From Fibrobacter sp. UWH4 (lineage in GTDB: Bacteria > Fibrobacterota > Fibrobacteria > Fibrobacterales > Fibrobacteraceae): DNA of 64,000 bases. Made by a program: the position numbers and the translations under genes. This document shows, one piece after another, positions 1 to 64,000 of this stretch. The notes under the pieces were generated by a model that made no database searches, was not told the origin of the DNA, and saw only the letters and a list, made by a program, of their open reading frames with translations. Position 1 is the stretch's first letter, and the number at the start of each line of letters is the position of its first letter. The stretch covers positions 496,001 through 560,000 of the forward strand of contig NZ_FRAY01000001.1 in NCBI RefSeq assembly GCF_900142475.1, read 5' to 3'.

Positions 1-1
1 G

Positions 2-1870
2 ACCATTTCGGGTGACCAGGAGACTAACCTGGCGAACAACTTCTATACGATTGTCGAAGACACGGACAAGGGCGATACCAACCTGTACGTGAACGAGCGT
101 AAGAAGGATGTACGCGTGACGGTGAAGGATCCTGCGAACAAGAAGGATACGTCTTTCGTGGTGAAGTTGAACCTGCAAACGGTGAATGTCCCGCAGAAGA
201 CGCTTGATGAGGTCAATACGATTGTCAACGAAAATCGCTTTGTCTTGAACGAAAACCCGAAGGGCGGCGTGACCCGCACTCCGGTAAACGGCAACGAAGT
301 CAAATACTCCTACAGGGAAGTCTTTGGCAAGGATACCGTGACGGTTTCTTACAAGACCGATAACAATGGTAACCCGGTGCTGGTTCCTGTCTTGAATGAT
401 AAAGGCAAGGTTGATTCTATTGAAGTAATGACCGTTTCTTACAATGTCGTGATTGACGGCAAGACGGTGACGATCTCTTTCGTGGTTAATGCTGCGACGG
501 GCGAAGTGCTGGTGAAGGATTCCAACGGAACGCTTATGGAAAGTGGCGCCTCCAAGGTCGCATCCAGCTCGTCTTCGAAGGGCAATGCAACCTCTTCTAG
601 CTCTAGCAACAAGTCTAGCGTGACCGAAGGCATGTTCCTGATTACATACAGCGTGAAGGATCCTCTTGGAAATTCGACAACGGTTTCTTACTCTGTCGAC
701 GAAAAGGGTAAGATGGTGCAGAATGCCGATGGCGATACGGGTTACGCTGTGGCCTATACCTACACGAACAAGTATGGCAATTCCGCAACGCAGTCCCTGT
801 TCATCGTGCTTGACCAGAAGGGTCCGACTGTTGAAATCTTGAAACCGCTCAAGGGTCAGGTGATTCGTTCCAACTATGTGGAAGTGGTCTGGACGGTCAA
901 TGGCGAAATCCAGGATACCTTGACGGTGCAGGGACTTGACAAGGGTCCGAACTATATCAAGCGCTTCTATCGCGACAAGGCCGGTAACGAGGCTGCGGAT
1001 ACGGTGCTTGTGATCATGAAGGACAGCAAGGATGTGGAGATTGCCGTCGTGACGCCGGTGACAGAAATGAACCCGGACGAGGTGAAGGAATACTACGAAG
1101 AAAATCCGCCTGAAGAAGGAGAAACCTTCGCGGTCAGTATCCTTAACCCGACGAGTGGCAAGGAAGTCGAAACCCTGAAGGGTGGCTCCTTCAAAACCAA
1201 GAAGGGTAGTGGTGAGGAACTCTATCCGGGCAAGGAAAAGAAGCACCTCGGTCCTACCCTTGCTCTTGATGTGAAGCTCCCGACCATCAAGGACGGCGAG
1301 GGCAACACGGGCCTGGGCGGTCTTGCGACACTTGACGACCTTGTGCTCCCGAACGGCAAGATTTCGAATATCGGTATCGGTATCGATACGTCGAAGCTGA
1401 GCGACGAACTCAAGCGCGAGTATAAGGAGTACACGGTTGAAGAATACGTGGAAAAGTTCTGCGAAGACGGAACCAGCGTGCCGAGCGACTTGAGCAAGTT
1501 CAACATGTACAAGACCAAGATGCAGGTGAATATCTGGGTTTATACCTCTCTTGGAAACTTCGTGGACTACTTCAGTTTCGGTCAGGAAATGAACGATCCT
1601 GAGTACACTAACGATGCCGGCAAGTTGAAGATGTTCTTCGAAATGAAACCGGACAAGGATGGCTTTGTCAGGGCGGATAACGGCAAACTTTATGCGACGG
1701 GCGCCTATCTGTACAAGGTGGAAGCGACAATCCGTTCGACTCTGCGTTGCACGATCCTGGACGAAGCGGTGCTGCACGACAAGCCCAATGCCAAGCGCAA
1801 GGGCGACAAGATCAAGTCTGACGACGAACTCTTGAAACCGTTCGGCTACAAGCGTCCGAAGACGAAGTAG
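2..1870 (+). CDS. Large secreted Ser-linker/Ig-like surface protein, C-terminal part (5' end outside window)
   Basis: The frame is open from base 2 with no convincing start (the first start-like codon is GTG at 89, mid-domain and without a Shine-Dalgarno), so the gene begins upstream. Visible parts are beta-rich segments at about codons 30-170, two runs of serine near codons 185-205 (the poly-Ser linker style of Fibrobacter secreted proteins), an Ig/cadherin-like stretch (GPTVEILKPLKG onwards), and a C-terminal domain with an NIWVYTSLGNFVDYFSFG strand and a GAYLYKVE strand that resembles FlgD-type Ig modules at the end of exported proteins. It ends in a basic tail (GYKRPKTK). A rho-independent terminator follows directly. 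Export to the cell surface is inferred from composition, because the N-terminus is not visible. No enzymatic motif was recognised. Confidence 0.75.
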   Translation, partial: TISGDQETNLANNFYTIVEDTDKGDTNLYVNERKKDVRVTVKDPANKKDTSFVVKLNLQTVNVPQKTLDEVNTIVNENRFVLNENPKGGVTRTPVNGNEVKYSYREVFGKDTVTVSYKTDNNGNPVLVPVLNDKGKVDSIEVMTVSYNVVIDGKTVTISFVVNAATGEVLVKDSNGTLMESGASKVASSSSSKGNATSSSSSNKSSVTEGMFLITYSVKDPLGNSTTVSYSVDEKGKMVQNADGDTGYAVAYTYTNKYGNSATQSLFIVLDQKGPTVEILKPLKGQVIRSNYVEVVWTVNGEIQDTLTVQGLDKGPNYIKRFYRDKAGNEAADTVLVIMKDSKDVEIAVVTPVTEMNPDEVKEYYEENPPEEGETFAVSILNPTSGKEVETLKGGSFKTKKGSGEELYPGKEKKHLGPTLALDVKLPTIKDGEGNTGLGGLATLDDLVLPNGKISNIGIGIDTSKLSDELKREYKEYTVEEYVEKFCEDGTSVPSDLSKFNMYKTKMQVNIWVYTSLGNFVDYFSFGQEMNDPEYTNDAGKLKMFFEMKPDKDGFVRADNGKLYATGAYLYKVEATIRSTLRCTILDEAVLHDKPNAKRKGDKIKSDDELLKPFGYKRPKTK

Positions 1871-1878
1871 GAATCTTT

Positions 1879-1909
1879 GGCCCCCGCCCCTTAGAGCGAG
1901 GGCCTTTTT
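1879..1909 (+). terminator. Rho-independent terminator
   Basis: A GC-rich stem (GGCCCCCGC at 1879-1887 against GCGAGGGCC at 1896-1904, one mismatch) is followed by TTTTTA. It ends transcription of the preceding surface-protein gene just before the ribosome binding site of the next gene. Confidence 0.8.
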
Positions 1910-1921
1910 ACAGGAGTGGAT

Positions 1922-2251
1922 ATGTCTATAGAAGAACGTTCAACGCTGGTTTATTCGACGGCCCTGGGCGGCCGTGTCAAGCAGGAAAAGCTCAAGGCTG
2001 AACGCCCTAAGGGTGACGGCGTGGTGCGGATTCAGCTCAAGAGACTCGGCGGGGGCAAGATGGCCAGTGTCGTGGTCGGGGTTCCGCTCGATGAACCGGA
2101 ATTGAAGGAACTGGGCCGTGAATTGAAGCAAAAATGCGGTGTCGGCGGGTCGGTCAAGGATTTTGCGATAGAAATCCAGGGCGATAAACGGAACGTTCTG
2201 AAAGCCGAACTAGAAAAAAGGGGCTATACGGTAAAACTGGCCGGCGGTTAG
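1922..2251 (+). CDS. yciH: SUI1/eIF1-family translation factor (YciH-like)
   Basis: This 109-residue protein has the SUI1/eIF1 fold pattern: a basic N-terminal arm, a strand VVRIQLKRLGGGKMASVVVGV, a helix (ELKELGRELKQKCGVGGSVKD), then EIQGDKRNVLKAELEKRGYTVKLAGG, which matches the family's G-x-G-G-(S/T)-x-K-D and IQGD signatures. Bacterial YciH proteins are thought to act on initiation fidelity at the small ribosomal subunit; its role here is inferred from the family. ATG 1922 was chosen because AGGAG at 1912-1916 lies five bases upstream; an in-frame GTG at 1916 overlaps that Shine-Dalgarno. The gene sits between two terminators, so it is probably monocistronic, though its promoter would have to lie in or near the preceding terminator. 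Confidence 0.9.
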   Translation: MSIEERSTLVYSTALGGRVKQEKLKAERPKGDGVVRIQLKRLGGGKMASVVVGVPLDEPELKELGRELKQKCGVGGSVKDFAIEIQGDKRNVLKAELEKRGYTVKLAGG

Positions 2252-2285
2252 GGTTGTTTTTTATCACCCTTAAAAAAAAACTTTT

Positions 2286-2312
2286 ACCCTTTTGGAAAAA
2301 AAAGGGTATTTT
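2286..2312 (+). terminator. Probable terminator, possibly overlapping the next promoter
   Basis: The inverted repeat ACCCTTTT (2286-2293) / AAAAGGGT (2300-2307) is followed by ATTTTTATT. The AT-rich tail (TATTATAT, 2312-2319) could also be the -10 element of the FecR-domain gene that starts at 2334. Confidence 0.55.
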
Positions 2313-2333
2313 TATTATATCAAGAAGGTGTCT

Positions 2334-3941
2334 ATGTTTTGTTCTGCTAAGTTCTTTTTTCGCGTGGCTGTTGCACTGGCTGTTTTGCCTGCACTGTCGT
2401 TTTCTGCACCGGCTGCAGGCAAGGTTCGTTCTACATCGGGAATTGTCGACCGCTGGAAGATAAAGCTGAATAATTGGGAGCAACTTTGGCCGGGTGCGAA
2501 GGTCTATCAGTCCGACCTGGTGCGTACGGGTGTAGCATCCGAAGTTGTTTTTGCATTGCCCGACGGAAGCTCTATTACGATTGCTGAAAATACGGAAATA
2601 GAATTGTCCCAACTTTTGGAACCGAATGACGAAGGCGGTTTCGAAACGAAGATCGATGTTCACAAGGGCTTTATCAATTTTGCAGTCCGCAAGCAGAAAA
2701 ACAAAAAGTCGAATTTCAAGTTCAAGACGGGAACGGCAACGGCATCGATTCGCGGAACCGAAGGTTTTGTCGGTGGCGAGGGAATGTTCTTTGCGGGACT
2801 TAAGACGGGTAAGCTGGAAATTGTACCCGACGGTAGCAACAAGATGGTGGCGATCGAGGCGGGCGAGACGACCTTCGGTCGCGATTCGCTCGTGGTCCTG
2901 AAGCTGGCGTCATCGGGCGAGAAGCGCTTTGCCGAACGCCTCGAAAAAATCCTTTTGAACAAGTCCAAGTCGATGGGAGATTTGGTGCGCGAGGTGCAAC
3001 AGGCTGATTCGGCATTCCAGGAACAGTTGAGGGTAGAGGCCCTGGCGCTGCCCGAAAACGGTTTTGCGGTGACGTCCGCTTCGCCGGTGAACGTCTGCGA
3101 ACAGGGCCTGGTGCTGGAAGGCTCTTACAGGACATCCGATAAAAACGCTTCGCTGATTTTGCAGGTGGGGAATGGCTTTGTCTCGAACAACCTGATTCAC
3201 TCCGCCGACGGCAATCCCCATCCCTTTTCGCAGCAGGTCGTGGTGAATGACGAAAACGGACTGTGGACGGTTAATAAGGCTACTCTGACGTTTACGGGGG
3301 CGGGTTTGACAACGAGTAAGTCCATTGACTTGAAGGTGAACAAGGCTTGCTCTGAAGTGAATACCAAGGCTCCGACCGTAGTGGTGGAATCCTACGATTC
3401 CTTGCGCTGTTCCGCGAATATTGCGATTAATGAAATGCAGAACGATGCGGGTATCATGGTTGTGGCAGCTGACGGATCCCCGCTGTCCGAAGATGCGGTG
3501 ACCAAGAATACTCAGAAACGCGTAAAGCTAAAATCGGGAAAACACGAGTATACTGTCAATGTCGAGGACCAGGCCGGCAATAAGGTGACTGTGGCAAAGA
3601 CGATGGGCTGTTATCCGGTCAAACGCTTTAACGTGGACATTCAGGGTGGCTCCAGGGAGGTGCTGAAGGTTCCACCTCCGCCCAAGGATGTGACGGACCG
3701 GATTTCGCAAAGCTTGCAGTTCAGGATACGTGTTCCGGATAACAATCCCGAAAACCTGTACAAGGTTGTCGTCAAGCAGAACGGAAAGGTTATTCGGCAG
3801 GAACTCCTGGCGCAGATCCATAGCCTGGATTACCAGATTCCACTTGAGTTGTCGAGAGGCGGTGTAAACCGTATTGAAGTGGAGGTGACCCACAAGAGCG
3901 GGTTCAAGGCGAAGGCTACGAAGGTGTACGAGGTTCGTTGA
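2334..3941 (+). CDS. Exported FecR-domain protein with Ig-like C-terminal part
   Basis: A signal peptide (MFCSAKFFFRVAVALAVLPALSFSA, residues 1-25) leads into a FecR domain at about residues 30-180. The domain shows the usual order: imposed charge on W/PGAKVYQSDLVRTG, then VVFALPDGSSITIAENTEIEL, then the glycine-rich TGTATASIRGTEGFV core and GKLEIV. The rest is beta-rich, with at least one Ig-like repeat ending at the C-terminus. Classical FecR proteins are membrane anti-sigma regulators; this one carries a cleavable signal, and no sigma factor gene adjoins it, so a periplasmic or surface structural role is more likely. ATG 2334 follows AAGAAGGTG; an upstream TTG (2292) lacks a ribosome binding site. 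Its TGA overlaps the ATG of the next gene by one base, so the two are probably co-translated and their products may work together. Confidence 0.8.
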   Translation: MFCSAKFFFRVAVALAVLPALSFSAPAAGKVRSTSGIVDRWKIKLNNWEQLWPGAKVYQSDLVRTGVASEVVFALPDGSSITIAENTEIELSQLLEPNDEGGFETKIDVHKGFINFAVRKQKNKKSNFKFKTGTATASIRGTEGFVGGEGMFFAGLKTGKLEIVPDGSNKMVAIEAGETTFGRDSLVVLKLASSGEKRFAERLEKILLNKSKSMGDLVREVQQADSAFQEQLRVEALALPENGFAVTSASPVNVCEQGLVLEGSYRTSDKNASLILQVGNGFVSNNLIHSADGNPHPFSQQVVVNDENGLWTVNKATLTFTGAGLTTSKSIDLKVNKACSEVNTKAPTVVVESYDSLRCSANIAINEMQNDAGIMVVAADGSPLSEDAVTKNTQKRVKLKSGKHEYTVNVEDQAGNKVTVAKTMGCYPVKRFNVDIQGGSREVLKVPPPPKDVTDRISQSLQFRIRVPDNNPENLYKVVVKQNGKVIRQELLAQIHSLDYQIPLELSRGGVNRIEVEVTHKSGFKAKATKVYEVR

Positions 3942-6900
3942 TGAAATGGAAGTATTTGGCCTTGATGGCGTTTTTGATAGCGGCACTCCATGGGGGTGCT
4001 TTTGCCGTTGATACGGAGGAGGCCTCGGGGAATGTCATTGGGGGAAATCTTTCCGGCTTTTTGAAAGCGGATCGTTCGCCATACAGGGTGAATGAAACTC
4101 TCGTTGTTCCCGAAGGTCGCGTTCTTTTGATTGAGGCTGGCGTAGAACTGCATTTTGCGGAGGGGACAGGTCTTGACGTTCGAGGCGGATCGCTTGCGGT
4201 GATGGGTGAACTGGGAAATCCGGTTGTGTTTGCCGCGGCAAAGGAAGGGGGCTCCTGGAACGGAATCTCGGTGACGGGGGCGAAACGCTCCGAGGTGCAG
4301 GGTGTTGTTGTCAAGAATGCCGAGTTCGGTTTTACGGTCGAAAGCGGCGCCCTGGAACTTCGTGATGCCGAAATTAATAATGCCTCACGGGCGGCCCTTT
4401 ATGTCCGCAATGCGTCGGTCGATATTCAGTGGGCGACAATCCAGAATTCAGGGAATGTCGGTGTATGGGCGACTCAGAGTGCCTCGGTGATGATTGACGG
4501 GACGAACTTTGACAATAACCATATCGCCCTTGTGGTGGGGGATGAATCCAAGGTGAGCGTGCAACGTTCCTATTTGGAATCGAACGAAACCGCCATTCTT
4601 GATATAGGGAACAATTATCTGAAATTGCGCAATACGGTCTTGGAAGGAAACCAGATTGGCTATGCTTCGCAGGACCTGCCTCCCGAAGACGTGAAGAAGT
4701 CCATGAAGAATAACCATAAGGACATGATTCACGATGTGGAATATTTGCAAAACGGCATTGGCGATGAACCGCGCAATCCCTACGCGAACGGGTTAAAAAT
4801 CGGTGCGAATCTCGGGGTGGAATCGGTCGATTCTGTATGGAATGTTTCGGGAAGTGTCGGTGTCGAAGTCGGTTATCACAAGGTGCTGACCCGGAAACAC
4901 TATGAGAGTGAACCTTATGTGTCCGGAACCGATACGGTTTATACGGGGGATCGTTACATCAACTATTTCCAGGTTCCGGGACTGTTTACGAACTGGAATG
5001 CGGATGTCTTGATGCAATCTCCGACTGGGCAGGTGGTTGAGGTGGTCGCCGACGTTTCTAGCGACAGCTGGGACCATTTCAAGGTGCACCGTTTCCAGGC
5101 GTCGTATACCGATGAAAACCAGCGACTGGTTTTGGGTGATGTCTATGCGCATGCGGGAGAACTTTACCTAGCCGGAGTGAACGCTTTCGGTGGCTCGTAT
5201 GACTTGAAGGTTCTGCAAAATTCTGTGAAGGATCCGCTGTTCGAAGGTTCCGTCTTTGTGGGCGAGACCAAGGCGCCCAAGATTATAGGGGAACGCAACT
5301 ATGACGTATACAAGGATTATGTGGAAGACGGCGAAGCGGAGCCGCAACGGATGATTGTGGGTGGAAAGGTTCGCTGGAACATGCATCGTCGATTCAATGG
5401 AACGCTTGGCTTTATCGGAAACGAGGATTACGTGAAAGATCCGTTCTTGAGGGACGGCATGTCGGAAAAAGTCAATATGGCGAGCCCGAGAATTTCGTCG
5501 AAGACTTTCTTTGCCGATGGAAACTGGCTCTTTTTCCCGGGAGATATCAAGCTGAATGGCCAGGTGGCTGTCGGTGGTGTCGATACGGTGAATGTCGAGA
5601 CGATGAGGGCGATTAACCAGGTGTTTGCCGAAGCGGGGCTGGATGCCTCTAATTATGCCTTGCTGAACCGTTTGATGAAGGACCCGCGTCAGGTCAGTGC
5701 GTTGACGGCTAAGCAGCTGGAATCGATTTATGGGGACAATTCGCTGAAGACGCCTTCGGAAATGCGCGCAGAATTGCGGAGCCTGTTGGAAAAGGCGTCC
5801 AAGATTGCAAAAGAAACGGTCGTGGACCAGTCCAAGCCTTCGAACGGAGACTTTTGGGGACATGAACATTGGGCCGTGGCGGGGTCTTACCAGTGGTCCG
5901 ACGACAACACTTTTATAGAAGGTTACTTACGTTACGTGGGGCGCGAATACTTTAGTGCCGGATCTCCGGACCTGTTGCAGAATACGCGTATGATTGGCGG
6001 TAACCTGAAGCGGAAAATCTACGATTTCTGGAACCTGGGTTTTGGATATACGGTGAATGTGGAAAACGCTGCCGACGATGGTTCCGGCTACAACATATTC
6101 GGCATGGCGGAAGGTTCCAAGTGGGGAATGTTCTCGGGAGCGGAAAGTGACTGGCTCGAGGAACATGAGCAGGATGAAACACGTGCTCAGTATATTCACG
6201 ATGCTTACTTGAGTAACGATTTCGGCTTGACGGACAAGGTAAACCTGATGCTGAAGTATTCCATAAATTATAGGACTCGCAGTACGCCGCAGCGTTTGTA
6301 TGCCAATTATTCAGCCAATTCCGGAATCTATAATGATCCTTGGTTCAGGGCGCAAAGCGGACGCCCGACTTTGAAGGTTTATACCGAAGATGACACGTTA
6401 CTAATTGACTCGGCTCGCTGGGCGAAGTATTATAGCGTGGCTGACGAAGATTACCTTGCGACCCAGTTTGTGGAGCGGTTGATGAAGCATACGCTTGAAC
6501 TGGGATTGACTTTTAAGCTGCCCCAGAAGAGTGTCTTGAAGGTGGGCGGTGTTGTGGAAGTTCGTTCGGACATATCCAAGTTTGAACAGGATGACCTGTT
6601 GGACCAGTTTGATTTCAAGGATGAAACTTACGGAATATTGGGATACTATTTCCACGGTGGAGATTACTTTGAACAACGTTATCCAGTTTCCTTGACCATT
6701 TCAAGTGACGGCTTCAGGAATATGTTTGCCGTGATGCCGCGATACAAGATTTATAACCGTAACGAGATGCGCGAATTTGAATGGACCCTGTCGGACAATA
6801 TGGATATCGACTTGTCCAAGAATTTCCTGGAACTTTCGCTCGGTGCGGGGCTCCGTCAGAATTTCCTGAGCTATGAAATTGAGGAAGAGGATTATGACGA

Positions 6901-7063
6901 AATGGAACTGGATGTAGACGGTTCCGCCAAATTGCGCGTGTATCATACGCCATCGCTGTATTCGGATTGGACTGTTGGCGCAATCTTTAATTACAGACCG
7001 GATAACCGGGCCGATCAATACAAGGATTTCTACATGATTGCGGCTTTGAACTATGAATTCTAG
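3941..7063 (+). CDS. Beta-helix plus outer-membrane beta-barrel protein
   Basis: A signal peptide (MKWKYLALMAFLIAALHGGAFA) is followed by a right-handed parallel beta-helix region at about residues 30-230 (repeated short strands such as ALELRDAEINNASRAALYVRN and SVMIDGTNFDNNHIALVV). The remaining roughly 800 residues alternate aromatic/hydrophobic and polar residues like an outer-membrane barrel and end in F (ALNYEF), the usual barrel-terminal residue. A helical insertion at about 550-630 (RAINQVFAEAGLDASNYALL onwards) interrupts the barrel pattern. ATG 3941 overlaps the stop of the FecR-domain gene by one base. The pair looks like a surface unit in which the FecR protein may sit on the periplasmic or outer face of the barrel; this is inference. 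No catalytic motif was seen. Confidence 0.7.
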   Translation: MKWKYLALMAFLIAALHGGAFAVDTEEASGNVIGGNLSGFLKADRSPYRVNETLVVPEGRVLLIEAGVELHFAEGTGLDVRGGSLAVMGELGNPVVFAAAKEGGSWNGISVTGAKRSEVQGVVVKNAEFGFTVESGALELRDAEINNASRAALYVRNASVDIQWATIQNSGNVGVWATQSASVMIDGTNFDNNHIALVVGDESKVSVQRSYLESNETAILDIGNNYLKLRNTVLEGNQIGYASQDLPPEDVKKSMKNNHKDMIHDVEYLQNGIGDEPRNPYANGLKIGANLGVESVDSVWNVSGSVGVEVGYHKVLTRKHYESEPYVSGTDTVYTGDRYINYFQVPGLFTNWNADVLMQSPTGQVVEVVADVSSDSWDHFKVHRFQASYTDENQRLVLGDVYAHAGELYLAGVNAFGGSYDLKVLQNSVKDPLFEGSVFVGETKAPKIIGERNYDVYKDYVEDGEAEPQRMIVGGKVRWNMHRRFNGTLGFIGNEDYVKDPFLRDGMSEKVNMASPRISSKTFFADGNWLFFPGDIKLNGQVAVGGVDTVNVETMRAINQVFAEAGLDASNYALLNRLMKDPRQVSALTAKQLESIYGDNSLKTPSEMRAELRSLLEKASKIAKETVVDQSKPSNGDFWGHEHWAVAGSYQWSDDNTFIEGYLRYVGREYFSAGSPDLLQNTRMIGGNLKRKIYDFWNLGFGYTVNVENAADDGSGYNIFGMAEGSKWGMFSGAESDWLEEHEQDETRAQYIHDAYLSNDFGLTDKVNLMLKYSINYRTRSTPQRLYANYSANSGIYNDPWFRAQSGRPTLKVYTEDDTLLIDSARWAKYYSVADEDYLATQFVERLMKHTLELGLTFKLPQKSVLKVGGVVEVRSDISKFEQDDLLDQFDFKDETYGILGYYFHGGDYFEQRYPVSLTISSDGFRNMFAVMPRYKIYNRNEMREFEWTLSDNMDIDLSKNFLELSLGAGLRQNFLSYEIEEEDYDEMELDVDGSAKLRVYHTPSLYSDWTVGAIFNYRPDNRADQYKDFYMIAALNYEF

Positions 7064-7072
7064 AGGACCGTG

Positions 7073-7912
7073 ATGTATATCGGTTGTCATTTGTCATCTT
7101 CCGCCGGTTTTTTCGCGATGGGCGAAACGGCATTGTCGATTGGTGCGAATGTTTTTCAGTTCTTTACGCGAAACCCGCGCGGCGGTGCCGCAAAGCCCTT
7201 TGACAAGGCGGATGCGGTAAAGCTTGTCGCGTTGCTGGAGGAAAACCGTTTTGGCCCGATTTTGGCACACGCTCCGTATACGCTGAATGCCTGTGCCGCC
7301 GATGATGGCCTTAGGCAATATGCCATAGACGTAATGAAGGACGACCTGTTCCGTATGGACCATTTCCCGGGAGCGATGTACAATTTTCATCCGGGAAGCC
7401 ATGTGAAGCAGGGTGCCGAAGTCGGCATAGAGCTGATTGCAAAGGCGTTGAATGAAATACTGAATCCTGCACAGAAAACGACTGTGTTGCTGGAAACGAT
7501 GGCTGGCAAGGGCTCTGAGGTCGGAAGAACTTTTGAGGAATTGCGCGCGATTTTAGACCGTGTGGAACTTTCTGACAAACTGGGCGTTTGCTTGGATACT
7601 TGCCACGTGTTTGACGGTGGCTATGATATCGTGAATGACTTGGATGGCGTCCTGGAAAAGTTTGACAAGGTGATTGGACTGAAGCGCCTGAAGGCGATTC
7701 ACCTGAATGATTCGAAGAACCCCATGGGAAGCCATAAGGATCGTCATGAGGTCCTTGGGGGTGGTTTTATTGGACAGGAAGCCTTGTTACGAGTGGTGAA
7801 ACATCCTTTATTAAAAGAGCTGCCTTTCTACCTGGAAACGCCCAATGAATTGCCTGGGTATGCGGCCGAAGTTGCGCTTGTACGGAAGGCGGTTGCGGCG
7901 GTAAACAAATAA
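7073..7912 (+). CDS. nfo: Endonuclease IV (AP endonuclease)
   Basis: The 279-residue protein matches the AP-endonuclease family 2 TIM barrel: [12 protein letters not shown] at the start, QFFTRNPRG, the metal-site motif [63 protein letters not shown] and FYLETPNE. These hold the conserved His, Glu and Asp ligands of the three-zinc centre. It incises DNA 5' of abasic sites in base excision repair. ATG 7073 is preceded by AGAGGA and lies nine bases after the stop of the upstream membrane-protein gene. The length is normal for the family. Confidence 0.95.
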
Positions 7913-7960
7913 GTGGCGAAAGAGGTAGCGGGATTCGTTTTGAAAAGCTATTCTTGCGCT

Positions 7961-9796
7961 ATGAAAATACCTGTCCGCTATAACCATGTGGGATATGCTC
8001 CCCAATGTGCCAAGATTTTCTTTGTGAATACGAAAGAGTTGCCGTGTGACAGACTTGCTGTAGACGACTGTTTCTTTAGAATCGTGAAAGTCGGTCGCGG
8101 TGTGGATGGTGTGCAGGTGTACGAGGGACGTTTTAGGGACGGTACCTTTGAACACGAGGGACTTTGCGAGTACACAGGGGAATTGCTCTGGTCGGGTGAT
8201 TTTTCGGTGGTCAGGGAGCCCGGCGACTATACGATCCAGATTTGGCAGGAAAACCGCATAGAGAAGGAGATGCTGTTGTTTGAAACTGCCCCGTTCGTAA
8301 TTTCGGACGGCTGGATTTATCGTCAGTTGCTTGCGAATATCAAGTCGTTTTATTTCCAGCGGAGCGGGGTGGATCTTTTGCCCGAATATGCGGGGAAGTG
8401 GATGCGTCCGGCGGCGCATCGCGACGATGCGATTGAATTTCACCCAAGTATGCAGAGAAAGGGCGTGTGGAACGCCCATGGCGGCTGGTACGATGCGGGG
8501 GACTATGGCAAGTACATCGTGAACGGAGGGGTGTCTGTGGCGACACTTCTGCTCGCCTGCGAACTGGCGGATGAAAGCCTTTGTGGAGAACCGGTTCCGT
8601 GCCAAAATCAGCTCCGTGAGGCGATTCTTGGCGGAGGGGTGGAATCGGGGGATGGCCTCAGGCAGTATAGCCTGAAGGACGAGGTGCGGTTTGAACTGGA
8701 ATTTTTCTTGCGGATGCAAGATGAGGACGGGGGCGTATTCTTTAAGGTGACGCCGGAACATTGGGACGGCTTTGTTTCGCCGAAAGATTCTGATTTGCTG
8801 CAGAAACGCATGATCCTGGGGAAGTCGACGACTTCGACGCTGAATTTTGCGGGTGTATTGGCGGCGGCGCACCGCGTGTATCGCGGAAGCGATGCAGCGT
8901 TCGCTGAACGCTGCCTGCAGTCCGCGGTTTCGGCGTACCGCTGGGCGGTCGCGCGCCCGTTCGTGGATTGGCCGCACAATACCGAAGGCAGCGGCGGGTA
9001 CGGCGACGAACACGCCGAAGATGAATGTTTCTGGGCGCGCGCGATGCTGTACCGCGAACTGCAGACACGCGGCGGTGCTTTCGCTGGGATGACCGCTGCG
9101 GAACTCCGCCCGCAGATTCTAGAAGATATGGAAAATTTGCCGCCGAAGTTCGGTGCGGATTGGCGCGATACGCAGAACCTCGGCTGGATGGGGCTTGCCC
9201 TGCAGGACCAGGATGTGGAACTGCGGAATAGCGCAAGGAACGCTCTCGAAAAGACCGCTGAAGATATTGTCGAGGCGCAAAAGCACGATGCGTACGGCAT
9301 TTCCCTTTCCAAGTTTATTTGGGGCAGTAACGGCGAAATTGCAAACCACGCCCTCACCCTTGCCGTCGTGAAACGCTGGAAAAAAGACGGCTGTCTTGAT
9401 GACGCCTGCGGCAGCGATTGTGGCGAAAATGTTGGCGGCGGCGAGCGCGAAGCCCGTGGAAAGGGTTTGTCTCTTGATTTCTGGTGTCGCGAACTGTTGA
9501 ACTTTATCTACGGTCGCAATCCTGTAGACGTAAGCTTCGTGACGGGCTCGGCCTGGAGTTCTCCGAAATTTCCGCACCATCGCCTGAGCCATTCGGACGG
9601 AGTGACAGAACCGATTCCCGGACTTTTGGTGGGGGGAATTAACTGTGACCGTCAGGATATGCACCGCGCCCCGCATTACCCGGGAGAACTCGCGGGATTC
9701 TCGTATACCGATGAGCGTTGCTCTTTTGCGAGCAACGAAACGGCTATCAACTGGAATGCCCCGCTGACAGCGGTCCTTGCCTTACTTTGTTGTTGA
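7961..9796 (+). CDS. Glycoside hydrolase family 9 (cellulase-type) without a visible signal peptide
   Basis: An N-terminal Ig-like (CelD_N) domain spans about residues 1-110 (IPVRYNHVGYAP, GDYTIQIW), followed by a GH9 (alpha/alpha)6 barrel. Catalytic motifs are present: GGWYDAGDYGKY with Asp178 and Asp181, FPHHRLSHSDG, and SNETAINWNAPL with the proton-donor Glu593. GH9 enzymes hydrolyse beta-1,4-glucans. Neither ATG 7961 nor the upstream GTG 7913 (directly after the nfo stop) gives a signal peptide, so the enzyme may be intracellular, perhaps acting on imported cello-oligosaccharides. ATG 7961 was chosen because GHs of this type begin with the R-x-N-x-x-G-Y motif; GTG 7913 would add 16 residues. 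The last 15 bases overlap the convergent gene. A low-complexity GSDCGENVGGGEREARG loop lies near residue 490. Confidence 0.9.
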   Translation: MKIPVRYNHVGYAPQCAKIFFVNTKELPCDRLAVDDCFFRIVKVGRGVDGVQVYEGRFRDGTFEHEGLCEYTGELLWSGDFSVVREPGDYTIQIWQENRIEKEMLLFETAPFVISDGWIYRQLLANIKSFYFQRSGVDLLPEYAGKWMRPAAHRDDAIEFHPSMQRKGVWNAHGGWYDAGDYGKYIVNGGVSVATLLLACELADESLCGEPVPCQNQLREAILGGGVESGDGLRQYSLKDEVRFELEFFLRMQDEDGGVFFKVTPEHWDGFVSPKDSDLLQKRMILGKSTTSTLNFAGVLAAAHRVYRGSDAAFAERCLQSAVSAYRWAVARPFVDWPHNTEGSGGYGDEHAEDECFWARAMLYRELQTRGGAFAGMTAAELRPQILEDMENLPPKFGADWRDTQNLGWMGLALQDQDVELRNSARNALEKTAEDIVEAQKHDAYGISLSKFIWGSNGEIANHALTLAVVKRWKKDGCLDDACGSDCGENVGGGEREARGKGLSLDFWCRELLNFIYGRNPVDVSFVTGSAWSSPKFPHHRLSHSDGVTEPIPGLLVGGINCDRQDMHRAPHYPGELAGFSYTDERCSFASNETAINWNAPLTAVLALLCC

Positions 9797-10633
9797 GTCC
9801 TTTGCCGTTGAGTCTTTCTTGACGACGGTATCCTTGGCGGTCGTGTCTGCCTTTACGGTATCCGCTGTGGTTTCCTTCAGCTTTTCCTGCACCTTGGGAA
9901 GGAGCGATTGCAAGTCGACGACGGGGTTGTTTTCGGATTCGAATTCCTTTGCGGAAATGATCGGCTTGTAGTAGAAGGAGTCTGCTGCCGTAAGGTTCCC
10001 TGCGGGCAAAAGATCGTAGTACGAAACAAACAGAGCAGCCCAGCCTCGCAGCCATTCCTTGCGGGATTCGCGGCTTGTATACCAGGAATCGGCATTGTAG
10101 ATAAAGTGGTGAAGGTCTTTGGTGAAGTAGACGGGACTGTCTCCGGAAAGAGTCCTGAAAATGTTCTTGACCCGGTGGGTCGAGGCGGCGCTCGTCAAGA
10201 GAAGTACGGTGTCCGCCTTGTGTTTCTTGAGCCAGGGAATAATGGTGTATGCTTCGCCGATGGTGGATGGATCATCATGCCTTGCGATAAAGACCGCATT
10301 ACTGTCGAAATCCCCTAGCTTCATGAAATCGTCTAGGTAGAATTCGGCGTTGGTCTTGTTGCGAAAAGTACGTCGGCCGAGAATCAGTACGGAGTCCGCT
10401 TTCCCGCTTGCCATCAGTTCGGCGGCATAGTCGGTGCGTTCCATATCTGCGGTCTGTCCGTCCAAAACGACAACCCAGTTTACGTGGTCGAAATCGTCGT
10501 CATCGACAAGCCAATGCCCGCTTTGCGTCATTACGATGTAGAAGGTGATGACGAAAAAAATGGCGGTAAGGACAAGCGCACTCAGAATGATCTTTTTCTT
10601 CTTGATTTGCTTCTTGGTGGGTAGCTTGGACAA
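9782..10633 (-). CDS. ElyC/SanA/YdcF-like (DUF218) membrane-anchored protein
   Basis: A short basic N-terminus is followed by one transmembrane segment (IILSALVLTAIFFVITFYIV), then a DUF218-like domain at about residues 45-210: WVVVLDGQTADMERTDYAAELMASGKADSVLILG, HDDPSTIGEAYTIIPWLKKH, and VLLLTSAASTHRVKNIFR. DUF218 proteins such as ElyC and SanA are linked to envelope and peptidoglycan precursor metabolism. The last 40 residues are a low-complexity Asp/Thr/Lys tail (TADTVKADTTAKDT style repeats). The start is TTG 10633 with AAGGAG seven bases upstream, immediately after the rimI stop, so translation is probably coupled. The 3' end overlaps the convergent GH9 gene by 15 bases. Confidence 0.75.
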   Translation of the reverse strand: MSKLPTKKQIKKKKIILSALVLTAIFFVITFYIVMTQSGHWLVDDDDFDHVNWVVVLDGQTADMERTDYAAELMASGKADSVLILGRRTFRNKTNAEFYLDDFMKLGDFDSNAVFIARHDDPSTIGEAYTIIPWLKKHKADTVLLLTSAASTHRVKNIFRTLSGDSPVYFTKDLHHFIYNADSWYTSRESRKEWLRGWAALFVSYYDLLPAGNLTAADSFYYKPIISAKEFESENNPVVDLQSLLPKVQEKLKETTADTVKADTTAKDTVVKKDSTAKDSTTK

Positions 10634-10634
10634 T

Positions 10635-11099
10635 TTAAACTCCTTTTCGCGATGGATCTATGTCGCTTCTTTTTTCGGTGCGGTAGAGGGCCGCGTTTTC
10701 ACCGTCGGCGTAGTATTTTTTGCGTATTCCGAACAAAGTAAATCCATGTTTTTCGTAAAAGCGGCGGGCTTTGAGGTTGGTCTCGCGGACCTCCAGAAAG
10801 CAACAGTCCGTTTTTTCAAGGTCAAGTTGCGAAAGCCCTGCCTGCAAAAGTTTTCCGCCGATCCCGCTATGTTGCGCCGAGTTGCGGACTGCGATGGAGA
10901 GCAATTCCGAATCGGCTCCCAGTAGATGGAAAACCGCATACCCGATGATATCGCCATCGTTTTCGTAGACGACGGCGTAAGTGTAGGGAGCCTTGATTTC
11001 AATCTCGTATTGACGCTCGTTCCAGTCTTGGAATGCGAGCTCGCCCTGAATTCGCAGGACGGCAGGAATGTCGGCGGAATTCATAAGGCGAATCGGCAT
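10635..11099 (-). CDS. rimI: GNAT N-acetyltransferase, RimI-like
   Basis: The 154-residue protein has the GNAT order: MPIRLMNSADIPAVLRIQ, DIIGYAVFHLLGADSELLSIAV, the acetyl-CoA loop NSAQHSGIGGKLL, then CCFLEVRETNLKARRFYEKHGF, which is the RimI-type C-terminal signature. RimI acetylates the N-terminus of ribosomal protein S18. It lies 31 bases downstream of tsaB, a pairing common in bacteria, and overlaps in layout with the ElyC-like gene behind it. ATG 11099 follows AGGAAA. The substrate is inferred from the family and neighbourhood. Confidence 0.88.
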   Translation of the reverse strand: MPIRLMNSADIPAVLRIQGELAFQDWNERQYEIEIKAPYTYAVVYENDGDIIGYAVFHLLGADSELLSIAVRNSAQHSGIGGKLLQAGLSQLDLEKTDCCFLEVRETNLKARRFYEKHGFTLFGIRKKYYADGENAALYRTEKRSDIDPSRKGV

Positions 11100-11130
11100 G
11101 GCGTTTTCCTATGTGGCAGTAAGGCAGATG

Positions 11131-11757
11131 TCAGTGCAACTTTTCGAAATACGAAGGCAGGATGTAGTTTGCTTCGAGCATCAGGCTGGGGGAGACCGTA
11201 TTGAAAAGGCGGCTCCATTTGCTGAGCGGCTGACCCTTATCCAGAATAGTCCTTGCGCCGGTTGAATTGAATGCGGCTTGCAGGGACTCGTCGGCGAGGG
11301 CAGCCTCGTCTACGACGACTGCTTTTACGGGGTGAGCCTTGAGGGCTTCGATGACCTGGGCCGTTTCGATAAAGCTTTCTTTTTCGTCGAGGCGCAGGTA
11401 CCAGTAGTCCTTGCGTGCGCGGATGACGACTGCCGCACTTTCGGACGCGTCGGCAAAGCAGGCTAGGGCCGCCAGGGTAGAAACTCCGTAGAGCTTGCGC
11501 TTGCCACTAAAACTGAGCCCTTCGCAAAAGGCGACTCCCGTGCGTAGGCCGCTGAAAGAGCCGGGACCGAGCGTAACCATGACGCGTGTGACCTGGTCGA
11601 GGGTGGCGCCTGCTTTTTCGAGGAGGGCGTCGAGCATGGCCGAGGCGGTTTCGCCACGGGCCGATTCATCGATGGATTCGATGTAGCGGTTTGCTCCCGA
11701 TTCGAGGAGCGCCATCGAGATTCCCTTGCGCGAAGTATCTACAAATAAGTCGAACAT
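11131..11757 (-). CDS. tsaB: tRNA t6A37 biosynthesis protein TsaB
   Basis: This 208-residue protein belongs to the ASKHA-fold TsaB family. It starts FDLFVDTSRKGISMALL, has TLDQVTRVMVTLGPGSFSGLRTGVAFCEGLSF (the signature GPGSFTGLR-type segment) and continues with an LYGVSTLAALA strand-helix. TsaB forms a complex with TsaD and TsaE to make threonylcarbamoyladenosine at tRNA position 37. Followed by rimI on the same strand, it probably heads a tsaB-rimI-elyC-like operon. The C-terminal half is less conserved, as is usual for the family. ATG 11757 is directly preceded by the AT-rich repeat that separates it from ddl. Confidence 0.93.
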   Translation of the reverse strand: MFDLFVDTSRKGISMALLESGANRYIESIDESARGETASAMLDALLEKAGATLDQVTRVMVTLGPGSFSGLRTGVAFCEGLSFSGKRKLYGVSTLAALACFADASESAAVVIRARKDYWYLRLDEKESFIETAQVIEALKAHPVKAVVVDEAALADESLQAAFNSTGARTILDKGQPLSKWSRLFNTVSPSLMLEANYILPSYFEKLH

Positions 11758-11759
11758 AG

Positions 11760-11802
11760 TTAGAGCTTAGAGTTTAGAACTTAGAGTTTAGAGCTTAGAA
11801 GA
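11760..11802. repeat. Short tandem TTAGAG(C/T)-type repeat
   Basis: The gap between ddl and tsaB consists of degenerate direct copies of AGAGCTTAGAGTTTAGAAC-like units (TTAGAGCTTAGA, TTAGAGTTTAGA, TTAGAACTTAGA). It is non-coding and low in complexity, with no clear promoter inside. Confidence 0.7.
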
Positions 11803-11829
11803 GTTTTTCTTATCTAAGTTCTACCAACT

Positions 11830-12864
11830 TTATCTTTTGATGTAGAGGCTCTTGTCGATAATCAGGTCGATCAGCTGGCTGTAGGTAATGCCTACGCTGG
11901 CAGCTTCGGCCGGAAGAATCGAAGTCGGAGTCATGCCCGGGAGCGTATTCGTTTCGATGGCAAACAGTTGCTTGTCTTTGGTGATACGCACGTCGGTACG
12001 GCTGTAGCCTGAACCGCCAATAGCATAGTGAGCGTTTTTCACGAGTTCCTGGATGCGTGCCGTAAGATCGGGCTCGAATTCGGCCGGAGTGACTTCCTTG
12101 CATTCGCCGTTGTACTTGGCTTCAAAGTCAAAGTATTCGCGGGTGGTCATGCGCATTTCGGTCGGCGGCAGGGGCTTTTCGCCTTCGATGTAGCCGCAGC
12201 TTGCTTCTTCGCCGGCAATGAACTTTTCGCAGAGCAAGCGGTTGGAATCCTTGAACAGGTCCTGGGCAATTTTGCCTGCTTCGTCAAGGTCCTTGGCGAT
12301 ACCGATGCCGATGGAGGAACCTCCCAGCGGATCCTTGATTACCAGCGGGAATCCGAGTTCGTCGGAAACGGACACGAGCGTGTCGCCGGTAAAGTCGTGC
12401 TTCCAGATGACGCGATACGGCGGAGTCGGGATGCCGTTTGCCCTGTAGATTTCCTTGGTCTTCACCTTGTCCATGGCAAGGGCCGAGGCAAGGAGACCGC
12501 AACCGGTGTACGGAATACCCCAGTTTTCGAGCATAGCTTGAATGTGGCCGTCTTCGCCCCATTTACCGTGCAAGGCGAGGAAGGCGATGTCGGCGTCGGG
12601 GAGTTCAGAAAGGGCCGGAGATTTTTTGCAGTTTGCGGCGGTGCCTTCGAGTCCGCGGAAATAATTGACCGAGAAATTGTCCTTCTGGTAGGGGGAAAGT
12701 TCGCGGGAAGACCAGTGCCAGGTACCGTCTTTGTCGATAAGGACGGGGTGGATATTGTAACGGTCCGGGTTCATGGCGCGGACAACGCCGGTGCCACTGA
12801 CAACGGAAACATCATGTTCGGTGGACGGACCACCCATCAAGACCAAAACGCGCATACGAGCCAT
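11830..12864 (-). CDS. ddl: D-alanine--D-alanine ligase
   Basis: The 344-residue protein has an ATP-grasp fold with all landmarks: RVLVLMGGPSTEHDVSVVSG at the N-terminus, FLALHGKWGEDGHIQAMLE, YTGCGLLASALAMDKVKTKEIY, PLVIKDPLGGSSIGI for ATP binding, and FAIETNTLPGMTPTSILPAEA for the Mg2+/D-Ala site. It makes the D-Ala-D-Ala dipeptide for peptidoglycan in the cytoplasm. ATG 12864 was chosen from alignment of the N-terminal glycine loop. A strong hairpin with a T-run on the minus strand lies about 60 bases upstream of the start codon and may attenuate this gene. Confidence 0.95.
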   Translation of the reverse strand: MARMRVLVLMGGPSTEHDVSVVSGTGVVRAMNPDRYNIHPVLIDKDGTWHWSSRELSPYQKDNFSVNYFRGLEGTAANCKKSPALSELPDADIAFLALHGKWGEDGHIQAMLENWGIPYTGCGLLASALAMDKVKTKEIYRANGIPTPPYRVIWKHDFTGDTLVSVSDELGFPLVIKDPLGGSSIGIGIAKDLDEAGKIAQDLFKDSNRLLCEKFIAGEEASCGYIEGEKPLPPTEMRMTTREYFDFEAKYNGECKEVTPAEFEPDLTARIQELVKNAHYAIGGSGYSRTDVRITKDKQLFAIETNTLPGMTPTSILPAEAASVGITYSQLIDLIIDKSLYIKR

Positions 12865-12923
12865 TATAAACCTCTTTAGAAATAAACTTTATAAATAATG
12901 TAGTAAATTAGGATTTTTGGGGA

Positions 12924-12966
12924 ATAAAAAAACTAACGGCATCCCCCCCAAAGGGATGCCGTAGTT
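12924..12966 (-). terminator. Terminator-like hairpin in the ddl leader
   Basis: Perfect ten-base stem GGGATGCCGT / ACGGCATCCC (12953-12962 with 12936-12945), extended by partly pairing flanks. Read on the minus strand it is followed by TTAGTTTTTTTATT, so it terminates transcripts coming from the right. The only gene downstream on that strand is ddl (start 12864), and no gene is seen upstream. It is either an attenuator of ddl or the end of a small unannotated RNA from about 13.0-13.1 kb. Confidence 0.7.
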
Positions 12967-13042
12967 GGTGTTTGGGATGTTTGGTTTCGTATCTATAAGA
13001 TAGATTTGTGGAGGGGCAAAAGGTAGGGGGAGGATTGATAAA

Positions 13043-13064
13043 GTGTTGTTGCGTTTTACAACAC
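13043..13064. promoter_or_regulatory. Perfect inverted repeat, possible operator
   Basis: GTGTTGT and ACAACAC are separated by eight bases in the 408-base gap between divergent ddl and clpB. The dyad could be a repressor site or an RNA hairpin. It does not match the CIRCE heat-shock operator. Confidence 0.4.
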
Positions 13065-13093
13065 CCTTGCAATTTTATGTAGGAGGCGTCTTG

Positions 13094-13186
13094 ATGCCGC
13101 TCGAATGGTCTGATCCGTCTCAAAACGAGCTGGAAAACCGTTTTTTTTTGAAAAAAAAGCATTTTTTTATTAAACACGGGGTGTAA
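13094..13186 (+). CDS. Possible 30-residue leader or small protein
   Basis: ATG 13094 lies seven bases after a perfect AGGAGG (13081-13086) and opens a 30-codon frame (MPLEWSDPSQNELENRFF, then a Lys/Phe/His-rich end). The 3' half is driven by homopolymers (T9, A8, T7), so composition could explain the lack of stops. It lies 86 bases before clpB. It is listed because of the ideal ribosome binding site, but there is no family support. Confidence 0.25.
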   Translation: MPLEWSDPSQNELENRFFLKKKHFFIKHGV

Positions 13187-13242
13187 ATTTTGCCTTTTTT
13201 GGGGTGCTTCTGGGCATTTGGGGCGTTGGCACGGCCTTTGCA

Positions 13243-13248
13243 TATAAT
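13243..13248 (+). promoter_or_regulatory. Candidate clpB -10 box
   Basis: A perfect TATAAT lies 24 bases upstream of the clpB ATG (13273). No good -35 hexamer is present at 16-18 bases; TTGGGG at 13218-13223 is 19 bases away. A different sigma factor or an extended -10 is possible. Confidence 0.4.
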
Positions 13249-13272
13249 AGGGCGGTAAAAAAGAGAGGTTTT

Positions 13273-15825
13273 ATGTCCGATTTTAATAACGATGCAGAAA
13301 AGGTGTTGGCGAAGGCGCAGAGCCTGCGCGACCGTTGCTCGCATTCCTACCTGGGTGCGGCACACTTGGCCGTGGGCCTGGTAGAAGGCCCCGATGCCAC
13401 CTTGAAGAAACTCTACAAGTCCAAAGGCGCGAAAACGAATGAACTCCGCGGCAAGCTGGAGCCGTTCGTGCAGAAAATTCCGCGTATGGAAGGCGTGAAC
13501 CCCGACGTGGAACCCGATAACGACTTGAACCGTATTTTGCGTGCCTCGGTGCAGGCGGCGCGTCAGGTGAACCGCATGGTGACCCCGGGCGACATGCTCG
13601 TGGCCTTGATGAAGTTCTCAGGCGATCGTGGCCTTGCGAAGGTGTTCGAAGATGCGTTGGGAAGCGTCGAGGTCGTGGAAACTTGGCTTTCGGACCCGTT
13701 TGCGGGAGCCGCCAATGCCGAGGAACAGTCTCCGCTGAAACTGTACGGCCGCGAACTCGTGGAAATGGCTGCCGACGGAAAGCTTTCTCCGGTAATTGGC
13801 CGTGAAGAGGAAATCCGCCGCGTCATCTTGATTTTGAGCCGTAAGACGAAAAACAACCCCTGCCTGGTCGGTGAACCCGGCGTGGGTAAGACCGCCATTG
13901 TGGAAGGCCTTGCCGAGCGAATCTATCGCGGCGATGTGCCTGACGCTCTGAAGGGCAAGAAGTTGTTCGCACTGGATTTGTCTGCCTTGATGGCGGGCGC
14001 AAAATATCGTGGCGATTTTGAGGAACGTTTGAAAGCCGTGCTGGACGCCCTTGAAGAAGACGGCAATACCTTGCTGTTCATTGATGAAATTCACACCATC
14101 GTGGGTGCGGGCAAGACGGAAGGCTCCATGGACTTGGGCAACATGCTCAAGCCGAAACTGGCCCGTGGCGAACTGCACTGCATCGGTGCCACCACCACTC
14201 AGGAATACCGCAAGTACATCGAGAAGGATTCCGCCTTGGAACGCCGTTTCCAGCCCGTGCAGGTTGACGAACCGAGCGAAGAGGAATCGATTTCTATTCT
14301 CCGTGGCATCAAGGACGGATTCGATGCGCACCACGGCGTGCGTCTGCATGACAATGCGCTTGTGGCGGCGGTGAAGCTTTCGAACCGCTACATCAGCGAC
14401 CGTTTCTTGCCGGACAAGGCCATTGACCTGATTGACGAGGCCGCAAGCCTTGTGAAGACACAGATGGATACCGTGCCTGAAGCCTTGGACACCTTGCAGC
14501 GTAAGGAACTCCAGATGAAAATCGAGGAGCAGGCCTTGGCGAAGGAAACCGACGACACCAGCGTAAAGCGCCTGAAAGAGTTGCGCGAAGAGCTGGCGAC
14601 GACGGATGCTGCTGTAAAGCTGATGCAGGATCGTTGGCAGGAGAGGCGCGCGAAGAATGCCGAGTTGCAGGGCCTTAAGAAATCCTTGCAGCAGGCGAAG
14701 GACGAGATGGAGCAGGCCGAAGCCCGCTACGACTTGAACCGCGCCGCCGAACTCAAGTACAACAAGATTGTGAACCTCGAAAAGGAAATTGCCGCGAAGA
14801 CGGAAGAAATCAAGAAGTCCGCAAGCGACGGCGACCTGAGCGAAGAGGTGACGGAAGAGACCATCGCCCTTGTGGTGAGCCGCTGGACGGGAATTCCGGT
14901 GACGAAACTTTGCGAAGGCGAAAAGGCCAAGTTGTTGCATTTGGACGAACGCCTGCATGCCCGCGTGATAGGCCAGGACGAGGCCGTGGAAGCGGTTTCG
15001 GAAGCAATACTCCGTAACCGTAGCGGTCTTAGCCGCGAGAATGCGCCGATCGGTAGCTTCTTGTTCTTGGGCCCCACGGGTGTGGGCAAGACGGAACTTG
15101 CGAAGGCGCTTGCCGTGGAACTGTTCGACGACGAGAACGCGCTGGTGCGTATCGATATGAGCGAATACATGGAAAAGCATAGCGTGAGCCGCTTGATCGG
15201 TGCGCCTCCGGGATACGTGGGCTACGAAGAAGGCGGCCAGCTGACCGAAGCCGTGCGTACACATCCGTACTGCGTGATTCTGCTGGACGAAATCGAGAAG
15301 GCTCACCCCGACGTGTTCAACACGCTGTTGCAGGTGCTTGACGACGGTCGTTTGACCGATGGCAAGGGCCGTACGGTGAACTTCAAGAACACCTTGATTC
15401 TCATGACGTCGAACCTGGGTGCCGCTCACTTCCAGAACCGCGCGGGTGATGCAAAGCCCGTGACCCTGAAGGAAATCGAGCCGGAACTGCGTAGCTTCTT
15501 CAGGCCGGAATTCCTGAACCGTCTGGATGAAGTGCTGGTATTCCAGAGCTTGACAAAGTCGCAAATCAGGGACATCGTAAGGCTCAAATTCAAGGGACTC
15601 GCCGAACGCGCCGCCCGTCAGGATTTACAGCTCACCCTGACCGACGCCGCCCTGGACGCCATTGCCGACGGTGCTTACCAGCCGGAATTCGGCGCACGGC
15701 CGATCCAGCGTTACCTGGAAAGGAACGTGGAACGCCCGCTGAGCCATGCAATTCTCGCCGGTACCGTGAGTGCCGCAAAGCCCGTAGTCATCGACTACGA
15801 CGGAGCCGCGTTTACGGTAAAGTAA
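13273..15825 (+). CDS. clpB: ClpB-type AAA+ disaggregase
   Basis: The 850-residue protein has, in order, a Clp N-terminal repeat domain ([20 protein letters not shown] onwards, about 1-145), AAA1 with Walker A GEPGVGKT (about 200-207) and Walker B LLFIDEIH, a long coiled-coil middle domain (about 400-525), AAA2 with Walker A GPTGVGKT (about 600-607) and Walker [16 protein letters not shown], and the C-terminal D2-small domain ending [16 protein letters not shown]. The coiled-coil M domain and absence of a ClpP-binding IGF loop mark ClpB rather than ClpA/C. It dissolves protein aggregates with DnaK. ATG 13273 follows GAGAGG; an upstream in-frame start at 13204 would add 23 residues that do not fit the family. 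A strong terminator follows, so it is monocistronic. Confidence 0.95.
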
Positions 15826-15848
15826 TTTCTCCAATCATCCCTCCTCCT

Positions 15849-15894
15849 AACCAAAAGACCCGCCCCAGTGAAAACTGGAGCGGGCTCTTTGGGT
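15849..15894 (+). terminator. Strong rho-independent terminator after clpB
   Basis: Nested stem CCCGC-c-CCAGT / ACTGG-a-GCGGG (15859-15884) with GAAA loop and outer AACC/GGTT arms, followed by CTCTTTGGG. It closes the clpB transcript and may work in both directions. Confidence 0.85.
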
Positions 15895-15987
15895 TATATA
15901 TAAACAACGATCAAAGAGAATTCCAACAGACTGCAGGTTCGTTGCCGCAGCTTGGCTTTTTTAAAGCAAGGATGGATTGCCGCGTTG

Positions 15988-16800
15988 CTACGGATTCATG
16001 ATTTTCGCGACTTCGTCGTGAATCAGTCCGTTCGAAGCCATACTCGTATAGCCTTCGTAAATCGGGGCAACCGGCTTGCCGCTTGCATCGAAGAGTTCCG
16101 TTTTGCCATCGATGGTGCTGAACTTGCCGCCCGCCTCCTTGAACAGCAGCGGATACGGGGCGATGTCCCACAGCGAAACCACGGGGTCAATCATCAGTTC
16201 GGCGCGTCCGGCGGCTACCAGGTAGTAACCGTAACAGTCGCCCCAGCCGCGGTGCAGCTTGGCCGCCCGACGTACAGCGGCGTATTTTTCGCCATAACCA
16301 GTTGATTCCATGGTATTCACGGTACCCGAAAGCACAAGCGAATCGGAAAGCGAAGCAACTTTAGAGCAGCGGATTTCACGGCCGTCTAAGAAGGCTCCGC
16401 CATCTTTTACCGCCCAGACCGCCGTGTTCATCGCAGGAATGCGAATGAGGCTTGCAATCGGCGTGCCCTTGTGATACAGCGCAATCAATGTTCCAAACAA
16501 CGGCACGCCATGAATAAACGCCTTGGTGCCGTCGATGGGGTCAATGACCCACTGGTATTCGGCATCGGGATTCTCGATCCCGAATTCTTCGCCAATGACG
16601 CCGAAACCCGGAGTTTCTTTTTCCCAGAACTTGCGGGCTATTTCTTCGGTGCTCTTGTCGGCGATGGTTACAGGCGTGTTATCCTTTTTCCATTCCACGC
16701 CGACACTTGCCTGAAAATACTTCATGATATTTTCTTGGGCAAGGTCTGCGGCCTTGAGCGCAATTTTCAGAAGTTCTTGATTTTCTGCGGTCGCTGCCAT
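15988..16800 (-). CDS. hisN: Inositol-monophosphatase-family phosphatase, probable histidinol-phosphatase (HisN)
   Basis: The 270-residue protein carries the IMPase Mg2+ site: GEE (70-72), WVIDPIDGTKAFIHG (DPIDGT at 87-92) and SLWDIAPYPLLFKEAGG near the C-terminus. The family includes inositol monophosphatase, CysQ and the HisN type of histidinol-phosphate phosphatase. The gene starts 14 bases downstream of hisC on the same strand, which makes histidinol-phosphatase the likely activity: it would act on the product of HisC. ATG 16800 has GGAGG with a short spacer (cggaggtgtt); an upstream in-frame ATG at 16833 overlaps hisC and lacks such a site. The assignment to HisN rests on context plus the FIHGVPLFGT-type loop; CysQ-like activity is the main alternative. 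Confidence 0.85.
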   Translation of the reverse strand: MAATAENQELLKIALKAADLAQENIMKYFQASVGVEWKKDNTPVTIADKSTEEIARKFWEKETPGFGVIGEEFGIENPDAEYQWVIDPIDGTKAFIHGVPLFGTLIALYHKGTPIASLIRIPAMNTAVWAVKDGGAFLDGREIRCSKVASLSDSLVLSGTVNTMESTGYGEKYAAVRRAAKLHRGWGDCYGYYLVAAGRAELMIDPVVSLWDIAPYPLLFKEAGGKFSTIDGKTELFDASGKPVAPIYEGYTSMASNGLIHDEVAKIMNP

Positions 16801-16814
16801 AACACCTCCGGCGA

Positions 16815-17906
16815 TTAGACTTGTGCCTTCCACTTTTTGACGAGGCTAACCAGGAGTTCGTTTTCTTCGCGCTTGCCGAGGGTCACGCGGATGTGTTCGG
16901 GCAAGCCAAAGCTGGTAAGACCGCGAACGATCATGCCATTCTGTTCAAGGAACAGAACCAAGTCCTTTGCCTTGGGACCGATGTGCACGCAAATAAAGTT
17001 GCCTTGGGTCGGCAGCACCTTGAATCCGAGCGATTCAAATTCCGGTGTCAAGTACTTGATGCCTGCGGCGTTGAGTTCGAGAGTCTTCTGGACATGTTCC
17101 TTGTCGGAAAGGGCGGCAATCGCTGCCACTTGGGCGGCCTGGTTTATGTCGAACGGCGGCTTGATTTTCCACATGGACTTGATGACTTCGGCGTTTGCCA
17201 TGGCGTAGCCGATGCGGAGACCAGCGAGACCGTAAATCTTGCTGAAGGTTCGGTTGATGAACAGGTTCTTGTACTTGTCCAGCATATCGATGAGCACCGG
17301 ATAATCTTCGGCGGTCGCAAATTCGGAATAAGCCTGGTCGAGGAATACAAGCACTTTGCTCGGAACTTTGTCCAGGAATTCAAGCAGTTCTTGTTTGTTG
17401 TAGTAAACGCCAGTCGGGTTATTCGGGCTGCAGATAAAGACCACGCGAGTCTTGTCATTGATTGCCTTCAAAAGCTCCGAGAGCGGAGTCTTCTGGTCGC
17501 CTATGCCGACACCGATAAAGTCGGCGCCGTTCGAAAGCGTCGTAAACTTGTAGACCGAGAAGGTCGGCGTAATGCCCACACAGTTGTCACCCTGACGAAT
17601 GAACGCCTTACCCACCATGTCGATGATTTCGTCGGAACCGTTACCGATGACAATCTGGTTCGTGTTCACACCGTAAAAATCAGCGATAGCGTTAATCAGC
17701 TTGGGAGCATCACCGCGCGGGTACAAGTGCAATGCGCCAGCGATTTCGTGGAAAGCTTCGATCGCCTTCGGAGAAGCACCGAGCGGGTTTTCGTTCGAGG
17801 CGAGTTTGACAACTTCGGAGAGCCCGTACTTTGCACGGATTTCTTCCATGGATTTGCCGGGAACGTAGTCAGAAAGTTTAGAAAGCTCTGGACGCGGATC
17901 TATCAT
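16815..17906 (-). CDS. hisC: Histidinol-phosphate aminotransferase
   Basis: This 363-residue PLP enzyme of fold type I has KLASNENPLGASPKA, LHLYPRGDAPKL, VIGNGSDEIIDMVG, FICSPNNPTG, VFLDQAYSEF, and NRTFSKIYGLAGLRIGYA with the Schiff-base lysine (FSK), then IRVTLGKREEN with the carboxylate-binding Arg. It converts imidazole-acetol phosphate to histidinol phosphate in histidine synthesis. ATG 17906 is preceded by AGAGGAT. It is co-directional with the HisN-like gene; a HisA-type gene lies separately at 32-33 kb, so his genes are dispersed here. Confidence 0.95.
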   Translation of the reverse strand: MIDPRPELSKLSDYVPGKSMEEIRAKYGLSEVVKLASNENPLGASPKAIEAFHEIAGALHLYPRGDAPKLINAIADFYGVNTNQIVIGNGSDEIIDMVGKAFIRQGDNCVGITPTFSVYKFTTLSNGADFIGVGIGDQKTPLSELLKAINDKTRVVFICSPNNPTGVYYNKQELLEFLDKVPSKVLVFLDQAYSEFATAEDYPVLIDMLDKYKNLFINRTFSKIYGLAGLRIGYAMANAEVIKSMWKIKPPFDINQAAQVAAIAALSDKEHVQKTLELNAAGIKYLTPEFESLGFKVLPTQGNFICVHIGPKAKDLVLFLEQNGMIVRGLTSFGLPEHIRVTLGKREENELLVSLVKKWKAQV

Positions 17907-17952
17907 GATATCCTCTTTTTTTTGCGACTAAAATTTAGCTAAATTGAGGCGC

Positions 17953-18660
17953 ATGAAACATTTCCATTTCATTATTTTGACGTTAATCTGTATTTGCTTT
18001 CAGAATGTGCTTGCTCTGGATCGTATGTGGAATATGCGTTTTACGTTTGGTCCTGAGGCAAGGCCAGTACCGAAATTTGGAGCCGGCGTAGGGATGCGTT
18101 CTGATTTTGGCAGTAATGTCCTTTTCCCGATCAACATTATGGGCTCGTTGAACAAGGAGTGGGAATTGGGCGCCAAGGTGGATATGTATACCTACAACCA
18201 ACTGGATAATGTGGAAGCGTCGGTGGACTTTGGTGGACGCTACCGTATGGGGGCGGCCCGCTATATTGAATTGGATGGTTACTTCGGACTGAACCGAAAC
18301 AATGGTGGCGCTTTGGTCTTGACTTACGGAAAGGAACATTACATCGCCAAGAACTTCTCGAATTCCTATGAAGCCCGTGCCGGTTTTCTGGAAGGAGTCA
18401 CGGGGGAAGATGGGTATGTGAAGTTTGGTCTGGGTACAATTCCGACGCTTCATTTTGGAAGAAGTTTTCTTTGCATGATCGAAATTACGTCCAGCGGCAG
18501 TATCGGACATTTGAAGGACGATTTCATGGTGGATATTATCCCCAAGATGGAAATCGCCTTCGGAGCGACTAGAGTCCGTGTCGAATTTGATATCGGCGTG
18601 ATGCAGGACGATAACAATGACCAGAAGAGTATCGCCTTGTACGTGATGACGGCTTTATAA
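17953..18660 (+). CDS. Exported beta-barrel-like protein of unknown function
   Basis: A signal peptide (MKHFHFIILTLICICFQNVLA) is followed by about 210 residues of alternating amphipathic strands (FGAGVGMRSDFGSNVLFP, GGRYRMGAARYIELDGYFGL, KMEIAFGATRVRVEFDIGVM) typical of a small outer-membrane barrel. No specific family was recognised. ATG 17953 follows GAGG; a TTG at 17944 would add three residues. It is divergent from hisC across 46 bases that carry an 18-base string (T8 then GCGACTAAAA) also found at 49535. The 3' end faces comEC. Confidence 0.6.
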   Translation: MKHFHFIILTLICICFQNVLALDRMWNMRFTFGPEARPVPKFGAGVGMRSDFGSNVLFPINIMGSLNKEWELGAKVDMYTYNQLDNVEASVDFGGRYRMGAARYIELDGYFGLNRNNGGALVLTYGKEHYIAKNFSNSYEARAGFLEGVTGEDGYVKFGLGTIPTLHFGRSFLCMIEITSSGSIGHLKDDFMVDIIPKMEIAFGATRVRVEFDIGVMQDDNNDQKSIALYVMTAL

Positions 18661-18695
18661 ATGTGTGATGTGTAGAATGACATCGTTCATTCAAA

Positions 18696-21068
18696 CTACT
18701 TAATCATTGTTTCAACAATCATTGTATCGGCGCGGAATATGATGTCAATTGTTCCGCGTTCGGCCGTATTCAAATACGGAATTTTCAGAGAATCAAGTCT
18801 TTGCAGGACCTGCTTGCTCGGATGGCGGAAACGGTTCTTTCGTCCGCTAGAAATGGTGGCCAGTTTCGGTTGAATCTGCTTCAAAAAGGATCGGCTGCTT
18901 GAGGTCTTTGAACCATGGTGTCCCAATTTCAGGATGTCACTGTTGAGGTAGGCTCCGGTTTTGAGAATTTCCTTTTCTCCTTGAACGGTCAGGTCTCCGG
19001 TCAGTATTGCCGAGTGCTTGAGACCTGCTATCCTGAAGGTGATGCTTTGAGTATTGGCGTCTATGCAGTGCCTGGTTTCGGGATGAAGGACTTTGATCTC
19101 GAAGAGGTTTTCCCTGTATCTAAATCCGCGTGCAATGTCGCGTATGCGTATGTTGCGCCGGTAGGCTTCGGAGATGACTTGTTGCCATTCTTCTTTGGGC
19201 TCGATTCTTGCGCAGTCGGTAATCCAAAGTTCCTTGACGGGAAAAGTCTTGATGATTGAAAGGGCTCCGCCAAAATGGTCCTGATCAGGGTGCGTGATGA
19301 TGAGTGCGTCCAGGTGCGATACCCCGATATGGTGCAAGTAGGGGACGATGATGTCCTTCCCTGAATCTTGTCGCTTGATGTCGCCGGCGTCTACAAGGAG
19401 GTGATTTCCGGAGGGGGTGGTAATCAGGTGAGAATCGCCTTGGCCTACATCGATGGTGGTGAGTTTCCAAGTCGGTGAATTGGCCGAATGAAAACTGCTG
19501 TAGCTGAAAATAGTTGCAAATAGCAAAAGGCTTGTTAGCGAAATTCGTCTGGCGATGCGATTCTTGAAGAAGAGAGGAAATAGGACAAGCAGAAATCCTG
19601 CTAAAAGGAGGATGGATGGGCCGAAGGGGCCGACGGTGACGGAGGCCTGAGCGGAATCCGAAAGTAGCCGGGTCAGGAGAGAGGCGAGCCTTAAAAAGAA
19701 ACGTGCCGCATAACAGAAGTGTTCACGCAACAGGTCTATTGGCGACAGGAGTGCGAAAAGTCCCGCCTGCATTCCCATCGAAATGGCCGGTACTACGACG
19801 ATGTTGCCGAGCCAGGCGACGGGGGAGAGCGTCTTGAAATGGTGTATCAGAAACGGGGCGGTCGAAAAGGTTGCACATAAAGTAACGTATGTAGGATCCA
19901 GGATGAAGGTTTGGAATCGCATCCACCATTTGTTCTTGATAAGTGCTTCGGGGAGTTTCTTGAGCGGATTTAGCGGGCCTCCGATAAGGATGCCCATGGT
20001 GGCGGCGACAGAAAGCTGAAATCCCGGATTCCAGATGACGGAGGGCTCCGGTAAAATGATGAAAAGCAGGGCGACTCCGAGGCTGTTCAGCGTGTTGGCG
20101 GGGCGTTGAAATAAGGCCCCTAGCTGCGGCACGGCGAACATCAGGACGGCCCGCCTTACGGCGGGCGAGCCGCCGGTCACGGGAACATATAACAGCAGCA
20201 GGAGAACGGCGGCTACCCGCACCAGCCGGTGCGGGAGTCCTGTCGCCTTAAGGAATATCATCAGCATTCCGGCGAGCAGCACCACGTGAAATCCGCTGAT
20301 GGCAAGTACGTGAACCAGTCCCGATCGTTGAAAGTCGCTCCTTAATGCATCGGGAATTCCTGACCGGTCTCCCGCGAGAAGCCCGAGAAGAAGCCCTGTT
20401 TCGGCGGAATCCAGGTACTCGTGGAATCTGCGCCCTATCCAGTTGCGGAAGGCAAAAAAGCTGCGCTCGGGAATCCAGTGGCTGCCATGTACAGTCCAGT
20501 GAAGCATTTTGCCGTAGGCGGCAAGACCCTGTGAATTCAGCCAATTCCTGGTGTCGAATGCACCCGGAACGCTTGGAGGCATGACGGGGTACCATGAGGC
20601 TTCGTAACAGATGGAATCACCCGGTAGCGGGTACTGCGGCAATTCCCTTTTTTCGGTTAGCCTTATACGATACTCTGTTTTTTCCGACGGAATGGTGGTG
20701 GAATAGTCCGTACGGATGACGATCGCCTTTCCGCTTGTTTTTTGCTGGATTGTTTCGACCGTTCCGCAGGCTTTGGTGGCGGGAGGTGTCGTCGATGCGA
20801 TGTATGGACTGTTTCCTGAAATTAAGCTGTGGCTTACGATAGCCGTTGTGATTGAAAAAAGGACGACCCATTGGAGCGACCTTGGAAAGAAATGCGTTGC
20901 GATAACCAAAGGAAGCAGCAATGCGGGGGCGAATGCTGGGGCGTCTAGGCTGGCGAATACGGCGATGATCATGATGGCACTTAATAGGGCGGGTTTCCCG
21001 GCAAGAGGGAATAGCATCTGCACAAAATCGGCAGAGAGGGCGTGTTTTTTATTCCATTTGGAACGCAT
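18696..21068 (-). CDS. comEC: ComEC/Rec2-type DNA uptake channel
   Basis: The 790-residue protein combines hydrophobic N-terminal helices, a DUF4131-like soluble part, the competence membrane domain (FQRSGLVHVLAISGFHVVLLAGM, AVRRAVLMFAVPQLG), and a C-terminal metallo-beta-lactamase-fold domain (TTIDVGQGDSHLI, LLVDAGD, ITHPDQDHFGGA, LKLGHHGSKTSSS). ComEC forms the inner-membrane channel for single-stranded DNA during natural transformation. ATG 21068 follows AAGGAAATACACC; longer frames upstream overlap the divergent gene and its signal peptide and are not credible. The promoter region (21069-21141) is shared with the divergent metzincin gene. Confidence 0.93.
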   Translation of the reverse strand: MRSKWNKKHALSADFVQMLFPLAGKPALLSAIMIIAVFASLDAPAFAPALLLPLVIATHFFPRSLQWVVLFSITTAIVSHSLISGNSPYIASTTPPATKACGTVETIQQKTSGKAIVIRTDYSTTIPSEKTEYRIRLTEKRELPQYPLPGDSICYEASWYPVMPPSVPGAFDTRNWLNSQGLAAYGKMLHWTVHGSHWIPERSFFAFRNWIGRRFHEYLDSAETGLLLGLLAGDRSGIPDALRSDFQRSGLVHVLAISGFHVVLLAGMLMIFLKATGLPHRLVRVAAVLLLLLYVPVTGGSPAVRRAVLMFAVPQLGALFQRPANTLNSLGVALLFIILPEPSVIWNPGFQLSVAATMGILIGGPLNPLKKLPEALIKNKWWMRFQTFILDPTYVTLCATFSTAPFLIHHFKTLSPVAWLGNIVVVPAISMGMQAGLFALLSPIDLLREHFCYAARFFLRLASLLTRLLSDSAQASVTVGPFGPSILLLAGFLLVLFPLFFKNRIARRISLTSLLLFATIFSYSSFHSANSPTWKLTTIDVGQGDSHLITTPSGNHLLVDAGDIKRQDSGKDIIVPYLHHIGVSHLDALIITHPDQDHFGGALSIIKTFPVKELWITDCARIEPKEEWQQVISEAYRRNIRIRDIARGFRYRENLFEIKVLHPETRHCIDANTQSITFRIAGLKHSAILTGDLTVQGEKEILKTGAYLNSDILKLGHHGSKTSSSRSFLKQIQPKLATISSGRKNRFRHPSKQVLQRLDSLKIPYLNTAERGTIDIIFRADTMIVETMIK

Positions 21069-21103
21069 GAAGGTGTATTTCCTTGTAAAAAGTTGTATCT
21101 TCT

Positions 21104-21112
21104 CTATACACG
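21104..21112 (-). promoter_or_regulatory. CGTGTATAG promoter-like element upstream of comEC
   Basis: On the minus strand the string ATACGTGTATAGAG lies 36 bases before the comEC start. The core CGTGTATAG recurs before both Rpn-family genes (37863 and 48444), which suggests a shared -10-like element with a GTG extension. Confidence 0.45.
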
Positions 21113-21141
21113 TATCTTTTGACGTCTCACGGTGCCTTTTT

Positions 21142-22434
21142 ATGCAAATTTTTTGTAAAAAATTTTTTGTTTCGCTTGGCTTCAGTATCGCTCTTTGCGT
21201 AAGTGTTCTTTTGACGGCCTGTTTTTGGGAGGATGAATCTTCTGAAAAAGTGGTTCTGTATCCCGACAACACGATATCCTTTTCGATATTTCCGAATGAC
21301 CAGGCTCCCAATGATTCTATAGCTGCAAACCTTGCGCACGGAATCAGCCTAGAAGTTCATCCATCGGCGGAATACCAGCTGTCTTTCGATGAAGATCCTT
21401 CTTTTGAACCTCCCGTTCTCCAGCTGTTCCGGGTCAATAAGAATAATCGCTACCGTCAAGTCAGGTCGTTGAAGGCGGAACGCGCAGGGGGTCGTCTGGT
21501 TTATCGCTTTGTTTGCGAAGAGTCTTCTGCTACGGAATGGGTTACGACCTTGGAACAGTCAGGAACATTCTATAAGGGGAAGGTTTCTAATGTCCGGTTT
21601 GAAGGCGATGGAGCCTATTCCTCTGTTTTGTCTCTGAACCTGATTGCGGTCGGTAATGTAGAAGAGGATCTGGGTGATATAAGCTTGCGGGAATTTGGGG
21701 ACGAGTTGCTGGCTGCTTTCCGTCATTATTATACTTCGATAACGATAGATACCTTATATGTGAACCGTGCGCATGAACATCCGACTTTAGGGGGAAACTA
21801 TCCGGCAAATCTGCCTTGGGTGGCTGAGTATGGATCTGCCGGCATGATGCTTTCGGAACTGGGGGCTTGGCCCGGGGCTGAAAAGGCTTTGGACATCGTT
21901 TTGGTTCACGCGATTAACAGTGAAGGAATTCTCGGTACATCCTCGCTTTATGGCGGTGGTCTGGGTGGCGGTGTTGCCAGTACGATCTTGTTAGGAACAA
22001 GTGTAGTCGCTCCGTATAATACCGAAAAACGCGAATCTGTTGAATCGATTATCGAGACTGCCGTGCATGAGACGGGCCACTATTTTGGACTACGCCATAC
22101 GACTTCGACGAAGGCTGATATGCAGCACTTGGTGGATGGAATTGATTATGGCGATTATTCCAATATCGAAGATGGCTTGGATGATACTCCGTTTTGTTCG
22201 GAACTGTTCAAGAGCGGTTTGCTCAAGGCGTCCGAATCGGTCAACAGCGATGTTGTTTTTTATCCGCCTCATAAGAAATACAGCCTTTATCAAAGGTCTC
22301 TAATTGATGTGACTGCTGAATGTCCCGATGCGGAAAATGTGATGTTCCCGACGACAGTCAAGAATCGTTCGCTAAAATTTAGTGATCAGCAACTCCAGCT
22401 GATTCGCAAGAGCTTAATGATTTTCCCGCATTGA
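21142..22434 (+). CDS. Lipoprotein zinc metalloprotease (metzincin type)
   Basis: The 430-residue protein has a lipoprotein signal (MQIFCKKFFVSLGF to LLTACFW; Cys at about 28). It then has a beta-rich N-terminal part (30-190) and a C-terminal protease domain with the long zinc motif AVHETGHYFGLRH: His309, Glu310, His313 and His319, the HExxHxxGxxH pattern of metzincins. ENVMFPT further on could be the Met-turn. A substrate is not predictable. The enzyme is probably anchored in the outer or inner membrane. ATG 21142 is the start that gives an intact lipobox; the frame is open far upstream only because it is antisense to comEC. It is divergent from comEC and 25 bases upstream of the DUF4416 gene. 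Confidence 0.82.
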   Translation: MQIFCKKFFVSLGFSIALCVSVLLTACFWEDESSEKVVLYPDNTISFSIFPNDQAPNDSIAANLAHGISLEVHPSAEYQLSFDEDPSFEPPVLQLFRVNKNNRYRQVRSLKAERAGGRLVYRFVCEESSATEWVTTLEQSGTFYKGKVSNVRFEGDGAYSSVLSLNLIAVGNVEEDLGDISLREFGDELLAAFRHYYTSITIDTLYVNRAHEHPTLGGNYPANLPWVAEYGSAGMMLSELGAWPGAEKALDIVLVHAINSEGILGTSSLYGGGLGGGVASTILLGTSVVAPYNTEKRESVESIIETAVHETGHYFGLRHTTSTKADMQHLVDGIDYGDYSNIEDGLDDTPFCSELFKSGLLKASESVNSDVVFYPPHKKYSLYQRSLIDVTAECPDAENVMFPTTVKNRSLKFSDQQLQLIRKSLMIFPH

Positions 22435-22459
22435 TGGTGCGGTCTAGAGATAAGGTACG

Positions 22460-22999
22460 ATGAAAGCTTCTCAATTTTCTGAAAACGCACAGCTTTTGGC
22501 ATTTGTCTTGCAGCCCGGTGAACAGTGGCTGCCCGAAGTGATTGACGCATTGGAACGTACCTGGGGCAAAATTCGCCACAAGGGCAAACTTTTTGCTTTT
22601 GACCAGACGCCCTATTACACGCCCGAAATGGGCGAAGGCCTTTACCGCGGCGTGGTTTCTTTTGAAAAGGAAATTCCGCCCGAAACGATTGCCGTGGAAA
22701 AGGAGCGCAGCAATGCGCTGGAGCTGACGATGGCGCAGGCGAGCAATCCCGATGCGCGCCGCGTGAACATCGATATCGGCTACATGGACTTGGACAAGGT
22801 GGTGCTCCCGAGCTATAAGCGAGGGCCGTTCAAACTTTACGCCGGCAAGGGCGTGTGGCTTGACATGCTGTTGACTTATGCAAAGGGGCAATTCCATCCG
22901 ACGGCGTGGGCATTCGAAGATTTCAAGCGAAACCCCTACCAGCACGACCTGCAGCTCATTCGGGAGCGTTACAAGAAGGCCGGGAAAGGCAGACTGTAG
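22460..22999 (+). CDS. DUF4416 family protein
   Basis: The 179-residue protein matches DUF4416: LAFVLQPGEQWLPEVIDALERTWG, FAFDQTPYYTPEMGEGLYRGVVSFE, RRVNIDIGYMDLDKVVLPSYKRGP, YAGKGVWLDMLLTYAKGQFHPTAWAFEDFK. It is a conserved cytoplasmic protein of unknown function found in several diderm lineages. ATG 22460 follows AAGGT. It lies just after the metzincin gene on the same strand and may share its transcript. Confidence 0.85.
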   Translation: MKASQFSENAQLLAFVLQPGEQWLPEVIDALERTWGKIRHKGKLFAFDQTPYYTPEMGEGLYRGVVSFEKEIPPETIAVEKERSNALELTMAQASNPDARRVNIDIGYMDLDKVVLPSYKRGPFKLYAGKGVWLDMLLTYAKGQFHPTAWAFEDFKRNPYQHDLQLIRERYKKAGKGRL

Positions 23000-23008
23000 T
23001 TAGTTGAT

Positions 23009-23040
23009 GTCATCCTGGAGGGCGTGTAACGACCGACGGG
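23009..23040. repeat. Copy of the GTCATCCTGGAG..GACGGG dispersed repeat
   Basis: GTCATCCTGGAG (23009-23020) is followed after a variable middle by GACCGACGGG. The same ends occur inside mutY at 30449-30482. The copy fills most of the 59-base gap before the peptidase-MA-like gene. Confidence 0.6.
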
Positions 23041-23058
23041 AACAGAGATGAATAAAGA

Positions 23059-24045
23059 ATGAAAAATATTGTCTATATAGTCCTTTTGATTATTGTACTC
23101 CTTATTGGTGTCCGCTGGTTTATGCAGCAGTCGGCGGCCAAGGAGGCTTTCGAGAAGCACGAAGCATTGATCAAGGAAACCAACGAATGCCTTGAAATGG
23201 CCGAATGGAACTGCGCCGAAAAAAACGTGCGCATGCTCCTCAAGGAAACTCCCGACGACCAGAATTTGCAGCTCCATTTGGCAGGAATCCTTTACGAACA
23301 GGAGCGCTACGAAGACTGCATTGCCTATGTGCAGTCGCGCAAGTTTAATCACGCCGACTTGGATTATTTGAAGCAGAAAAGCGAAGCTCTAATCCGCGAA
23401 ATGGACGAACTCAAGATTGAACGTTCCATGCATTTCCGCGTGGAATTCGAAGGCCGCCCCGCCCGCAAGGATATCATGGAAGCGCTCGCCGTGCTGGAAG
23501 TCGCCTACGATTCGCTCTGTCACCTGTTCGATTTTCATCCCGAAAACAAGATGCATCTGGTGCTTTACGAATCATCGCAGTACCAAGGCGTGGGGCCTCG
23601 CCCCGAATGGGTTGGCGCCGTTTTTGACGGCAAATTGCGAATTCCCGTAAACGTGATGGCCTACCGCGAAATATACCGTCCGATGTTTTTTCACGAACTT
23701 ACACACGCCTTCATCCGCGCCATGACGCGCTATCATGTTCCGCTTTGGGTCAACGAAGGAATCGCCCAAGTGATTGACGCCTCGCGCACAGGCATGCAAC
23801 GGCCCGAGGGCGGCGCCCCCAGCATCGAAGCACTCACGACACCGTTCGTGAACGAAAACAACACCGGCACAGCCGTTAAACTTTACTGGTATTCGCAGGC
23901 CATGGTGGAACGCCTTTTGGCCCGCAATGCAAGCCTTGTGCACTTTAGGGATTTTATCCAGAACATGCGCACTTTGGGCGACGACGAAGCCCTAAAAAAA
24001 TATTACGGCGTCACCACGCAACAGCTGCTCGACGAAGTGAGGTAG
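23059..24045 (+). CDS. Membrane-anchored gluzincin-like peptidase (peptidase MA type)
   Basis: One N-terminal membrane anchor (NIVYIVLLIIVLLIGVRWFM) is followed by a TPR-like helical part (about 35-115) and a zinc peptidase domain with FFHELTHAF (His212, Glu213, His216) and WVNEGIAQ (Glu233), the HExxH...E arrangement of gluzincins of the peptidase MA family. The active site probably faces the periplasm. The substrate is unknown. ATG 23059 gives the intact anchor. It is 12 bases from the next gene (asparaginase) on the same strand. Confidence 0.8.
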   Translation: MKNIVYIVLLIIVLLIGVRWFMQQSAAKEAFEKHEALIKETNECLEMAEWNCAEKNVRMLLKETPDDQNLQLHLAGILYEQERYEDCIAYVQSRKFNHADLDYLKQKSEALIREMDELKIERSMHFRVEFEGRPARKDIMEALAVLEVAYDSLCHLFDFHPENKMHLVLYESSQYQGVGPRPEWVGAVFDGKLRIPVNVMAYREIYRPMFFHELTHAFIRAMTRYHVPLWVNEGIAQVIDASRTGMQRPEGGAPSIEALTTPFVNENNTGTAVKLYWYSQAMVERLLARNASLVHFRDFIQNMRTLGDDEALKKYYGVTTQQLLDEVR

Positions 24046-24057
24046 CAGAGGATTTCT

Positions 24058-25005
24058 ATGGCGAAGAAAAAACACATCGTGATTCTTGCGACAGGCGGCA
24101 CAATCGCAGGCGTCGGTGAACCCGGTAAAAATACGGGCTACGTGTCCGGGCAGATTTCTGCCGAAGACTTGGTGGCGTCCGTGCCGGAGCTTTCGGAGTA
24201 CGCCGAGATTACGGCCGAACAGATTTGCAACGTGAATTCCGACGACATGACGGACAAGCTGTGGATTGCGCTTTCGAACCGCATTGCCGACTTGCAAGCG
24301 GACGAAACGGTGGACGGCATCGTGGTCACTCACGGCACCGACACTATGGATGAAACGGCCTACTTCGTAAGCCTTACGGTCAAGTGCGAGAAGGCTGTGA
24401 TTTTCACAGGTTCCATGAAGCCCGCTACCGCTAAGGACCCCGACGGCCCCGCAAACTTGTTCGGCGCCGTGCGTGCGGCAGCCGGCTTCGCGGTCGACGA
24501 CGATCCGCCGGCGAATTTGGTGTGGGTGTATTTTGCGGGCGAACTTTTCGACGCCCGGAGCGTTCAAAAATGCTCCGCCTCGGCGATTAACGCGATGGGC
24601 CTAAGCGCTCCCGGCGAGGGCTCCAACTGGAACGCCTTAAAGGAACAGAACTTCTTCGACGTTTCTAAGCTCGAAAGCCTGCCGCGAGTAAACGTAGTCT
24701 ACTTTACCGTAGATGCCAACCCGAAAATTCTGGAATACGCCGCTTGCGTCTCCGACGGTCTCGTGATTGCGGGCGCCGGCTCTGGCGAATTCAGCATCGC
24801 TTGGGCCCGCGCCCTCGAAAACATCGACATTCCGGTCGTCATCGCAAGCCGCACTCACCACGGGCTCGTGACTTTGAACGAATCGCTTGCGCCTGGCCGC
24901 ATCTGTGCCGGACGACTGCCGCCTCAAAAGGCCGCAGTCCTCCTGAAACTTGTGCTCACACAAACTAGCCGCACCGACGACATCAAGCGTGTTTTTGCGC
25001 TGTAG
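24058..25005 (+). CDS. ansA: L-asparaginase
   Basis: The 315-residue protein has both asparaginase active-site signatures: ILATGGTIAGVG near the N-terminus (nucleophilic Thr) and GIVVTHGTDTMDETAYFVSL (Thr-Asp pair with Lys in SMKPATA). It hydrolyses asparagine to aspartate and ammonia. There is no signal peptide, so it is cytoplasmic (type I-like), though its length fits either type. ATG 24058 follows AGAGGA. A terminator hairpin 40 bases downstream ends the unit. Confidence 0.92.
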   Translation: MAKKKHIVILATGGTIAGVGEPGKNTGYVSGQISAEDLVASVPELSEYAEITAEQICNVNSDDMTDKLWIALSNRIADLQADETVDGIVVTHGTDTMDETAYFVSLTVKCEKAVIFTGSMKPATAKDPDGPANLFGAVRAAAGFAVDDDPPANLVWVYFAGELFDARSVQKCSASAINAMGLSAPGEGSNWNALKEQNFFDVSKLESLPRVNVVYFTVDANPKILEYAACVSDGLVIAGAGSGEFSIAWARALENIDIPVVIASRTHHGLVTLNESLAPGRICAGRLPPQKAAVLLKLVLTQTSRTDDIKRVFAL

Positions 25006-25045
25006 AGTGGACTGGATTTTGTAGATTGTTGAAAGCCTTGAAAAT

Positions 25046-25067
25046 GCCCGCGGATGCGGGCTTTTTT
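25046..25067 (+). terminator. Rho-independent terminator after the asparaginase gene
   Basis: Perfect stem GCCCGC-GGAT-GCGGGC followed by TTTTTT. It separates the asparaginase transcript from fmt. Confidence 0.85.
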
Positions 25068-25104
25068 AGATGCATTTGGCAGGGGGTTTTCTAAATTATT
25101 CATT

Positions 25105-26028
25105 ATGAAAATCGTATTTATGGGAACGCCGGATTTCGCGGCTCATTTTTTGGAACATCTTATCGCTTCTGATAATGAAGTTTTGGCTGTTGTCACTCAA
25201 CCGGATCGTCCTGCGGGCCGCGGGCGCGTCCTTACGCCTCCGCCGGTGAAGGAAGCTGCTCTGAAGCATAATTTGCCGGTGCTGCAGCCGACGGACTTGA
25301 AGTCGCCTGAGTTCGAAGCGGATCTCCGTAAGTACGATGCAGACCTTTTTGTGGTGGTCGCCTATTCGATTCTGCCGAAGAATATCCTCGCGGTTGCGAA
25401 ATTCGGCGCGGTAAACGTTCACGGAAGCCTTTTGCCGAAGTACCGCGGTGCGGCTCCGGTGCAGCGTGCGATTGCAGACGGTCTCTCCGAAACGGGCGTG
25501 ACGGTTTTTCGTCTCGACGAAAAGATGGATCATGGCCCGATTTTTGCGCAGCGCACGGTTACGATCGGTCATCAGGATACGACAGCATCGTTGCTGGACA
25601 AGATGGTTGCTCCCGGTTGTGATGCGCTGGACGATGCGATTCGCCAGTTGAAGGATGGCTGCGAGAAGGACTTGACCCAGGATCATGCGCAGGCTTCGGG
25701 AGCTCCCAAGCTGAAAAAGGAAGAAGGCCTGATTGATTTTAAGTTGCCGGCGAAGGTGATTCACGACCGGATTCGAGCTTTCAATCCGTGGCCGGGCGGA
25801 TACGGAAAACTCGGTGGCCGCATGGTGTACCTGCGTAAGACGGACACGCCGGAAGTAGGGCCGAAGCTTGCCCCGGGCGCGGTTGAATTCAAGGATAATC
25901 GCTTTTATGTCGGAACGGGCGAGGGTGTCCTCGAAGTCGTCGAGATTCAGGCCGAAGGCAAGAAGCCGATGCCTGTCGCCGACTTTATGCGCGGAATCCA
26001 GAAACACGAAGGACTTTGCTTTTGCTAG
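25105..26028 (+). CDS. fmt: Methionyl-tRNA formyltransferase
   Basis: The 307-residue protein has KIVFMGTPDFAAHFLE at the N-terminus, VVTQPDRPAGRG, the catalytic Asn/His/Asp region (VNVHGSLLPKYRGAAPVQRAI), TVFRLDEKMDHGPI, and a C-terminal OB-like domain (RIRAFNPWPGGY). It formylates initiator Met-tRNA. ATG 25105 is the start before KIVFMGTPDF. The 3' end overlaps rsmB by 13 bases. Confidence 0.96.
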   Translation: MKIVFMGTPDFAAHFLEHLIASDNEVLAVVTQPDRPAGRGRVLTPPPVKEAALKHNLPVLQPTDLKSPEFEADLRKYDADLFVVVAYSILPKNILAVAKFGAVNVHGSLLPKYRGAAPVQRAIADGLSETGVTVFRLDEKMDHGPIFAQRTVTIGHQDTTASLLDKMVAPGCDALDDAIRQLKDGCEKDLTQDHAQASGAPKLKKEEGLIDFKLPAKVIHDRIRAFNPWPGGYGKLGGRMVYLRKTDTPEVGPKLAPGAVEFKDNRFYVGTGEGVLEVVEIQAEGKKPMPVADFMRGIQKHEGLCFC

Positions 26029-27269
26029 ATGAATCCTTGAAAGAACGCATGGACGCTTACCGCGTCCTTTTGCTTTGGCAGAAGGATGGTTCCTTTATCA
26101 AGGAAAGCGGACTTTCGCCATTTGCGATGGAACTTGCCTTGGGCGTGTGCCGCCGGCATTTGTATCTGCAATATTTTTTGAAGTCGCTCATGAAAAAGGC
26201 GCCTTCGCTTGAAGTCTGCACGGTGATTGAACTGGGACTTTTTCAGATGTTTTTCACCGAAGTGCCGGACCATGCCGCTGTCGCGACGACGGTCGAGTTG
26301 ATTAAGGCGGCGAACCTTGGCGAAGGTTCCGCGCGGCTCGTGAATGCCGTGCTGCATGCCGCGCGCAGGTCCGGCTTGCCGCAGCTCCCGCCGCAGCGAG
26401 TGCGTCGCGTTTCTATCGAGAATTCGGTGCCGGAATGGCTGGTACGCCGCTGGTTCGATATTTACGGAGGCGACCGCGCCGAAGCGATAGCGAAGGCGAC
26501 GCTTGAACGCCCCGTGGAATGGATCCGCGTGAACTTGCAGAAAACTTCGGCTCCGGTGGTGGCGCAGAAGCTTGGCTTGACTGGCGCAAGCATTCTCTAC
26601 GATCGCTACATTCAAGTGCCCGCCGATGCAAAACTCAAGCCGATTCTGGAATCGGAATCTTTTGAGAAAGGTGAATTCAGCTTGCAGAACCCTGCCGCAT
26701 ATCGGGTTATCCAGTTGCTTGACTTGAAACCTGGTCTTAAGGTTTGGGATGCCTGTGCCGCTCCTGGCGGCAAGTCTGCGCTGATGGCCGAGATGGATTC
26801 TTCGCTAGATATTCTCGCGAGTGATGTCTCCGAGACTCGCGTGCCCAAGATGCACGACCTTGTAAATCGCCTGGGACTTACGAATGTCCGTGTGGAATGC
26901 CGCGACGTACTGAATTCAAAATCCAAAAATTCGAATTCTGAATTTGACAGAATCCTTCTTGATGTTCCTTGCAGCAATATGGGCGTTATCGCGCGTCGTC
27001 CGGAATCGGTTTACCGCATTACGCCGGAATCGGTCAAGGAACTGGTCGAATTGCAATTTAATCTGCTGGAAAGCGTTTCACGCTCGCTAGCTCCCGAAGG
27101 CGTTCTTGTCTATGCGACTTGTAGTCCCGATCCCGATGAGACAACGAAGGTCATTGGCCGATTCTTGAAGGCCCATCCTGATTTTGAAAAAGCGGGTGCT
27201 GCGGTGCTGCCCGGCACTGAGGATTCCCGTTTCGATGGATTCTTTGCGCAGGCATTGCGGAGAAAATAG
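26016..27269 (+). CDS. rsmB: 16S rRNA m5C methyltransferase RsmB
   Basis: An NusB-like RNA-binding domain (about 1-130; VIELGLFQMFFTEVPDHAAVATTVEL) precedes a Rossmann methyltransferase: VWDACAAPGGKSALMAEM (motif I), DRILLDVPCSNMGVIARRPE (motif IV with a catalytic Cys in PC) and VYATCSPDPDET (motif VI, second Cys in TC). It methylates C967 of 16S rRNA. The start is TTG 26016 or TTG 26022 within the end of fmt. An Asn/Ser/Lys-rich segment (NSKSKNSNSEF, DNA 26911-26945) before motif IV is encoded by GAATTC-rich DNA resembling the intergenic repeats elsewhere in the window. Confidence 0.92.
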   Translation: MLLLDESLKERMDAYRVLLLWQKDGSFIKESGLSPFAMELALGVCRRHLYLQYFLKSLMKKAPSLEVCTVIELGLFQMFFTEVPDHAAVATTVELIKAANLGEGSARLVNAVLHAARRSGLPQLPPQRVRRVSIENSVPEWLVRRWFDIYGGDRAEAIAKATLERPVEWIRVNLQKTSAPVVAQKLGLTGASILYDRYIQVPADAKLKPILESESFEKGEFSLQNPAAYRVIQLLDLKPGLKVWDACAAPGGKSALMAEMDSSLDILASDVSETRVPKMHDLVNRLGLTNVRVECRDVLNSKSKNSNSEFDRILLDVPCSNMGVIARRPESVYRITPESVKELVELQFNLLESVSRSLAPEGVLVYATCSPDPDETTKVIGRFLKAHPDFEKAGAAVLPGTEDSRFDGFFAQALRRK

Positions 27270-27872
27270 ATGATTTTGAATAAATTAAATATCGCACTGG
27301 CGGTTGCATTCTTTGCAGTGCTGTCGTGGGCTGAACCGAATGCGTCCGTAGAAGATGTTGCGTTTTCGCATGCCTCCATCGGCATTGAGGGTGGCGAAAT
27401 TTATCCGTTCGGAGAGCTGGAAGACGCCGTAGAAAGTTCGCTTTACGGTGGCATGAATTTTCGTTACTCCTACTGGGAAAATGTGGAAGGCGTCGTGATG
27501 TTCCATTATGCCTATTTTAAGCCGATTCCGGAAGCGGTGCCTTACGACGGTGTGCACCAGGCATCGGGAAAGCTGGGAATGGATGTTCAGTTGCCATGGA
27601 TTCGTTTTGCAAAACTTGGAGCGGGATTTGCCTGCAACTGGACGCGTGCCGACTTGGAAGATGAAGACAAAAATGAAATTTATGGGCAACCGGGTGGCAC
27701 TCTAGGAGACAACGAAACGGAGTTCGGCTGGTACGCAAGAATGAATTTGAATGTGCTTCATTACGAAAAATACAAGGTCGGTCTCAACGTGATGTGGGAA
27801 GAACTTTGGACTCTGCCGGAACGTTCGGATATGTTGTATGTAGGCCTCTATGTAGAAAGGAGTCTTTGGTGA
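27270..27872 (+). CDS. Small outer-membrane beta-barrel-like protein
   Basis: A signal peptide (MILNKLNIALAVAFFAVLSWA) is followed by about 180 residues of amphipathic strands with many aromatic residues (GGMNFRYSYWENVEGVVMFHYAY, LPWIRFAKLGAGFACNW) and a C-terminal aromatic end (YVERSLW), consistent with an 8-strand barrel. ATG 27270 follows the rsmB stop without a gap and its TGA overlaps the next ATG by one base, so rsmB, this gene and the next are probably one transcript. No family was recognised. Confidence 0.6.
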   Translation: MILNKLNIALAVAFFAVLSWAEPNASVEDVAFSHASIGIEGGEIYPFGELEDAVESSLYGGMNFRYSYWENVEGVVMFHYAYFKPIPEAVPYDGVHQASGKLGMDVQLPWIRFAKLGAGFACNWTRADLEDEDKNEIYGQPGGTLGDNETEFGWYARMNLNVLHYEKYKVGLNVMWEELWTLPERSDMLYVGLYVERSLW

Positions 27873-29599
27873 TGAAGAAATTTGTACAGATTCCTTTTTT
27901 TGCATTGACTGTTTTGTTTGGAATGGCCGTTGCTCCGTTTGCCCAGATCCCCGCAGAAATGGAAGGAATGGAATACGAGACTCGTGCCGATGGAACGTTC
28001 TTGATTGGTGGCCCGACTTATGCGTTTGATCGGATTCTTGGTGCCGGGGGAGTCCATTCCGAAAGTGAACTTTGGACTCCCGCCAAGTTGCGTGACCGTC
28101 TGCTTTTTAACCGTTGGTCGGGTACGCCTTCGTGGACTCCGTTCGAACCTTCGGTCTGGATGAAGACCGGAAATGAACTCGGCGACTTGATTTATCAAGA
28201 TTTTGTGACCGAAAAGGACAGGCCTGCCAACAGGACTCCGATTTTGGAAGGCGGTTTCCGTACCCCCGATTACAAGGGGCTTTGGGCGACTGCCCGCTTG
28301 TTCCAGGACGATCATTTTTGCAGCGGCGCTTATGGCTACCGCTATAAGGCCGTCGATGGAGATTATTCGCATTTTGGTGCCAACTGGCCGTTCTTCAGTT
28401 CGGCTTACGCTGGAATCGGTTACACGAATTCGCTCGTGAATGCCTCTGTGCTGGCGGGCGAGGAATATCTGTGGTTCTATACGGCGACTTCGCTTTGGAT
28501 CCCGGTACATTACAAGCCGCGTGTCGAGGGGCGTGTCGATGTGAAAGATTTGTCCTTGACTGTAGCCTACGAAGACGGTGAATACCAGAATATGTACAAG
28601 AAGGAAACGGGAACGCGCAAGGAGGTAAACGGTTCCGTTTACTACAAGTGCGGTAAGGCTTGTCAAAAGGGTATTTTGCAGGTCTCGGCGGGCCTCGCTT
28701 TCCGTGCGGTCGATGATTCGGGCAGTGTGTATACGGAACTTGAAGAAGACCGTGTCGCTTGGCCGTTTATGGAACTGCGTGTACAGCCGATTCAATGGAT
28801 GAGTGCCGACGTGACGTTTGGTATAAATGAACGTGACTGGTTGGTGCAAGACAGCTTGCAGTTCATGCCGATAACTCCCGATGATTTGGGCGTGACGATC
28901 GGTGTCAAGAATATTTCGGGTACGCGAATGAATCCGTTGGCGGACACGAAGGAATTTTACGGAGATCGAGTGGTCGACTTGACTGCGGATGGCCAGATGA
29001 ACATGATTCAGGGATACCTTACCTTTGTCGATACGATGGGTTATGTCGCTATGGGTGGCCGCGGCTCTTATTGGGCCGAATATGGCGCCGAGACATTCGA
29101 GGTTGAGGAATACCTTTCGGAAAAGGGCGACGAGAAGATTCACGCCAGTATCCAGACTCGCTATGGAAACGTCGGACGAATTCATGATTGGATCAAGGGC
29201 GTGACGGGTGAATTCTGGCTGAATGCCTGGTATCGCGATATGTTCAAGTTTACGGCGATGGCGGGCTTCGAACACATCGATGGCCCTGTCGAAAATGTGG
29301 AAGTGACTCCTGCGGAATTCTACACGGGCTTTACGGGAGACTGGCTCCTGAATGGAACCTTCAAGATTTCGCATTCGTTGCGTTACCGGAGCGACGCCCA
29401 GTGGAATTTGCGCTCGAGTGATCCGATGGTGGTCAAGGGCGACTGGACCTGGGATGCTTCATTCTCGCAGATGTTCCCGAAGTATGGCTTGACCTTGACG
29501 GGAACGCTGTTGCATGTGCTGGCCGACAAAGTGATGGAAACGGTGAATGGCGGCTATGACCGCATCCGCTTTATCTGCACGGCGAAAAAGACCTTCTAG
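27872..29599 (+). CDS. Predicted outer-membrane protein of unknown function
   Basis: The 575-residue protein has a signal peptide (MKKFVQIPFFALTVLFGMAVAPFA) and a long alternating-strand region rich in Tyr, Trp and Phe, ending in F (CTAKKTF), which suggests a porin-like barrel. ATG 27872 overlaps the stop of the preceding barrel gene by one base. Together the two may form an outer-membrane pair. No catalytic motif or named family was seen. It is followed by a repeat and the convergent mutY gene. Confidence 0.6.
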   Translation: MKKFVQIPFFALTVLFGMAVAPFAQIPAEMEGMEYETRADGTFLIGGPTYAFDRILGAGGVHSESELWTPAKLRDRLLFNRWSGTPSWTPFEPSVWMKTGNELGDLIYQDFVTEKDRPANRTPILEGGFRTPDYKGLWATARLFQDDHFCSGAYGYRYKAVDGDYSHFGANWPFFSSAYAGIGYTNSLVNASVLAGEEYLWFYTATSLWIPVHYKPRVEGRVDVKDLSLTVAYEDGEYQNMYKKETGTRKEVNGSVYYKCGKACQKGILQVSAGLAFRAVDDSGSVYTELEEDRVAWPFMELRVQPIQWMSADVTFGINERDWLVQDSLQFMPITPDDLGVTIGVKNISGTRMNPLADTKEFYGDRVVDLTADGQMNMIQGYLTFVDTMGYVAMGGRGSYWAEYGAETFEVEEYLSEKGDEKIHASIQTRYGNVGRIHDWIKGVTGEFWLNAWYRDMFKFTAMAGFEHIDGPVENVEVTPAEFYTGFTGDWLLNGTFKISHSLRYRSDAQWNLRSSDPMVVKGDWTWDASFSQMFPKYGLTLTGTLLHVLADKVMETVNGGYDRIRFICTAKKTF

Positions 29600-29635
29600 T
29601 AAACGTATTTGCTCCTTGTGAATTCTTCTCCGCGA

Positions 29636-29677
29636 TGTCATTGCGAGCCTCCTGCAAGGAGGCGTGGCAATCTCGTG
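29636..29677. repeat. Copy of the GTCATTGCGAG dispersed repeat
   Basis: TGTCATTGCGAG followed by CCTCCTGCAAGGAGG (itself a hairpin) and GTGGCAATCTCG. It sits between the convergent ends of the outer-membrane gene and mutY, where it could form a terminator-like stem. Confidence 0.6.
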
Positions 29678-30736
29678 TTAAAGTAGCGCTAGAGCCTTTA
29701 GGCAGAAGCTGTTCGCAAAAAATTCTTGGGCTTCTTCTCGCTTGACCCACTGAATTTCATGCGCCGTTTTTGCAGAATTATTGCGAACGGGAGCCTTGCT
29801 TCTGAGCTGGATATGCAAAACGTCGCATTCCATTTTATGCACCGTGATGTTGTGCTTGAAGTTCCCGATGCATTGAACGCTTGTCACTAGGTCTGCGTTA
29901 AAGTAGGTTTCTGCCTGGGCGGGAATACCTGCGGTTGCGTTTCGCGGCGATTCAAAATGCGGCAGCGTGAACTGGTTCTTGAAGAATTTTTGTCCACCGT
30001 GGATTGCCAGAATCTTGTGGTCGCTGCTTTCGATGACGAGGACGGTTCCGTGCCAGTCCTTTTGAATGTGCTTTTTGCTGGGCGGAAATTCGGCGGTGCG
30101 ATTTTCAAGAGCCGCTCGGCAGACCTTTTGAAATGGGCAGCTTGCGCAATCGGGATTCTTGATTTTGCAGACTGTGCGGCCGAGTTCCATCAAAGCTTCG
30201 TTGTGCATGTAAGCCTTGGGCGAGTCGGCGATTTCGCGTGCGTAATCCCAGTAGGTTTTTAGGGCGTCCTTGGATTCCGTCGGCAAAAAAGCGAGCGCGT
30301 AAAGCCGCGAAAAAATGCGTACCAAGTTTCCGTCGAGAATCGCTTCTTGCTGGTGGTAGGCGAGGCTTAAAATCGCCCCTGCCGTGTATGCCCCGATACC
30401 GGGCAACGCTTCCAGTTCCTTGCGGGTCGTAGGCATGGTCGCCTTATTGTCATCCTGGAGCCGTAGGCGACGGGATCCATCCATTTTTTGCTGATTGATT
30501 ATCTTGGCCGTTTTCAGTATATTCCTTGCGCGGCTATAGTAGCCTAGCCCTTGCCAGTAGCGGAATACTTCACTTTCTTCGGCGGCGGCAAGCGTTTCTA
30601 TGTCGGGAAACCGCTCCATCCATCTTACGAAATAGTCGCGGACGGTAGAAACCTGCGTCTGCTGCAGCATAGTCTCGCTAATCCATACCGCATACGGATC
30701 GCGCGGCGCATCCAAATCGCTCAAGCGCCACGGCAA
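29678..30736 (-). CDS. mutY: A/G-specific adenine glycosylase MutY with repeat insertion and unusual start
   Basis: HhH-GPD glycosylase: VWISETMLQQTQVSTV with the catalytic Glu, EALPGIGAYTAGAILSLAY (helix-hairpin-helix), ILDGNLVRIFSRLY with the catalytic Asp, and a 4Fe-4S loop C-x6-C-x2-C-x5-C (CKIKNPDCASCPFQKVC). A C-terminal NUDIX-like domain follows. It removes A opposite 8-oxoG. The coordinates use TTG 30736, but conserved family sequence continues upstream in frame (LRNWFRKNAAD) with no ATG, GTG or TTG; the best start is ACG 30793, five bases from GAGGAG, inside a CATTGCGAG repeat. Residues 85-96 (MDGSRRLRLQDD) come from a GTCATCCTGGAG repeat and lengthen the loop by about 13 residues compared with E. 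coli MutY. Confidence 0.9.
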   Translation of the reverse strand: MPWRLSDLDAPRDPYAVWISETMLQQTQVSTVRDYFVRWMERFPDIETLAAAEESEVFRYWQGLGYYSRARNILKTAKIINQQKMDGSRRLRLQDDNKATMPTTRKELEALPGIGAYTAGAILSLAYHQQEAILDGNLVRIFSRLYALAFLPTESKDALKTYWDYAREIADSPKAYMHNEALMELGRTVCKIKNPDCASCPFQKVCRAALENRTAEFPPSKKHIQKDWHGTVLVIESSDHKILAIHGGQKFFKNQFTLPHFESPRNATAGIPAQAETYFNADLVTSVQCIGNFKHNITVHKMECDVLHIQLRSKAPVRNNSAKTAHEIQWVKREEAQEFFANSFCLKALALL

Positions 30737-30778
30737 ATCAGCGGCGTTCTTGCGGAACCAATTGCGGAGTTCTTTTAA

Positions 30779-30812
30779 GGATTGCTTCGTCGTGATACTC
30801 CTCGCAATGACG
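30779..30812 (-). repeat. CATTGCGAG repeat at the mutY start
   Basis: On the minus strand the copy reads GTCATTGCGAGGAGTATC then ACGACGAAGCAATCC. It has the same order as the copy at 34096-34128, with ACG here where that copy has the ATG start codon. Confidence 0.7.
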
Positions 30813-30847
30813 TTCTGAATTCTGAAATCCGAATTCAGAATTCAGGA
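30813..30847. repeat. GAATTC-rich intergenic repeat
   Basis: TTCTGAATTCTGAAATCC, GAATTCAGAATTCAGG: overlapping short palindromes centred on GAATTC. Similar strings occur at 34139-34182, 35190-35256 and inside rsmB. Confidence 0.5.
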
Positions 30848-32275
30848 TTAAATCCCGTACGCTTCTTTTTTCAGTTTCCTAAAGTATTCGAACTGGGCCT
30901 TGGTGGAAGATTCCATAGTGTACTTGAGGCTGCGTTCGTGGGCTGTCTCGCGCATCTTGGCGTAGGTGTCGGGTTCTTCAAGGTACAGCTTGCGGCATTC
31001 TTCCAGGGCGTTCAGCCAGGCGTCTTCGTCAATCGGCAAGATTCGGCCGGCGGCTTCGTCCATCACGATGTCGTGCGGTCCGCCGTAATCGCTGACGATA
31101 GCGGGCGTGCCGGTGGACATGGCTTCTACGACCACGTTCCCGAAGGTATCCGTTGTGCTTGGGAACAGGAAAAAGTCGGAATCGGCGTAAAGGCCTGCGA
31201 GTGTTTCGCCGCCCTGTTCGCCTGCAAAATGCACGCTGCTGTCGCCTTCGAAAAATTTCTTGATTTCTTCGAGGTACCAGCCGTAACCCACATACATAAG
31301 TTCTACGTCATCGTGCTTGGCTGCAAACTTTTTCCAGACGCCGTTCAAGAATTCCAGGTTCTTTTCCTTGGAAATGCGCCCGATGAACGAAAAACGAACC
31401 TTGCGCGCGCTGCTATCGCTGTACTTTTCCCAGGTACCCTTGCCGCGTAGGTTCTGCGAGAATTTTTCGAGCGGGAGTCCGCGGGGCAAAATTTGCACCT
31501 GGTTTTCGGGCACTTTTAGCTGCGAAGTCAGAATGTTCGCATAGTCCTTGCAGGGGCTGACCACGGGGCGTGTCATGCGGTAGAAAATCTTCATGAGCCA
31601 AAGCACAAAGTGGAACATCCACTTGGCTTTCACGAGCGTCTTGGTGTAAGTCGGAACGTCGGTGCGGTAGTGGCTGAATACCTTGATGCCTGCGACTTTC
31701 GCGCAGAAGCAGACAAGCCATGCGCCAGGACTCGGCGTCTCGAATTCAATCAAGTCGACGGGATAGCGCTTGAGCAGGCGAAGCACCGGACCCACGCGGG
31801 GTATTGCCAATTCACTGTTGGCGTAACCCAGCTGTTCCATGCTGAACATACGCGGAAGCAAAAGGCAGTAGCCGTTTTCCACGACGCCGCAGGGGCGCGT
31901 GTTGAAGGCGTTTCCGGCGAGGAAAGCATTCATACCGTGAGCCCGCATGTAGGGAATCACGTTTCTTAAGTTGTTTGCAATTCCGTTGGTTTCGTCCAGG
32001 TTGTCGGAATAAAAAAGAATGCGCACATCATCGGCAGGGTGTTGCTTGCGTTCTTTTTTCAAATAGAATCGCAACTTCAAGAGTTTCGGTAAATTAAGAA
32101 ACAGCGACCCGAATACGATCGGCGGAATCATGCCGGTGCGCAAATTTCCGGGGGGCTGGTGCTTGAAACCGAACATCTTTCGGAAGGTGCTCGTGACGGT
32201 GCGTCCAAAGATAGCCGGACGCGTATCTAAAACGTCGGTGGCTTTAAGCTTTGTTGAATTTGACGCAGTCGGCAT
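30848..32275 (-). CDS. Glycosyltransferase, GT4-like
   Basis: The 475-residue protein has a two-Rossmann GT-B layout. The N-terminal domain contains VRILFYSDNLDETNGIANNLRNVIPYMRAHG; the C-terminal domain contains VRFSFIGRISKEKNLEFL (donor-binding), DVELMYVGYGWYLEEIKKF, and FLFPSTTDTFGNVVVEAMSTGTPAI with the E-x7-E type motif. It probably builds a membrane glycolipid or surface polysaccharide (mannosyl- or glucosyl-transferase); the sugar is not predictable. ATG 32275 has AAAGGAG six bases upstream and lies inside the end of hisA (32-base overlap), so translation is probably coupled. Confidence 0.85.
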   Translation of the reverse strand: MPTASNSTKLKATDVLDTRPAIFGRTVTSTFRKMFGFKHQPPGNLRTGMIPPIVFGSLFLNLPKLLKLRFYLKKERKQHPADDVRILFYSDNLDETNGIANNLRNVIPYMRAHGMNAFLAGNAFNTRPCGVVENGYCLLLPRMFSMEQLGYANSELAIPRVGPVLRLLKRYPVDLIEFETPSPGAWLVCFCAKVAGIKVFSHYRTDVPTYTKTLVKAKWMFHFVLWLMKIFYRMTRPVVSPCKDYANILTSQLKVPENQVQILPRGLPLEKFSQNLRGKGTWEKYSDSSARKVRFSFIGRISKEKNLEFLNGVWKKFAAKHDDVELMYVGYGWYLEEIKKFFEGDSSVHFAGEQGGETLAGLYADSDFFLFPSTTDTFGNVVVEAMSTGTPAIVSDYGGPHDIVMDEAAGRILPIDEDAWLNALEECRKLYLEEPDTYAKMRETAHERSLKYTMESSTKAQFEYFRKLKKEAYGI

Positions 32276-33065
32276 ACTTCACTCCTTTGCCACCGAACAG
32301 GTCCAAGGCCGATCCGATGGTGAGATCAATCGTTCCGTTAGAAATTTGTTTGCAATGCTTGAGGTCTTCAAGCGACTTGGCGCCTCCCGCATACGTGCAA
32401 GGAATCGGGCTGTGCTCGGCGAGGAACATAATCAGTTCATCGTCCATGCCCTGCTGCTTTCCTTCGACATCGGCAGCGTGAATCAGGAATTCGTCGCAGT
32501 AACGCGAAAGGTCTTCGAGCGTTTCCTTGTTGATTTCGATGTCTATCAAAGTCTGCCAGCGGTTCGTGGCGATTTTCCAGCGGGGGCGTGCTTCGTCCGG
32601 ATCGTCGATTTCGTCGTCGGGGACAAATTGCTTTTTCTTCGCGGAACTCACGCGCTTGCAGCTCAAGTCAAGCACCAGGTGCTCCTTGCCGACCGTCTTG
32701 GAAAGCAATTCCAGTCGCTCACGGTCGAGCTTGCCTTCAGGGAAAATCCAGCTTGTCACGATTACATGAGATGCGCCTGCATCCAGATATTCTTTCGCGT
32801 TCTCGGCAGTGATGCCGCCGCCGACTTGCAGTCCGCCGGGATAGGCGGCGAGCGCTTTTTTCGCGGCTTCGGTGTTGCCCTTGCCGAGCATAATCACGTG
32901 GCCGCCCCTGATTCCGTCTTTCTTGTAGAGCTCCGCAAACCAAGCGGGGGAACGGTCCGTTTCGAAATTCGTCTTGAGGCCAGCTCCGCTGTCATTCAGC
33001 GAACTGCCTACAATCTGCTTTACACGTCCGTCGTGCAGGTCGATGCAGGGGCGAAACTTTGTCAT
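32244..33065 (-). CDS. hisA: Eukaryotic-type HisA (ProFAR isomerase, HIS6-like)
   Basis: The 273-residue TIM-barrel protein resembles yeast His6 rather than ordinary bacterial HisA: MTKFRPCIDLHDGRVKQIVG, GHVIMLGKGN, LQVGGGITAENAKEYLDAGASHVIVTSW, LVLDLSCK, NRWQTLIDIEINKETLEDL, EFLIHAADVEGKQQGMD, TYAGGAKSLEDL and DLTIGSALDLFGG. It isomerises ProFAR in histidine synthesis. An acidic insertion (FVPDDEIDDPDEARPRW) lies near residue 150. ATG 33065 overlaps the stop of the upstream gene by one base and the glycosyltransferase starts inside its end. Eukaryote-type hisA genes are known in some bacteria, so this is not proof of recent transfer. Confidence 0.9.
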   Translation of the reverse strand: MTKFRPCIDLHDGRVKQIVGSSLNDSGAGLKTNFETDRSPAWFAELYKKDGIRGGHVIMLGKGNTEAAKKALAAYPGGLQVGGGITAENAKEYLDAGASHVIVTSWIFPEGKLDRERLELLSKTVGKEHLVLDLSCKRVSSAKKKQFVPDDEIDDPDEARPRWKIATNRWQTLIDIEINKETLEDLSRYCDEFLIHAADVEGKQQGMDDELIMFLAEHSPIPCTYAGGAKSLEDLKHCKQISNGTIDLTIGSALDLFGGKGVKYADCVKFNKA

Positions 33066-34108
33066 TAGTCTTTAACTCCGGTAATGCACCAGTCCAGTTT
33101 TTTTCCGTGGCTTGCGTCGCTACGACCCCTGTAAAAGAGGACTTCGCCGCCGGCTGCAATCTGGAAGGCCTTCTTGGCGAACCAGCCGTCTACCTTGTCC
33201 AATAGGCTAGCTTTCTGGAGCGTCTTTGCCACGCTGAACTTGAGTGCAGGAATAGAGGCGTCTTGCCATTCGAAGGTCAAGTCGCCTTTTGCAAATTTCT
33301 TGCCGTTGTAGTTGTCGCTACCTTCCTTGATGGCCTTGGGGGTTGCGACTTTCATTCCGGATTCGTCCTTGTATAGCGCGTATCCGAACGGTTCGCCACT
33401 TTTGGAAATTGAGACTCGTCCTGCAAATAGCGGGCTGCGGGCGCTGGTGCTGAAGTTGACCGAACGTGCGGCCATATCGGTGGCCTGCTCGGTTTGCCAG
33501 GTCTGATCCATGTAGGCGTAGCCCTTTACGGCGATGGTGTCTTCGTTGTAGGCAATTTTGCCTTTTACGCGTCCGTAAGGAATGTGCACGTATTGTCCGA
33601 ATGTTTCCTTGCCGATTTTCCACACGCCGTTACCGGGAACTTTCCCGACTTCGGCAGATTCGAAAGTCACGTCGACCAGGAATTTGCCTCCCTTGTCGGC
33701 AGAAAAGAACACGCGGTGATCTTTGCCCGGCTTGTGCTCCATCGCATATTCGCCGTTGATGTCGATGCTTGCCGTGGCCTTGTTTGCCTTCAGGCGTTCC
33801 GGCGGATACTGGCGGCCAACCGTGTACGTTTTGCTCTTGAAGTTCCAAAAGCTCATGTCGCAGGTGACCTTTTTACCGGCGCCAGGAATATGGAGCGTAG
33901 AATAGTTGATAAAGGCGCGAGTGCCGTTGTCGAAAACGAACTGGTAACTCCAGGTCTCGTTGAATTCCTTGACGCTGCTCTGGTGCGGCATAAAGTCGTC
34001 GACAGAAACGTTACGCACGGAACCCTGCGGCGCCACCACATCGCCTGCAAAAGCAAACGATGTACAGAGTGTTGCCATAATCGCTATCAGTATAGATTGC
34101 TTTGTCAT
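33065..34108 (-). CDS. Secreted lipocalin-like (CrtC/Svf1-type) protein
   Basis: A signal peptide (MTKQSILIAIMATLCTSFAFA, cleavage near residue 21) is followed by a beta-rich protein with DMSFWNFKSKTYTVGRQYPPE, GRVKGKIAYNEDTIAVKGYAYMDQTWQTE and RSPLFAGRVSISKSGEPFGYALYKDESG. The order and the Y-x-D-Q-x-W-type motif recall the double lipocalin fold of hydroxyneurosporene synthase (CrtC) and yeast Svf1, but similarity is low and the ligand is unknown. ATG 34108 has GAGGAACGAAC upstream. Ribosome binding site, start codon and signal peptide all lie in a copy of the CATTGCGAG..AAGCAATC repeat (34096-34128), and the codons after it still match the repeat. It is co-transcribed with hisA (one-base overlap). 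Confidence 0.6.
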   Translation of the reverse strand: MTKQSILIAIMATLCTSFAFAGDVVAPQGSVRNVSVDDFMPHQSSVKEFNETWSYQFVFDNGTRAFINYSTLHIPGAGKKVTCDMSFWNFKSKTYTVGRQYPPERLKANKATASIDINGEYAMEHKPGKDHRVFFSADKGGKFLVDVTFESAEVGKVPGNGVWKIGKETFGQYVHIPYGRVKGKIAYNEDTIAVKGYAYMDQTWQTEQATDMAARSVNFSTSARSPLFAGRVSISKSGEPFGYALYKDESGMKVATPKAIKEGSDNYNGKKFAKGDLTFEWQDASIPALKFSVAKTLQKASLLDKVDGWFAKKAFQIAAGGEVLFYRGRSDASHGKKLDWCITGVKD

Positions 34109-34128
34109 GTTCGTTCCTCGCAATGACA
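34096..34128 (-). repeat. CATTGCGAG repeat supplying a translation start
   Basis: On the minus strand: GTCATTGCGAGGAACGAAC, then ATGACAAAGCAATCTATACT. The similarity to the copies at 47984 and 49690 continues downstream into the signal-peptide codons (ATACT..T.GC.AT). Confidence 0.65.
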
Positions 34129-34138
34129 ATTCATTTTT

Positions 34139-34182
34139 TCATATTCTATTCCGAACTCTGAATTCCGAAATCCGAATTAGAG
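34139..34182. repeat. GAATTC-rich intergenic repeat
   Basis: TATTCCGAACTCTGAATTCC then GAAATCCGAATTAGAG. It resembles the copies at 30813 and 35190 and touches the last codons of the Rmd-like gene. Confidence 0.5.
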
Positions 34183-35160
34183 TCTCAAATCCTGTCCCAT
34201 GCCGAGCTTGAGTTCTGTGCGGCGGCGTAATACCATTTCGTTGAACAAGTCGGTCAGGCTGTCTTCGATGCTGATCATCGGTTTCCACCCCATGCTCATG
34301 GCCTTTTCTGGGTTTCCGATCAGGAGCGGAATGTCGTTGCTGCGTTCGTAACCGGGGTCAAAACGAAAGTCGACGCTCACGCCGGCAATGTCGACGAGCA
34401 TTTCGGTAAGCTCGCGGAACGTGTAGGATTTTCCGCAGCAAAGGTTGTAGGCTTCACCCGGTTCGGACTGATTCAAAAGCTGGATCATGCCGCGTGCCAC
34501 ATCGCGCACGTCAATCACGTCGCGGCTAATGTCGAGACTGCCCGAATAGACTGTGGGTTCCGCACCGTAATACTTGATTTTGACAAGCTGGTAGGTGATG
34601 GAAGGAATTACGAAACGGCGGCTGTGGTGCGGACCCGTAAAGTGGAAGGGGCGCGCGAAAACCACGTGCAATCCGTAAGCGTTCTTGAACTGGTTGCCCA
34701 GAAGTTCCATGCAAGCTTTCGATGTTGCATAGGGCGTGAGCGGATTCGGGGCGTCCGTTTCTTTATGCAAATAGGTGAGCTGGTGGTCGGTGCGACCGTA
34801 AATTTCGCTAGAACTTAAAAGCATCACCTTTGCCTTGGGGCAATTCTGGCGCACGGCTTCGAGCAAGTTCTGTGTGCCGAGCAGGTTGATGTTCAGCGTT
34901 TCGTAAGGTTTCTTGTAGCTGAGTCCCACCGACGACTGGCTCGCCAGGTGGTAAATGTGCGTGGGCTGCACGAACTGAATCACGTCTTGCATGTGTTTGA
35001 AGTTCAGCAAGTCACCATTCAGGTATTCGACGCCTTCGACTTTCTGCCAGGGCTGCGGCTGTTCGTCGCTAAAGCTGTACAGATCGTGGGTGGTTCCCAC
35101 AAGGCTCGACAGAATGTGGTACCCGAGGGCACCCGTTCCTCCTGTTACAAGAATACTCAT
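34177..35160 (-). CDS. Extended SDR sugar-nucleotide reductase, Rmd-like
   Basis: The 327-residue protein has the NAD(P)-binding motif LVTGGTGALGYHIL, the HLASQSSV strand and the catalytic S-x-Y-x3-K set (LLSSSEIYG, PNPLTPYATSKACMELL). Substrate-side residues (ARPFHFTGPHH, ISRDVIDVRDVARGM, YNLCCGKSYTFRELTEML) fit GDP-4-keto-6-deoxymannose reductases (Rmd) and GDP-mannose 4,6-dehydratases. It most likely makes a deoxyhexose nucleotide for surface glycans, in line with the glycosyltransferase nearby. ATG 35160 precedes the Rossmann motif directly. Confidence 0.82.
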   Translation of the reverse strand: MSILVTGGTGALGYHILSSLVGTTHDLYSFSDEQPQPWQKVEGVEYLNGDLLNFKHMQDVIQFVQPTHIYHLASQSSVGLSYKKPYETLNINLLGTQNLLEAVRQNCPKAKVMLLSSSEIYGRTDHQLTYLHKETDAPNPLTPYATSKACMELLGNQFKNAYGLHVVFARPFHFTGPHHSRRFVIPSITYQLVKIKYYGAEPTVYSGSLDISRDVIDVRDVARGMIQLLNQSEPGEAYNLCCGKSYTFRELTEMLVDIAGVSVDFRFDPGYERSNDIPLLIGNPEKAMSMGWKPMISIEDSLTDLFNEMVLRRRTELKLGMGQDLRL

Positions 35161-35189
35161 ATATTCGTCCTTAGTCCATAGTTGTTGGC

Positions 35190-35256
35190 AATTAGAAATA
35201 AAGAATCAGAATTGCAAAATCATTCTGAAATCCGAATTCCTAATTCCGAATTCATT
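35190..35256. repeat. GAATTC-rich intergenic repeat
   Basis: AGAATCAGAATTGCAAAATC, then CATTCTGAAATCCGAATTCC and TAATTCCGAATTCATTT. It fills most of the 91-base gap between aroKB and the Rmd-like gene. Confidence 0.5.
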
Positions 35257-36862
35257 TAATCGCTCCCCAGCTTTGAGTAATGATGTCTTTGTCGATGTTC
35301 ACGACCTTTTCCACGGCTCCAATCTTCGTGGGAAGGATGTAAACACGTTTGCCCTTTTCTGCCTTCTTGTCAACAGCCATGGCGTCCCATGCGGCTTCTA
35401 CGTCGATATCGTATTTCTTCGGGAATCCGAGGTCGTCCAAGAGTTTGTTCTGACGAGCTTCTTCTTCGGCGCTGATTTTGCCGAGGAGAACTGCCGCGCG
35501 GGCGGCCACGCGCATGCCAAGCGACACGGCGATGCCGTGGGTGAACATGCTGTAGTGCGTCAAGTTTTCGATAGCATGCCCGAAGGTATGCCCGTAATTC
35601 AAAATAGCACGGAGTCCCGCTTCCTTTTCGTCGATGCCGACGACTTCGGCCTTGATGGCGCAGCTGCGGTAAATCAGGTGCTTCAAAACGTCGAGGTCGT
35701 GAGCCTTGATTTTTTCGACATTCTGTTCCATATAGCGGAAGAATTCTTCGTCGTAAATCACGCCGTACTTCACGATTTCGGCAAGGCCTGCCAGGTATTC
35801 CGTTTCGGGCAAGGTGCTGAGTACCGCGAGGTCGCAGACCACAGCCTTGGGCTGGTAGAATGCACCAATCATGTTCTTGCCTTCGGGGTGGTTCACGGCA
35901 ACCTTTCCGCCCACGGAACTGTCCACCATGCTAAGGAGCGTTGTCGGGAACTGGATAAACGGAATGCCGCGCTGGTAGGTGGCTGCACCGAAACCTGCCA
36001 TATCGCCGACCACGCCGCCGCTAAACTGCAACAGGCAACTCTTGCGGGTGTAGCCGCGGTGGAGCATAAAGCTGAACAGCTGGTTCAGGTTGTGAAGCGT
36101 CTTGTTCTTTTCGCCGGCCTGGAACTTGAAAATCGGGCAACGCCCGGCCTGGCCTCTCAGTTCGCCAATCATCTGGCTTTGTACTTTGGCAATGTTCGTG
36201 TCGGTGCAAACCAGAAATTCGTGGCTCGGCGTGAGCTTGAGGCTTTCAAGCAAAACGCCCGCTTCGGGAATAATGTTCTTGCCGATAAAAATGGGGTAGC
36301 GTCCGCCGCTGCTCGGACAAACGTCCAGTGCATGGCTGTTCCAGAAATTCAGGATGTACAGGATGCGTTCGATCACGTGGTCTTCGGTGTATTCGTCGGA
36401 ACTTTCCACGCTGAAATCGGCGTGGGCATAATTCTTTTCGCGTTCCTTGAGCATCACCTTGATTTTTTCGAGACGTTCTTCGTCGCTAAGGTTTGCAAGC
36501 AACGGGCGCGTGTTCTTGCGGCCAATGCGTTCCGAAAGCACTTCGGGCTTTGCCCACAGACGAATGATGGTGCCGTTTTCGCGGATGACCTTGAGGTTTT
36601 CCGGCTGCGTGAGTGCGCCACCGCCTAAAGAAATGATGTGCGGGGTTTCTTTCTTTGCAAATTCGGCAACTACGTCGCGTTCCATTTCGCGGAACTTGGC
36701 TTCGCCGTCCTGTTCAAAGATTTCGCTGATGGTTTTACCCGCGCGTTCGACGATAACGGCGTCGGTATCCACGTAGGGGCGGTTTAACCGTTCTGCCAGG
36801 GCGCGTCCGGTGCGGGTTTTTCCACTTGCCATGAATCCGGTGAAAAAGATGTGCTTGTTCAT
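35252..36862 (-). CDS. aroKB: Fused shikimate kinase - 3-dehydroquinate synthase (AroK-AroB)
   Basis: Residues 1-170 form a shikimate kinase: Walker A GFMASGKTRTGRALA, DTDAVIVERAGKTISEIF, ISLGGGAL and GRKNTRPLL. Residues about 185-536 form dehydroquinate synthase: FQAGEKNKTLHNLNQL, QFSGGVVGDMAGFGAATYQRG, FIQFPTTLLSMVDSSVGGKVAVNHPEGKN, and the zinc ligands in AEIVKYGVI, NYGHTFGHAIE and THGIAVSLGM. Both active sites look complete. The fusion covers steps 2 and 5 of the shikimate pathway. The gene starts one base after aroE ends, so aroE-aroKB is one operon. Confidence 0.95.
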   Translation of the reverse strand: MNKHIFFTGFMASGKTRTGRALAERLNRPYVDTDAVIVERAGKTISEIFEQDGEAKFREMERDVVAEFAKKETPHIISLGGGALTQPENLKVIRENGTIIRLWAKPEVLSERIGRKNTRPLLANLSDEERLEKIKVMLKEREKNYAHADFSVESSDEYTEDHVIERILYILNFWNSHALDVCPSSGGRYPIFIGKNIIPEAGVLLESLKLTPSHEFLVCTDTNIAKVQSQMIGELRGQAGRCPIFKFQAGEKNKTLHNLNQLFSFMLHRGYTRKSCLLQFSGGVVGDMAGFGAATYQRGIPFIQFPTTLLSMVDSSVGGKVAVNHPEGKNMIGAFYQPKAVVCDLAVLSTLPETEYLAGLAEIVKYGVIYDEEFFRYMEQNVEKIKAHDLDVLKHLIYRSCAIKAEVVGIDEKEAGLRAILNYGHTFGHAIENLTHYSMFTHGIAVSLGMRVAARAAVLLGKISAEEEARQNKLLDDLGFPKKYDIDVEAAWDAMAVDKKAEKGKRVYILPTKIGAVEKVVNIDKDIITQSWGAIK

Positions 36863-36863
36863 G

Positions 36864-37751
36864 TTAACCCTGCATTCCTTTGCGCATAATCTGTGCGAGT
36901 TCGTCGTTCGTCTTGTTTTTAGTTTCTTCGGGGAACCACTTTCTAAAGCTTTCGATGCCCTGGTGCACCAGCATTCCTTCGCCGGTCACGACTTTGCAGC
37001 CTTTTGCCAGGGCCGTTTTTAACAGCTTGGTCATGGGCGGCGTGTACACGATATCCATCACGGCCTGGCCTTGGTGCAAGGATTCTTCGGTCAGGGGAGA
37101 CTGGTCTTCGTTTGGAGTCATACCCACGGAGGTTGCATTGATGATGATTTCGATATCCTTGGATACGGTCGGAAATTCATCGAACGTGGCGACTTGGACC
37201 TGGGGAGCCTTGCCGTTAAAGAACTGGTTCAGGCTGTCGGCGAGTGCGGCCCCTTTTTCGCGGTTGCGGCACACGATGGTGAGCTGGTTCTGCATTTCGG
37301 CGAGCGTGTAGGCGATTGCCTTGGCTGCTCCTCCGTTCCCGAGCAGGGCGACCTTCTTGTTCGAAGGTTCTACACCCGATTCCTGCAGATTGCGGATGCA
37401 TCCGTAGGGGTCAGTTGTCGTGCCGCATAAGGAGCCTCCGACAACGCCGTCTTTCCAGTACAGCGTATTGACGCTGCCGGTAAACTTCGAAATGTCCGAA
37501 AGTTCGTCCACAAGGTCCATCACGGGGGTCTTGTAGGGAATCGTGACATTTGCCCCGCGGAACTTCATGGCTCTAAAACCCTTGATGGCATCGGCCAGGT
37601 TTTCGGGCTCCGGGGCGTAGGGTAAATAGGCCGCATTGATGCCTAATGCTTCAAAAAGGGCATTGTGCATCAAAGGCGACTTGCTATGACCAACAGGATG
37701 ACCGAAAATGCAAAGCGTCTCGGTCTTTCCATTCAATTTTAACTGGCTCAA
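36864..37751 (-). CDS. aroE: Shikimate dehydrogenase
   Basis: The 295-residue protein has CIFGHPVGHSKSPLMHNALFEALGINAAYLP at the N-terminus, RGANVTIPYKTPVMDLVDE with the catalytic Lys, SVNTLYW, VALLGNGGAAKAIAYTLAE (NADP-binding), INATSVGMTP and GEGMLVHQGIESF. It reduces 3-dehydroshikimate. The start is TTG 37751 with AGAGG five bases upstream; no ATG fits. It heads the aroE-aroKB operon, and its promoter must lie in the 155-base AT-rich gap before the divergent Rpn-family gene. Confidence 0.95.
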   Translation of the reverse strand: MSQLKLNGKTETLCIFGHPVGHSKSPLMHNALFEALGINAAYLPYAPEPENLADAIKGFRAMKFRGANVTIPYKTPVMDLVDELSDISKFTGSVNTLYWKDGVVGGSLCGTTTDPYGCIRNLQESGVEPSNKKVALLGNGGAAKAIAYTLAEMQNQLTIVCRNREKGAALADSLNQFFNGKAPQVQVATFDEFPTVSKDIEIIINATSVGMTPNEDQSPLTEESLHQGQAVMDIVYTPPMTKLLKTALAKGCKVVTGEGMLVHQGIESFRKWFPEETKNKTNDELAQIMRKGMQG

Positions 37752-37862
37752 AAAAACCTCTTTTTTTACAATATAAAGATATAAAAATACACGAAAATGA
37801 AAGATTGTGATGTCACGGAGGGTGGTATATGGTCTTTATTTTCTCATTTTTTCAAATACTTG

Positions 37863-37873
37863 CGTGTATAGTA
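37863..37873 (+). promoter_or_regulatory. CGTGTATAGTA promoter-like element of the first Rpn-family gene
   Basis: CGTGTATAGTA, followed by GTAGGGA, lies 34 bases before ATG 37907. The same 11 bases precede the second Rpn-family gene at 48444-48454. Confidence 0.5.
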
Positions 37874-37906
37874 GTAGGGACTATTAAAAAAAAGGAACTA
37901 TTGACT

Positions 37907-39031
37907 ATGAAAACTGCAAATAATCGAGGCGTTGACCCCATTCTCGAACTTCTCGGCCTTGCACACCTGTATCGTGGCAGGCGTCCGCTTGTTTGGATTC
38001 CGGATCTGTACCCAAAGCCGGTATCTACACCTCTAAAAACCGATGAACAGCGCGAAACGAAGTCGAATTCTTTACGTGAAAAGGTTTCTGCGTATGGGGT
38101 GGGATCAAGGGATCCCGGTAAAACGGGGGATTCGGCTAGCAGTTCCGCCGAAGTCGATCTCTCGGAATATTTCGTTGACACCAGGGAGGATGGCCCCTAC
38201 GCGAGCCTCTTGACTGATGAAACCTTCAAAAAGGCGTTTTCCCCCGATACGGAGCAGGGCAAGTGCAACCTTCTCAACTTGCTGAACGATATGCTCGAAG
38301 GGCAGATTCCGCACCGCATTATTGACGTGTATTCGCAGCAGCTTGAGCAGAACGAATCCGGCAGCAAGGAGTCCAGGACTTCCATTTTTGACCTGCATTG
38401 TCGCGACGAGGTGGGGGATTTTATCGAAATCGAGGTGCAGATCCGTAAAAAGACGAACTTCTTGAAGCGCCTTGCTTTCTATTCGGGGCAGATGATTGTA
38501 AAGCAGGGGATTCCTGGTGACGAGTGGAATTACGATGTCAAGCCGACTTACGTCATTGCGATTACGAAGCACAGGGTGTTCGATGATGACCGCGCTATCC
38601 ACCGTGCGGGTATCGTGGATTATGCGACTAACAAGCCGATTGTCGATAGTGTCAACTTTACGGTGGTTGAGTTGCCGAAGGTCGGGCGGATAATCCGCGA
38701 GAACGATGCCGAGGCTGCAAAATGGATGTTTGCTCTCAAGTACCTGAACCGTATCAAGCGCCTACCTCCCGCCTTGAACGAGGGAAAGTTCAAAGGGTTG
38801 CTTCTTTCTGCAAAAGTAGCTAGATTCAATAAGGAAGAACTAGAAAGGTACAGGTATACTATGAAAATGGAATGGGACGATTATGCGGAATGGACTGCCC
38901 TTGTCGAGGACCACCCAGAGTACTTGAAAGAGGCTGAGCAAAAGGCCGTTGACGCTCGTGATAGTGAAATAGCGCAAATGCTTGATGACGGAATGACTCT
39001 GGAAAAGTTGCGGGAGTACTTGCGTAAATAG
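37907..39031 (+). CDS. Rpn/PD-(D/E)XK nuclease-family putative transposase
   Basis: The 374-residue protein fits the TIGR01784-type family: LTDETFKKAFSPDTEQGKCNLLNLLNDML (N-terminal helix with the family Asp-equivalent), then IFDLHCRDEVGDFIEIEVQ carrying the D...E-x-Q nuclease core, RLAFYSGQMIVKQ, and a C-terminal helix ending MLDDGMTLEKLREYLRK. Rpn proteins are recombination-promoting nucleases; mobility of the gene itself is not shown. The N-terminal 75 residues (RRPLVWIPDLYPKP and a Ser-rich stretch) are an unusual extension. ATG 37907 follows AAAGGAAC; an upstream ATG (37829) lies before the likely promoter. Confidence 0.85.
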   Translation: MKTANNRGVDPILELLGLAHLYRGRRPLVWIPDLYPKPVSTPLKTDEQRETKSNSLREKVSAYGVGSRDPGKTGDSASSSAEVDLSEYFVDTREDGPYASLLTDETFKKAFSPDTEQGKCNLLNLLNDMLEGQIPHRIIDVYSQQLEQNESGSKESRTSIFDLHCRDEVGDFIEIEVQIRKKTNFLKRLAFYSGQMIVKQGIPGDEWNYDVKPTYVIAITKHRVFDDDRAIHRAGIVDYATNKPIVDSVNFTVVELPKVGRIIRENDAEAAKWMFALKYLNRIKRLPPALNEGKFKGLLLSAKVARFNKEELERYRYTMKMEWDDYAEWTALVEDHPEYLKEAEQKAVDARDSEIAQMLDDGMTLEKLREYLRK

Positions 39032-39089
39032 GGATCGATTCGTTTTATGGGAATGGTGATTATGTTTTGCTAAAAAATCATTCCTTTTC

Positions 39090-39239
39090 CCCGATGATGG
39101 TGGCGCGGGCATTTCCGGCGAAGGGTGTTCGGTAAGGTCAAATGATGACGGCTCGTTTGCTTTGACTTGTCCCGATGGTACGAACATCGATTTTTATGCG
39201 CCTTTCAAGATGAGTGTGCGTGAAGGTAGTGAGAATGTT
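39090..39239 (+). pseudogene. Fragment of a Cys-containing secreted protein repeat
   Basis: Between the Rpn-family gene and the helicase an open stretch without start encodes DDGGAGISGEGC and SVRSNDDGSFALTCPDGTN, then IDFYAPFKMSV. The C-x(n)-DGS-x-x-x-T-CPDGT pattern looks like a repeat of a secreted protein cut off at both ends. It is probably debris of a larger surface-protein gene. Confidence 0.4.
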
Positions 39240-39297
39240 TTATTTAAAAGCATAAAATATTATTGTCATTCCGATTTTTTTACTAAATTTGGCGCCT

Positions 39298-41073
39298 ATG
39301 AATCCGAATGGCGCCATTATTGTTCAGAGTAATATGGAAATTATGGTGGAAGTTGATGCTCCCACCTACGAAGCTGCCCGCGACGCGATTGCCCCTTTCA
39401 CCGAACTGGTCAAGAGCCCCGAGCATTTGCATACCTACAAGATTAGTCCCCTCAGCCTGTGGAACGCCGCTTCGACGGGCCTTCGTGCACCGGAAGTTCT
39501 GGAACGTCTCGAAAGCCAGAGCCGCTTCCCGATTCCTGAAACCGTCGTTACGGAAGTTCAGGACTACATGGACCGTTACGGTCTGTTGCGTCTTAAGAAA
39601 GAAGGCGACAAGCTGATTGTCGAATCCGATGACAAGTACATGTTCACCGAAATCTGCCACCTCAAGGAGGTGGAACCGTTCATTCTTCAGTTTATCGACG
39701 ACTTGCACGCCGAAGTGGACCCGGAACGCCGCGGCCACTTGAAGATGGCCCTCACGAATGCGGGTTTCCCGGTGGAAGACTTGGCTGGTTATACCGTGGG
39801 CGATCCGCTCCCGATTCACTTGCGCGAAACGACGGTGGGCGGAAAGCCGTTTGCTCTCCGCGACTACCAGAAAGAAGCTGCCCAGGTGTTCTATGCGAGC
39901 GGTTCCGAAAAGGGCGGTTCGGGCGTGATTGTGCTGCCTTGCGGTTCGGGTAAGACGGTGATTGGCCTTGCCACGATGGCTTTGGTACAAACTAAGACCT
40001 TGGTTTTGACGCCGAACATTTCGGCTAGCCGTCAGTGGATTCGTGAAATTTGCGACAAGACGGACTTGACGCTCGACCAGGTAAAGGAATACTCCGGCGA
40101 AGTCAAGGAAATCGGCCCCGTGACGGTGGCGACCTACCAGATTTTGACGCAGCGCAAGCGTGCCAAGAAGGCCGACGAAAAAGCCGATGCCGATATCGGC
40201 GATTTGACCGAAGAAGAAGTCAAGAAGGAACTCGCGAACTTCCCGCTGTTCAGTCAGGAAAAGTGGGGCCTGATGATTTACGACGAAGTGCACTTGCTGC
40301 CGGCTCCGGTGTTCCGCCTGAGTACCGAAATGCAAGCCACTCGCCGCCTGGGCCTTACGGCAACGCTCGTGCGCGAAGACCACAAGGAAACCGAAGTGTT
40401 CAGCTTGATTGGCCCCAAGAAGTACGACATCCCGTGGCGTATTCTGGAAGCCCAGGGCTGGATTGCGACTGCCGACTGTAACGAAATCCGCATCCCGATG
40501 GAAGCGGAACTCAAGATGAAGTATGCGCTTGCGCCTGTCCGCGAAAAGATTACGCTGGCATCTACGAACCCCGAAAAGACGGACATCGTGGAACGCCTGC
40601 TCAAGTACTTCGACAAGCCCGATGACCGCGTGCTGATTATCGGCCAGTACATCGACCAGCTCGAAGCCCTTTCCGAAGATTTGCAGATTCCGCTGATTAC
40701 GGGTAAGACGCCGAACAAGGACCGCGAAAAGCTTTATGCCGCCTTCCGTAACGGAACGCAGAAGAACTTGATGGTCTCGAAGGTGGGTAACTTCGCCATC
40801 GACTTGCCGGATGCCAACGTGCTCATCCAGATTTCGGGTACTTTCGGTAGCCGACAGGAAGAAGCCCAGCGTCTCGGTCGCGTGCTCCGCCCCAAGAGCG
40901 ACGGCGGTGCAGCGCATTTCTACAGCATCGTGACGCAGGATTCCAAGGAACAGGAATTCGCCATGAACCGCCAGCTGTTCCTTACGGAACAAGGCTATGC
41001 TTATAAGATTATCAAAAGAGGAGACTGGGACATTCTCGCTAGAACTCCCGAAGAGTTAGCTGCTAGAAAATAA
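39298..41073 (+). CDS. XPB/ERCC3-type DNA helicase
   Basis: The 591-residue protein has an N-terminal XPB-like domain (about 1-160), then a superfamily 2 helicase core: LRDYQKEAAQVFY (Q-like motif), VLPCGSGKTVIGLA (Walker A), LVLTPNISASRQW (Ia), LMIYDEVHLLPAPVFR (DEVH box), RLGLTATLVREDHKE (III with the RED motif of XPB) and QEEAQRLGRVLRPK (VI). The DEVH and RED motifs identify an XPB relative rather than RecQ or UvrB. Its role in bacteria is probably DNA repair or transcription-linked remodelling. ATG 39298 is the start closest to the family N-terminus; TTG 39289 adds three residues. A terminator follows. Confidence 0.92.
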   Translation: MNPNGAIIVQSNMEIMVEVDAPTYEAARDAIAPFTELVKSPEHLHTYKISPLSLWNAASTGLRAPEVLERLESQSRFPIPETVVTEVQDYMDRYGLLRLKKEGDKLIVESDDKYMFTEICHLKEVEPFILQFIDDLHAEVDPERRGHLKMALTNAGFPVEDLAGYTVGDPLPIHLRETTVGGKPFALRDYQKEAAQVFYASGSEKGGSGVIVLPCGSGKTVIGLATMALVQTKTLVLTPNISASRQWIREICDKTDLTLDQVKEYSGEVKEIGPVTVATYQILTQRKRAKKADEKADADIGDLTEEEVKKELANFPLFSQEKWGLMIYDEVHLLPAPVFRLSTEMQATRRLGLTATLVREDHKETEVFSLIGPKKYDIPWRILEAQGWIATADCNEIRIPMEAELKMKYALAPVREKITLASTNPEKTDIVERLLKYFDKPDDRVLIIGQYIDQLEALSEDLQIPLITGKTPNKDREKLYAAFRNGTQKNLMVSKVGNFAIDLPDANVLIQISGTFGSRQEEAQRLGRVLRPKSDGGAAHFYSIVTQDSKEQEFAMNRQLFLTEQGYAYKIIKRGDWDILARTPEELAARK

Positions 41074-41082
41074 ATAAAAGAA

Positions 41083-41111
41083 AAATCCCGCTCATCGAGC
41101 GGGATTTTTTT
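41083..41111. terminator. Bidirectional rho-independent terminator
   Basis: Stem AAATCCCGCTC (41083-41093) / GAGCGGGATTT (41097-41107) with ATC loop, A-rich on the left and T-rich on the right. It ends the helicase gene on the plus strand and the tRNA transcript on the minus strand. Confidence 0.9.
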
Positions 41112-41113
41112 CG

Positions 41114-41186
41114 AGCCACCCAGCAGATTTGAACTGCCGACCTGCTGATTACGAATCAGCTGCTCTACCAGCTGAGCTAGAGTGGC
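41114..41186 (-). tRNA. tRNA-Thr (anticodon CGT)
   Basis: The 73-base minus-strand cloverleaf has acceptor GCCACTC/GGGTGGC, D-arm with AGCTCAGCTGGTAGAGC, anticodon stem GCTGA/TCAGC around loop TTCGTAA (anticodon CGT, reading ACG), and T-arm GGTTCAA-type loop (GCAGTTCAAATCTGC). CCA is not encoded. The discriminator is T. Confidence 0.95.
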
Positions 41187-41293
41187 GTGGTAGGCCAAAA
41201 TTAGTAAATCGGGGTTGTTTTGTCAAGGTCTGCTGACAACACAATAAAATTTTTCTATGATTGGAACACAAAAATTTAACATGGACGTTAAAA

Positions 41294-41977
41294 ATGGCTA
41301 ACGAATCGAATACCAACAATTCTGAAATTAAGGAATTTTTTGTCGCTCACGGCTCCAAGGTCGTTGCCGCCCTCGTGGTGGTGATGGTTATCGTGGTGGG
41401 TGTGGTGCAGTTCCGCGACTACCGCAAGGCTTCTGCCGCTGAACAGGCTGAACTCCTCGGTCCTGGCATGACTTATCTGTATGCAAGCGAAAAGGACAGT
41501 GCCTTGGTGGAATTCGAATCCAAGATCAATTCTGGCAAGCTTTCCGGCGTGGCTCTGGCCAAGGCCGCTCTCTATGCAGGCAACATCAAGTACCAGTCCG
41601 GTGACTTTGACGCCGCCGCAGTGTTCTTCCAGAAGAGCCTCGACAATGCCGGCTCCGTGGCCTTGGTCCGTTCGGCCGCCATGCACGGTCTTGCCTCCGT
41701 GAAGATTGAAAAGGGCGACTATTCCGCCGCTGCCGGTCTGTTGGAAAAGTACATCTCCGAATTTGCAAAGCGCACGGGTGACCAGGAAGACCGCTTCCAG
41801 AAGGACGAACCGGTGGACGAAGTTCCGATGGTGGCCGACGCCATGTGGAAACTCACTCTCGTTTACGAACAGCTCGGTGCTGCCGACAAGGCCAAGCAGA
41901 CTGCTGAACGCATTCTCACGGTCTACGGTGACAACCAGGCGTACGCCGACAAGGCAAAGAAGTTCCTCGCTAAGTAA
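41294..41977 (+). CDS. Membrane-anchored TPR protein (YfgM-like)
   Basis: A short N-terminal region precedes one transmembrane helix (VVAALVVVMVIVVGVVQF, about 22-40), followed by TPR-like helical repeats (ALAKAALYAGNIKYQSGDFDAAAVFF, VADAMWKLTLVYEQLGAADKAKQ) up to the C-terminus. The layout matches YfgM/tetratricopeptide_2-type periplasmic chaperone helpers. ATG 41294 was chosen because it gives a compact N-terminus; TTG 41261 would add 11 residues. A hairpin terminator lies 50 bases downstream. Confidence 0.75.
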   Translation: MANESNTNNSEIKEFFVAHGSKVVAALVVVMVIVVGVVQFRDYRKASAAEQAELLGPGMTYLYASEKDSALVEFESKINSGKLSGVALAKAALYAGNIKYQSGDFDAAAVFFQKSLDNAGSVALVRSAAMHGLASVKIEKGDYSAAAGLLEKYISEFAKRTGDQEDRFQKDEPVDEVPMVADAMWKLTLVYEQLGAADKAKQTAERILTVYGDNQAYADKAKKFLAK

Positions 41978-42024
41978 TTTGGAATGCGCCCTTGTGGCGC
42001 ATCAGTTTTGCTGAGTATTAAGAA

Positions 42025-42050
42025 AGGCGGCTTTTAAGCCGCCTCTCTTG
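42025..42050. terminator. Terminator between convergent genes
   Basis: AGGCGGCTT / AAGCCGCCT stem followed by CTCTTGTTTTCT. A smaller hairpin (GCGCC-CTTGT-GGCGC, 41988-42002) lies just before it. Confidence 0.75.
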
Positions 42051-42080
42051 TTTTCTATCGCTGTCAAAAATTGTCGTGTC

Positions 42081-43529
42081 TTACCACCAAAGCTTTATTC
42101 TTAAGTAATCAATTGCTTCGTGCGAAATAATCCACCAGAGCGTCTTTTTCTCAGATAAAATCTTTGCGATGCCGGTCATGCCCGGGCGGAACCACGAGGG
42201 AGTCTGGCGCACGAATTCGCCGCGTACGGCAAAGGTGTTCTCTTGCTCCTTGACCTCGGCTGTGGGGCTTATACGCTCGGTTCTAAAGCGGTAAACGTAG
42301 TCGGGGCGGCTCTTGATAGCCAAAAGGCCTTCGCCGCCTAAAGTCACGTTCTTGAGTTCGCCTTCGGGCACGTTGATTTCGACATAAATGTTTTCGATAG
42401 AGGCAATCTGGAACAGTTCGCTGCCTTGGTTGACTGGGGCGCCGATTCGCTTTTGCAAATCGCCTTCGATAATGACGGCGCTATCGACGTTGACAGTCAC
42501 GTTTGACATGGAAAGCTTGTAACGCACGGTTTTGAGCTTTGCCTGCGTCTGCGAGAGCTTTGCCTGGTAGATACGCATGTCGGCCAGTTCGCGGGCGGCC
42601 TGTGCTTTTTGTATTTCGCGGCGGCTATCCTGTTCCTGTGCCATCAAGTCGGCTTCTTCGAGCTTGAGTTCTGTCTGGTTCAAACGCAACAGCGTCTGGC
42701 CCCTGTAAATCACGTCGCCCGGCTTTACGAACACGCTGTCGATATAGCCGTCGTAGGGCGCGGTGGCGTAAATAATCTTGTCCGTCTTGAGGATGGCGGG
42801 GGCGCTCACTCGGTAGGGGAGCGGATAAAGCGTTGCAAACAGCACAAGCCCAATACCCAGAATGCCGAAAAATTTGGCCCAGGTATGTTCAAAGCCCAAA
42901 AGTTTGGCGAGCGCCTTGCGCATTTTGCGGGCAGCCCTTGCTCCAAACCAGTTGCTCTTTTGATAAAGCTCTAAAAGCCTTGCGCTGCACAAAGACGAGG
43001 CCAGGTAAATCTGTTCGGTTTCAAGGTCGGTAAAGGGCTTCCCCTGGCGTTCGCAGGTAATGACGCCGATAACTTCTTCGCCGTCTTTGGGCGAGGTGCG
43101 AATAGGAACCGAGAGCAGATTTTCGCAGTGGTGTTCCTTGCTGTATCTTTCGTGTGCAAGAACGGTCAGGTTGTCTTTGACCGGCGGGTACAAAATGGCG
43201 GCGTCTTGTTCGTAGGCCTCTTCCATAAGGCCTTCAAGGTCCTTGACCACCTGCATCTTCTTTTCAAAATGGTCGGTGTGGCTGATTGTCTTGAGCCGAA
43301 TGTAGTCATGCTTTAGCCAGCCAAGGCTTACGCGTTCGGCGTGGTGCTTGTCGGCAATTTGCCCCACCAAGGCGAGTGCTGCGGTCTTGAATTTTTCGCA
43401 GCCCATGACGCTCTGTGCAATTTCGATTACCTGGGTCAGTTGGAGAATCTTGGAATTGGTTCCTTGCAAGGCACCCTGCAAGGCTTTGATAATCTGGTTT
43501 GTTTCTAGCTGTTGCGCGGGCTTAGTCAT
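42081..43529 (-). CDS. GAF-domain HlyD-family adaptor
   Basis: The 482-residue protein has a GAF-like domain (about 40-190; VSLGWLKHDYIRLKTISHTD, LLSVPIRTS to VIGVITCER), a single membrane helix (FFGILGIGLVLFATLYPLPYRV, about 215-235), then an HlyD/membrane-fusion part: a lipoyl-like barrel (YDGYIDSVFVKPGDVIYRGQTLLRL), a coiled-coil hairpin (LKLEEADLMAQEQDSRREIQ) and a beta-barrel (NIYVEINVPEGELKNVTLG). It should bridge an inner-membrane transporter to the outer-membrane channel, with the GAF domain cytoplasmic and perhaps sensing a ligand. ATG 43529 overlaps the stop of the channel gene by eight bases. It is the last gene of the four-gene operon. Confidence 0.88.
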   Translation of the reverse strand: MTKPAQQLETNQIIKALQGALQGTNSKILQLTQVIEIAQSVMGCEKFKTAALALVGQIADKHHAERVSLGWLKHDYIRLKTISHTDHFEKKMQVVKDLEGLMEEAYEQDAAILYPPVKDNLTVLAHERYSKEHHCENLLSVPIRTSPKDGEEVIGVITCERQGKPFTDLETEQIYLASSLCSARLLELYQKSNWFGARAARKMRKALAKLLGFEHTWAKFFGILGIGLVLFATLYPLPYRVSAPAILKTDKIIYATAPYDGYIDSVFVKPGDVIYRGQTLLRLNQTELKLEEADLMAQEQDSRREIQKAQAARELADMRIYQAKLSQTQAKLKTVRYKLSMSNVTVNVDSAVIIEGDLQKRIGAPVNQGSELFQIASIENIYVEINVPEGELKNVTLGGEGLLAIKSRPDYVYRFRTERISPTAEVKEQENTFAVRGEFVRQTPSWFRPGMTGIAKILSEKKTLWWIISHEAIDYLRIKLWW

Positions 43530-45036
43530 GTAACAAATCCTCGCGGAGAGAAAGTTTCCCCTGGCTCCACTTTTCAAGTCCTGTCTGCATTAGTAGCTTG
43601 CCTCTGGCGCGGGCGAGCCGTACATCGATAATGCGGAGCATTTTCATGTTTTCCAGGTGCTTTTGCCTTGCTTCGCGCAGGTCTTCTTCCATTTCGAAAA
43701 TCTGGTGGTAGTTGCTCTTGCCCAGAGCCAATTTCTTGAATTCTTCTTCCAGTTCCTTTTTGTGGTAGGCTACGGCCACTTCGCCGTATTGCCACTGGTG
43801 CCGAATTTCTTGAGAGCGGGTCTGCAGAATGCGGTATTCTTCAAACAGCCTGTTCTGAATCAGACTAAGCTTGATTCTTGCCGAATGCACATTGGCGCGT
43901 TCCGAGGCAATCTGGTGGCGCTCATGAATGTTTGCAAACAAGGGAATGTCGATCTCGATTCCGCCCGAAATCACGGTTTGGCGCCTTTCGGGGTCCTTGA
44001 AGTTCGAAACGGCGAGCTTGGCGTTAGCGTTCCTGCTACGAATGCCGTAGCTTCCGATAAGGTCCAGCGTGGGCATGGCATTGGTCTTGCGGGCGTCCAG
44101 TTCTTCTTCGCGTAAGTTGAGTTCTGTGCTTTGGGCCAGGTAACTCGGGTGTATCAGGCTAATAGAATCTAGGAACGAGGCGGAATCCAGCGTAATGTTG
44201 GTGTCCAGCGTGGTGTCTGGTCTAATGGAAACCGGGCGCAGGTCGTGCAACACTTCGGGCGATGCAATCATTAGCAAAAGTTCGAGTCTTGCGTTGCGCA
44301 ATTGGTCTAGCGCTTCGATACGGGCATTTTCGCGGTCCGAAAATTCAGCGACCGTCTTCTGGTAATCAAGCATCGAAACAAGGCCTAATTCCATGCGCTT
44401 TTTCGCATCTCCAGATATTTCGCTTGCCACGCGGGCCGATTCTGTTGCAAACTGCAGGCTCTGTTGGGCAAAATGGTAATTCCAGTAGGCGTTGCAGAAT
44501 TTTTCGAGAATGTCGCTCAAGGTTTCGCGGTACTTTTGGTAGGCGAGTTCCTTTTGTAGCTTGGCTTCGCGAATGTTCTTGGTCGGGGCGAAGAACATCA
44601 TGCCGTCTTTGAGCAGGTGTTGCCTGAGTTCTGCGCCAAAATAAAGTTCCGAAGTGTTGTCGCTGTGGGTGTATGTGGCCTGGTTAAAGCCAACATCGTA
44701 TTCGGTGCCTGTAGGTAGTTTGCCCCGCACGCCAAGTTTGTATTCGTCTTTAGTCTCGGTAAACAGGGCGCTTGGACGGTCACCGCGTTCCTTGTTTAGT
44801 CGACCAATCAAATGCGGTTCAAAGTCGCCGTATGCACCGGTTGCAAGTTCCGCATTCGAACGCCACAAAAACTTGGCTTCTTGAATGTCGGCGTTATTCT
44901 TGACAACCGTTTCAATCGCTTTTTTAAAATCAATAAATAGCGAATCTTCGGCGAGCACAGGCTCTGCAACGGGCTCTTGCGCAAAGGCAATACCTGCTGT
45001 ACAAAATAGGGCTGTCGCAAAAGAACGCAAAATCAT
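43522..45036 (-). CDS. TolC-family outer-membrane channel
   Basis: A signal peptide (MILRSFATALFCTAGIAFA) is followed by two repeated OEP-type halves of long helices and strands (FKKAIETVVKNNADIQEAKFL; LNLREEELDARKTNAMPTLDLIGSYG; KLSLIQNRLFEEYRILQTRS). The 504 residues match TolC-like outer-membrane factors used in type I secretion and efflux. ATG 45036 overlaps the stop of the upstream HlyD gene by four bases (ATGA). Substrate is unknown; the giant RTX protein nearby is the leading candidate. Confidence 0.9.
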   Translation of the reverse strand: MILRSFATALFCTAGIAFAQEPVAEPVLAEDSLFIDFKKAIETVVKNNADIQEAKFLWRSNAELATGAYGDFEPHLIGRLNKERGDRPSALFTETKDEYKLGVRGKLPTGTEYDVGFNQATYTHSDNTSELYFGAELRQHLLKDGMMFFAPTKNIREAKLQKELAYQKYRETLSDILEKFCNAYWNYHFAQQSLQFATESARVASEISGDAKKRMELGLVSMLDYQKTVAEFSDRENARIEALDQLRNARLELLLMIASPEVLHDLRPVSIRPDTTLDTNITLDSASFLDSISLIHPSYLAQSTELNLREEELDARKTNAMPTLDLIGSYGIRSRNANAKLAVSNFKDPERRQTVISGGIEIDIPLFANIHERHQIASERANVHSARIKLSLIQNRLFEEYRILQTRSQEIRHQWQYGEVAVAYHKKELEEEFKKLALGKSNYHQIFEMEEDLREARQKHLENMKMLRIIDVRLARARGKLLMQTGLEKWSQGKLSLREDLLHD

Positions 45037-45839
45037 TTGAGGTAAAGTCTTCCTGTAACGCCCGGTTCCACGGAACGGTCGGAATTATCGAAAATGACCT
45101 TGACGGTTCTGAGTAAACTCGATTTGTCTACCACGGGCGATACGAATTCAATGGTGCCGTTGCGGGTGCGGTTCTTGCTTGCACCATCGAGAGAAAGTTT
45201 TACCTTTTGGCCGACTTTAAGGCCATGTGCCTTGTTGGCTATAATGTAGGCGGTCATGCGGCAGGTGCGTACGTCTGCAATTTCTACAATCGGTTCCAGG
45301 GCTTCGACGCTTTCGCTGTTGTTCTTTTTGATGCTTACGATTTCGCCGTCAAAGGGGGCTGTCAGGTACATTTTCTGGAGCTGGGCCTTTGCCATGCGGT
45401 ATTCCAAGGTGTCCTTGGCCTTGGTGACCTTGGCGGCATTCCAATCGGCTCTAGAAATGTCGAAGTTCATCTGCTTTTCCCAAACATCTTCTTGACTTAC
45501 CGAGTTGCTTGTTTCGTACAGTTTCTTGATGACGTAGTAGTCGTTCAGGTAAGTGTCCATTTTTGCCTTAGACGATGCAATGCTCGAATAATCGTCGGCA
45601 ATAATCTTTGTCATGTGTACGCGAATTTCTTCTTCGGTCTTGATCAGGTTCATCAAGGTGTCGCCCTTGTGGACGAACGCGCCTTCTTTAACCCAAATGC
45701 TATCGATTTTCCCGGGAACGGTAAAGCCGATTTTAGCTTGGTTAATGGGTTCGGTGACGCCGTCAAAGGTTGCGCATGCAAAGCTAGCAAGCGCAAGGAT
45801 TGTTGCGGTAAAGCACTTGCTCATGTTGGACTTACTCAT
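45033..45839 (-). CDS. HlyD-family periplasmic adaptor
   Basis: The 268-residue protein has an N-terminal signal or anchor (CFTATILALASFACATF), a lipoyl-like half-motif (AKIGFTVPGKIDSIWVKEGAFVHKGDTLM), a coiled-coil hairpin (about 70-150), the second lipoyl half (LTAPFDGEIVSIKKNNSESV) and a C-terminal beta-barrel. It is short for the family and lacks the GAF domain of its neighbour. ATG 45839 overlaps the stop of the lipoprotein gene by four bases; an in-frame ATG at residue 6 is an alternative. Two different adaptors in one operon suggest a double-adaptor exporter. Confidence 0.88.
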   Translation of the reverse strand: MSKSNMSKCFTATILALASFACATFDGVTEPINQAKIGFTVPGKIDSIWVKEGAFVHKGDTLMNLIKTEEEIRVHMTKIIADDYSSIASSKAKMDTYLNDYYVIKKLYETSNSVSQEDVWEKQMNFDISRADWNAAKVTKAKDTLEYRMAKAQLQKMYLTAPFDGEIVSIKKNNSESVEALEPIVEIADVRTCRMTAYIIANKAHGLKVGQKVKLSLDGASKNRTRNGTIEFVSPVVDKSSLLRTVKVIFDNSDRSVEPGVTGRLYLK

Positions 45840-47452
45840 GTTGCGCTACTCGAAGCGGGTGCGGTGCTGCTAGAAGATGCTGCCGTTGCGTTGCTAGAAG
45901 ACGATTCTGCCGGAGCGCTGCTTGAAGATTCTTGACCTTCGCCCGGTAATTCAAGGGCCGAACTGCTTGATAAATCAATGAATGGTTCGCTGCTAGAAGA
46001 TGTTGCGTTATTCACAGAATTGGCGCTGCTTGAAGAGCTTGATTCCGAAGAACTGCTAGACTGTGGTGGTACGACAAGTTCTGTTCTCAAAGAGAAATTT
46101 TCGGCGTACATACCGTTCTTTGCGTAGATTGTAATATTGAATCCGACGCTGTCACCTTGCTGTCGATCTTGCAGAATTTTTTCGTTCATTTGTACGAACA
46201 CGGTGTCTTTCTTGACCCATGCCTTGGAATTGGCGTAAAACCCGTTGCCGTACAAAGTCCTCTCGACATCGCTGCAGTAATTCCATTGAATGCGGTCGGT
46301 GTTTTTGTCAAGTTCTTCGGAAAATTTGACCCACATGGTGTCTTCTGTACCGAATGATGCCTTGAATTTGTTGTTGCTTGGCCAGACGTTGCTAGTAATT
46401 GCATAAAGTCCGCGGTCTGTTGTAAAGGCGGAATCTCCGCTAAGAACCATTTGGATGCGGTTGCCGGAATTTTTTTCGTAGGCGACAATGCTTACGACGA
46501 TTTTCTTTTCTGATGGGAATGCTTGATCGTGTTCCAGGAACAGCGTGTCGTCTTTAACAATTGGCTTAACATACAGCTTACTTGTGTCTGCCGATACGTT
46601 TACAGTCAGGTTGCTGGAATGGATTTTTTGGGCGAATACGTAGTAGGGCTTTACAAGGGTGGATACGTTGCCGTAGCCAATCATGTTGTTGTCCATCACG
46701 TTCGAGGCAATAATCTTTTGTTGCTGTGGAATTAGGGTGTCTTGAACAAGGTAAGCACGCCCGATATCACGGGTGCCGCCTGCGGTAAGCTTGGGAAGGG
46801 CAACACCGTAGAGTTGGTAACGTATGTTCTTGTAGGTGTAATCAGTTACGTTCAGCACAAGGCCCGTGTCGGCGGGCAACTTCTTAAAGGTGAATTTGCC
46901 CAATGAGTCGGTTTTTGTTGCAAAGGTTTTCGGAAAAATATTGATGTAGCTCGAATCAATGTGCGAAAGGCTTAGTGTAAGACCTGAAACAGGAATCTTT
47001 TTGCCGGAACCCGGATCGTTAATGTAGAGCTCGCCTGTGACGGTGGCGTTGAGAGGGCTCAAACGTACGACAGCCGAGGCGCTTGCGACCACGCCTTCCA
47101 TACGGCTAGATTCGTTGGTGCTGGAAACGTCAAAAACTTTTGGCGTATAATATAGTGTGTCCTTTTTGTTGATGCTAATGTAATTGAAAGTGAATGTCCT
47201 GGAACCGTACGGCAGGTTGTTTATATAAAAGTTTCCGTTTTCATCGGTTTCGGTGGTGTCTATGTCACCATCGTTATCGAGATAAGAAATCTGTGCGCCT
47301 TCCAAAGCAAGCCCGGTCGATGCATCGATAACCATACCCGAGAAAGTCCATTTGGAGTATTCTGAACTTTCGGAATCTGTTACGGAACAGGCTGAAAAGT
47401 AAGAGGCTGTCAAGAGAGCGGCAACAGCAATAAACCAATCCTTTTTTATCAT
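45836..47452 (-). CDS. Poly-Ser lipoprotein with carboxypeptidase-regulatory-like domain
   Basis: A lipoprotein signal (MIKKDWFIAVAALLTASYFSACS; Cys near residue 22) is followed by a carboxypeptidase-regulatory-like (CarboxypepD_reg) domain (WTFSGMVIDASTGLALEGAQISY, TDENGNFYINNLPYGSRTF), further beta-sandwich domains, and an 80-residue tail of serine blocks with Ala, Pro and Glu at the C-terminus. It heads the operon with the two adaptors and the TolC-like channel, so it is probably a surface or periplasmic accessory of that exporter. ATG 47452 lies 206 bases from the divergent DUF3467 gene. Confidence 0.8.
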   Translation of the reverse strand: MIKKDWFIAVAALLTASYFSACSVTDSESSEYSKWTFSGMVIDASTGLALEGAQISYLDNDGDIDTTETDENGNFYINNLPYGSRTFTFNYISINKKDTLYYTPKVFDVSSTNESSRMEGVVASASAVVRLSPLNATVTGELYINDPGSGKKIPVSGLTLSLSHIDSSYINIFPKTFATKTDSLGKFTFKKLPADTGLVLNVTDYTYKNIRYQLYGVALPKLTAGGTRDIGRAYLVQDTLIPQQQKIIASNVMDNNMIGYGNVSTLVKPYYVFAQKIHSSNLTVNVSADTSKLYVKPIVKDDTLFLEHDQAFPSEKKIVVSIVAYEKNSGNRIQMVLSGDSAFTTDRGLYAITSNVWPSNNKFKASFGTEDTMWVKFSEELDKNTDRIQWNYCSDVERTLYGNGFYANSKAWVKKDTVFVQMNEKILQDRQQGDSVGFNITIYAKNGMYAENFSLRTELVVPPQSSSSSESSSSSSANSVNNATSSSSEPFIDLSSSSALELPGEGQESSSSAPAESSSSNATAASSSSTAPASSSAT

Positions 47453-47658
47453 TGGACCTCCGGTAACTCAACATTCCCAAAAACGTGGCGAATTTTAGAA
47501 TTGTTTATATAAAATGTCAAGATGCAAAATTGAATACCTTGTATGTTTAATTTTACACGTTGTATAAGTTTTTTGTAACAATTTAAGCGGTTTGCTTTTG
47601 TTAAATTTGACCCTGCGTTTTTGGGAGTGCACTTTTTACACAATTGGAGGCTTTCTGT

Positions 47659-47967
47659 ATGGCAGAAAATACGAACGAAAAAAATGAATCTGTTGCCCAG
47701 CCCGAAGTTATCTGGAATGATTCTAACATGAAAAGTCTTTATGTGAACGCCACCAACGTGGTGGGCGGCCGCGAAGAAATCATGATGCTTTTGGGCCTGA
47801 ATCAGGCTTGGAACATGAACCAGGGCAAGGTGAAGGTTGACATCGCCGAACGCGTGGTCATGACCCCGTACACCGCAAAGCGCCTTGCCGTTATGCTCGC
47901 CGCCACTCTCAAGGCTTACGAAGCAAAGTTCGGCCAGATCGACATTGGTCTTCAAAAGAAAGACTAA
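47659..47967 (+). CDS. DUF3467 family protein
   Basis: The 102-residue protein has KSLYVNATNVVGGREEIMMLLG, AERVVMTPYTAKRLAVMLAATLKAYEAKFGQI, which is the DUF3467 pattern (Y-x-N-x-x..., R-x-V-M-x-P-x-x-A-K-R). The family is small, soluble and of unknown function, occurring in many bacteria and some archaea. ATG 47659 follows TTGGAGG; an upstream in-frame ATG at 47644 would add five residues but has a poorer site. Confidence 0.88.
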   Translation: MAENTNEKNESVAQPEVIWNDSNMKSLYVNATNVVGGREEIMMLLGLNQAWNMNQGKVKVDIAERVVMTPYTAKRLAVMLAATLKAYEAKFGQIDIGLQKKD

Positions 47968-47983
47968 AAACACATTTACAAAC

Positions 47984-48045
47984 GTCATTGCGAGCCCTGT
48001 AAGGGCGAAGCAATCCATACTTCTTGCCATGGCTCTTGTCTTCTA
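47984..48045 (+). repeat. CATTGCGAG repeat with signal-peptide-like 3' half
   Basis: GTCATTGCGAGCCCTGTAAG, GGCGAAGC, then AATCCATACTTCTTGCC and ATGGCTCTTGTCTT. The last 31 bases (48012-48042) are identical to 49690-49720, where they encode the hydrophobic core of a lipoprotein signal peptide (SILLAMALVF). Here no gene follows in frame. Confidence 0.7.
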
Positions 48046-48048
48046 TAG

Positions 48049-48225
48049 GGGGGAGGGTTTAAAGAGTTGGACAAGGTTGCATATTGGTTTTATCCAATAG
48101 AAAATTCCTATGCTGAGTACGCTTCTGCTGATGATGGGTATACAAGTTATTCGGATAAAGTTATGCATACGAATGTATCGCATAAAGAGAATGGTCTTTC
48201 AGTCCGCTGTGTAATGGTTGAATAA
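48049..48225 (+). pseudogene. Decayed FISUMP-domain gene (C-terminal fragment)
   Basis: The frame encodes KVAYWFYPIENSYAEYAS and then HKENGLSVRCVMVE before TAA at 48223, which is the typical end of a FISUMP domain (compare AAFSIRCVKDY in the intact gene ending at 50864). The upstream part of the domain is missing and the signal-peptide-like sequence at 48012-48045 is in another frame. It appears to be an internally deleted, frameshifted paralogue of the intact lipoprotein gene at 49632. Confidence 0.65.
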
Positions 48226-48271
48226 CCATCACTTTCAAACTGTAAAATTTTAAACAAAAAATCAAAAACTA

Positions 48272-48291
48272 GGCATTCCGTACGGAATGCC
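48272..48291. promoter_or_regulatory. Perfect 20-base palindrome in a leader shared with the giant gene
   Basis: GGCATTCCGTACGGAATGCC lies between AATTTTAAACAAAAA (48246-48260) and CATTGAGGGTTATTATGTCC. The same order (AATTTTAAACAAAAA, hairpin, CATTGGGAG, TTATTATGTCCA) precedes the giant RTX gene at 50884-50940. It could be a terminator of the FISUMP gene, a leader hairpin, or both. Confidence 0.55.
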
Positions 48292-48304
48292 ATTGAGGGT
48301 TATT

Positions 48305-48406
48305 ATGTCCAGGCATAGCGTGCTAAGTGAGTGTCGCGGCAGACCGCTTGCGGGCAGACATGACCGAGTGACGCCGCGGACGGGCTGTTTTTGTAAAAAG
48401 AAATAA
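48305..48406 (+). CDS. Possible 33-residue Arg/Cys-rich small protein
   Basis: ATG 48305 follows GAGGG with a five-base spacer and opens 33 codons (MSRHSVLSECRGRPLAGRHD, then RVTPRTGCFCKKK). The start context copies that of the giant RTX gene. The GC content (about 55 percent) differs from the AT-rich surroundings, and the DNA has partly complementary CGCGGC/GCCGCG arms, so a structured RNA is the alternative. No family was recognised. Confidence 0.3.
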   Translation: MSRHSVLSECRGRPLAGRHDRVTPRTGCFCKKK

Positions 48407-48443
48407 ATTTTTCGGGAAATCGGCATTGAGAGTCTGAAAAATA

Positions 48444-48454
48444 CGTGTATAGTA
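48444..48454 (+). promoter_or_regulatory. CGTGTATAGTA promoter-like element of the second Rpn-family gene
   Basis: CGTGTATAGTA lies 60 bases before ATG 48514. TTGAGA at 48426-48431 is 17 bases upstream of TATAGT (48448-48453), a sigma-70-like spacing. Confidence 0.5.
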
Positions 48455-48513
48455 TAGATAGGGGCAGTTCTCTATTCGCGAAAACCGACGCGTTTCGGTA
48501 GCAAGATGAAAAA

Positions 48514-49413
48514 ATGAGTGCAAAACGCATTCCTTTTGAACAGCTCCCCATTACGAACAGGTTCATGTTTGCAATGGTGTTTGGCCACAAGGAAATTGCA
48601 AAGCCGTTCCTTGAGGCTGTGCTTGGCATTAGGATTCACGAGCTCAAGGATCCCGAGCCCGAAAAGACTATTGACGTAAGCCCGTTCTACAAGGGTATCC
48701 GCTACGATGTCTTTGTAAAGGAAACAGGCCCAGACGGAGAAGTCCTCCGCAGTTTCGACATTGAGATGCAGATGGAAGATAACGTGGACATCCCCAAGCG
48801 GACCCGTTACTATCAGGCTATGTGCGACAGCGAGGCGCTGAACAAGGGCGAGGTTTACTATAAGCTGAATGATCTTTACATTATGTTTCTGTGTCCCGAG
48901 GACATTTTCGGGCAGGGAAAAGCCGTCTATAGGTTCAAGAATCTCGAAGTCGACAACCCGAAAATTGAATTGGGGGACCTCTGCTACAAAAATTTTTATA
49001 TATTCAATAAGTACCGCGACGTCGCCGAGAAATCTATCAGGGAGTATCTGGAGTACTTCGCGACAAGGAATCCGAGTTCTCCAGAAACCAAGAAGATTGA
49101 CAGGATGGTGAAGTGGTACCAGACGGACAACGAAACGAGGAAACGCTATATGACTTGGCAACAGGAAATCGACATCGCTGTAGACCATGAACGCCAGCGT
49201 GCAAATGATGCGGAAAAGCGCTTTTATGAGGCGAAGGACCGTGCAAACAAAGCTGAAGCTCGTGCCGATGAAGCAGAAGCTCGTGCTAATGAAGCGAAGG
49301 GCCGTGCTGACGAGGCAGAAGCCCGTGCTGACGAAGTTGAGCGCCTTGCGAATGCGGAAAAGGCTCGTGCTGACAAGTACGAGAAAATGCTTCGCGAACT
49401 CGGCAAGTTGTAA
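48514..49413 (+). CDS. Rpn/PD-(D/E)XK nuclease-family protein with coiled-coil tail
   Basis: The 299-residue protein starts FEQLPITNRFMFAMVFGHKEIAKPFLEAVLG (family N-terminus with the ND/NR-x-x-F pattern), then YDVFVKETGPDGEVLRSFDIEMQ with the D...E-x-Q core, RTRYYQAMCDSEALNKG and YIMFLCPEDIFGQG. This places it with the Rpn-like transposases/nucleases. Residues 228-290 are a regular coiled coil of seven-residue A-(D/N)-E-A-x-x-R units. The shared promoter element links it to the gene at 37907. The tail length probably varies between copies by repeat slippage. ATG 48514 gives the family N-terminus directly. Confidence 0.88.
   Translation: MSAKRIPFEQLPITNRFMFAMVFGHKEIAKPFLEAVLGIRIHELKDPEPEKTIDVSPFYKGIRYDVFVKETGPDGEVLRSFDIEMQMEDNVDIPKRTRYYQAMCDSEALNKGEVYYKLNDLYIMFLCPEDIFGQGKAVYRFKNLEVDNPKIELGDLCYKNFYIFNKYRDVAEKSIREYLEYFATRNPSSPETKKIDRMVKWYQTDNETRKRYMTWQQEIDIAVDHERQRANDAEKRFYEAKDRANKAEARADEAEARANEAKGRADEAEARADEVERLANAEKARADKYEKMLRELGKL
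49243..49345 (+). repeat. Tandem 21-base coding repeats (coiled-coil heptads)
   Basis: Imperfect direct units such as AAAGCTGAAGCTCGTGCCGA and GAGGCAGAAGCCCGTGCTGA encode the A-D-E-A-E-A-R heptads of the Rpn-family protein. Similar codons at each position suggest expansion by slippage. Confidence 0.7.
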
Positions 49414-49550
49414 TACCCTGTAATACGTAATTTTTGCAAAACGTACAAACTTGTAAATTTCTTACAAGATTTTACAGTTTTAATTCTGTAAGTAGTTTGT
49501 AATAAATTTTATCGTAAAAACACATATAAAGTATTTTTTTTGCGACTAAA

Positions 49551-49575
49551 AGTTCCCACTTTGGGGAACTTTTTA
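49551..49575 (+). terminator. Probable rho-independent terminator
   Basis: AGTTCCC (49551-49557) and GGGAACT (49564-49570) flank a six-base loop and are followed by TTTT. It separates the Rpn-family gene from the FISUMP lipoprotein gene. An 18-base string (T8 then GCGACTAAAA) shared with 17922 precedes it. Confidence 0.7.
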
Positions 49576-49631
49576 CTATTTTTAGATTGGGTTAGGAGGT
49601 TTTGGTGGGATTTTACAACTGGAGGTCTTCT

Positions 49632-50864
49632 GTGAAGATTTTTACATTGCGTCATTCTTGGCCTGTCATTCTCGAAGCGAAGCGTAGGGAATCCATACTT
49701 CTTGCCATGGCTCTTGTCTTTGCTGTATTTACTGCGTGCGACAGCGGTTCCAGCAGTACTGACCCTGACCCGATTGCGGAAGTTTCGAGCAGTAGCGATG
49801 ATATCCGCCAGTGCGAGGAACAGAGCGATGACTGCGACGATACCAGCTCTAGTAGCGGTGAAGTCTCTAAGAATTCTTCGAGTTCGCAAAAGATCGCCGA
49901 TAAGGACAAGTCTTCTTCCTCGATTGAAGAGAAATCCTCTAGTTCTGTAAGTGGCAAGAATAGTAGTTCGTCTGTAGCAGAGTCGAGTAGTAGTGATTCT
50001 GTTAAAACTTGTACGCCTGATCAAGAAGGTTTGGAACAATGGTATTTTTTTACTAAGGAAACTTATGTTTGTCAGAATGGTGTATGGGTTCTCCAATCAT
50101 CAAGTAGCGTTGTTGAAGAGTCCTCTAGTAGCAAATATTATGACATGAGCAGACAGTTTAATGCCAAACTCAGCTATGGTGAATTTACTGATCCGCGCGA
50201 TAATCATGTATACAAAACGATTCGTCTGTATGACGATGTTACTGATACACTCACGTTTTTTGCGGAAAATCTGAATTTTGGTAAGATGATTTCTGGTGGA
50301 AATCAACAAGGTGATTCGACCAAATATTGTTATGATGACGATCCTTGGTATTGTGAAAATGGATGGGGTGGGCTTTATACCTGGGCTACCGCTATGGCTT
50401 TCCCCGCTGTTTGTGATTCTTCTCAAATGGGAAGTGATAAATGCCCGAATACGACGGATGAGTCTAGGAATACTCTTGTACCAAATAATTCGGAGTATGT
50501 TGTCCACCGGGGAATTTGCCCGGAAGGCTGGCATATTATGAATCGTGGTGAATGGGTGGCTGCTATTAATGGGCATGGGGCGATGAATGGTAGTCAATAT
50601 CTTAGTTCGGAGGTTTGGAATGGAATCATGAAAAATCCGAGAGGTTTTTCTCTTTTGCCGGCAGGTTTGTATGATGAATACGGCGAATTTTCTCAAATTA
50701 TGAAACAAGCTTTTCATTGGGTTCCTGGTGAGTCGTTCGATGAAAAAGCGAACTTGTATAAAGGCTTATTTGTTCGTGCAACAGATTTGGATTTGCAGCG
50801 AGATTCTAAAAATAGATTTATTAAAACAGCTGCGTTCTCTATTCGTTGCGTAAAGGATTATTGA
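49632..50864 (+). CDS. FISUMP-domain lipoprotein with poly-Ser linkers
   Basis: The 410-residue protein has a lipoprotein signal ending LVFAVFTAC (Cys36), Ser-rich linkers at about 38-175 (SSSGEVSKNSSSSQ, KSSSSIEEKSSSSVS), and a C-terminal FISUMP domain: NHVYKTIRLYDD, LTFFAENLNFGKM, YCENGWGGLYTWATAMAF, GICPEGWHIMNRGEWVAAI, GFSLLPAGLYDEYGEF and AFSIRCVKDY. The FISUMP domain is a paralogous domain described from Fibrobacter succinogenes; its function is unknown. GTG 49632 was chosen because GGAGG (49621-49625) is six bases upstream. The signal peptide is encoded by repeat DNA shared with 47984-48045. The gene lies 69 bases upstream of the giant RTX gene and may be co-transcribed with it. Confidence 0.9.
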   Translation: MKIFTLRHSWPVILEAKRRESILLAMALVFAVFTACDSGSSSTDPDPIAEVSSSSDDIRQCEEQSDDCDDTSSSSGEVSKNSSSSQKIADKDKSSSSIEEKSSSSVSGKNSSSSVAESSSSDSVKTCTPDQEGLEQWYFFTKETYVCQNGVWVLQSSSSVVEESSSSKYYDMSRQFNAKLSYGEFTDPRDNHVYKTIRLYDDVTDTLTFFAENLNFGKMISGGNQQGDSTKYCYDDDPWYCENGWGGLYTWATAMAFPAVCDSSQMGSDKCPNTTDESRNTLVPNNSEYVVHRGICPEGWHIMNRGEWVAAINGHGAMNGSQYLSSEVWNGIMKNPRGFSLLPAGLYDEYGEFSQIMKQAFHWVPGESFDEKANLYKGLFVRATDLDLQRDSKNRFIKTAAFSIRCVKDY

Positions 50865-50883
50865 TCCTTTAGTATTATCCGTT

Positions 50884-50933
50884 AATTTTAAACAAAAACT
50901 GGGCTGTGTTTAAATAGCCCATTGGGAGTTATT
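50884..50933 (+). promoter_or_regulatory. Leader of the giant RTX gene
   Basis: AATTTTAAACAAAAA is followed by a GGGCT...AGCCC stem and a GGGAG Shine-Dalgarno five bases before ATG 50934. It shares both ends with 48246-48310. Confidence 0.55.
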
Positions 50934-51653
50934 ATGTCCAAGAAGAACGTCAAAAAAAACAAGAAAAATTCTACCCGCAAGAACTACAAAATCGAAGCTC
51001 TTGAGCCTCGTTTGATGATGGATGCGTCCGCGGATAATTGGTTGGCCGAAAATGCCCTAACTCAATCAACGCAGATGAATTCTTTTGTTGATAATATTTG
51101 TGCTAGTTCTGCGGCTGGAGAAAATGATGTTTTCGAAGGTATAAAGAAAATTGATGGAGATAAGATTGAATCTGTAAAAATTAAGGATTTGATTGGTGCC
51201 CAAAGTATGGCATCTAGTTTGAAGTTTGGAAATGATTTTAAAAATATACATAATTATATTGAAAAATGTGTTGAAGAATGTCGTAAAGATGCGTGTGCTA
51301 CAGAATGCTTAGCTTATCAAAATGCGGAAATCGTTTATGAAACTCTCTTGAAGTCTTCGAAATCAACGCCAGAAGAAATTAAGGCTGCCAAAGGTGCTAA
51401 GGATGCTTCCTGGCAAATTTATCAGAATAAACTAAAAACAGCTGTGGTTACGACGGATGATTTGTATACAAAACTGACTGATGCAAGAACCAAACCGGTA
51501 AACATTTCGTTTGCCAAGGATGGTAATGGAGCTATTGTTGTTGAATTTTCTGGAAACAGGACCTCTGTTGAACAAAGTCTGAATAGTCAGATAGTTCCTG
51601 AAGTAAGTGAAGAAACCCTTTTGGATGTAAAGTTTGAAGATAGTTATGTTTAG
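50934..51653 (+). CDS. Giant LEPR-XLL/RTX protein, N-terminal part ending at an in-frame TAG
   Basis: The 239-residue product begins MSKKNVKKNKKNSTRKN (strongly basic) and then carries IEALEPRLMMDASADNW, the LEPR-XLL signature found at the N-terminus of very large exported proteins. The rest is helical/beta with a Cys-rich KCVEECRKDACATECLAY segment. The frame stops at TAG 51651-51653. The same frame continues without another stop to the end of the window. ATG 50934 follows GGGAG; TTG 50922 would add four residues. There is no Sec signal peptide, as expected for a type I-like exported giant protein. Either the TAG is a recent mutation, a sequence error, or it is read through. Confidence 0.75.
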   Translation: MSKKNVKKNKKNSTRKNYKIEALEPRLMMDASADNWLAENALTQSTQMNSFVDNICASSAAGENDVFEGIKKIDGDKIESVKIKDLIGAQSMASSLKFGNDFKNIHNYIEKCVEECRKDACATECLAYQNAEIVYETLLKSSKSTPEEIKAAKGAKDASWQIYQNKLKTAVVTTDDLYTKLTDARTKPVNISFAKDGNGAIVVEFSGNRTSVEQSLNSQIVPEVSEETLLDVKFEDSYV

Positions 51654-54600
51654 GAAAATCGTTATAAGTGGTCGTTTAAAATTGATGGTGATGTAAAAAA
51701 TGGTATTGAACAACAATTTGCCGCTGCAACAGCGTTACATTTTAAGCAGGACCAAGGTGCTGGTAAAATTGATGCGAAATTAGGAACATTGGGCTTGTTG
51801 TCTAAAGTGGATACAGATGAAACTTTACCTGATTTTTCTGTTGTAGGCTCGTTTGTTGGTGGACAAAATATAACACCGAAATACGAGAAGGCTTATAATG
51901 TTGATTTGAATTTCGCTTTAGATAATGCGAATGGCTTGCTGGATAATAATCTGACTCTCAATAGCCCGTCGGACTTGTGCTTGAACGGCGTAGGAATTTC
52001 GTCGTTATCCAATGCTTCATGGGGCGTGAACGATACTTTGTTGTCGCAGATTAAGCATGTTCAAATGGGTGATGTGCTTAATACATTAAATGATATGTTA
52101 CACGATTTGTCGATGGCGGCTTTAAAAAATGATGATCTTTTAAAAAATGATGTTCTTGACGGAATGCTAGATCAAAAGTCAACATCCTTGATTAATTTTT
52201 CAACGATGTTTGATCCAATAATCAAGTATCCTCCGAAATCGATGCAGGAATTGATGAATCGTTTGCAAGAATTGTCAAATATTTGGAATACGGGGTGTGG
52301 TGTTCCTTTGACTCCAATTCATGCAACGATATCAGAAAGTAATGGAGATTATACTTTAAATATTCCTTTTTTAATTTTTTCGGGCAATACATCTAAGGTT
52401 AGTTTGTCGAACTATTTCTTGAAACAAATTGTTAACGGAAAGAATAGCACGTATTTGGATAAAATTGGCTTGTCTGTGGTTGACAAAAATGCTCTTGATT
52501 ATGAGAATTCGTCGCTGCTGTGCTTTAATATGGATATTGCTTTAACGAATCAAGGCCGTTTGATAATTGAAAAAGACTCAACATTAAAGAATATCTTAAA
52601 TTACGATTCAAGTAAATCTGAAACCCTTTCTCAATTGGGAAAATCATATGCCGTTGTTGCAACTAGAGCTATTGCTGAAGAAATTGATGTAGAAATTTCT
52701 GAAGATATCGAAATATTGTTGAGTGATGGCAAAAAAAGTCAAAATGTATCTATTAAGAAAGGCGTTGTTGATAACAGTTCGATTTCACAAGACATTCTTA
52801 CGGGTTTGTCGTTAAAAGATTCTGCAGCTTCGGTATACCATAATAGTGGTTGCTGTTTATTTGAAATTTCGCCAACTATTAGTGTTGATATAAATGTTGT
52901 TAGTGGAAAATCGCAGGAAATAGGAGTCCTTGGGAAACGATCTTTTGAAAAGTCGTATTTGTTTAACTTGATTGCCGGCAGTTCGTTAACTATTGATGGG
53001 AATACTTATACAGTAGAAAAATATAAAGAAAGAGATTTTGTTTCCTTAATTGGAGGAACTCTTAGTAACAAGAGTGGATTTAAAGTCTCGTTTGTAGAAC
53101 CGGATGGGCTCGCTCCTATTTTGTTAATTCAGAATGAGTTAGATGATTTTTCTACTTTTGGAGGTGGTAAACTTTGTAGAACATTGATTTTGTATAGGAA
53201 TGAACAAAATCATGTTGTTGAAAAAAATGAGTTGGCGAATCCTTTTACATTGACTTTTGAAATGTCAAGTTCTGTAGTGGATGCTTATTCGACTACCTCA
53301 ACAAAGGTAAAAACATTTGTACTTAATTTTGAACCAGAAGATTTTGCCGCCTGCAATACAGGAGATGATGTAGCAAGAGTTGTAAATGAAAAGTTGTCTA
53401 GATATGTTTTAGTTGCTTCTAGTGGGAAACAGGCCGTTGTTGCTGAAATTGTTCATGAGGAGAACTTGAGTACAAAGACAACTTTGCAAAAAATAGTTTT
53501 TAGGTGCAGTGGGCCGTCTTTTAAGGTGACTGCTTCTGAAGATACTCTTGGTTTTGCAAAAAATACTGCGGTTAATTCGTCGTCTGATTCTATACGTTTG
53601 GATATCGATGGATCTATATATGATGTTAGTTTGTATGATTCTCTAAATGATGCGCTAGATGATGGGGCTGGTAATGACTTGACTATAGAGAATTTGGTTA
53701 AGATTATTCAGAAAAAAATTAAACAGAAGTATTCGAAGGATGTGGATATTGATTCCACAGGAACATCGTTTAAAAAGCTAAAAAAGATTGAAGGCTTGAA
53801 TGGGTTTACGCTAGTTGATGCTTTAGGCTTGAATGATGGCGTTGATTCTTCTACGTCTGAAACGGAAAGACAAAAAATTGTAAAGCCTTTGGTTGCGATC
53901 TCAAATGTTACATTGCTGATGTCTGATACGATTAAGCCAAGTGCTTTGAGTGCTCATGCGAATATGGGTATGCTTGGCATAGATTTTACAGGAAAAGTCC
54001 ATTTTGAGGCTGGTTATAAAAAAACGGCGTCTAGTTGGAATGATTTTTTGACAAGTAAACAGAAGATTTGGTCATATAACTCCTTATCAAATAATGATTT
54101 GAACGCAAATTTGTCTTCTGGGATGACGGGGACGGTTGTATCGGCAAATCTGTTCTCTTTTGATAATATCTCGAATGAATGGTTGTTCAGCCCTAATATT
54201 ATTGATGGCTCGGTAAAGAATTATTATTCATCGTTCTCCAACTTGCAAATGTCTGATGTCGTTTTGTCGGTGTCGGATAAGTTGACTGATTTTCTTACCA
54301 ATAAAATTGTTGATAATGAATTCTTGAAAAAGAATATCCCGCTGTTAGGTAAATCTGCGACGGACGTTTTGGGAATTTATGCAAAGGTTTCGGAACTGAT
54401 TAGTGAATTGCAACGTAATACTCCGGCCACGTTGCAAGAATTGAGTGCTCGCTTAGAAAAGTCGCTTGGTGCAAAACTAGCGTTCTCCATAGAACGAACG
54501 GGTATTAAAGTCTCTTTTGATTGGACGAAAGATGTTGGTGGTAATAAAGTTGCCATAGGCAGCTTGGCTTTGGGATCCGATAAGGTTTATGTGGGTGGTA

Positions 54601-57600
54601 ATGCAGAAGCGTATTTAAACGGTAATGTTCATGTCATATTGGATATGATTGTTAAACCGTCAAGAAATGCTGGTGGATCTCTTCTTGATGTTGAAATCAA
54701 GGATACCTCTTCGGTTGATTTTAAAGTTTACATGAAGGGAAACCCGCTTAAGTTTGATTTGTCTGTGTCAGGTGGTGGATTAAGTGCGTCGCTGCTGAAG
54801 GTCGTGAGTACAAATGATAATCCGAGCTATTTGAATATGATGGCTCACATGAATCTCAAATTTAATTTGAAAGACGATAAATTTGTCTTAGATAATACGA
54901 CTGATTTTAGAATTGGTGGCGAGTTACATGTTGAATGTGCTGGGTTGAATGTTGGCTCGGTGAAACTTGGCGTGTATGGCGATGATTCGTCGACTATTGA
55001 ATGTTGGGATGGAAATGAAAGTAATCAATCTGGGACTTTTGATATTGCGCGTCTGACGGATATCAATGTTGTATGTGATAAACTTGGTTTAAAAAGCGAT
55101 TCAGCTAAAGAAAAAAAAGGAAATCTTGTTTTAAATCTTAATACAGCGAATATTGATTTTGAAAAATTCTCGTTTTTCCAAAAATTGAGGCTTGTCGCAG
55201 ATGGCTTGAGTTCGGTATTGCGTAAGGCTCAACTTGGTGTAAGTAAGACGTTTGTTTCTGAATCTATTCGTAAAATTCCGATGGTCGGAGATGCCATTGT
55301 TGCTGGTGCAGATTGCTTGTCAGAATTGGATTCGAAATTTATTGAACCGTTCCGAAAGTATGTTTATGGAGATCATGAATTAGATGCGGGTGTAGTTGCT
55401 GAATACCTATACGATATGTTGTCTAATGCAAATCTGTTGAAGAATTTAGATAAATGTAGTGAATCCAGTAAGATTGCTTGGGCCGGCTCTGTATTTGATA
55501 AATATTTCACGCGAGATGAAAATAATGGTGTCGTTCAGTACAATTATGATGCTCAAAAAGGATGTGCTGAATGGCATGTTTGTATTGGAGGCGAATATAC
55601 ATTAAATGCAAATGGTGATTTTGATATAGGTTTTTCTGGGTTGGGCTTAAGAGGTGAAGGTGGTGTAGAAACAAAATTTGAATGGAAATGGAATATTGGC
55701 TTTGGTATATCGAAAACTGAAGGTGCTTATATTCTTCTTTCAAATGGAACCGATGTCGATGACTCGTCAAAAAAGATAAAAGCGGATGGATTTAAGGTAA
55801 AGGCTAACCAAGATTCCGATTCTGATGATAAGACGAGTAATGATGTTGATCGTTACGAGATGACAGGTGATGATATTGAGCTTACGCTGACAATTACACC
55901 GACTGCTATAGCTAATGCCTCGCTTGGTTTTTTGAACGCTGATGTTAAAGTGTTGTCAAACGCACAAACCTTGCGTTTGGGTGTTGATTTGAATGATGGT
56001 AAGAATGGTTCTGATAGCTTAGTGGACGATAAACGTACCGATAAAGGTAAGGATTCTAAAATAAAGATTTCTGATTTAGGCAAGGCGCTTTCTGTTGAGG
56101 CGAACCTAACGGGAAATGTTGACTTTGAGGCGAAATTAACTTTAGGCTTGGATTTGAGTTCAACGGGAGTTTCAATTGGATTCCCGGAACTTGGGGCTAA
56201 TTTCGAAATGAAATGGTCTGCAGAATATGGCAATATTGCTGGTAAATTAAATTCGCTTGGTTTTAACAGTATTTACTTAGATGCAGGCAGCTTTGCTGAT
56301 AGAGTCCTCGGTCCGATGTTAGAAAAAATTAAGAAGGTTGTGGAACCCTTGCAACCGCTTATTGATTTCTTACAAATGGAAATTCCTGTTATCAATAAAT
56401 TGCCTGTTGGTGCAAAGCATATAAAAATGTTAGACATAGTAAAGTCATTTGCAAAGGGTAAAGTTGATTTGGGCTTCTTAGATGATGTTGTTCAAATTGG
56501 CAATTTGATATCAAGTTACAAGAATTTGAATTTGAAGAAACTTGACCTTGGTAGTTTGGAATTGGTCGGTGCTTCTGTTGACTTTACGAAGGAATTAAAT
56601 GGCCTCATTGATTTTAATGTTGGAAGTATTTCTTTAAAACCTGGTTCAGACCCAACAGCCAATGCGGCGGATGAAGCTCACAATGTGAGTGAAACGGAAA
56701 AATTATTCGGGAAAAATAATGGTACATATGGCTGGGCGTTCCCAATTATTCAGAGTCCAGCAGAACAAGTTATTAAGTTGCTGCTTGGTCAACATGCAGA
56801 CCTTGTGACATATAGAATGCAACCGCTTGTCTTTGAAACGCAATGGGGCAAGAATTTCCCAATTGTCGGACCGCTCTGTGCCGATATTGGCTTTAATTTC
56901 GGTGCTGATATCCAGCTTGCCTTTGGTTGCGATACCTTAGGATTCGGAAAATGGAAAGATAGTCACTTCAAGGATTTCTGGGCCTTGATGGATGGCTTCT
57001 ATATAAATGATTATGATGAAAACGGCGTTGATATTGCTGAAGTTATATTCCATTCGGGAATTACGGCTGGCGCAAGTGTTGGTGGTATTGCAGGGATCAA
57101 TGTCGGTGTTGATTTGGATCTGAATTTGAATTTTGATGATCCCAATAATGATGGCAAGATTCGTTTGCAGGAATTGGCTCGCAATCTTTCACTGAACCCG
57201 TTGACAATTTTTGATGCCTCTGTAACGATGGAAATTGAGGCTTTTGCATACATCAATTATTTTATTGGAAGTGAAAAGTTTAATTTGTGGAAGAGTGGCG
57301 CCATAGAATTGTTCAATACCGATCGAGGAGATGCTGATGAACCGGTATTGACAACGGAACAAAATGGCGATGTATATATCAATATTGGCGATTATGCTGC
57401 TAAAAGAAATAAAGGTGATTTAAGTGATAATGCTGATTCAGTAACGATAAAAGTTAAATCAGCAACGTCATTTGATGTTACCTATAATGGCAAAACTCAA
57501 TCTGTTACAATTGGGGAAAACCGTAGTCTTTATATTTATGCCGGTGAACATAATGATGTTATAAAATTTGAAACGGAAAATAGTGCCGTTGCTAAGTTTA

Positions 57601-60600
57601 ATATCATTATCGATGGTGGAACAGGCAATGATGAAATCGATTTAAGTAAGGTTACTTTAAATGATTCTTGTATTGCTGTTGTAATTGGTGGTTTAGGTGC
57701 TGATATTATTTATGGTGCAAGTGGACGTAATTTCTTGTTTGGAGAAACGGTGCTTCCGTTGCAATATAAAAAGGATGATCAGGAGAAAATAGGAGATGTT
57801 CTTTGCGCTGAGTCTTACCCTGACGATGGCTCTGCAGAAATCAACAAGATTGTTGCAAATGGAACCAAGAAAAATGTGATTTTCGGTGGTGCTGGCGGCG
57901 ATATAATTGTTGGTGGTTTGGGGGCAGACGTTATCTTTGGCGATGGTGGCCGGTATATCAATGGCATTGCGGATAGATATGATATATTTGAAAATGGCGG
58001 CGATGATATAATATATGGTCGTTCGGGTGAAGATTATATCATGGGTGGTGCTGGAGATGATACCATTTGTGGTGGCAACGATAGAGATTTCATTTTTGGA
58101 GGTCTCGGCAAAGACTTAATCTCTGGTGGTGCCGGTGATGACGAAATTGATGCAGGTGAAGGCGTTGATGTCGTCTTTGGCGACGCGCTTCCGCAGGGCA
58201 TCAATGACCTTATCAAAAAGACCTTCCGGACAGGATACATTCCAGAAACATTGAGGACGGGTTTGTCGTTTAATAGTGTTTCTATAGCGCCCCAAAATAT
58301 AAGTTCTTTCTCTTATACAGAAGCTGCTGTTTCGCAGTTTGGTAACGATGTGATTTATGGCGGCGACGGCTCAGATGTTATCTTTGGTGATAATGGACAA
58401 AATAATGGTGATAATGGTGGAAATGATAGAATTTACGGTGGCTCAGGAAATGATTTGATTGATGGTGATGCCGGAAACGACTATGTTGATGGTGGCATTG
58501 GCGAAGATGTGATTTATGGTGGCCAAGGCGACGATACTCTTGATGGCGGTGCCGATAACGACATTGTTTTCGGCGATGATGGCTTCAATGGAAAAAATGG
58601 TAAAGAAACTTCGGATCTTTTCGTAGGTAAGCCCTCCGATGATAATCAGAACAAAACATTTGGACAAAGTATAAGCAAATTTGCTAGAGAGTTCGATTAT
58701 ACCGCGTTTACAAAAGCTGTGGACAAGGGTGGAAACGATATCATTATGGCAGGAAACGGCAGTGATATTGTTGACGGACAGAGTGGTGAAGACACATACA
58801 AAGTCAAGATGATGGATAATGGAAACTTGGCTTACACCAATGTGATGGATTCTGGCGAAAATGATAAACAAGATTCCATGATTATTGATGGTACAGTCAA
58901 TGCGGATGATTTCTTGATTCGTGCATCAACGGAAAATCTTGGCTTTGTTGCGAAATTACCATCGCAAAAGGATGCTCAAATTCAACGAGTCAATTTCTGG
59001 AAAAAAGACGATGCTTATTATGGAATTGAAAATATTTCGTTGAATGCTGGTGCTGGTAACGATAATATTGCTATTGATGGAACGTTGTCTACGATTTCTA
59101 TTGATGCTGGTGCAGGCAATGATTACATTACAGTTGGTCAAATGTTCAATTCCGTCCGTGAAAGTGGCGATGTGAATAGTAATGTATTGCCGAAGGATTC
59201 TTTTGAAACCACGAAAAACGCTAAGGGATATTTAAGCAATGGTGTTGAACATTCCACGTCGATTGTTGGTGGTGAGGGTAATGATACCTTCAACCTGCTC
59301 CATAATACGGCCGCCATTTCGCTTGCTGGTGGTGCTGGTAAAGATACGTTCAATGTGGCGTTGTTCCAAGAAGTACATGATGATGGAACCAAATCAATTA
59401 TTGAAAATGGTCCAGTTACTTTGATCGGTGGAGCAGACACTGATAAGATGAGCATTATCGGCAGTGATGGTGATGATACATTTGTGCTTTCTCAGGGGAA
59501 AGTTCTCGGTAATGGAATAGACATCTTGTCCGTAAGCATTGAGAATAAGAATGTTTATGGTGGCGATGGTGATGATTCTTTCTATGTGCTTGATTCTGTA
59601 GAAAATGAAGTGACCAAGCTGTACGGCAATAAGGGGAATGATAGTTTCTACAATGGTGGTGCTGGAACGGCAGAAGTTCCTGATATTACTGCAAACAGTA
59701 AAAATTCTGATCCGAATGCAATTGGTGTTGATTTTTACAGTGCCGATGGAAAAAATAAACTAGAACTTGCCAAGAGTACTCTTGATGAAGATGGTGTAAG
59801 TAAGACTGTTTATAAAATTAAACTGGATAAGGCACCAAAGGCTGGTGAAATTGTTTCTGTAACGATTTTTGCTCCTGGTGAGACCTCTGAAGCCTTAGAA
59901 CGTGGTGATCGTGGAATTTGGCTTGCTTATAACAATGCAGATGGTGTGGAATGCTATTGCAAGTCTATAACTTATAAATTTGCGGCTAGTGCTGATAACT
60001 CTAATAATGTGCTAGCATGGAATTCCCTTGCCGATGTAAAATTGGTTGCTTTTGGCGACAGTGTTCGTGAAGGTGATGACTACTTCTCGCTGTTGCATAA
60101 TGTGACGATTGAATCAACTGCAACAGATGCCACAGGGGATAATACGCTTTCTAATTTGAAAGATTGTAAAAATGCATTGATCTTCTTTAATGAGTTGGAT
60201 AATTCAAATGGCTTTACGAACCAGTTCTCTGTAACAGATGAATATTTGTTGACGAGTACTGATGTTGCTCAAAAGTCGTTGACTTGTTACTTGAAGGCTT
60301 TGCCTGAAGAAAAAGATATTGTGGCATGGCTCGTGCATGATGGATCTCCGGTGACAATTCCTGTAAGTGATTTGACGAGAAATCAATCTAATAATGCATT
60401 GACTGTTAATTGCGAAACCATGCCGATTAATGGTGTTGATGAAAGTGGGAATCCTGTGGTATCTACAGCCTGCTGGCCAGTTGGAACGAAATTCTATTTC
60501 AATTACAAATCAGATGCGGTTTATGTTGAAGAATCGAGTGTTGTTCAAATGGCGAATAGTACAGATGGCATGACGGCTCATCTGATATATGTTCCGTTTG

Positions 60601-63600
60601 ATAAATCCATAGGACAATATGATGATGAAAATGCGTGCGTGATTGTTCCAAAAACGCAACGCAATAATGCTGGTAACTATAGCTATTATTATGAAACCGC
60701 TGGTACTCAAATAATTATCTGTAGTGTGAGTACGGGTAAACCGATACAGATAAATGGTAATTTGTACTTGGCATGGACAGAACACGAAAATTCCACATCT
60801 GTTACAATTAAAGATGAATTAGATTCTTATAAGGAATCCTCAACTCAAAATATTAAGGATCGTCTCACAGATGATACCATTGCTGATATCAAGGGCCCCA
60901 TGTATGAAGATGGTGCTGGAAAGGAAGCTTCCCTCGGCGATCATGACCTTCTGATGATTCATTATGGTGAAATACCTGATTATACAGAAGGTAGTGACGA
61001 TGAACAGAATGGTATTAGTGATGTTGATAAGGCCGCACGCAAAGCTGCTGAAGAAGAGGCTGCCAAGTTCGATGAAGGCAACAGCAAGGACCGAATCTTT
61101 GTAAACAACCGTAATAATACTAAGGCCGGTGTGCAAAATGACCTTAACGCCTTGAACGATGTGGCCACATTTGACAATATCCTTATCGCCAAGGATGTTG
61201 ATTCTGCATCGGTTTTGCAAAAGACAGAAGATGTCGTAAAACAGGCCGATACGGAATGGCGTGATTCCGATAAGCATTCCCTGCGCTTGGACCATAAGGA
61301 TGCCGGGGCTTCGGTCACGAACCAGTTTAATTTGGGCAATATGGAGTATGCCGAAATCAATCTGGGCCAAGGCGTAGACCGAGTTGATGTACACAAGACT
61401 GTCTATCGTGAAGATGGCTTCCAGACCTTTACGGTGGTGAATAGCGGTAAGGGCGGCGATACCGTCAATGTGCACAGCTATGCCGAAGAAAAGTCCGATA
61501 AGATTGCGACATTGAAAAATCTGTCTGCGACGAACTATAATGGCTCTATAAAGAACGTTGTTGCGTACAATGTGTCTGGCTTAACTTTCTGTGAAGGCAA
61601 GTCTGCTGCTACATTGACTAGTGTTAAGAATGCCAATGCTACGGCTGAAAAGAATGGCCTAATTGATAGAAATAGGGTCTTCTTGAACGTCGAATTTTCT
61701 GATGGTACGCTTCAACGTCGTGAAATTGTGTTGGATGCATACGATATTACGAAGATGCTTTTGCTCAAGCGTGCGCTAACGCCTGTGGCACTGGGAGTTT
61801 CAATCGTTTCGATGTATCTGGCGAATGGTTATACGGGCGATGGCTTGCTGGTTGTAAACGCACAGAGCGGTAATGATACCATTAATGCTATGGGTGACAA
61901 TGATGCTGATGGCAAGTCCAAGGTGACTCGCGAAGGCATGGTTGTAATTGGCGGAACAGGTAACGATACACTCAAGGTCAATACGAACGTAATCGCCTTT
62001 GGTGACCGTGGTCAGGTGATTTACGAGAATGAAAAGGGTGAGGTGGTTACCCGCCTGGGTTCGCTGGATGTGGATTCGTCTATTACCAAAGATGATGTCT
62101 TGGACCAGTACGATTACACGACTCCTTCGGCAAAGACCCAGAAAGTCAACGGAAAGGATGTTCCCGTTACCAACTATTATCAGACCGACGGTGTGGTGCG
62201 TGACCCCAAGTATATCCATTCTGTAAGTGAAAAGGTTGGCGGAACCGATACGATTATCGCCAATGGCGATAGAAATGTGGTTCTTGGCGGTGCCGGTGCC
62301 GATACTATTTCCCTGAATGGTTCTGATAACGTTGCTGTTGGTGATAATGGCGAAGTCAAGTTTGCTAATAGTGTTGTGGTCAAGAACGCTTCTGGCGATG
62401 TGGTTAATCATGTTTATGGTGATTCTACCAAGACTTACCTGAACTATGTGCAGTCTACGTTTGATGCAGATGGCGATACGGACACGATTACAACCAAGGA
62501 TGGAAAGAATGTTGTAATTGGCGGTACCGCTTCCGACAGGATTGCTACTGGCAATGGTAACGATATTATTGTCGGTGATGGTGGCGAAGCTTATGTGGAC
62601 CGCAATCGTGAAGCCCTCTTGGTGAGCAACCAGGGCCGTAATCTTGATGGTAATAGCGCGGGTTCCGATGTCATTAAGACAAGCGGCGGCGACAACGTTA
62701 TCTTGGGCGGTTTGAATTCCCAGTCTAGAGACTTCGATTTCGTTAAGAATGAGCAGTCTGGAGAATGGGAAACGACCTCTGTTGACGAAAATAATGAAGA
62801 CCTGATTGTGGCTGGCTCCGGCAAGGATGTTGTGTTCGGCGATAATGCCTATGCGTCCTTCCGTGGAAATTACAAGATGGTCGAAGAAAAGTTGAATACC
62901 AAACTTCCGACTTTCCAGACGGGTAATTCCAGTGAAGAAAAGAATATCTCTGATACTTCTATTCTGAGCTTCAACTTTACGGGTGATTCCGACAAGAAAA
63001 TTACCCCGGAAATGGAAGCTGGTGTAGAATCCGCTAAGAACTGGAATAATATTTCGGGTCTTTTGTCCGGGACTTACGGTAATAATGACAATGAAATTGT
63101 CCGCTTTGATGACGGTACCCGTGCAAGCGCTATTAGCGTAAGCTACGGCGGTCATGAAAATCATCGTAACACGTCTACGGATTCCCGTATTAACCTGCAA
63201 GGTTACAACCATTGGCTCAATGGTGACGACGGAAATACGATCTTGATGAATTCGGGCCTTATGTCTACTGCGCCGAACCAGCAGTGCGGCAGCCTCTTGG
63301 AAGTGTCTGTCGATGGTCTTGCTCAGTATTACGAAAGCTACGATGTCATTGTTTATCTCGATATTCCGGATTCCCATTCTTCTGCAAACGAAAGTGTTCG
63401 TAAGATTACTTTGTCTACGGAAGATGGTAAGTTTACGAAGTCGTACTATATTGATGATAGGGCTGGAAAGACATTTAGTGGCTCTCTTGTCAAAGGTAAC
63501 AACGAGACTGTTCAAGGCGCCATTAACGCTGTGAAATCTGATGATAAAAATGTTGTTCAGAACTATGTTGTCTTTAAGGTAGGCAAACAGTTTGCTGCAG

Positions 63601-64000
63601 ATCGCATTATCATAACGGTTGAAGATGGTCTGCATCCTTACAGCTATAACGGCAAGGATCTGCCGGGAATTGCGGGTCTTCAGATTAGGGGCGATTTGCA
63701 TAAGCAAGATGTAGCTGTTTCGACCGATATTGACTATGGTGGAAACGACGTGGTTGATACGAATGGCGGTGACGATATTGTTGTCGGCGGTACCGGTAAA
63801 GATGTCATTGTAACCTATGGTGACGAACGTTATAGCATTGACGATAATGATGTCGTTTATGGCGATAATGCTAAGTTGCTGTTTGCTGATCGTGATAACA
63901 ACCCGGATACGGCAACGACGCTTACCAAGGCTGAATCCATTGTTGCAAGCAATCTTGCTGCAACATACGATGATGCAATCCGTACTGGTGATGGCAACGA
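51654..64000 (+). CDS. Giant RTX protein, main body (continues beyond window)
   Basis: Reading on from the TAG gives 4,115 stop-free codons to base 64000. The first part (51654-57600) is AT-rich and encodes long beta-sandwich-like repeats without recognised domains. RTX calcium-binding nonapeptides (GGxGxDxxx) begin near 57603 ([60 protein letters not shown]) and come in blocks, with GDxG(x)n-type spacers ([43 protein letters not shown]). The end shown still lies inside an RTX block. There is no start with a ribosome binding site near 51654; the first in-frame ATG is about 400 bases later. Predicted role: secreted or surface adhesin-like protein needing calcium to fold. Confidence 0.8.
57603..58590 (+). 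repeat. Main RTX nonapeptide block
   Basis: Coding repeats of GGxGxDxxx units, for example [72 protein letters not shown] and GGQGDDTLD. Further smaller blocks follow at 58741-58800, 59041-59680, 61864-62850 and 63739-64000. Confidence 0.85.

Follow-up and report, generated by a model that had tools for sequence, protein, structure and literature searches.

Organization of the mutY locus

The window analysed here, a stretch of 64,000 nucleotides, belongs to a 3.70 Mb Fibrobacter draft genome in 22 contigs. Its minus strand carries, in this order, genes for a sugar epimerase/dehydratase, an exported-protein-like product (beginning at 34108), HisA, a family 4 glycosyltransferase and MutY. The HisA gene (32244-33065, minus strand) matches the eukaryotic-type NCBIfam model TIGR02129 with 408.2 bits, far above its cut-off. 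The glycosyltransferase frame upstream of mutY closes with a stop at 30848 (minus strand), and the gap between the two genes consists of repeats only: an AATTC-type hairpin and a palindrome of a dispersed family, referred to below as family A. The features of the mutY region are the following:

30815 to 30847, minus strand: AATTC-type dispersed repeat hairpin with a 12-bp stem, filling the remaining intergenic gap
30780 to 30808, minus strand: copy of the dispersed palindromic repeat family A at mutY, with its CGTC tag at 30812-30809
30798 to 30803, minus strand: GAGGAG, a Shine-Dalgarno-like sequence brought by the repeat, a putative ribosome site
30791 to 30793, minus strand: ACG, the best-placed candidate start, aligned with the ATG of the relative L040 and with no canonical start upstream
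29678 to 30793, minus strand: mutY frame counted from the candidate ACG start, 371 amino acids, beginning TTKQSLKELRNWF
30734 to 30736, minus strand: TTG at LPWR, the first canonical start, where initiation would drop residues 1-19 including helix 3-16
30449 to 30478, minus strand: family B repeat, in frame inside mutY in the loop before the HhH motif, encoding GSRRLRLQDD

The original prediction, that mutY has no normal start, is borne out by the reading frame, in which ATG, GTG and TTG are all absent from its opening (~30841), just after the upstream stop, to the TTG at 30736. The 5' region has the sequence ...IQNVIARSITTKQSLKELRNWFRKNAADLPWR..., and the minus-strand translation around the start reads ...*ILNSDFRIQNVIARSITTKQSLKELRNWFRKNAADLPWR.... 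From 30812 to 30779 the minus strand can be parsed as CGTC-ATT-GC-GAGGAG-TATC-ACG-ACG-AAG-CAA-TCC, which is a family A copy that includes the candidate gene start (CGTC-ATTGC-GAGGAG-TATC-ACGACGAAGCAATCC); the first codons of mutY thus lie inside a dispersed palindromic repeat, as had also been proposed. The GAGGAG stands 4 nt from the ACG at 30793 and 7 nt from a second ACG at 30790. Further upstream, the AATTC-type region has 100% matches elsewhere over positions 33-62 of the query. Read at the level of the DNA, these observations show that the mutY start codon is missing and that a dispersed repeat occupies its place.

Comparison with other Fibrobacter mutY genes

The comparison comprised 79 distinct mutY 5' ends, drawn from 197 loci and the window, with an ATG being counted when it lies 5-16 codons before a conserved W. 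ATG starts were found in 67 of these ends and GTG or TTG in 6, whereas the remaining 6 have none. The possibility that orthologues all begin at LPWR can therefore be set aside, as in 73 of the 79 a canonical start is found 5-16 codons ahead of the conserved W. The start-less ends are those of the window, L087, L029, L032, L081 and L191. A tree was built from 69 of the 79 ends, comprising those of sufficient length and L191; its well-supported branches require three independent start losses, in the window, in L087 and in the clade formed by L029, L032, L081 and L191. In L087 an AATTC repeat lies at the start and an in-frame ATT follows 6 nt after AGGAG; the members of the four-locus clade have their nearest ATG 33 codons upstream, and hence count as start-less only within 16 codons.

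The relative L040 reads ATGGATAAGCAATCC where the window reads ACGACGAAGCAATCC (over a longer span, ATGGATAAGCAATCCTTAAAAGAACTCCGCAATTGG against ACGACGAAGCAATCCTTAAAAGAACTCCGCAATTGG). Its ATG start occupies the position of the ACG at 30793, and from AAG onward 30 of 30 bases are identical, placing the junction on sequence common to the native gene and the repeat tail. CAATCC is found at the same site in the repeat-free relatives L040, L084, L013, L053, L057 and L049, so mutY already held the sequence that ends the repeat. The mutY contig of the relative L088 (OMSO01000002.1) also carries, ~5 kb away from the gene, another segment that matches the C-terminal part of MutY.

Recombination at the shared CAATCC identity would be the simplest route to capture of the repeat. 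More specifically, we propose that a family A repeat entered the start of mutY by recombination over 9 identical bases, AAGCAATCC, which are common to the repeat tail and native codons 3-5 and would point to a microhomology mechanism. Comparison with the relatives shows that the repeat has taken the place of the native leader and ATG of mutY. The earlier suggestion that the ATG was lost through the repeat agrees with the position of the ACG at 30793, which falls exactly where L040 has its ATG and where other copies of the repeat have GTG or ATG.

Paired variation in family A accounts for the ACG

The pattern ATTGCGAGN{4,34}GAAGCAATC has 51 exact matches in the 3.70 Mb genome and the reversed control pattern has 0, so family A is not a chance pattern. 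The inner arms are complementary in 21 of the 23 GG-type copies (shuffle mean 7.5; 0 of 10,000 shuffles as high) and come in a few flavours: GC/GC in 10 copies, GT/AC in 5, AC/GT in 5 and three singles. The flavour sets the codon that precedes ACG-AAG-CAA, which is GCG, ACG or GTG. With its GT/AC inner arms, the mutY copy spells ACG at the start position, where an AC/GT copy spells GTG. The original prediction had aligned the ACG with the ATG of the repeat copy at the neighbouring gene; the position stands, but a simple point change between ATG and ACG does not, given the paired variation of the inner arms. Elsewhere in this genome, no gene was observed to begin at an ACG-flavoured family A copy, a point against an ACG start in mutY.

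The same pairing bears on whether a sequencing or assembly error conceals an ATG in mutY. The assembly is a draft of 22 contigs and repeats are prone to mis-assembly; against this, the repeat at mutY has a regular form in which AC is paired with GT, in keeping with the 21 of 23 complementary copies, an ATG would break the pairing, and two other lineages lost their mutY starts independently. We regard such an error as highly improbable.

The window copy is predicted to form a 5-bp stem, an internal loop and a short inner stem, and it folds no better than shuffled sequences (z -0.06), so RNA structure provides no argument here. The Y1 transposase domain (Y1_Tnp) had no match in this genome (G000) and is present in 27 of 80 genomes of the genus.

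Where mutY translation may begin

ACG is a very poor bacterial start and, to our knowledge, is not a recognised start of translation table 11. Near-cognate bacterial starts do exist, for instance the AUU of infC, which likewise opens an intact gene without ATG, GTG or TTG; mutY differs in that its codon is borne by a dispersed repeat. The repeat supplies its own GAGG, a Shine-Dalgarno-like sequence and putative ribosome site, and other copies have GTG or ATG at the same place, from which it follows that the repeat could act as a portable translation start. We therefore favour a reading in which the repeat has captured the translation start of mutY, with weak initiation at the ACG at 30793, a proposal that we hold with about even confidence. 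MutY would most likely still be made from this codon as a full-length protein, in small amounts, through near-cognate initiation.

Two alternatives place the start elsewhere. In the first, which we consider unlikely, the repeat took the start but initiation occurs at AUU 30808, AUC 30796 or the second ACG at 30790. All three are in the mutY frame, the second ACG has a 7-nt spacing from GAGGAG, and the start-less relative L087 offers a comparable in-frame ATT 6 nt after AGGAG. However, no Shine-Dalgarno-like sequence precedes AUU 30808, AUC 30796 is 1 nt from GAGGAG, and none of the three aligns with the L040 ATG. The second alternative, quite unlikely in our estimation, is an N-terminally truncated MutY that starts at TTG 30736 and lacks residues 1-19. 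In the mutY frame no canonical start precedes this TTG, and the catalytic residues lie downstream of it, but a start there would remove L9, W12, F13 and N16, which are invariant in 36 aligned sequences, together with helix 3-16, and MutY structures align from residue 1 of the model. The codon is moreover not conserved, being TTA in L040, and no obvious Shine-Dalgarno sequence precedes it.

The mutY product is otherwise intact

Beyond the ACG at which we would place weak initiation, the encoded protein has the hallmarks of MutY. The best family by far is TIGR01084 (mutY), at 266.6 bits, below the equivalog cut-off of 286.5, and the HhH-GPD domain PF00730 scores 64.1 bits, above its cut-off. The catalytic residues E40 and D154 are invariant in 36 aligned MutY sequences, as are C209, C216, C219 and C225 of the iron-sulphur ligand motif C-X6-C-X2-C-X5-C, which is present. 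An AlphaFold model of the window protein (mean pLDDT 86.9, pTM 0.64) matches MutY structures with Z 24-25, aligned from model residue 1 and with the C-terminal domain included.

Between the window and its nearest relative, L039, mutY has a dN/dS of 0.156, slightly the highest of twelve pairs (0.066-0.148 in the 11 others). The window branch has 32 synonymous and 22 nonsynonymous changes, the sister branch 46 and 42. If MutY had been lost long ago, the share of C:>A changes should be higher, while a recent loss would leave no trace. Of the third-position changes scored in mutY together with the four neighbouring genes upstream, C:>A makes up 5 of 69 on the window branch as against 12 of 107 on the sister, with no G:C-to-T:A excess on the former.

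These data address the possibility that a recent loss of the start has in effect silenced mutY and set it on the way to a pseudogene, which we deem rather unlikely. The missing canonical start is in its favour, and the frame being still open leaves room for a recent capture. Relaxed selection is not seen on the window branch and there is no transversion signature, but both measures would miss a very recent event; since the capture may be recent, conserved sequence and substitution spectrum would overlook a functional loss. Within these bounds, the suggestion that MutY is damaged is so far unsupported, with catalytic and cluster residues intact, an ordinary dN/dS and no G:C-to-T:A excess in the lineage, and the comparisons show a window mutY that is otherwise intact as a sequence.

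Repeats inside mutY

A second repeat lies within the coding sequence. Family B, defined by the pattern GTCATCCN{10,40}GGGATC, has 100 matches genome-wide, including a few nested ones, and 0 for the reversed control. The loop that it encodes in the window MutY is modelled with low confidence (residues 106-112 below 50). The insert is common to the window and L039 and absent in L084, L013, L016 and L017, and L040 has a family A-like insert in the same loop. At this loop and also at a second one, which follows FLPT, other mutY relatives carry different inserts.

The loops could be read in 65 of the 79 mutY genes, and in 39 of these they span at least 16 codons. A family A or B end motif occurs in 16 of the 39 long loops (shuffled expectation 1.03), as compared with 2 of 39 for the stretch before the loop. 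When the longest perfect arm of each insert was compared with shuffles, only 3 of 39 loops scored as palindromic, and the window family B copy folds no better than shuffles; the case for a repeat origin of the loops consequently rests on copy number and end motifs.

Family A copies at the starts of other genes

The features at the neighbouring gene are the following:

34095 to 34124, minus strand: family A copy with the ATG start of the neighbouring gene, reading GAGGAACGAAC-ATG-ACA-AAG-CAA-TCT
33065 to 34108, minus strand: exported-protein-like gene, beginning MTKQS in the repeat, with no Pfam or NCBIfam match

The start of this gene is ATG in the window and GTG in L200, L201 and L202, within the repeat or a close variant; L199 has a GTG in a partial family A copy, and the repeat is absent from loci L203-L210. 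Among the 9 ATG-bearing copies listed, long frames start only from those in L121 (the window) and L125, the other 7 having none.

Another case is a TrmB-like methyltransferase, which matches PF02390 and falls below the TrmB equivalog cut-off. Its conserved core could be anchored in 16 of 30 loci, a readable anchor being absent in 14. In five species (L251, L253, L254, L255 and L256) the repeat GTG is the only in-frame canonical start before the core; the remaining 11 of the 16 anchored loci start elsewhere. The repeat likewise encodes VTKQS in the CbiQ-type transporters L285, L301 and L307 (L285 matched PF02361) and in the M15 peptidase-like genes L283 and L300 (L283 matched PF01427).

The pattern search found 68 GTG-flavoured copies in 38 of 80 genomes, of which 32 distinct ones were read. 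A frame open for at least 200 codons was present in the repeat frame in 11 of these and in another frame in 9, counts that do not separate the frames, so the argument for the repeat as a start rests on conservation among orthologues. Three candidates were not counted: the GTG of L292 need not be the start, an in-frame ATG with AAGGAGG lying upstream, and the frames of L235 and L233, which resembled start-less or GTG-start genes, are by eye probably antisense (L233 has no Pfam match). In L113 and L240, the n-region of a lipoprotein-like and a signal-peptide-like N-terminus comes from family A sequence.

On this evidence, other genes appear to begin, or to have their only candidate start, at GTG- and ATG-bearing family A copies, an arrangement that is conserved between species. 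A broader proposal, which we advance tentatively and with less than even confidence, is that the REP-like palindrome is a portable initiation cassette (GAGG, GTG/ATG, TKQS) recurrently captured by unrelated Fibrobacter genes, and that its paired-arm variation made a natural ACG start in mutY.

Relation to known repeats and implications

Repetitive extragenic palindromes (REPs) tagged with CGTC have been described both at N-termini and within genes, which are often repair genes; some were equated with Rickettsia palindromic elements (RPEs), while many N-terminal copies were taken as probably extragenic (Di Nocera et al. 2013, PMC3733652). That article contains 0 occurrences of Fibrobacter. As described there, CGTC REPs and family A share the CGTC tag, the A-T/A-T stem foot, a short CC-type tail and dispersal, and the Fibrobacter repeats further resemble them in having no dedicated transposase, in copies within genes and N-termini and in DNA-repair targets. 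The window copy has the tag and stem foot (CGTC-ATTGC...GCAAT-CC), but it does not form the continuous 8-9 bp stem with a 4-5 nt loop given there for the superfamily. We therefore call family A REP-like and do not assign it to any of the four published families. Compared with the CGTC REPs as presented there, family A is also distinguished by replacement of a start codon and by GTG/ATG flavours that mark a conserved start site.

RPEs are likewise in-frame palindromic insertions in conserved genes, comparable to the family B and varied loop inserts of mutY; the loop insert in the window and L039, absent in L084, L013, L016 and L017, is of this type. The likeness is one of insertion pattern, and the host is another. 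Across the genus Fibrobacter, inserts of different repeat families occur in the same two MutY loops, and start capture comes in addition. Literature searches on Fibrobacter palindromic and genome repeats, in-gene palindromic elements, bacterial ACG starts, REP start sites and Fibrobacter MutY brought up no account of the finding among the entries listed, which is no proof of its absence. Palindromes within genes are thus a known type; what is added here, as judged from the sequences, is a repeat that has replaced a start codon, along with repeat-borne starts that orthologues have in common.

The mutY locus illustrates concretely how selfish repeats may rewrite where conserved genes begin translation and what their N-termini are, and it may be a natural example of a DNA-repair gene that relies on near-cognate initiation. 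One strain would suffice to measure the start, the amount of protein and the mutation rate. If the proposal is true, the flavour of a repeat could determine how strongly a mutation-avoidance gene is expressed.

Follow-up and report, generated by a model that had tools for sequence, protein, structure and literature searches.

How did a short palindromic repeat come to lie across the start of a gene for an exported protein, and how much of that start and of the export signal behind it does the repeat supply? The question arises in a 64-kb window (the whole stretch of DNA analysed, C1 496001-560000 of the 3.70-Mb genome G000, whose FISUMP-domain proteins point to Fibrobacter), where a repeat copy does overlap the first codons of a lipocalin-like gene, as the original prediction had stated. 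The features of this locus, in window coordinates, are:

34095-34128, minus strand: REP copy (TGTC tag plus hairpin) overlapping the start of the lipocalin-like gene; sequence TGTCATTGCGAGGAACGAACATGACAAAGCAATC.
34115-34119, minus strand: GAGGA, a Shine-Dalgarno-like (SD) sequence belonging to a REP subtype, 6 nt upstream of the ATG.
34106-34108, minus strand: ATG within the repeat (GTG in G003), the probable start codon from frame, SD and homology.
34046-34108, minus strand: predicted signal peptide MTKQSILIAIMATLCTSFAFA with a putative cleavage site; by alignment with repeat-free orthologues MTKQS(I) is repeat-derived and the rest host gene.
33065-34108, minus strand: predicted exported CrtC/AttH lipocalin-like protein of 347 aa.

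The label "lipocalin-like" is weakly backed by Pfam CrtC (E=0.026, 15.6 bits, under the cutoff of 22.5) and PDB AttH 2ich (E=0.34); the protein itself has a match in 31 of the 31 genomes searched. Here and throughout, we infer repeat-derived starts from frame, SD and homology.

The repeat is a hairpin of about 36 nt, YGTC-ATTGCGAG-(variable stem)-GAAGCAAT-CY, or in full YGTC-ATTGC-GAG-(variable stem-loop)-GA-AGCAAT-CY, and a pattern search found 52 exact copies of it in G000. Because CATTGCGAG-N4-34-AGCAATC matched 52 times when read forward and 0 times in the reversed-pattern control, we regard it as a dispersed element and not a chance match. The 20 congeneric genomes searched hold 0-33 copies each (reversed-pattern control ≤1), and within the window GTCATTGCGAG with at most one mismatch was matched five times, four of them exactly, against 1.4 expected, with 4 of 100 shuffles reaching five. 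The surrounding sequence was taken for 265 copies, found by exact pattern, from 14 congeneric genomes, several of which are drafts. Of these copies 152 carry CGTC as the four-base tag and 110 carry TGTC; GCAAT is followed by C, C/T and A/C in that order and mostly by T after them, which is near CCA but often CTA/CTC. A 5-bp outer stem is followed by an internal mismatch (GAG/GA) and a variable inner stem of about 2-6 bp. In 49 distinct equal-length copies 99.6% of outer-stem cells are paired, while the inner stem has 57 double-change (compensatory) cells versus 16.9 in shuffles (0 of 500 as high) and a covariation score of 0.249 versus 0.084 shuffled, which was lost when the stem partners were slid.

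In its sequence features the repeat matches the CGTC-tagged REPs and would thus be a small non-autonomous palindromic element, which we place near, not inside, families CGTC-1 to CGTC-4 because its stem and loop lengths differ from the published ones. A RAYT-driven or GTAG REP was rejected, the tag being YGTC and the search of G000 for the Y1_Tnp/RAYT transposase (PF01797) giving no match, with positive controls in 5 of 14 genomes. At the gathering threshold, Rfam returned only a tRNA at 41114-41186 in the 64-kb window and no family for the repeat. Exact matches to the motif were also found in Alphaproteobacteria, Chloroflexi, Bacteroidetes, Omnitrophica, Spirochaetes, Melainabacteria and others.

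Further copies had been predicted at 29636, 30779, 47984 and 49664. The first three proved to be members of the family, but the fourth belongs to a second one:

29637-29672, plus strand: intergenic REP copy (GTGGCAATC variant), from pattern search and sequence.
30780-30811, minus strand: REP copy over the expected mutY start, with no ATG/GTG/TTG left in frame ahead of TTG 30715.
47984-48015, plus strand: REP copy in the n-region of a broken FISUMP-lipoprotein paralogue, from pattern and sequence.
49665-49693, plus strand: copy of a second, related palindromic family (GTCATTCTCGA..GGGAATC) encoding VILEAKRRES in the n-region of a predicted FISUMP lipoprotein signal peptide.
49632-50864, plus strand: FISUMP-domain lipoprotein with a GTG start behind GGAGG, MKIFTLRHSWPVILEAKRRESILLAMALVFAVFTAC (Pfam Fib_succ_major 54.3 bits; TIGR02145 89.1 bits; start common to paralogues).

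In mutY (29678-30811, minus strand) the stretch from the upstream stop to TTG 30715 holds only ATT/ATC/CTG in frame, with ATC 30796 lying behind the GAGG of the repeat. The N-termini in relatives read MDKAILKYLRDWF (G003) and MDTQSLKILRDWF (G010), and an AUC start or an N-terminal truncation of MutY in G000 is possible. A degenerate tandem repeat of the GAATTCGGAATTC type occupies short intergenic gaps adjoining these genes (30819-30849, 34148-34178 and 35222-35252).

Did the lipocalin-like gene gain its start from the repeat? In the sister species G003 the same repeat lies in the same place, a few bases past the upstream stop codon, in the consensus form GAGGAACGATAGTGACGAAGCAATC with a GTG start, giving V(M)TKQSILIAIMTALCASLAFAG; the start codon within the repeat differs between the two carriers, ATG in G000 and GTG in G003. 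The orthologues in G010 and G005 are 86-87% identical proteins without the repeat, each with its own start and signal peptide (MKVLVSILAFLFCASFAFAG in G010; MRRENMIVLFVAFLFSTSLAFAG in G005, at the first Met). Because these orthologues are repeat-free and start differently, the G000/G003 lineage most likely had its start region replaced by the repeat; that G010 and G005 instead lost the repeat is the less likely history. Hence the part of the original prediction by which the repeat provides the GAGGA, the ATG and the codons for TKQS(I) stands, but the hydrophobic core, which it had also assigned to the repeat, differs from gene to gene and is host-gene sequence.

The same distinction applies to the FISUMP lipoproteins, where SILLAMALVF, shared at 48012 and 49690, had been taken as repeat-encoded. 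A search for the 22-nt core of this 31-nt identity gave five exact matches and none with 1-3 mismatches. FISUMP-lipoprotein paralogues sharing the start GGAGGTCTTCTGTGAAGATTTTTACA account for four of these matches (a single base is changed in one paralogue, and another has a later stop), and the broken paralogue, at 48012, accounts for the fifth. A repeat-free paralogue (L041) reads MKIFKSVLALSVLLTMLVAC, and the others carry one or two palindromic repeats, of the CATTGCGAG or the GTCATTCTCGA..GGGAATC type, between MKIFT and the hydrophobic core. It follows from L041 and the comparison of paralogues that the core belongs to the family and that the repeats were inserted into the n-region. MALVF thus derives from the gene family and not the repeat, and a repeat-encoded KQSILLAMALVF was rejected in favor of FISUMP paralogy. 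The broken paralogue (47984-48225) consists of repeat and signal peptide fused to a C-terminal remnant ending SVRCVMVE, and a gene for a PDDEXK_2/Rpn-family recombination-promoting nuclease (48514-49413) sits between the two FISUMP paralogues.

Could ordinary paralogy, or a chance likeness of signal peptides, then account for the repeat at gene starts as well? It holds for the 31-nt identity. For the lipocalin-like copy it is refuted by the repeat-free genes of G010 and G005, and as a general account we give it almost no credence, given 14 unrelated gene families, 52 copies against none in the reversed control, and close orthologues without the repeat.

Where, then, do the copies lie? Among the 265, 155 are intergenic, 96 within genes, nine over a same-strand start and five over a stop, as judged with gene calls from a home-made codon model trained on the window. 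Copies inside ORFs or overlapping starts number 79 on the same strand and 26 on the opposite strand, and some are in frame inside conserved ORFs. If N-terminal copies are defined as those within 75 nt of a gene start, and the expectation is taken from gene lengths, there are 25 on the same strand versus 5.9 expected, an excess of about four-fold, and two on the opposite strand versus 2.1. After homologues were clustered the excess was 14 same-strand families versus 3.13 expected (0 of 500,000 simulations as high), with two versus 1.73 for the opposite strand. A signal peptide, called by a simple rule (positive n-region, hydrophobic core, AXA or lipobox), stands right behind the repeat in 13 of the 14 N-terminal families, as against 153 of 471 background genes (32%; P about 6e-6) and 5 of 27 families with internal insertions (P about 6e-6). 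The 3' end is read in the K-Q-S frame in 21 of 25 N-terminal copies versus 26 of 49 internal ones. Genome-wide, the copies therefore do not avoid gene starts, and those at starts are nearly all in signal-peptide genes.

Outside genes there is a strand bias too: between codirectional genes 86 intergenic copies have the orientation of the genes and 25 the opposite one (P 5e-9), often 3-13 nt past the upstream stop. The arrangement GAGG-N-[AG]TGACGAAGCAATC, a built-in SD and start with a lysine-bearing lead in the same frame, was found in 28 copies; the gene calls place a start in eight of them, and homology adds a ninth (L309, VanX-like). Starts without a cleavable signal peptide also occur. An exception is a TrmB-like methyltransferase (L230, G000 C5:380609), whose only apparent start is the GTG inside the repeat, a cytosolic start capture, and an EcfT-like membrane protein (L272) is probably another. 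Copies in frame within genes (L015, L018, L264, L269, L289 and similar) are often in Ser-rich lipoprotein linkers or in linkers of larger proteins, and some genes with internal repeats have two copies in opposite orientations. A bias general across bacteria was rejected: in 245 copies from other phyla, a Bradyrhizobium-heavy sample judged by a cruder ORF test, a signal-peptide core stood behind only three same-strand and three opposite-strand candidates, none convincing.

Orthologues differ in whether they carry the repeat. In the ExbB-like gene the G000 n-region carries the CATTGCGAG repeat (MYKHVIASVAKQSRTALFATVLFLSASSAFA), G010, G001 and G004 carry other, unrelated palindromic repeats in the same n-region (GTCATCCTGAGCG..GTCGAAGGATC or GTCATTCTGAGCG..TCGAATAATC), and G003, G005 and G006 carry none. 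The GTCATCCTGAGCG-type family has 29 copies in G000, two of them N-terminal and both in signal peptides. In the porin-like gene, G006 and G001 still have the native SD and ATG but carry an insertion when compared with G004 (AAGGAGGATTAAAATGTTTAAAAAATTAAG), whereas in G031 the ATG is within the repeat and in G012 only the 3' half of the repeat is left, supplying a GTG. The VanX-like gene starts at the GTG inside the repeat in G001, G004 and G006; G000 has a separate copy with the stem altered on both sides (CATCGCGAG..GAAGCGATC), and G003, G005 and G010 have no repeat. Repeat-free orthologues thus have a different start and n-region. Given this and the N-terminal excess, we conclude that the repeat is a source of start codons and of the charged first part of export signals.

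Alternatively, the repeat might not be translated at all but act in the 5' leader as a non-coding RNA hairpin, controlling translation from a true start further downstream, an idea that Di Nocera et al. offered for many NH2-terminal REPs elsewhere. The compensatory inner stem, a hairpin able to pair the start codon and the co-orientation of copies between codirectional genes are what such a hairpin would be expected to show. However, genes that start within the repeat have no credible downstream start ahead of the hydrophobic core, those of the insertion class have their native SD and start, conserved in repeat-free orthologues, on the upstream side of the repeat, and the reading frame is kept in all N-terminal cases, and we therefore hold this explanation to be very doubtful. 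A regulatory hairpin at the start codon is nevertheless possible from the sequence; coupling of tag and GACR (CGTC/GACG against TGTC/GACA) would be a sign of one, and of only four GACA copies three have TGTC and one CGTC.

Is the repeat, then, a portable start-plus-export module, kept and selected for its translation start and export-competent n-region and tuning the secretion of envelope proteins? The strong excess of N-terminal and signal-peptide copies is in line with this, as are the built-in SD-start subtype, at least nine of whose 28 copies appear to serve as gene starts, the repeated and independent capture of repeats by the same genes, and the change from GTG to ATG in the G000 lipocalin-like gene together with the ATG of the G031 porin-like gene. 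Against it, 155 of the 265 copies are intergenic and most of the gene families are without the repeat in most species, the hydrophobic core is never repeat sequence and different repeat families do the same, and the bias is absent from the 245 copies of other phyla. We consider such a module rather unlikely. A start codon and a charged n-region are supplied, as was proposed, but the repeat does not carry the export signal itself, and the data are accounted for no less well by tolerance of insertion into an n-region under loose constraint, with exaptation afterwards, than by a purpose-built module.

We think it quite probable, then, that these CGTC-tagged REPs inserted recurrently, were tolerated and were then exapted at signal-peptide n-regions. 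A non-autonomous palindromic element would spread mostly into intergenic gaps, mostly co-oriented with transcription, and within genes would survive best in signal-peptide n-regions, whose length and sequence are under little constraint beyond the need for a positive charge; because little beyond net charge matters there, insertion or replacement would be easily tolerated. Read on the same strand in one frame, the 3' half would give (V/A)-(T)-K-Q-S, a lysine-containing lead that could be joined to any hydrophobic core, and the strand bias could arise because a copy read on the opposite strand often encodes an acidic residue (..ARND). Two outcomes are seen in the sequences: 1. the gene retains its native SD and start and has its n-region lengthened by the repeat, as in the FISUMP lipoproteins and the ExbB-like and porin-like genes, or 2. 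the subtype GAGGA-N5-7-[G/A]TGACGAAGCAATC brings its own SD and start in frame with TKQS, so that the repeat becomes the start and the old one is lost, as in the lipocalin-like gene, the VanX-like gene and an 843-codon gene (L352). Active selection could contribute to the N-terminal enrichment alongside tolerance. The bolder proposal that the subtype GAGGA-N5-7-RTG-ACG-AAG-CAA-TCN is a mobile cassette of translation start and n-region, positively selected in Fibrobacter and rewiring the expression and export of envelope proteins, seems to us unlikely.

Small palindromic repeats are usually regarded as extragenic or selfish. Here, in fibre-degrading bacteria, a selfish-looking hairpin scattered through the genome appears to have repeatedly turned into a ribosome site, a start codon and the n-region of an export signal, a recruitment of junk-like DNA into working genes. 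With the same frame in many gene families, and repeat-free orthologues at hand, the origin of new translation starts from repeats becomes testable, as does the notion that signal-peptide n-regions are landing zones through which mobile DNA enters coding sequence. A practical consequence is that automatic annotation will misplace the starts of repeat-carrying genes.

How does this compare with known systems? A literature search for the repeat motif itself gave only unrelated papers among the matches listed, and in the literature searched, with many subscription papers outside its scope, we found no report of a recurrent signal-peptide-specific REP bias. To our knowledge, the palindromic elements of Rickettsia (RPEs) are described as spread along ORFs, with no bias to signal-peptide n-regions. 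They are alike in being palindromic repeats inserted in frame in conserved protein genes (Ogata et al., 2000, as cited in PMC2229807). The CGTC-tagged REPs, including Rickettsia RPE-4 and RPE-6, occur in species of five phyla (Di Nocera, De Gregorio and Rocco, 2013, PMC3733652, in which the word Fibrobacter is absent). Like the Fibrobacter repeat they are hairpins of 20-40 nt with a CGTC/TGTC tag on one side, A-T at the base of the stem and no dedicated transposase known, and they lie mostly near the 3' ends of upstream genes, with some intragenic and NH2-terminal copies noted (PMC3733652). Their short unpaired tail has the consensus CCA. CGTC-1 to CGTC-4 have stems of 8-9 bp and loops of 4-5, whereas the 5-bp outer stem and more variable inner stem set the Fibrobacter repeat apart at the level of the family. 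NH2-terminal copies were mostly discounted as mis-annotated starts in PMC3733652, whereas those described here are in frame and specific to signal peptides, and repeat-free orthologues support them. A further likeness is with the Yersinia RU-2/YPAL repeat at YPO1552 (Delihas, 2007, PMC2229807), in which part of the signal peptide of a putative exported protein comes from a small mobile repeat; that case, however, is a single locus with a 168-bp element whose own hydrophobic translation contributes, while the Fibrobacter repeat, of about 36 nt, appears to provide the start and n-region, recurrently, in 13 gene families.
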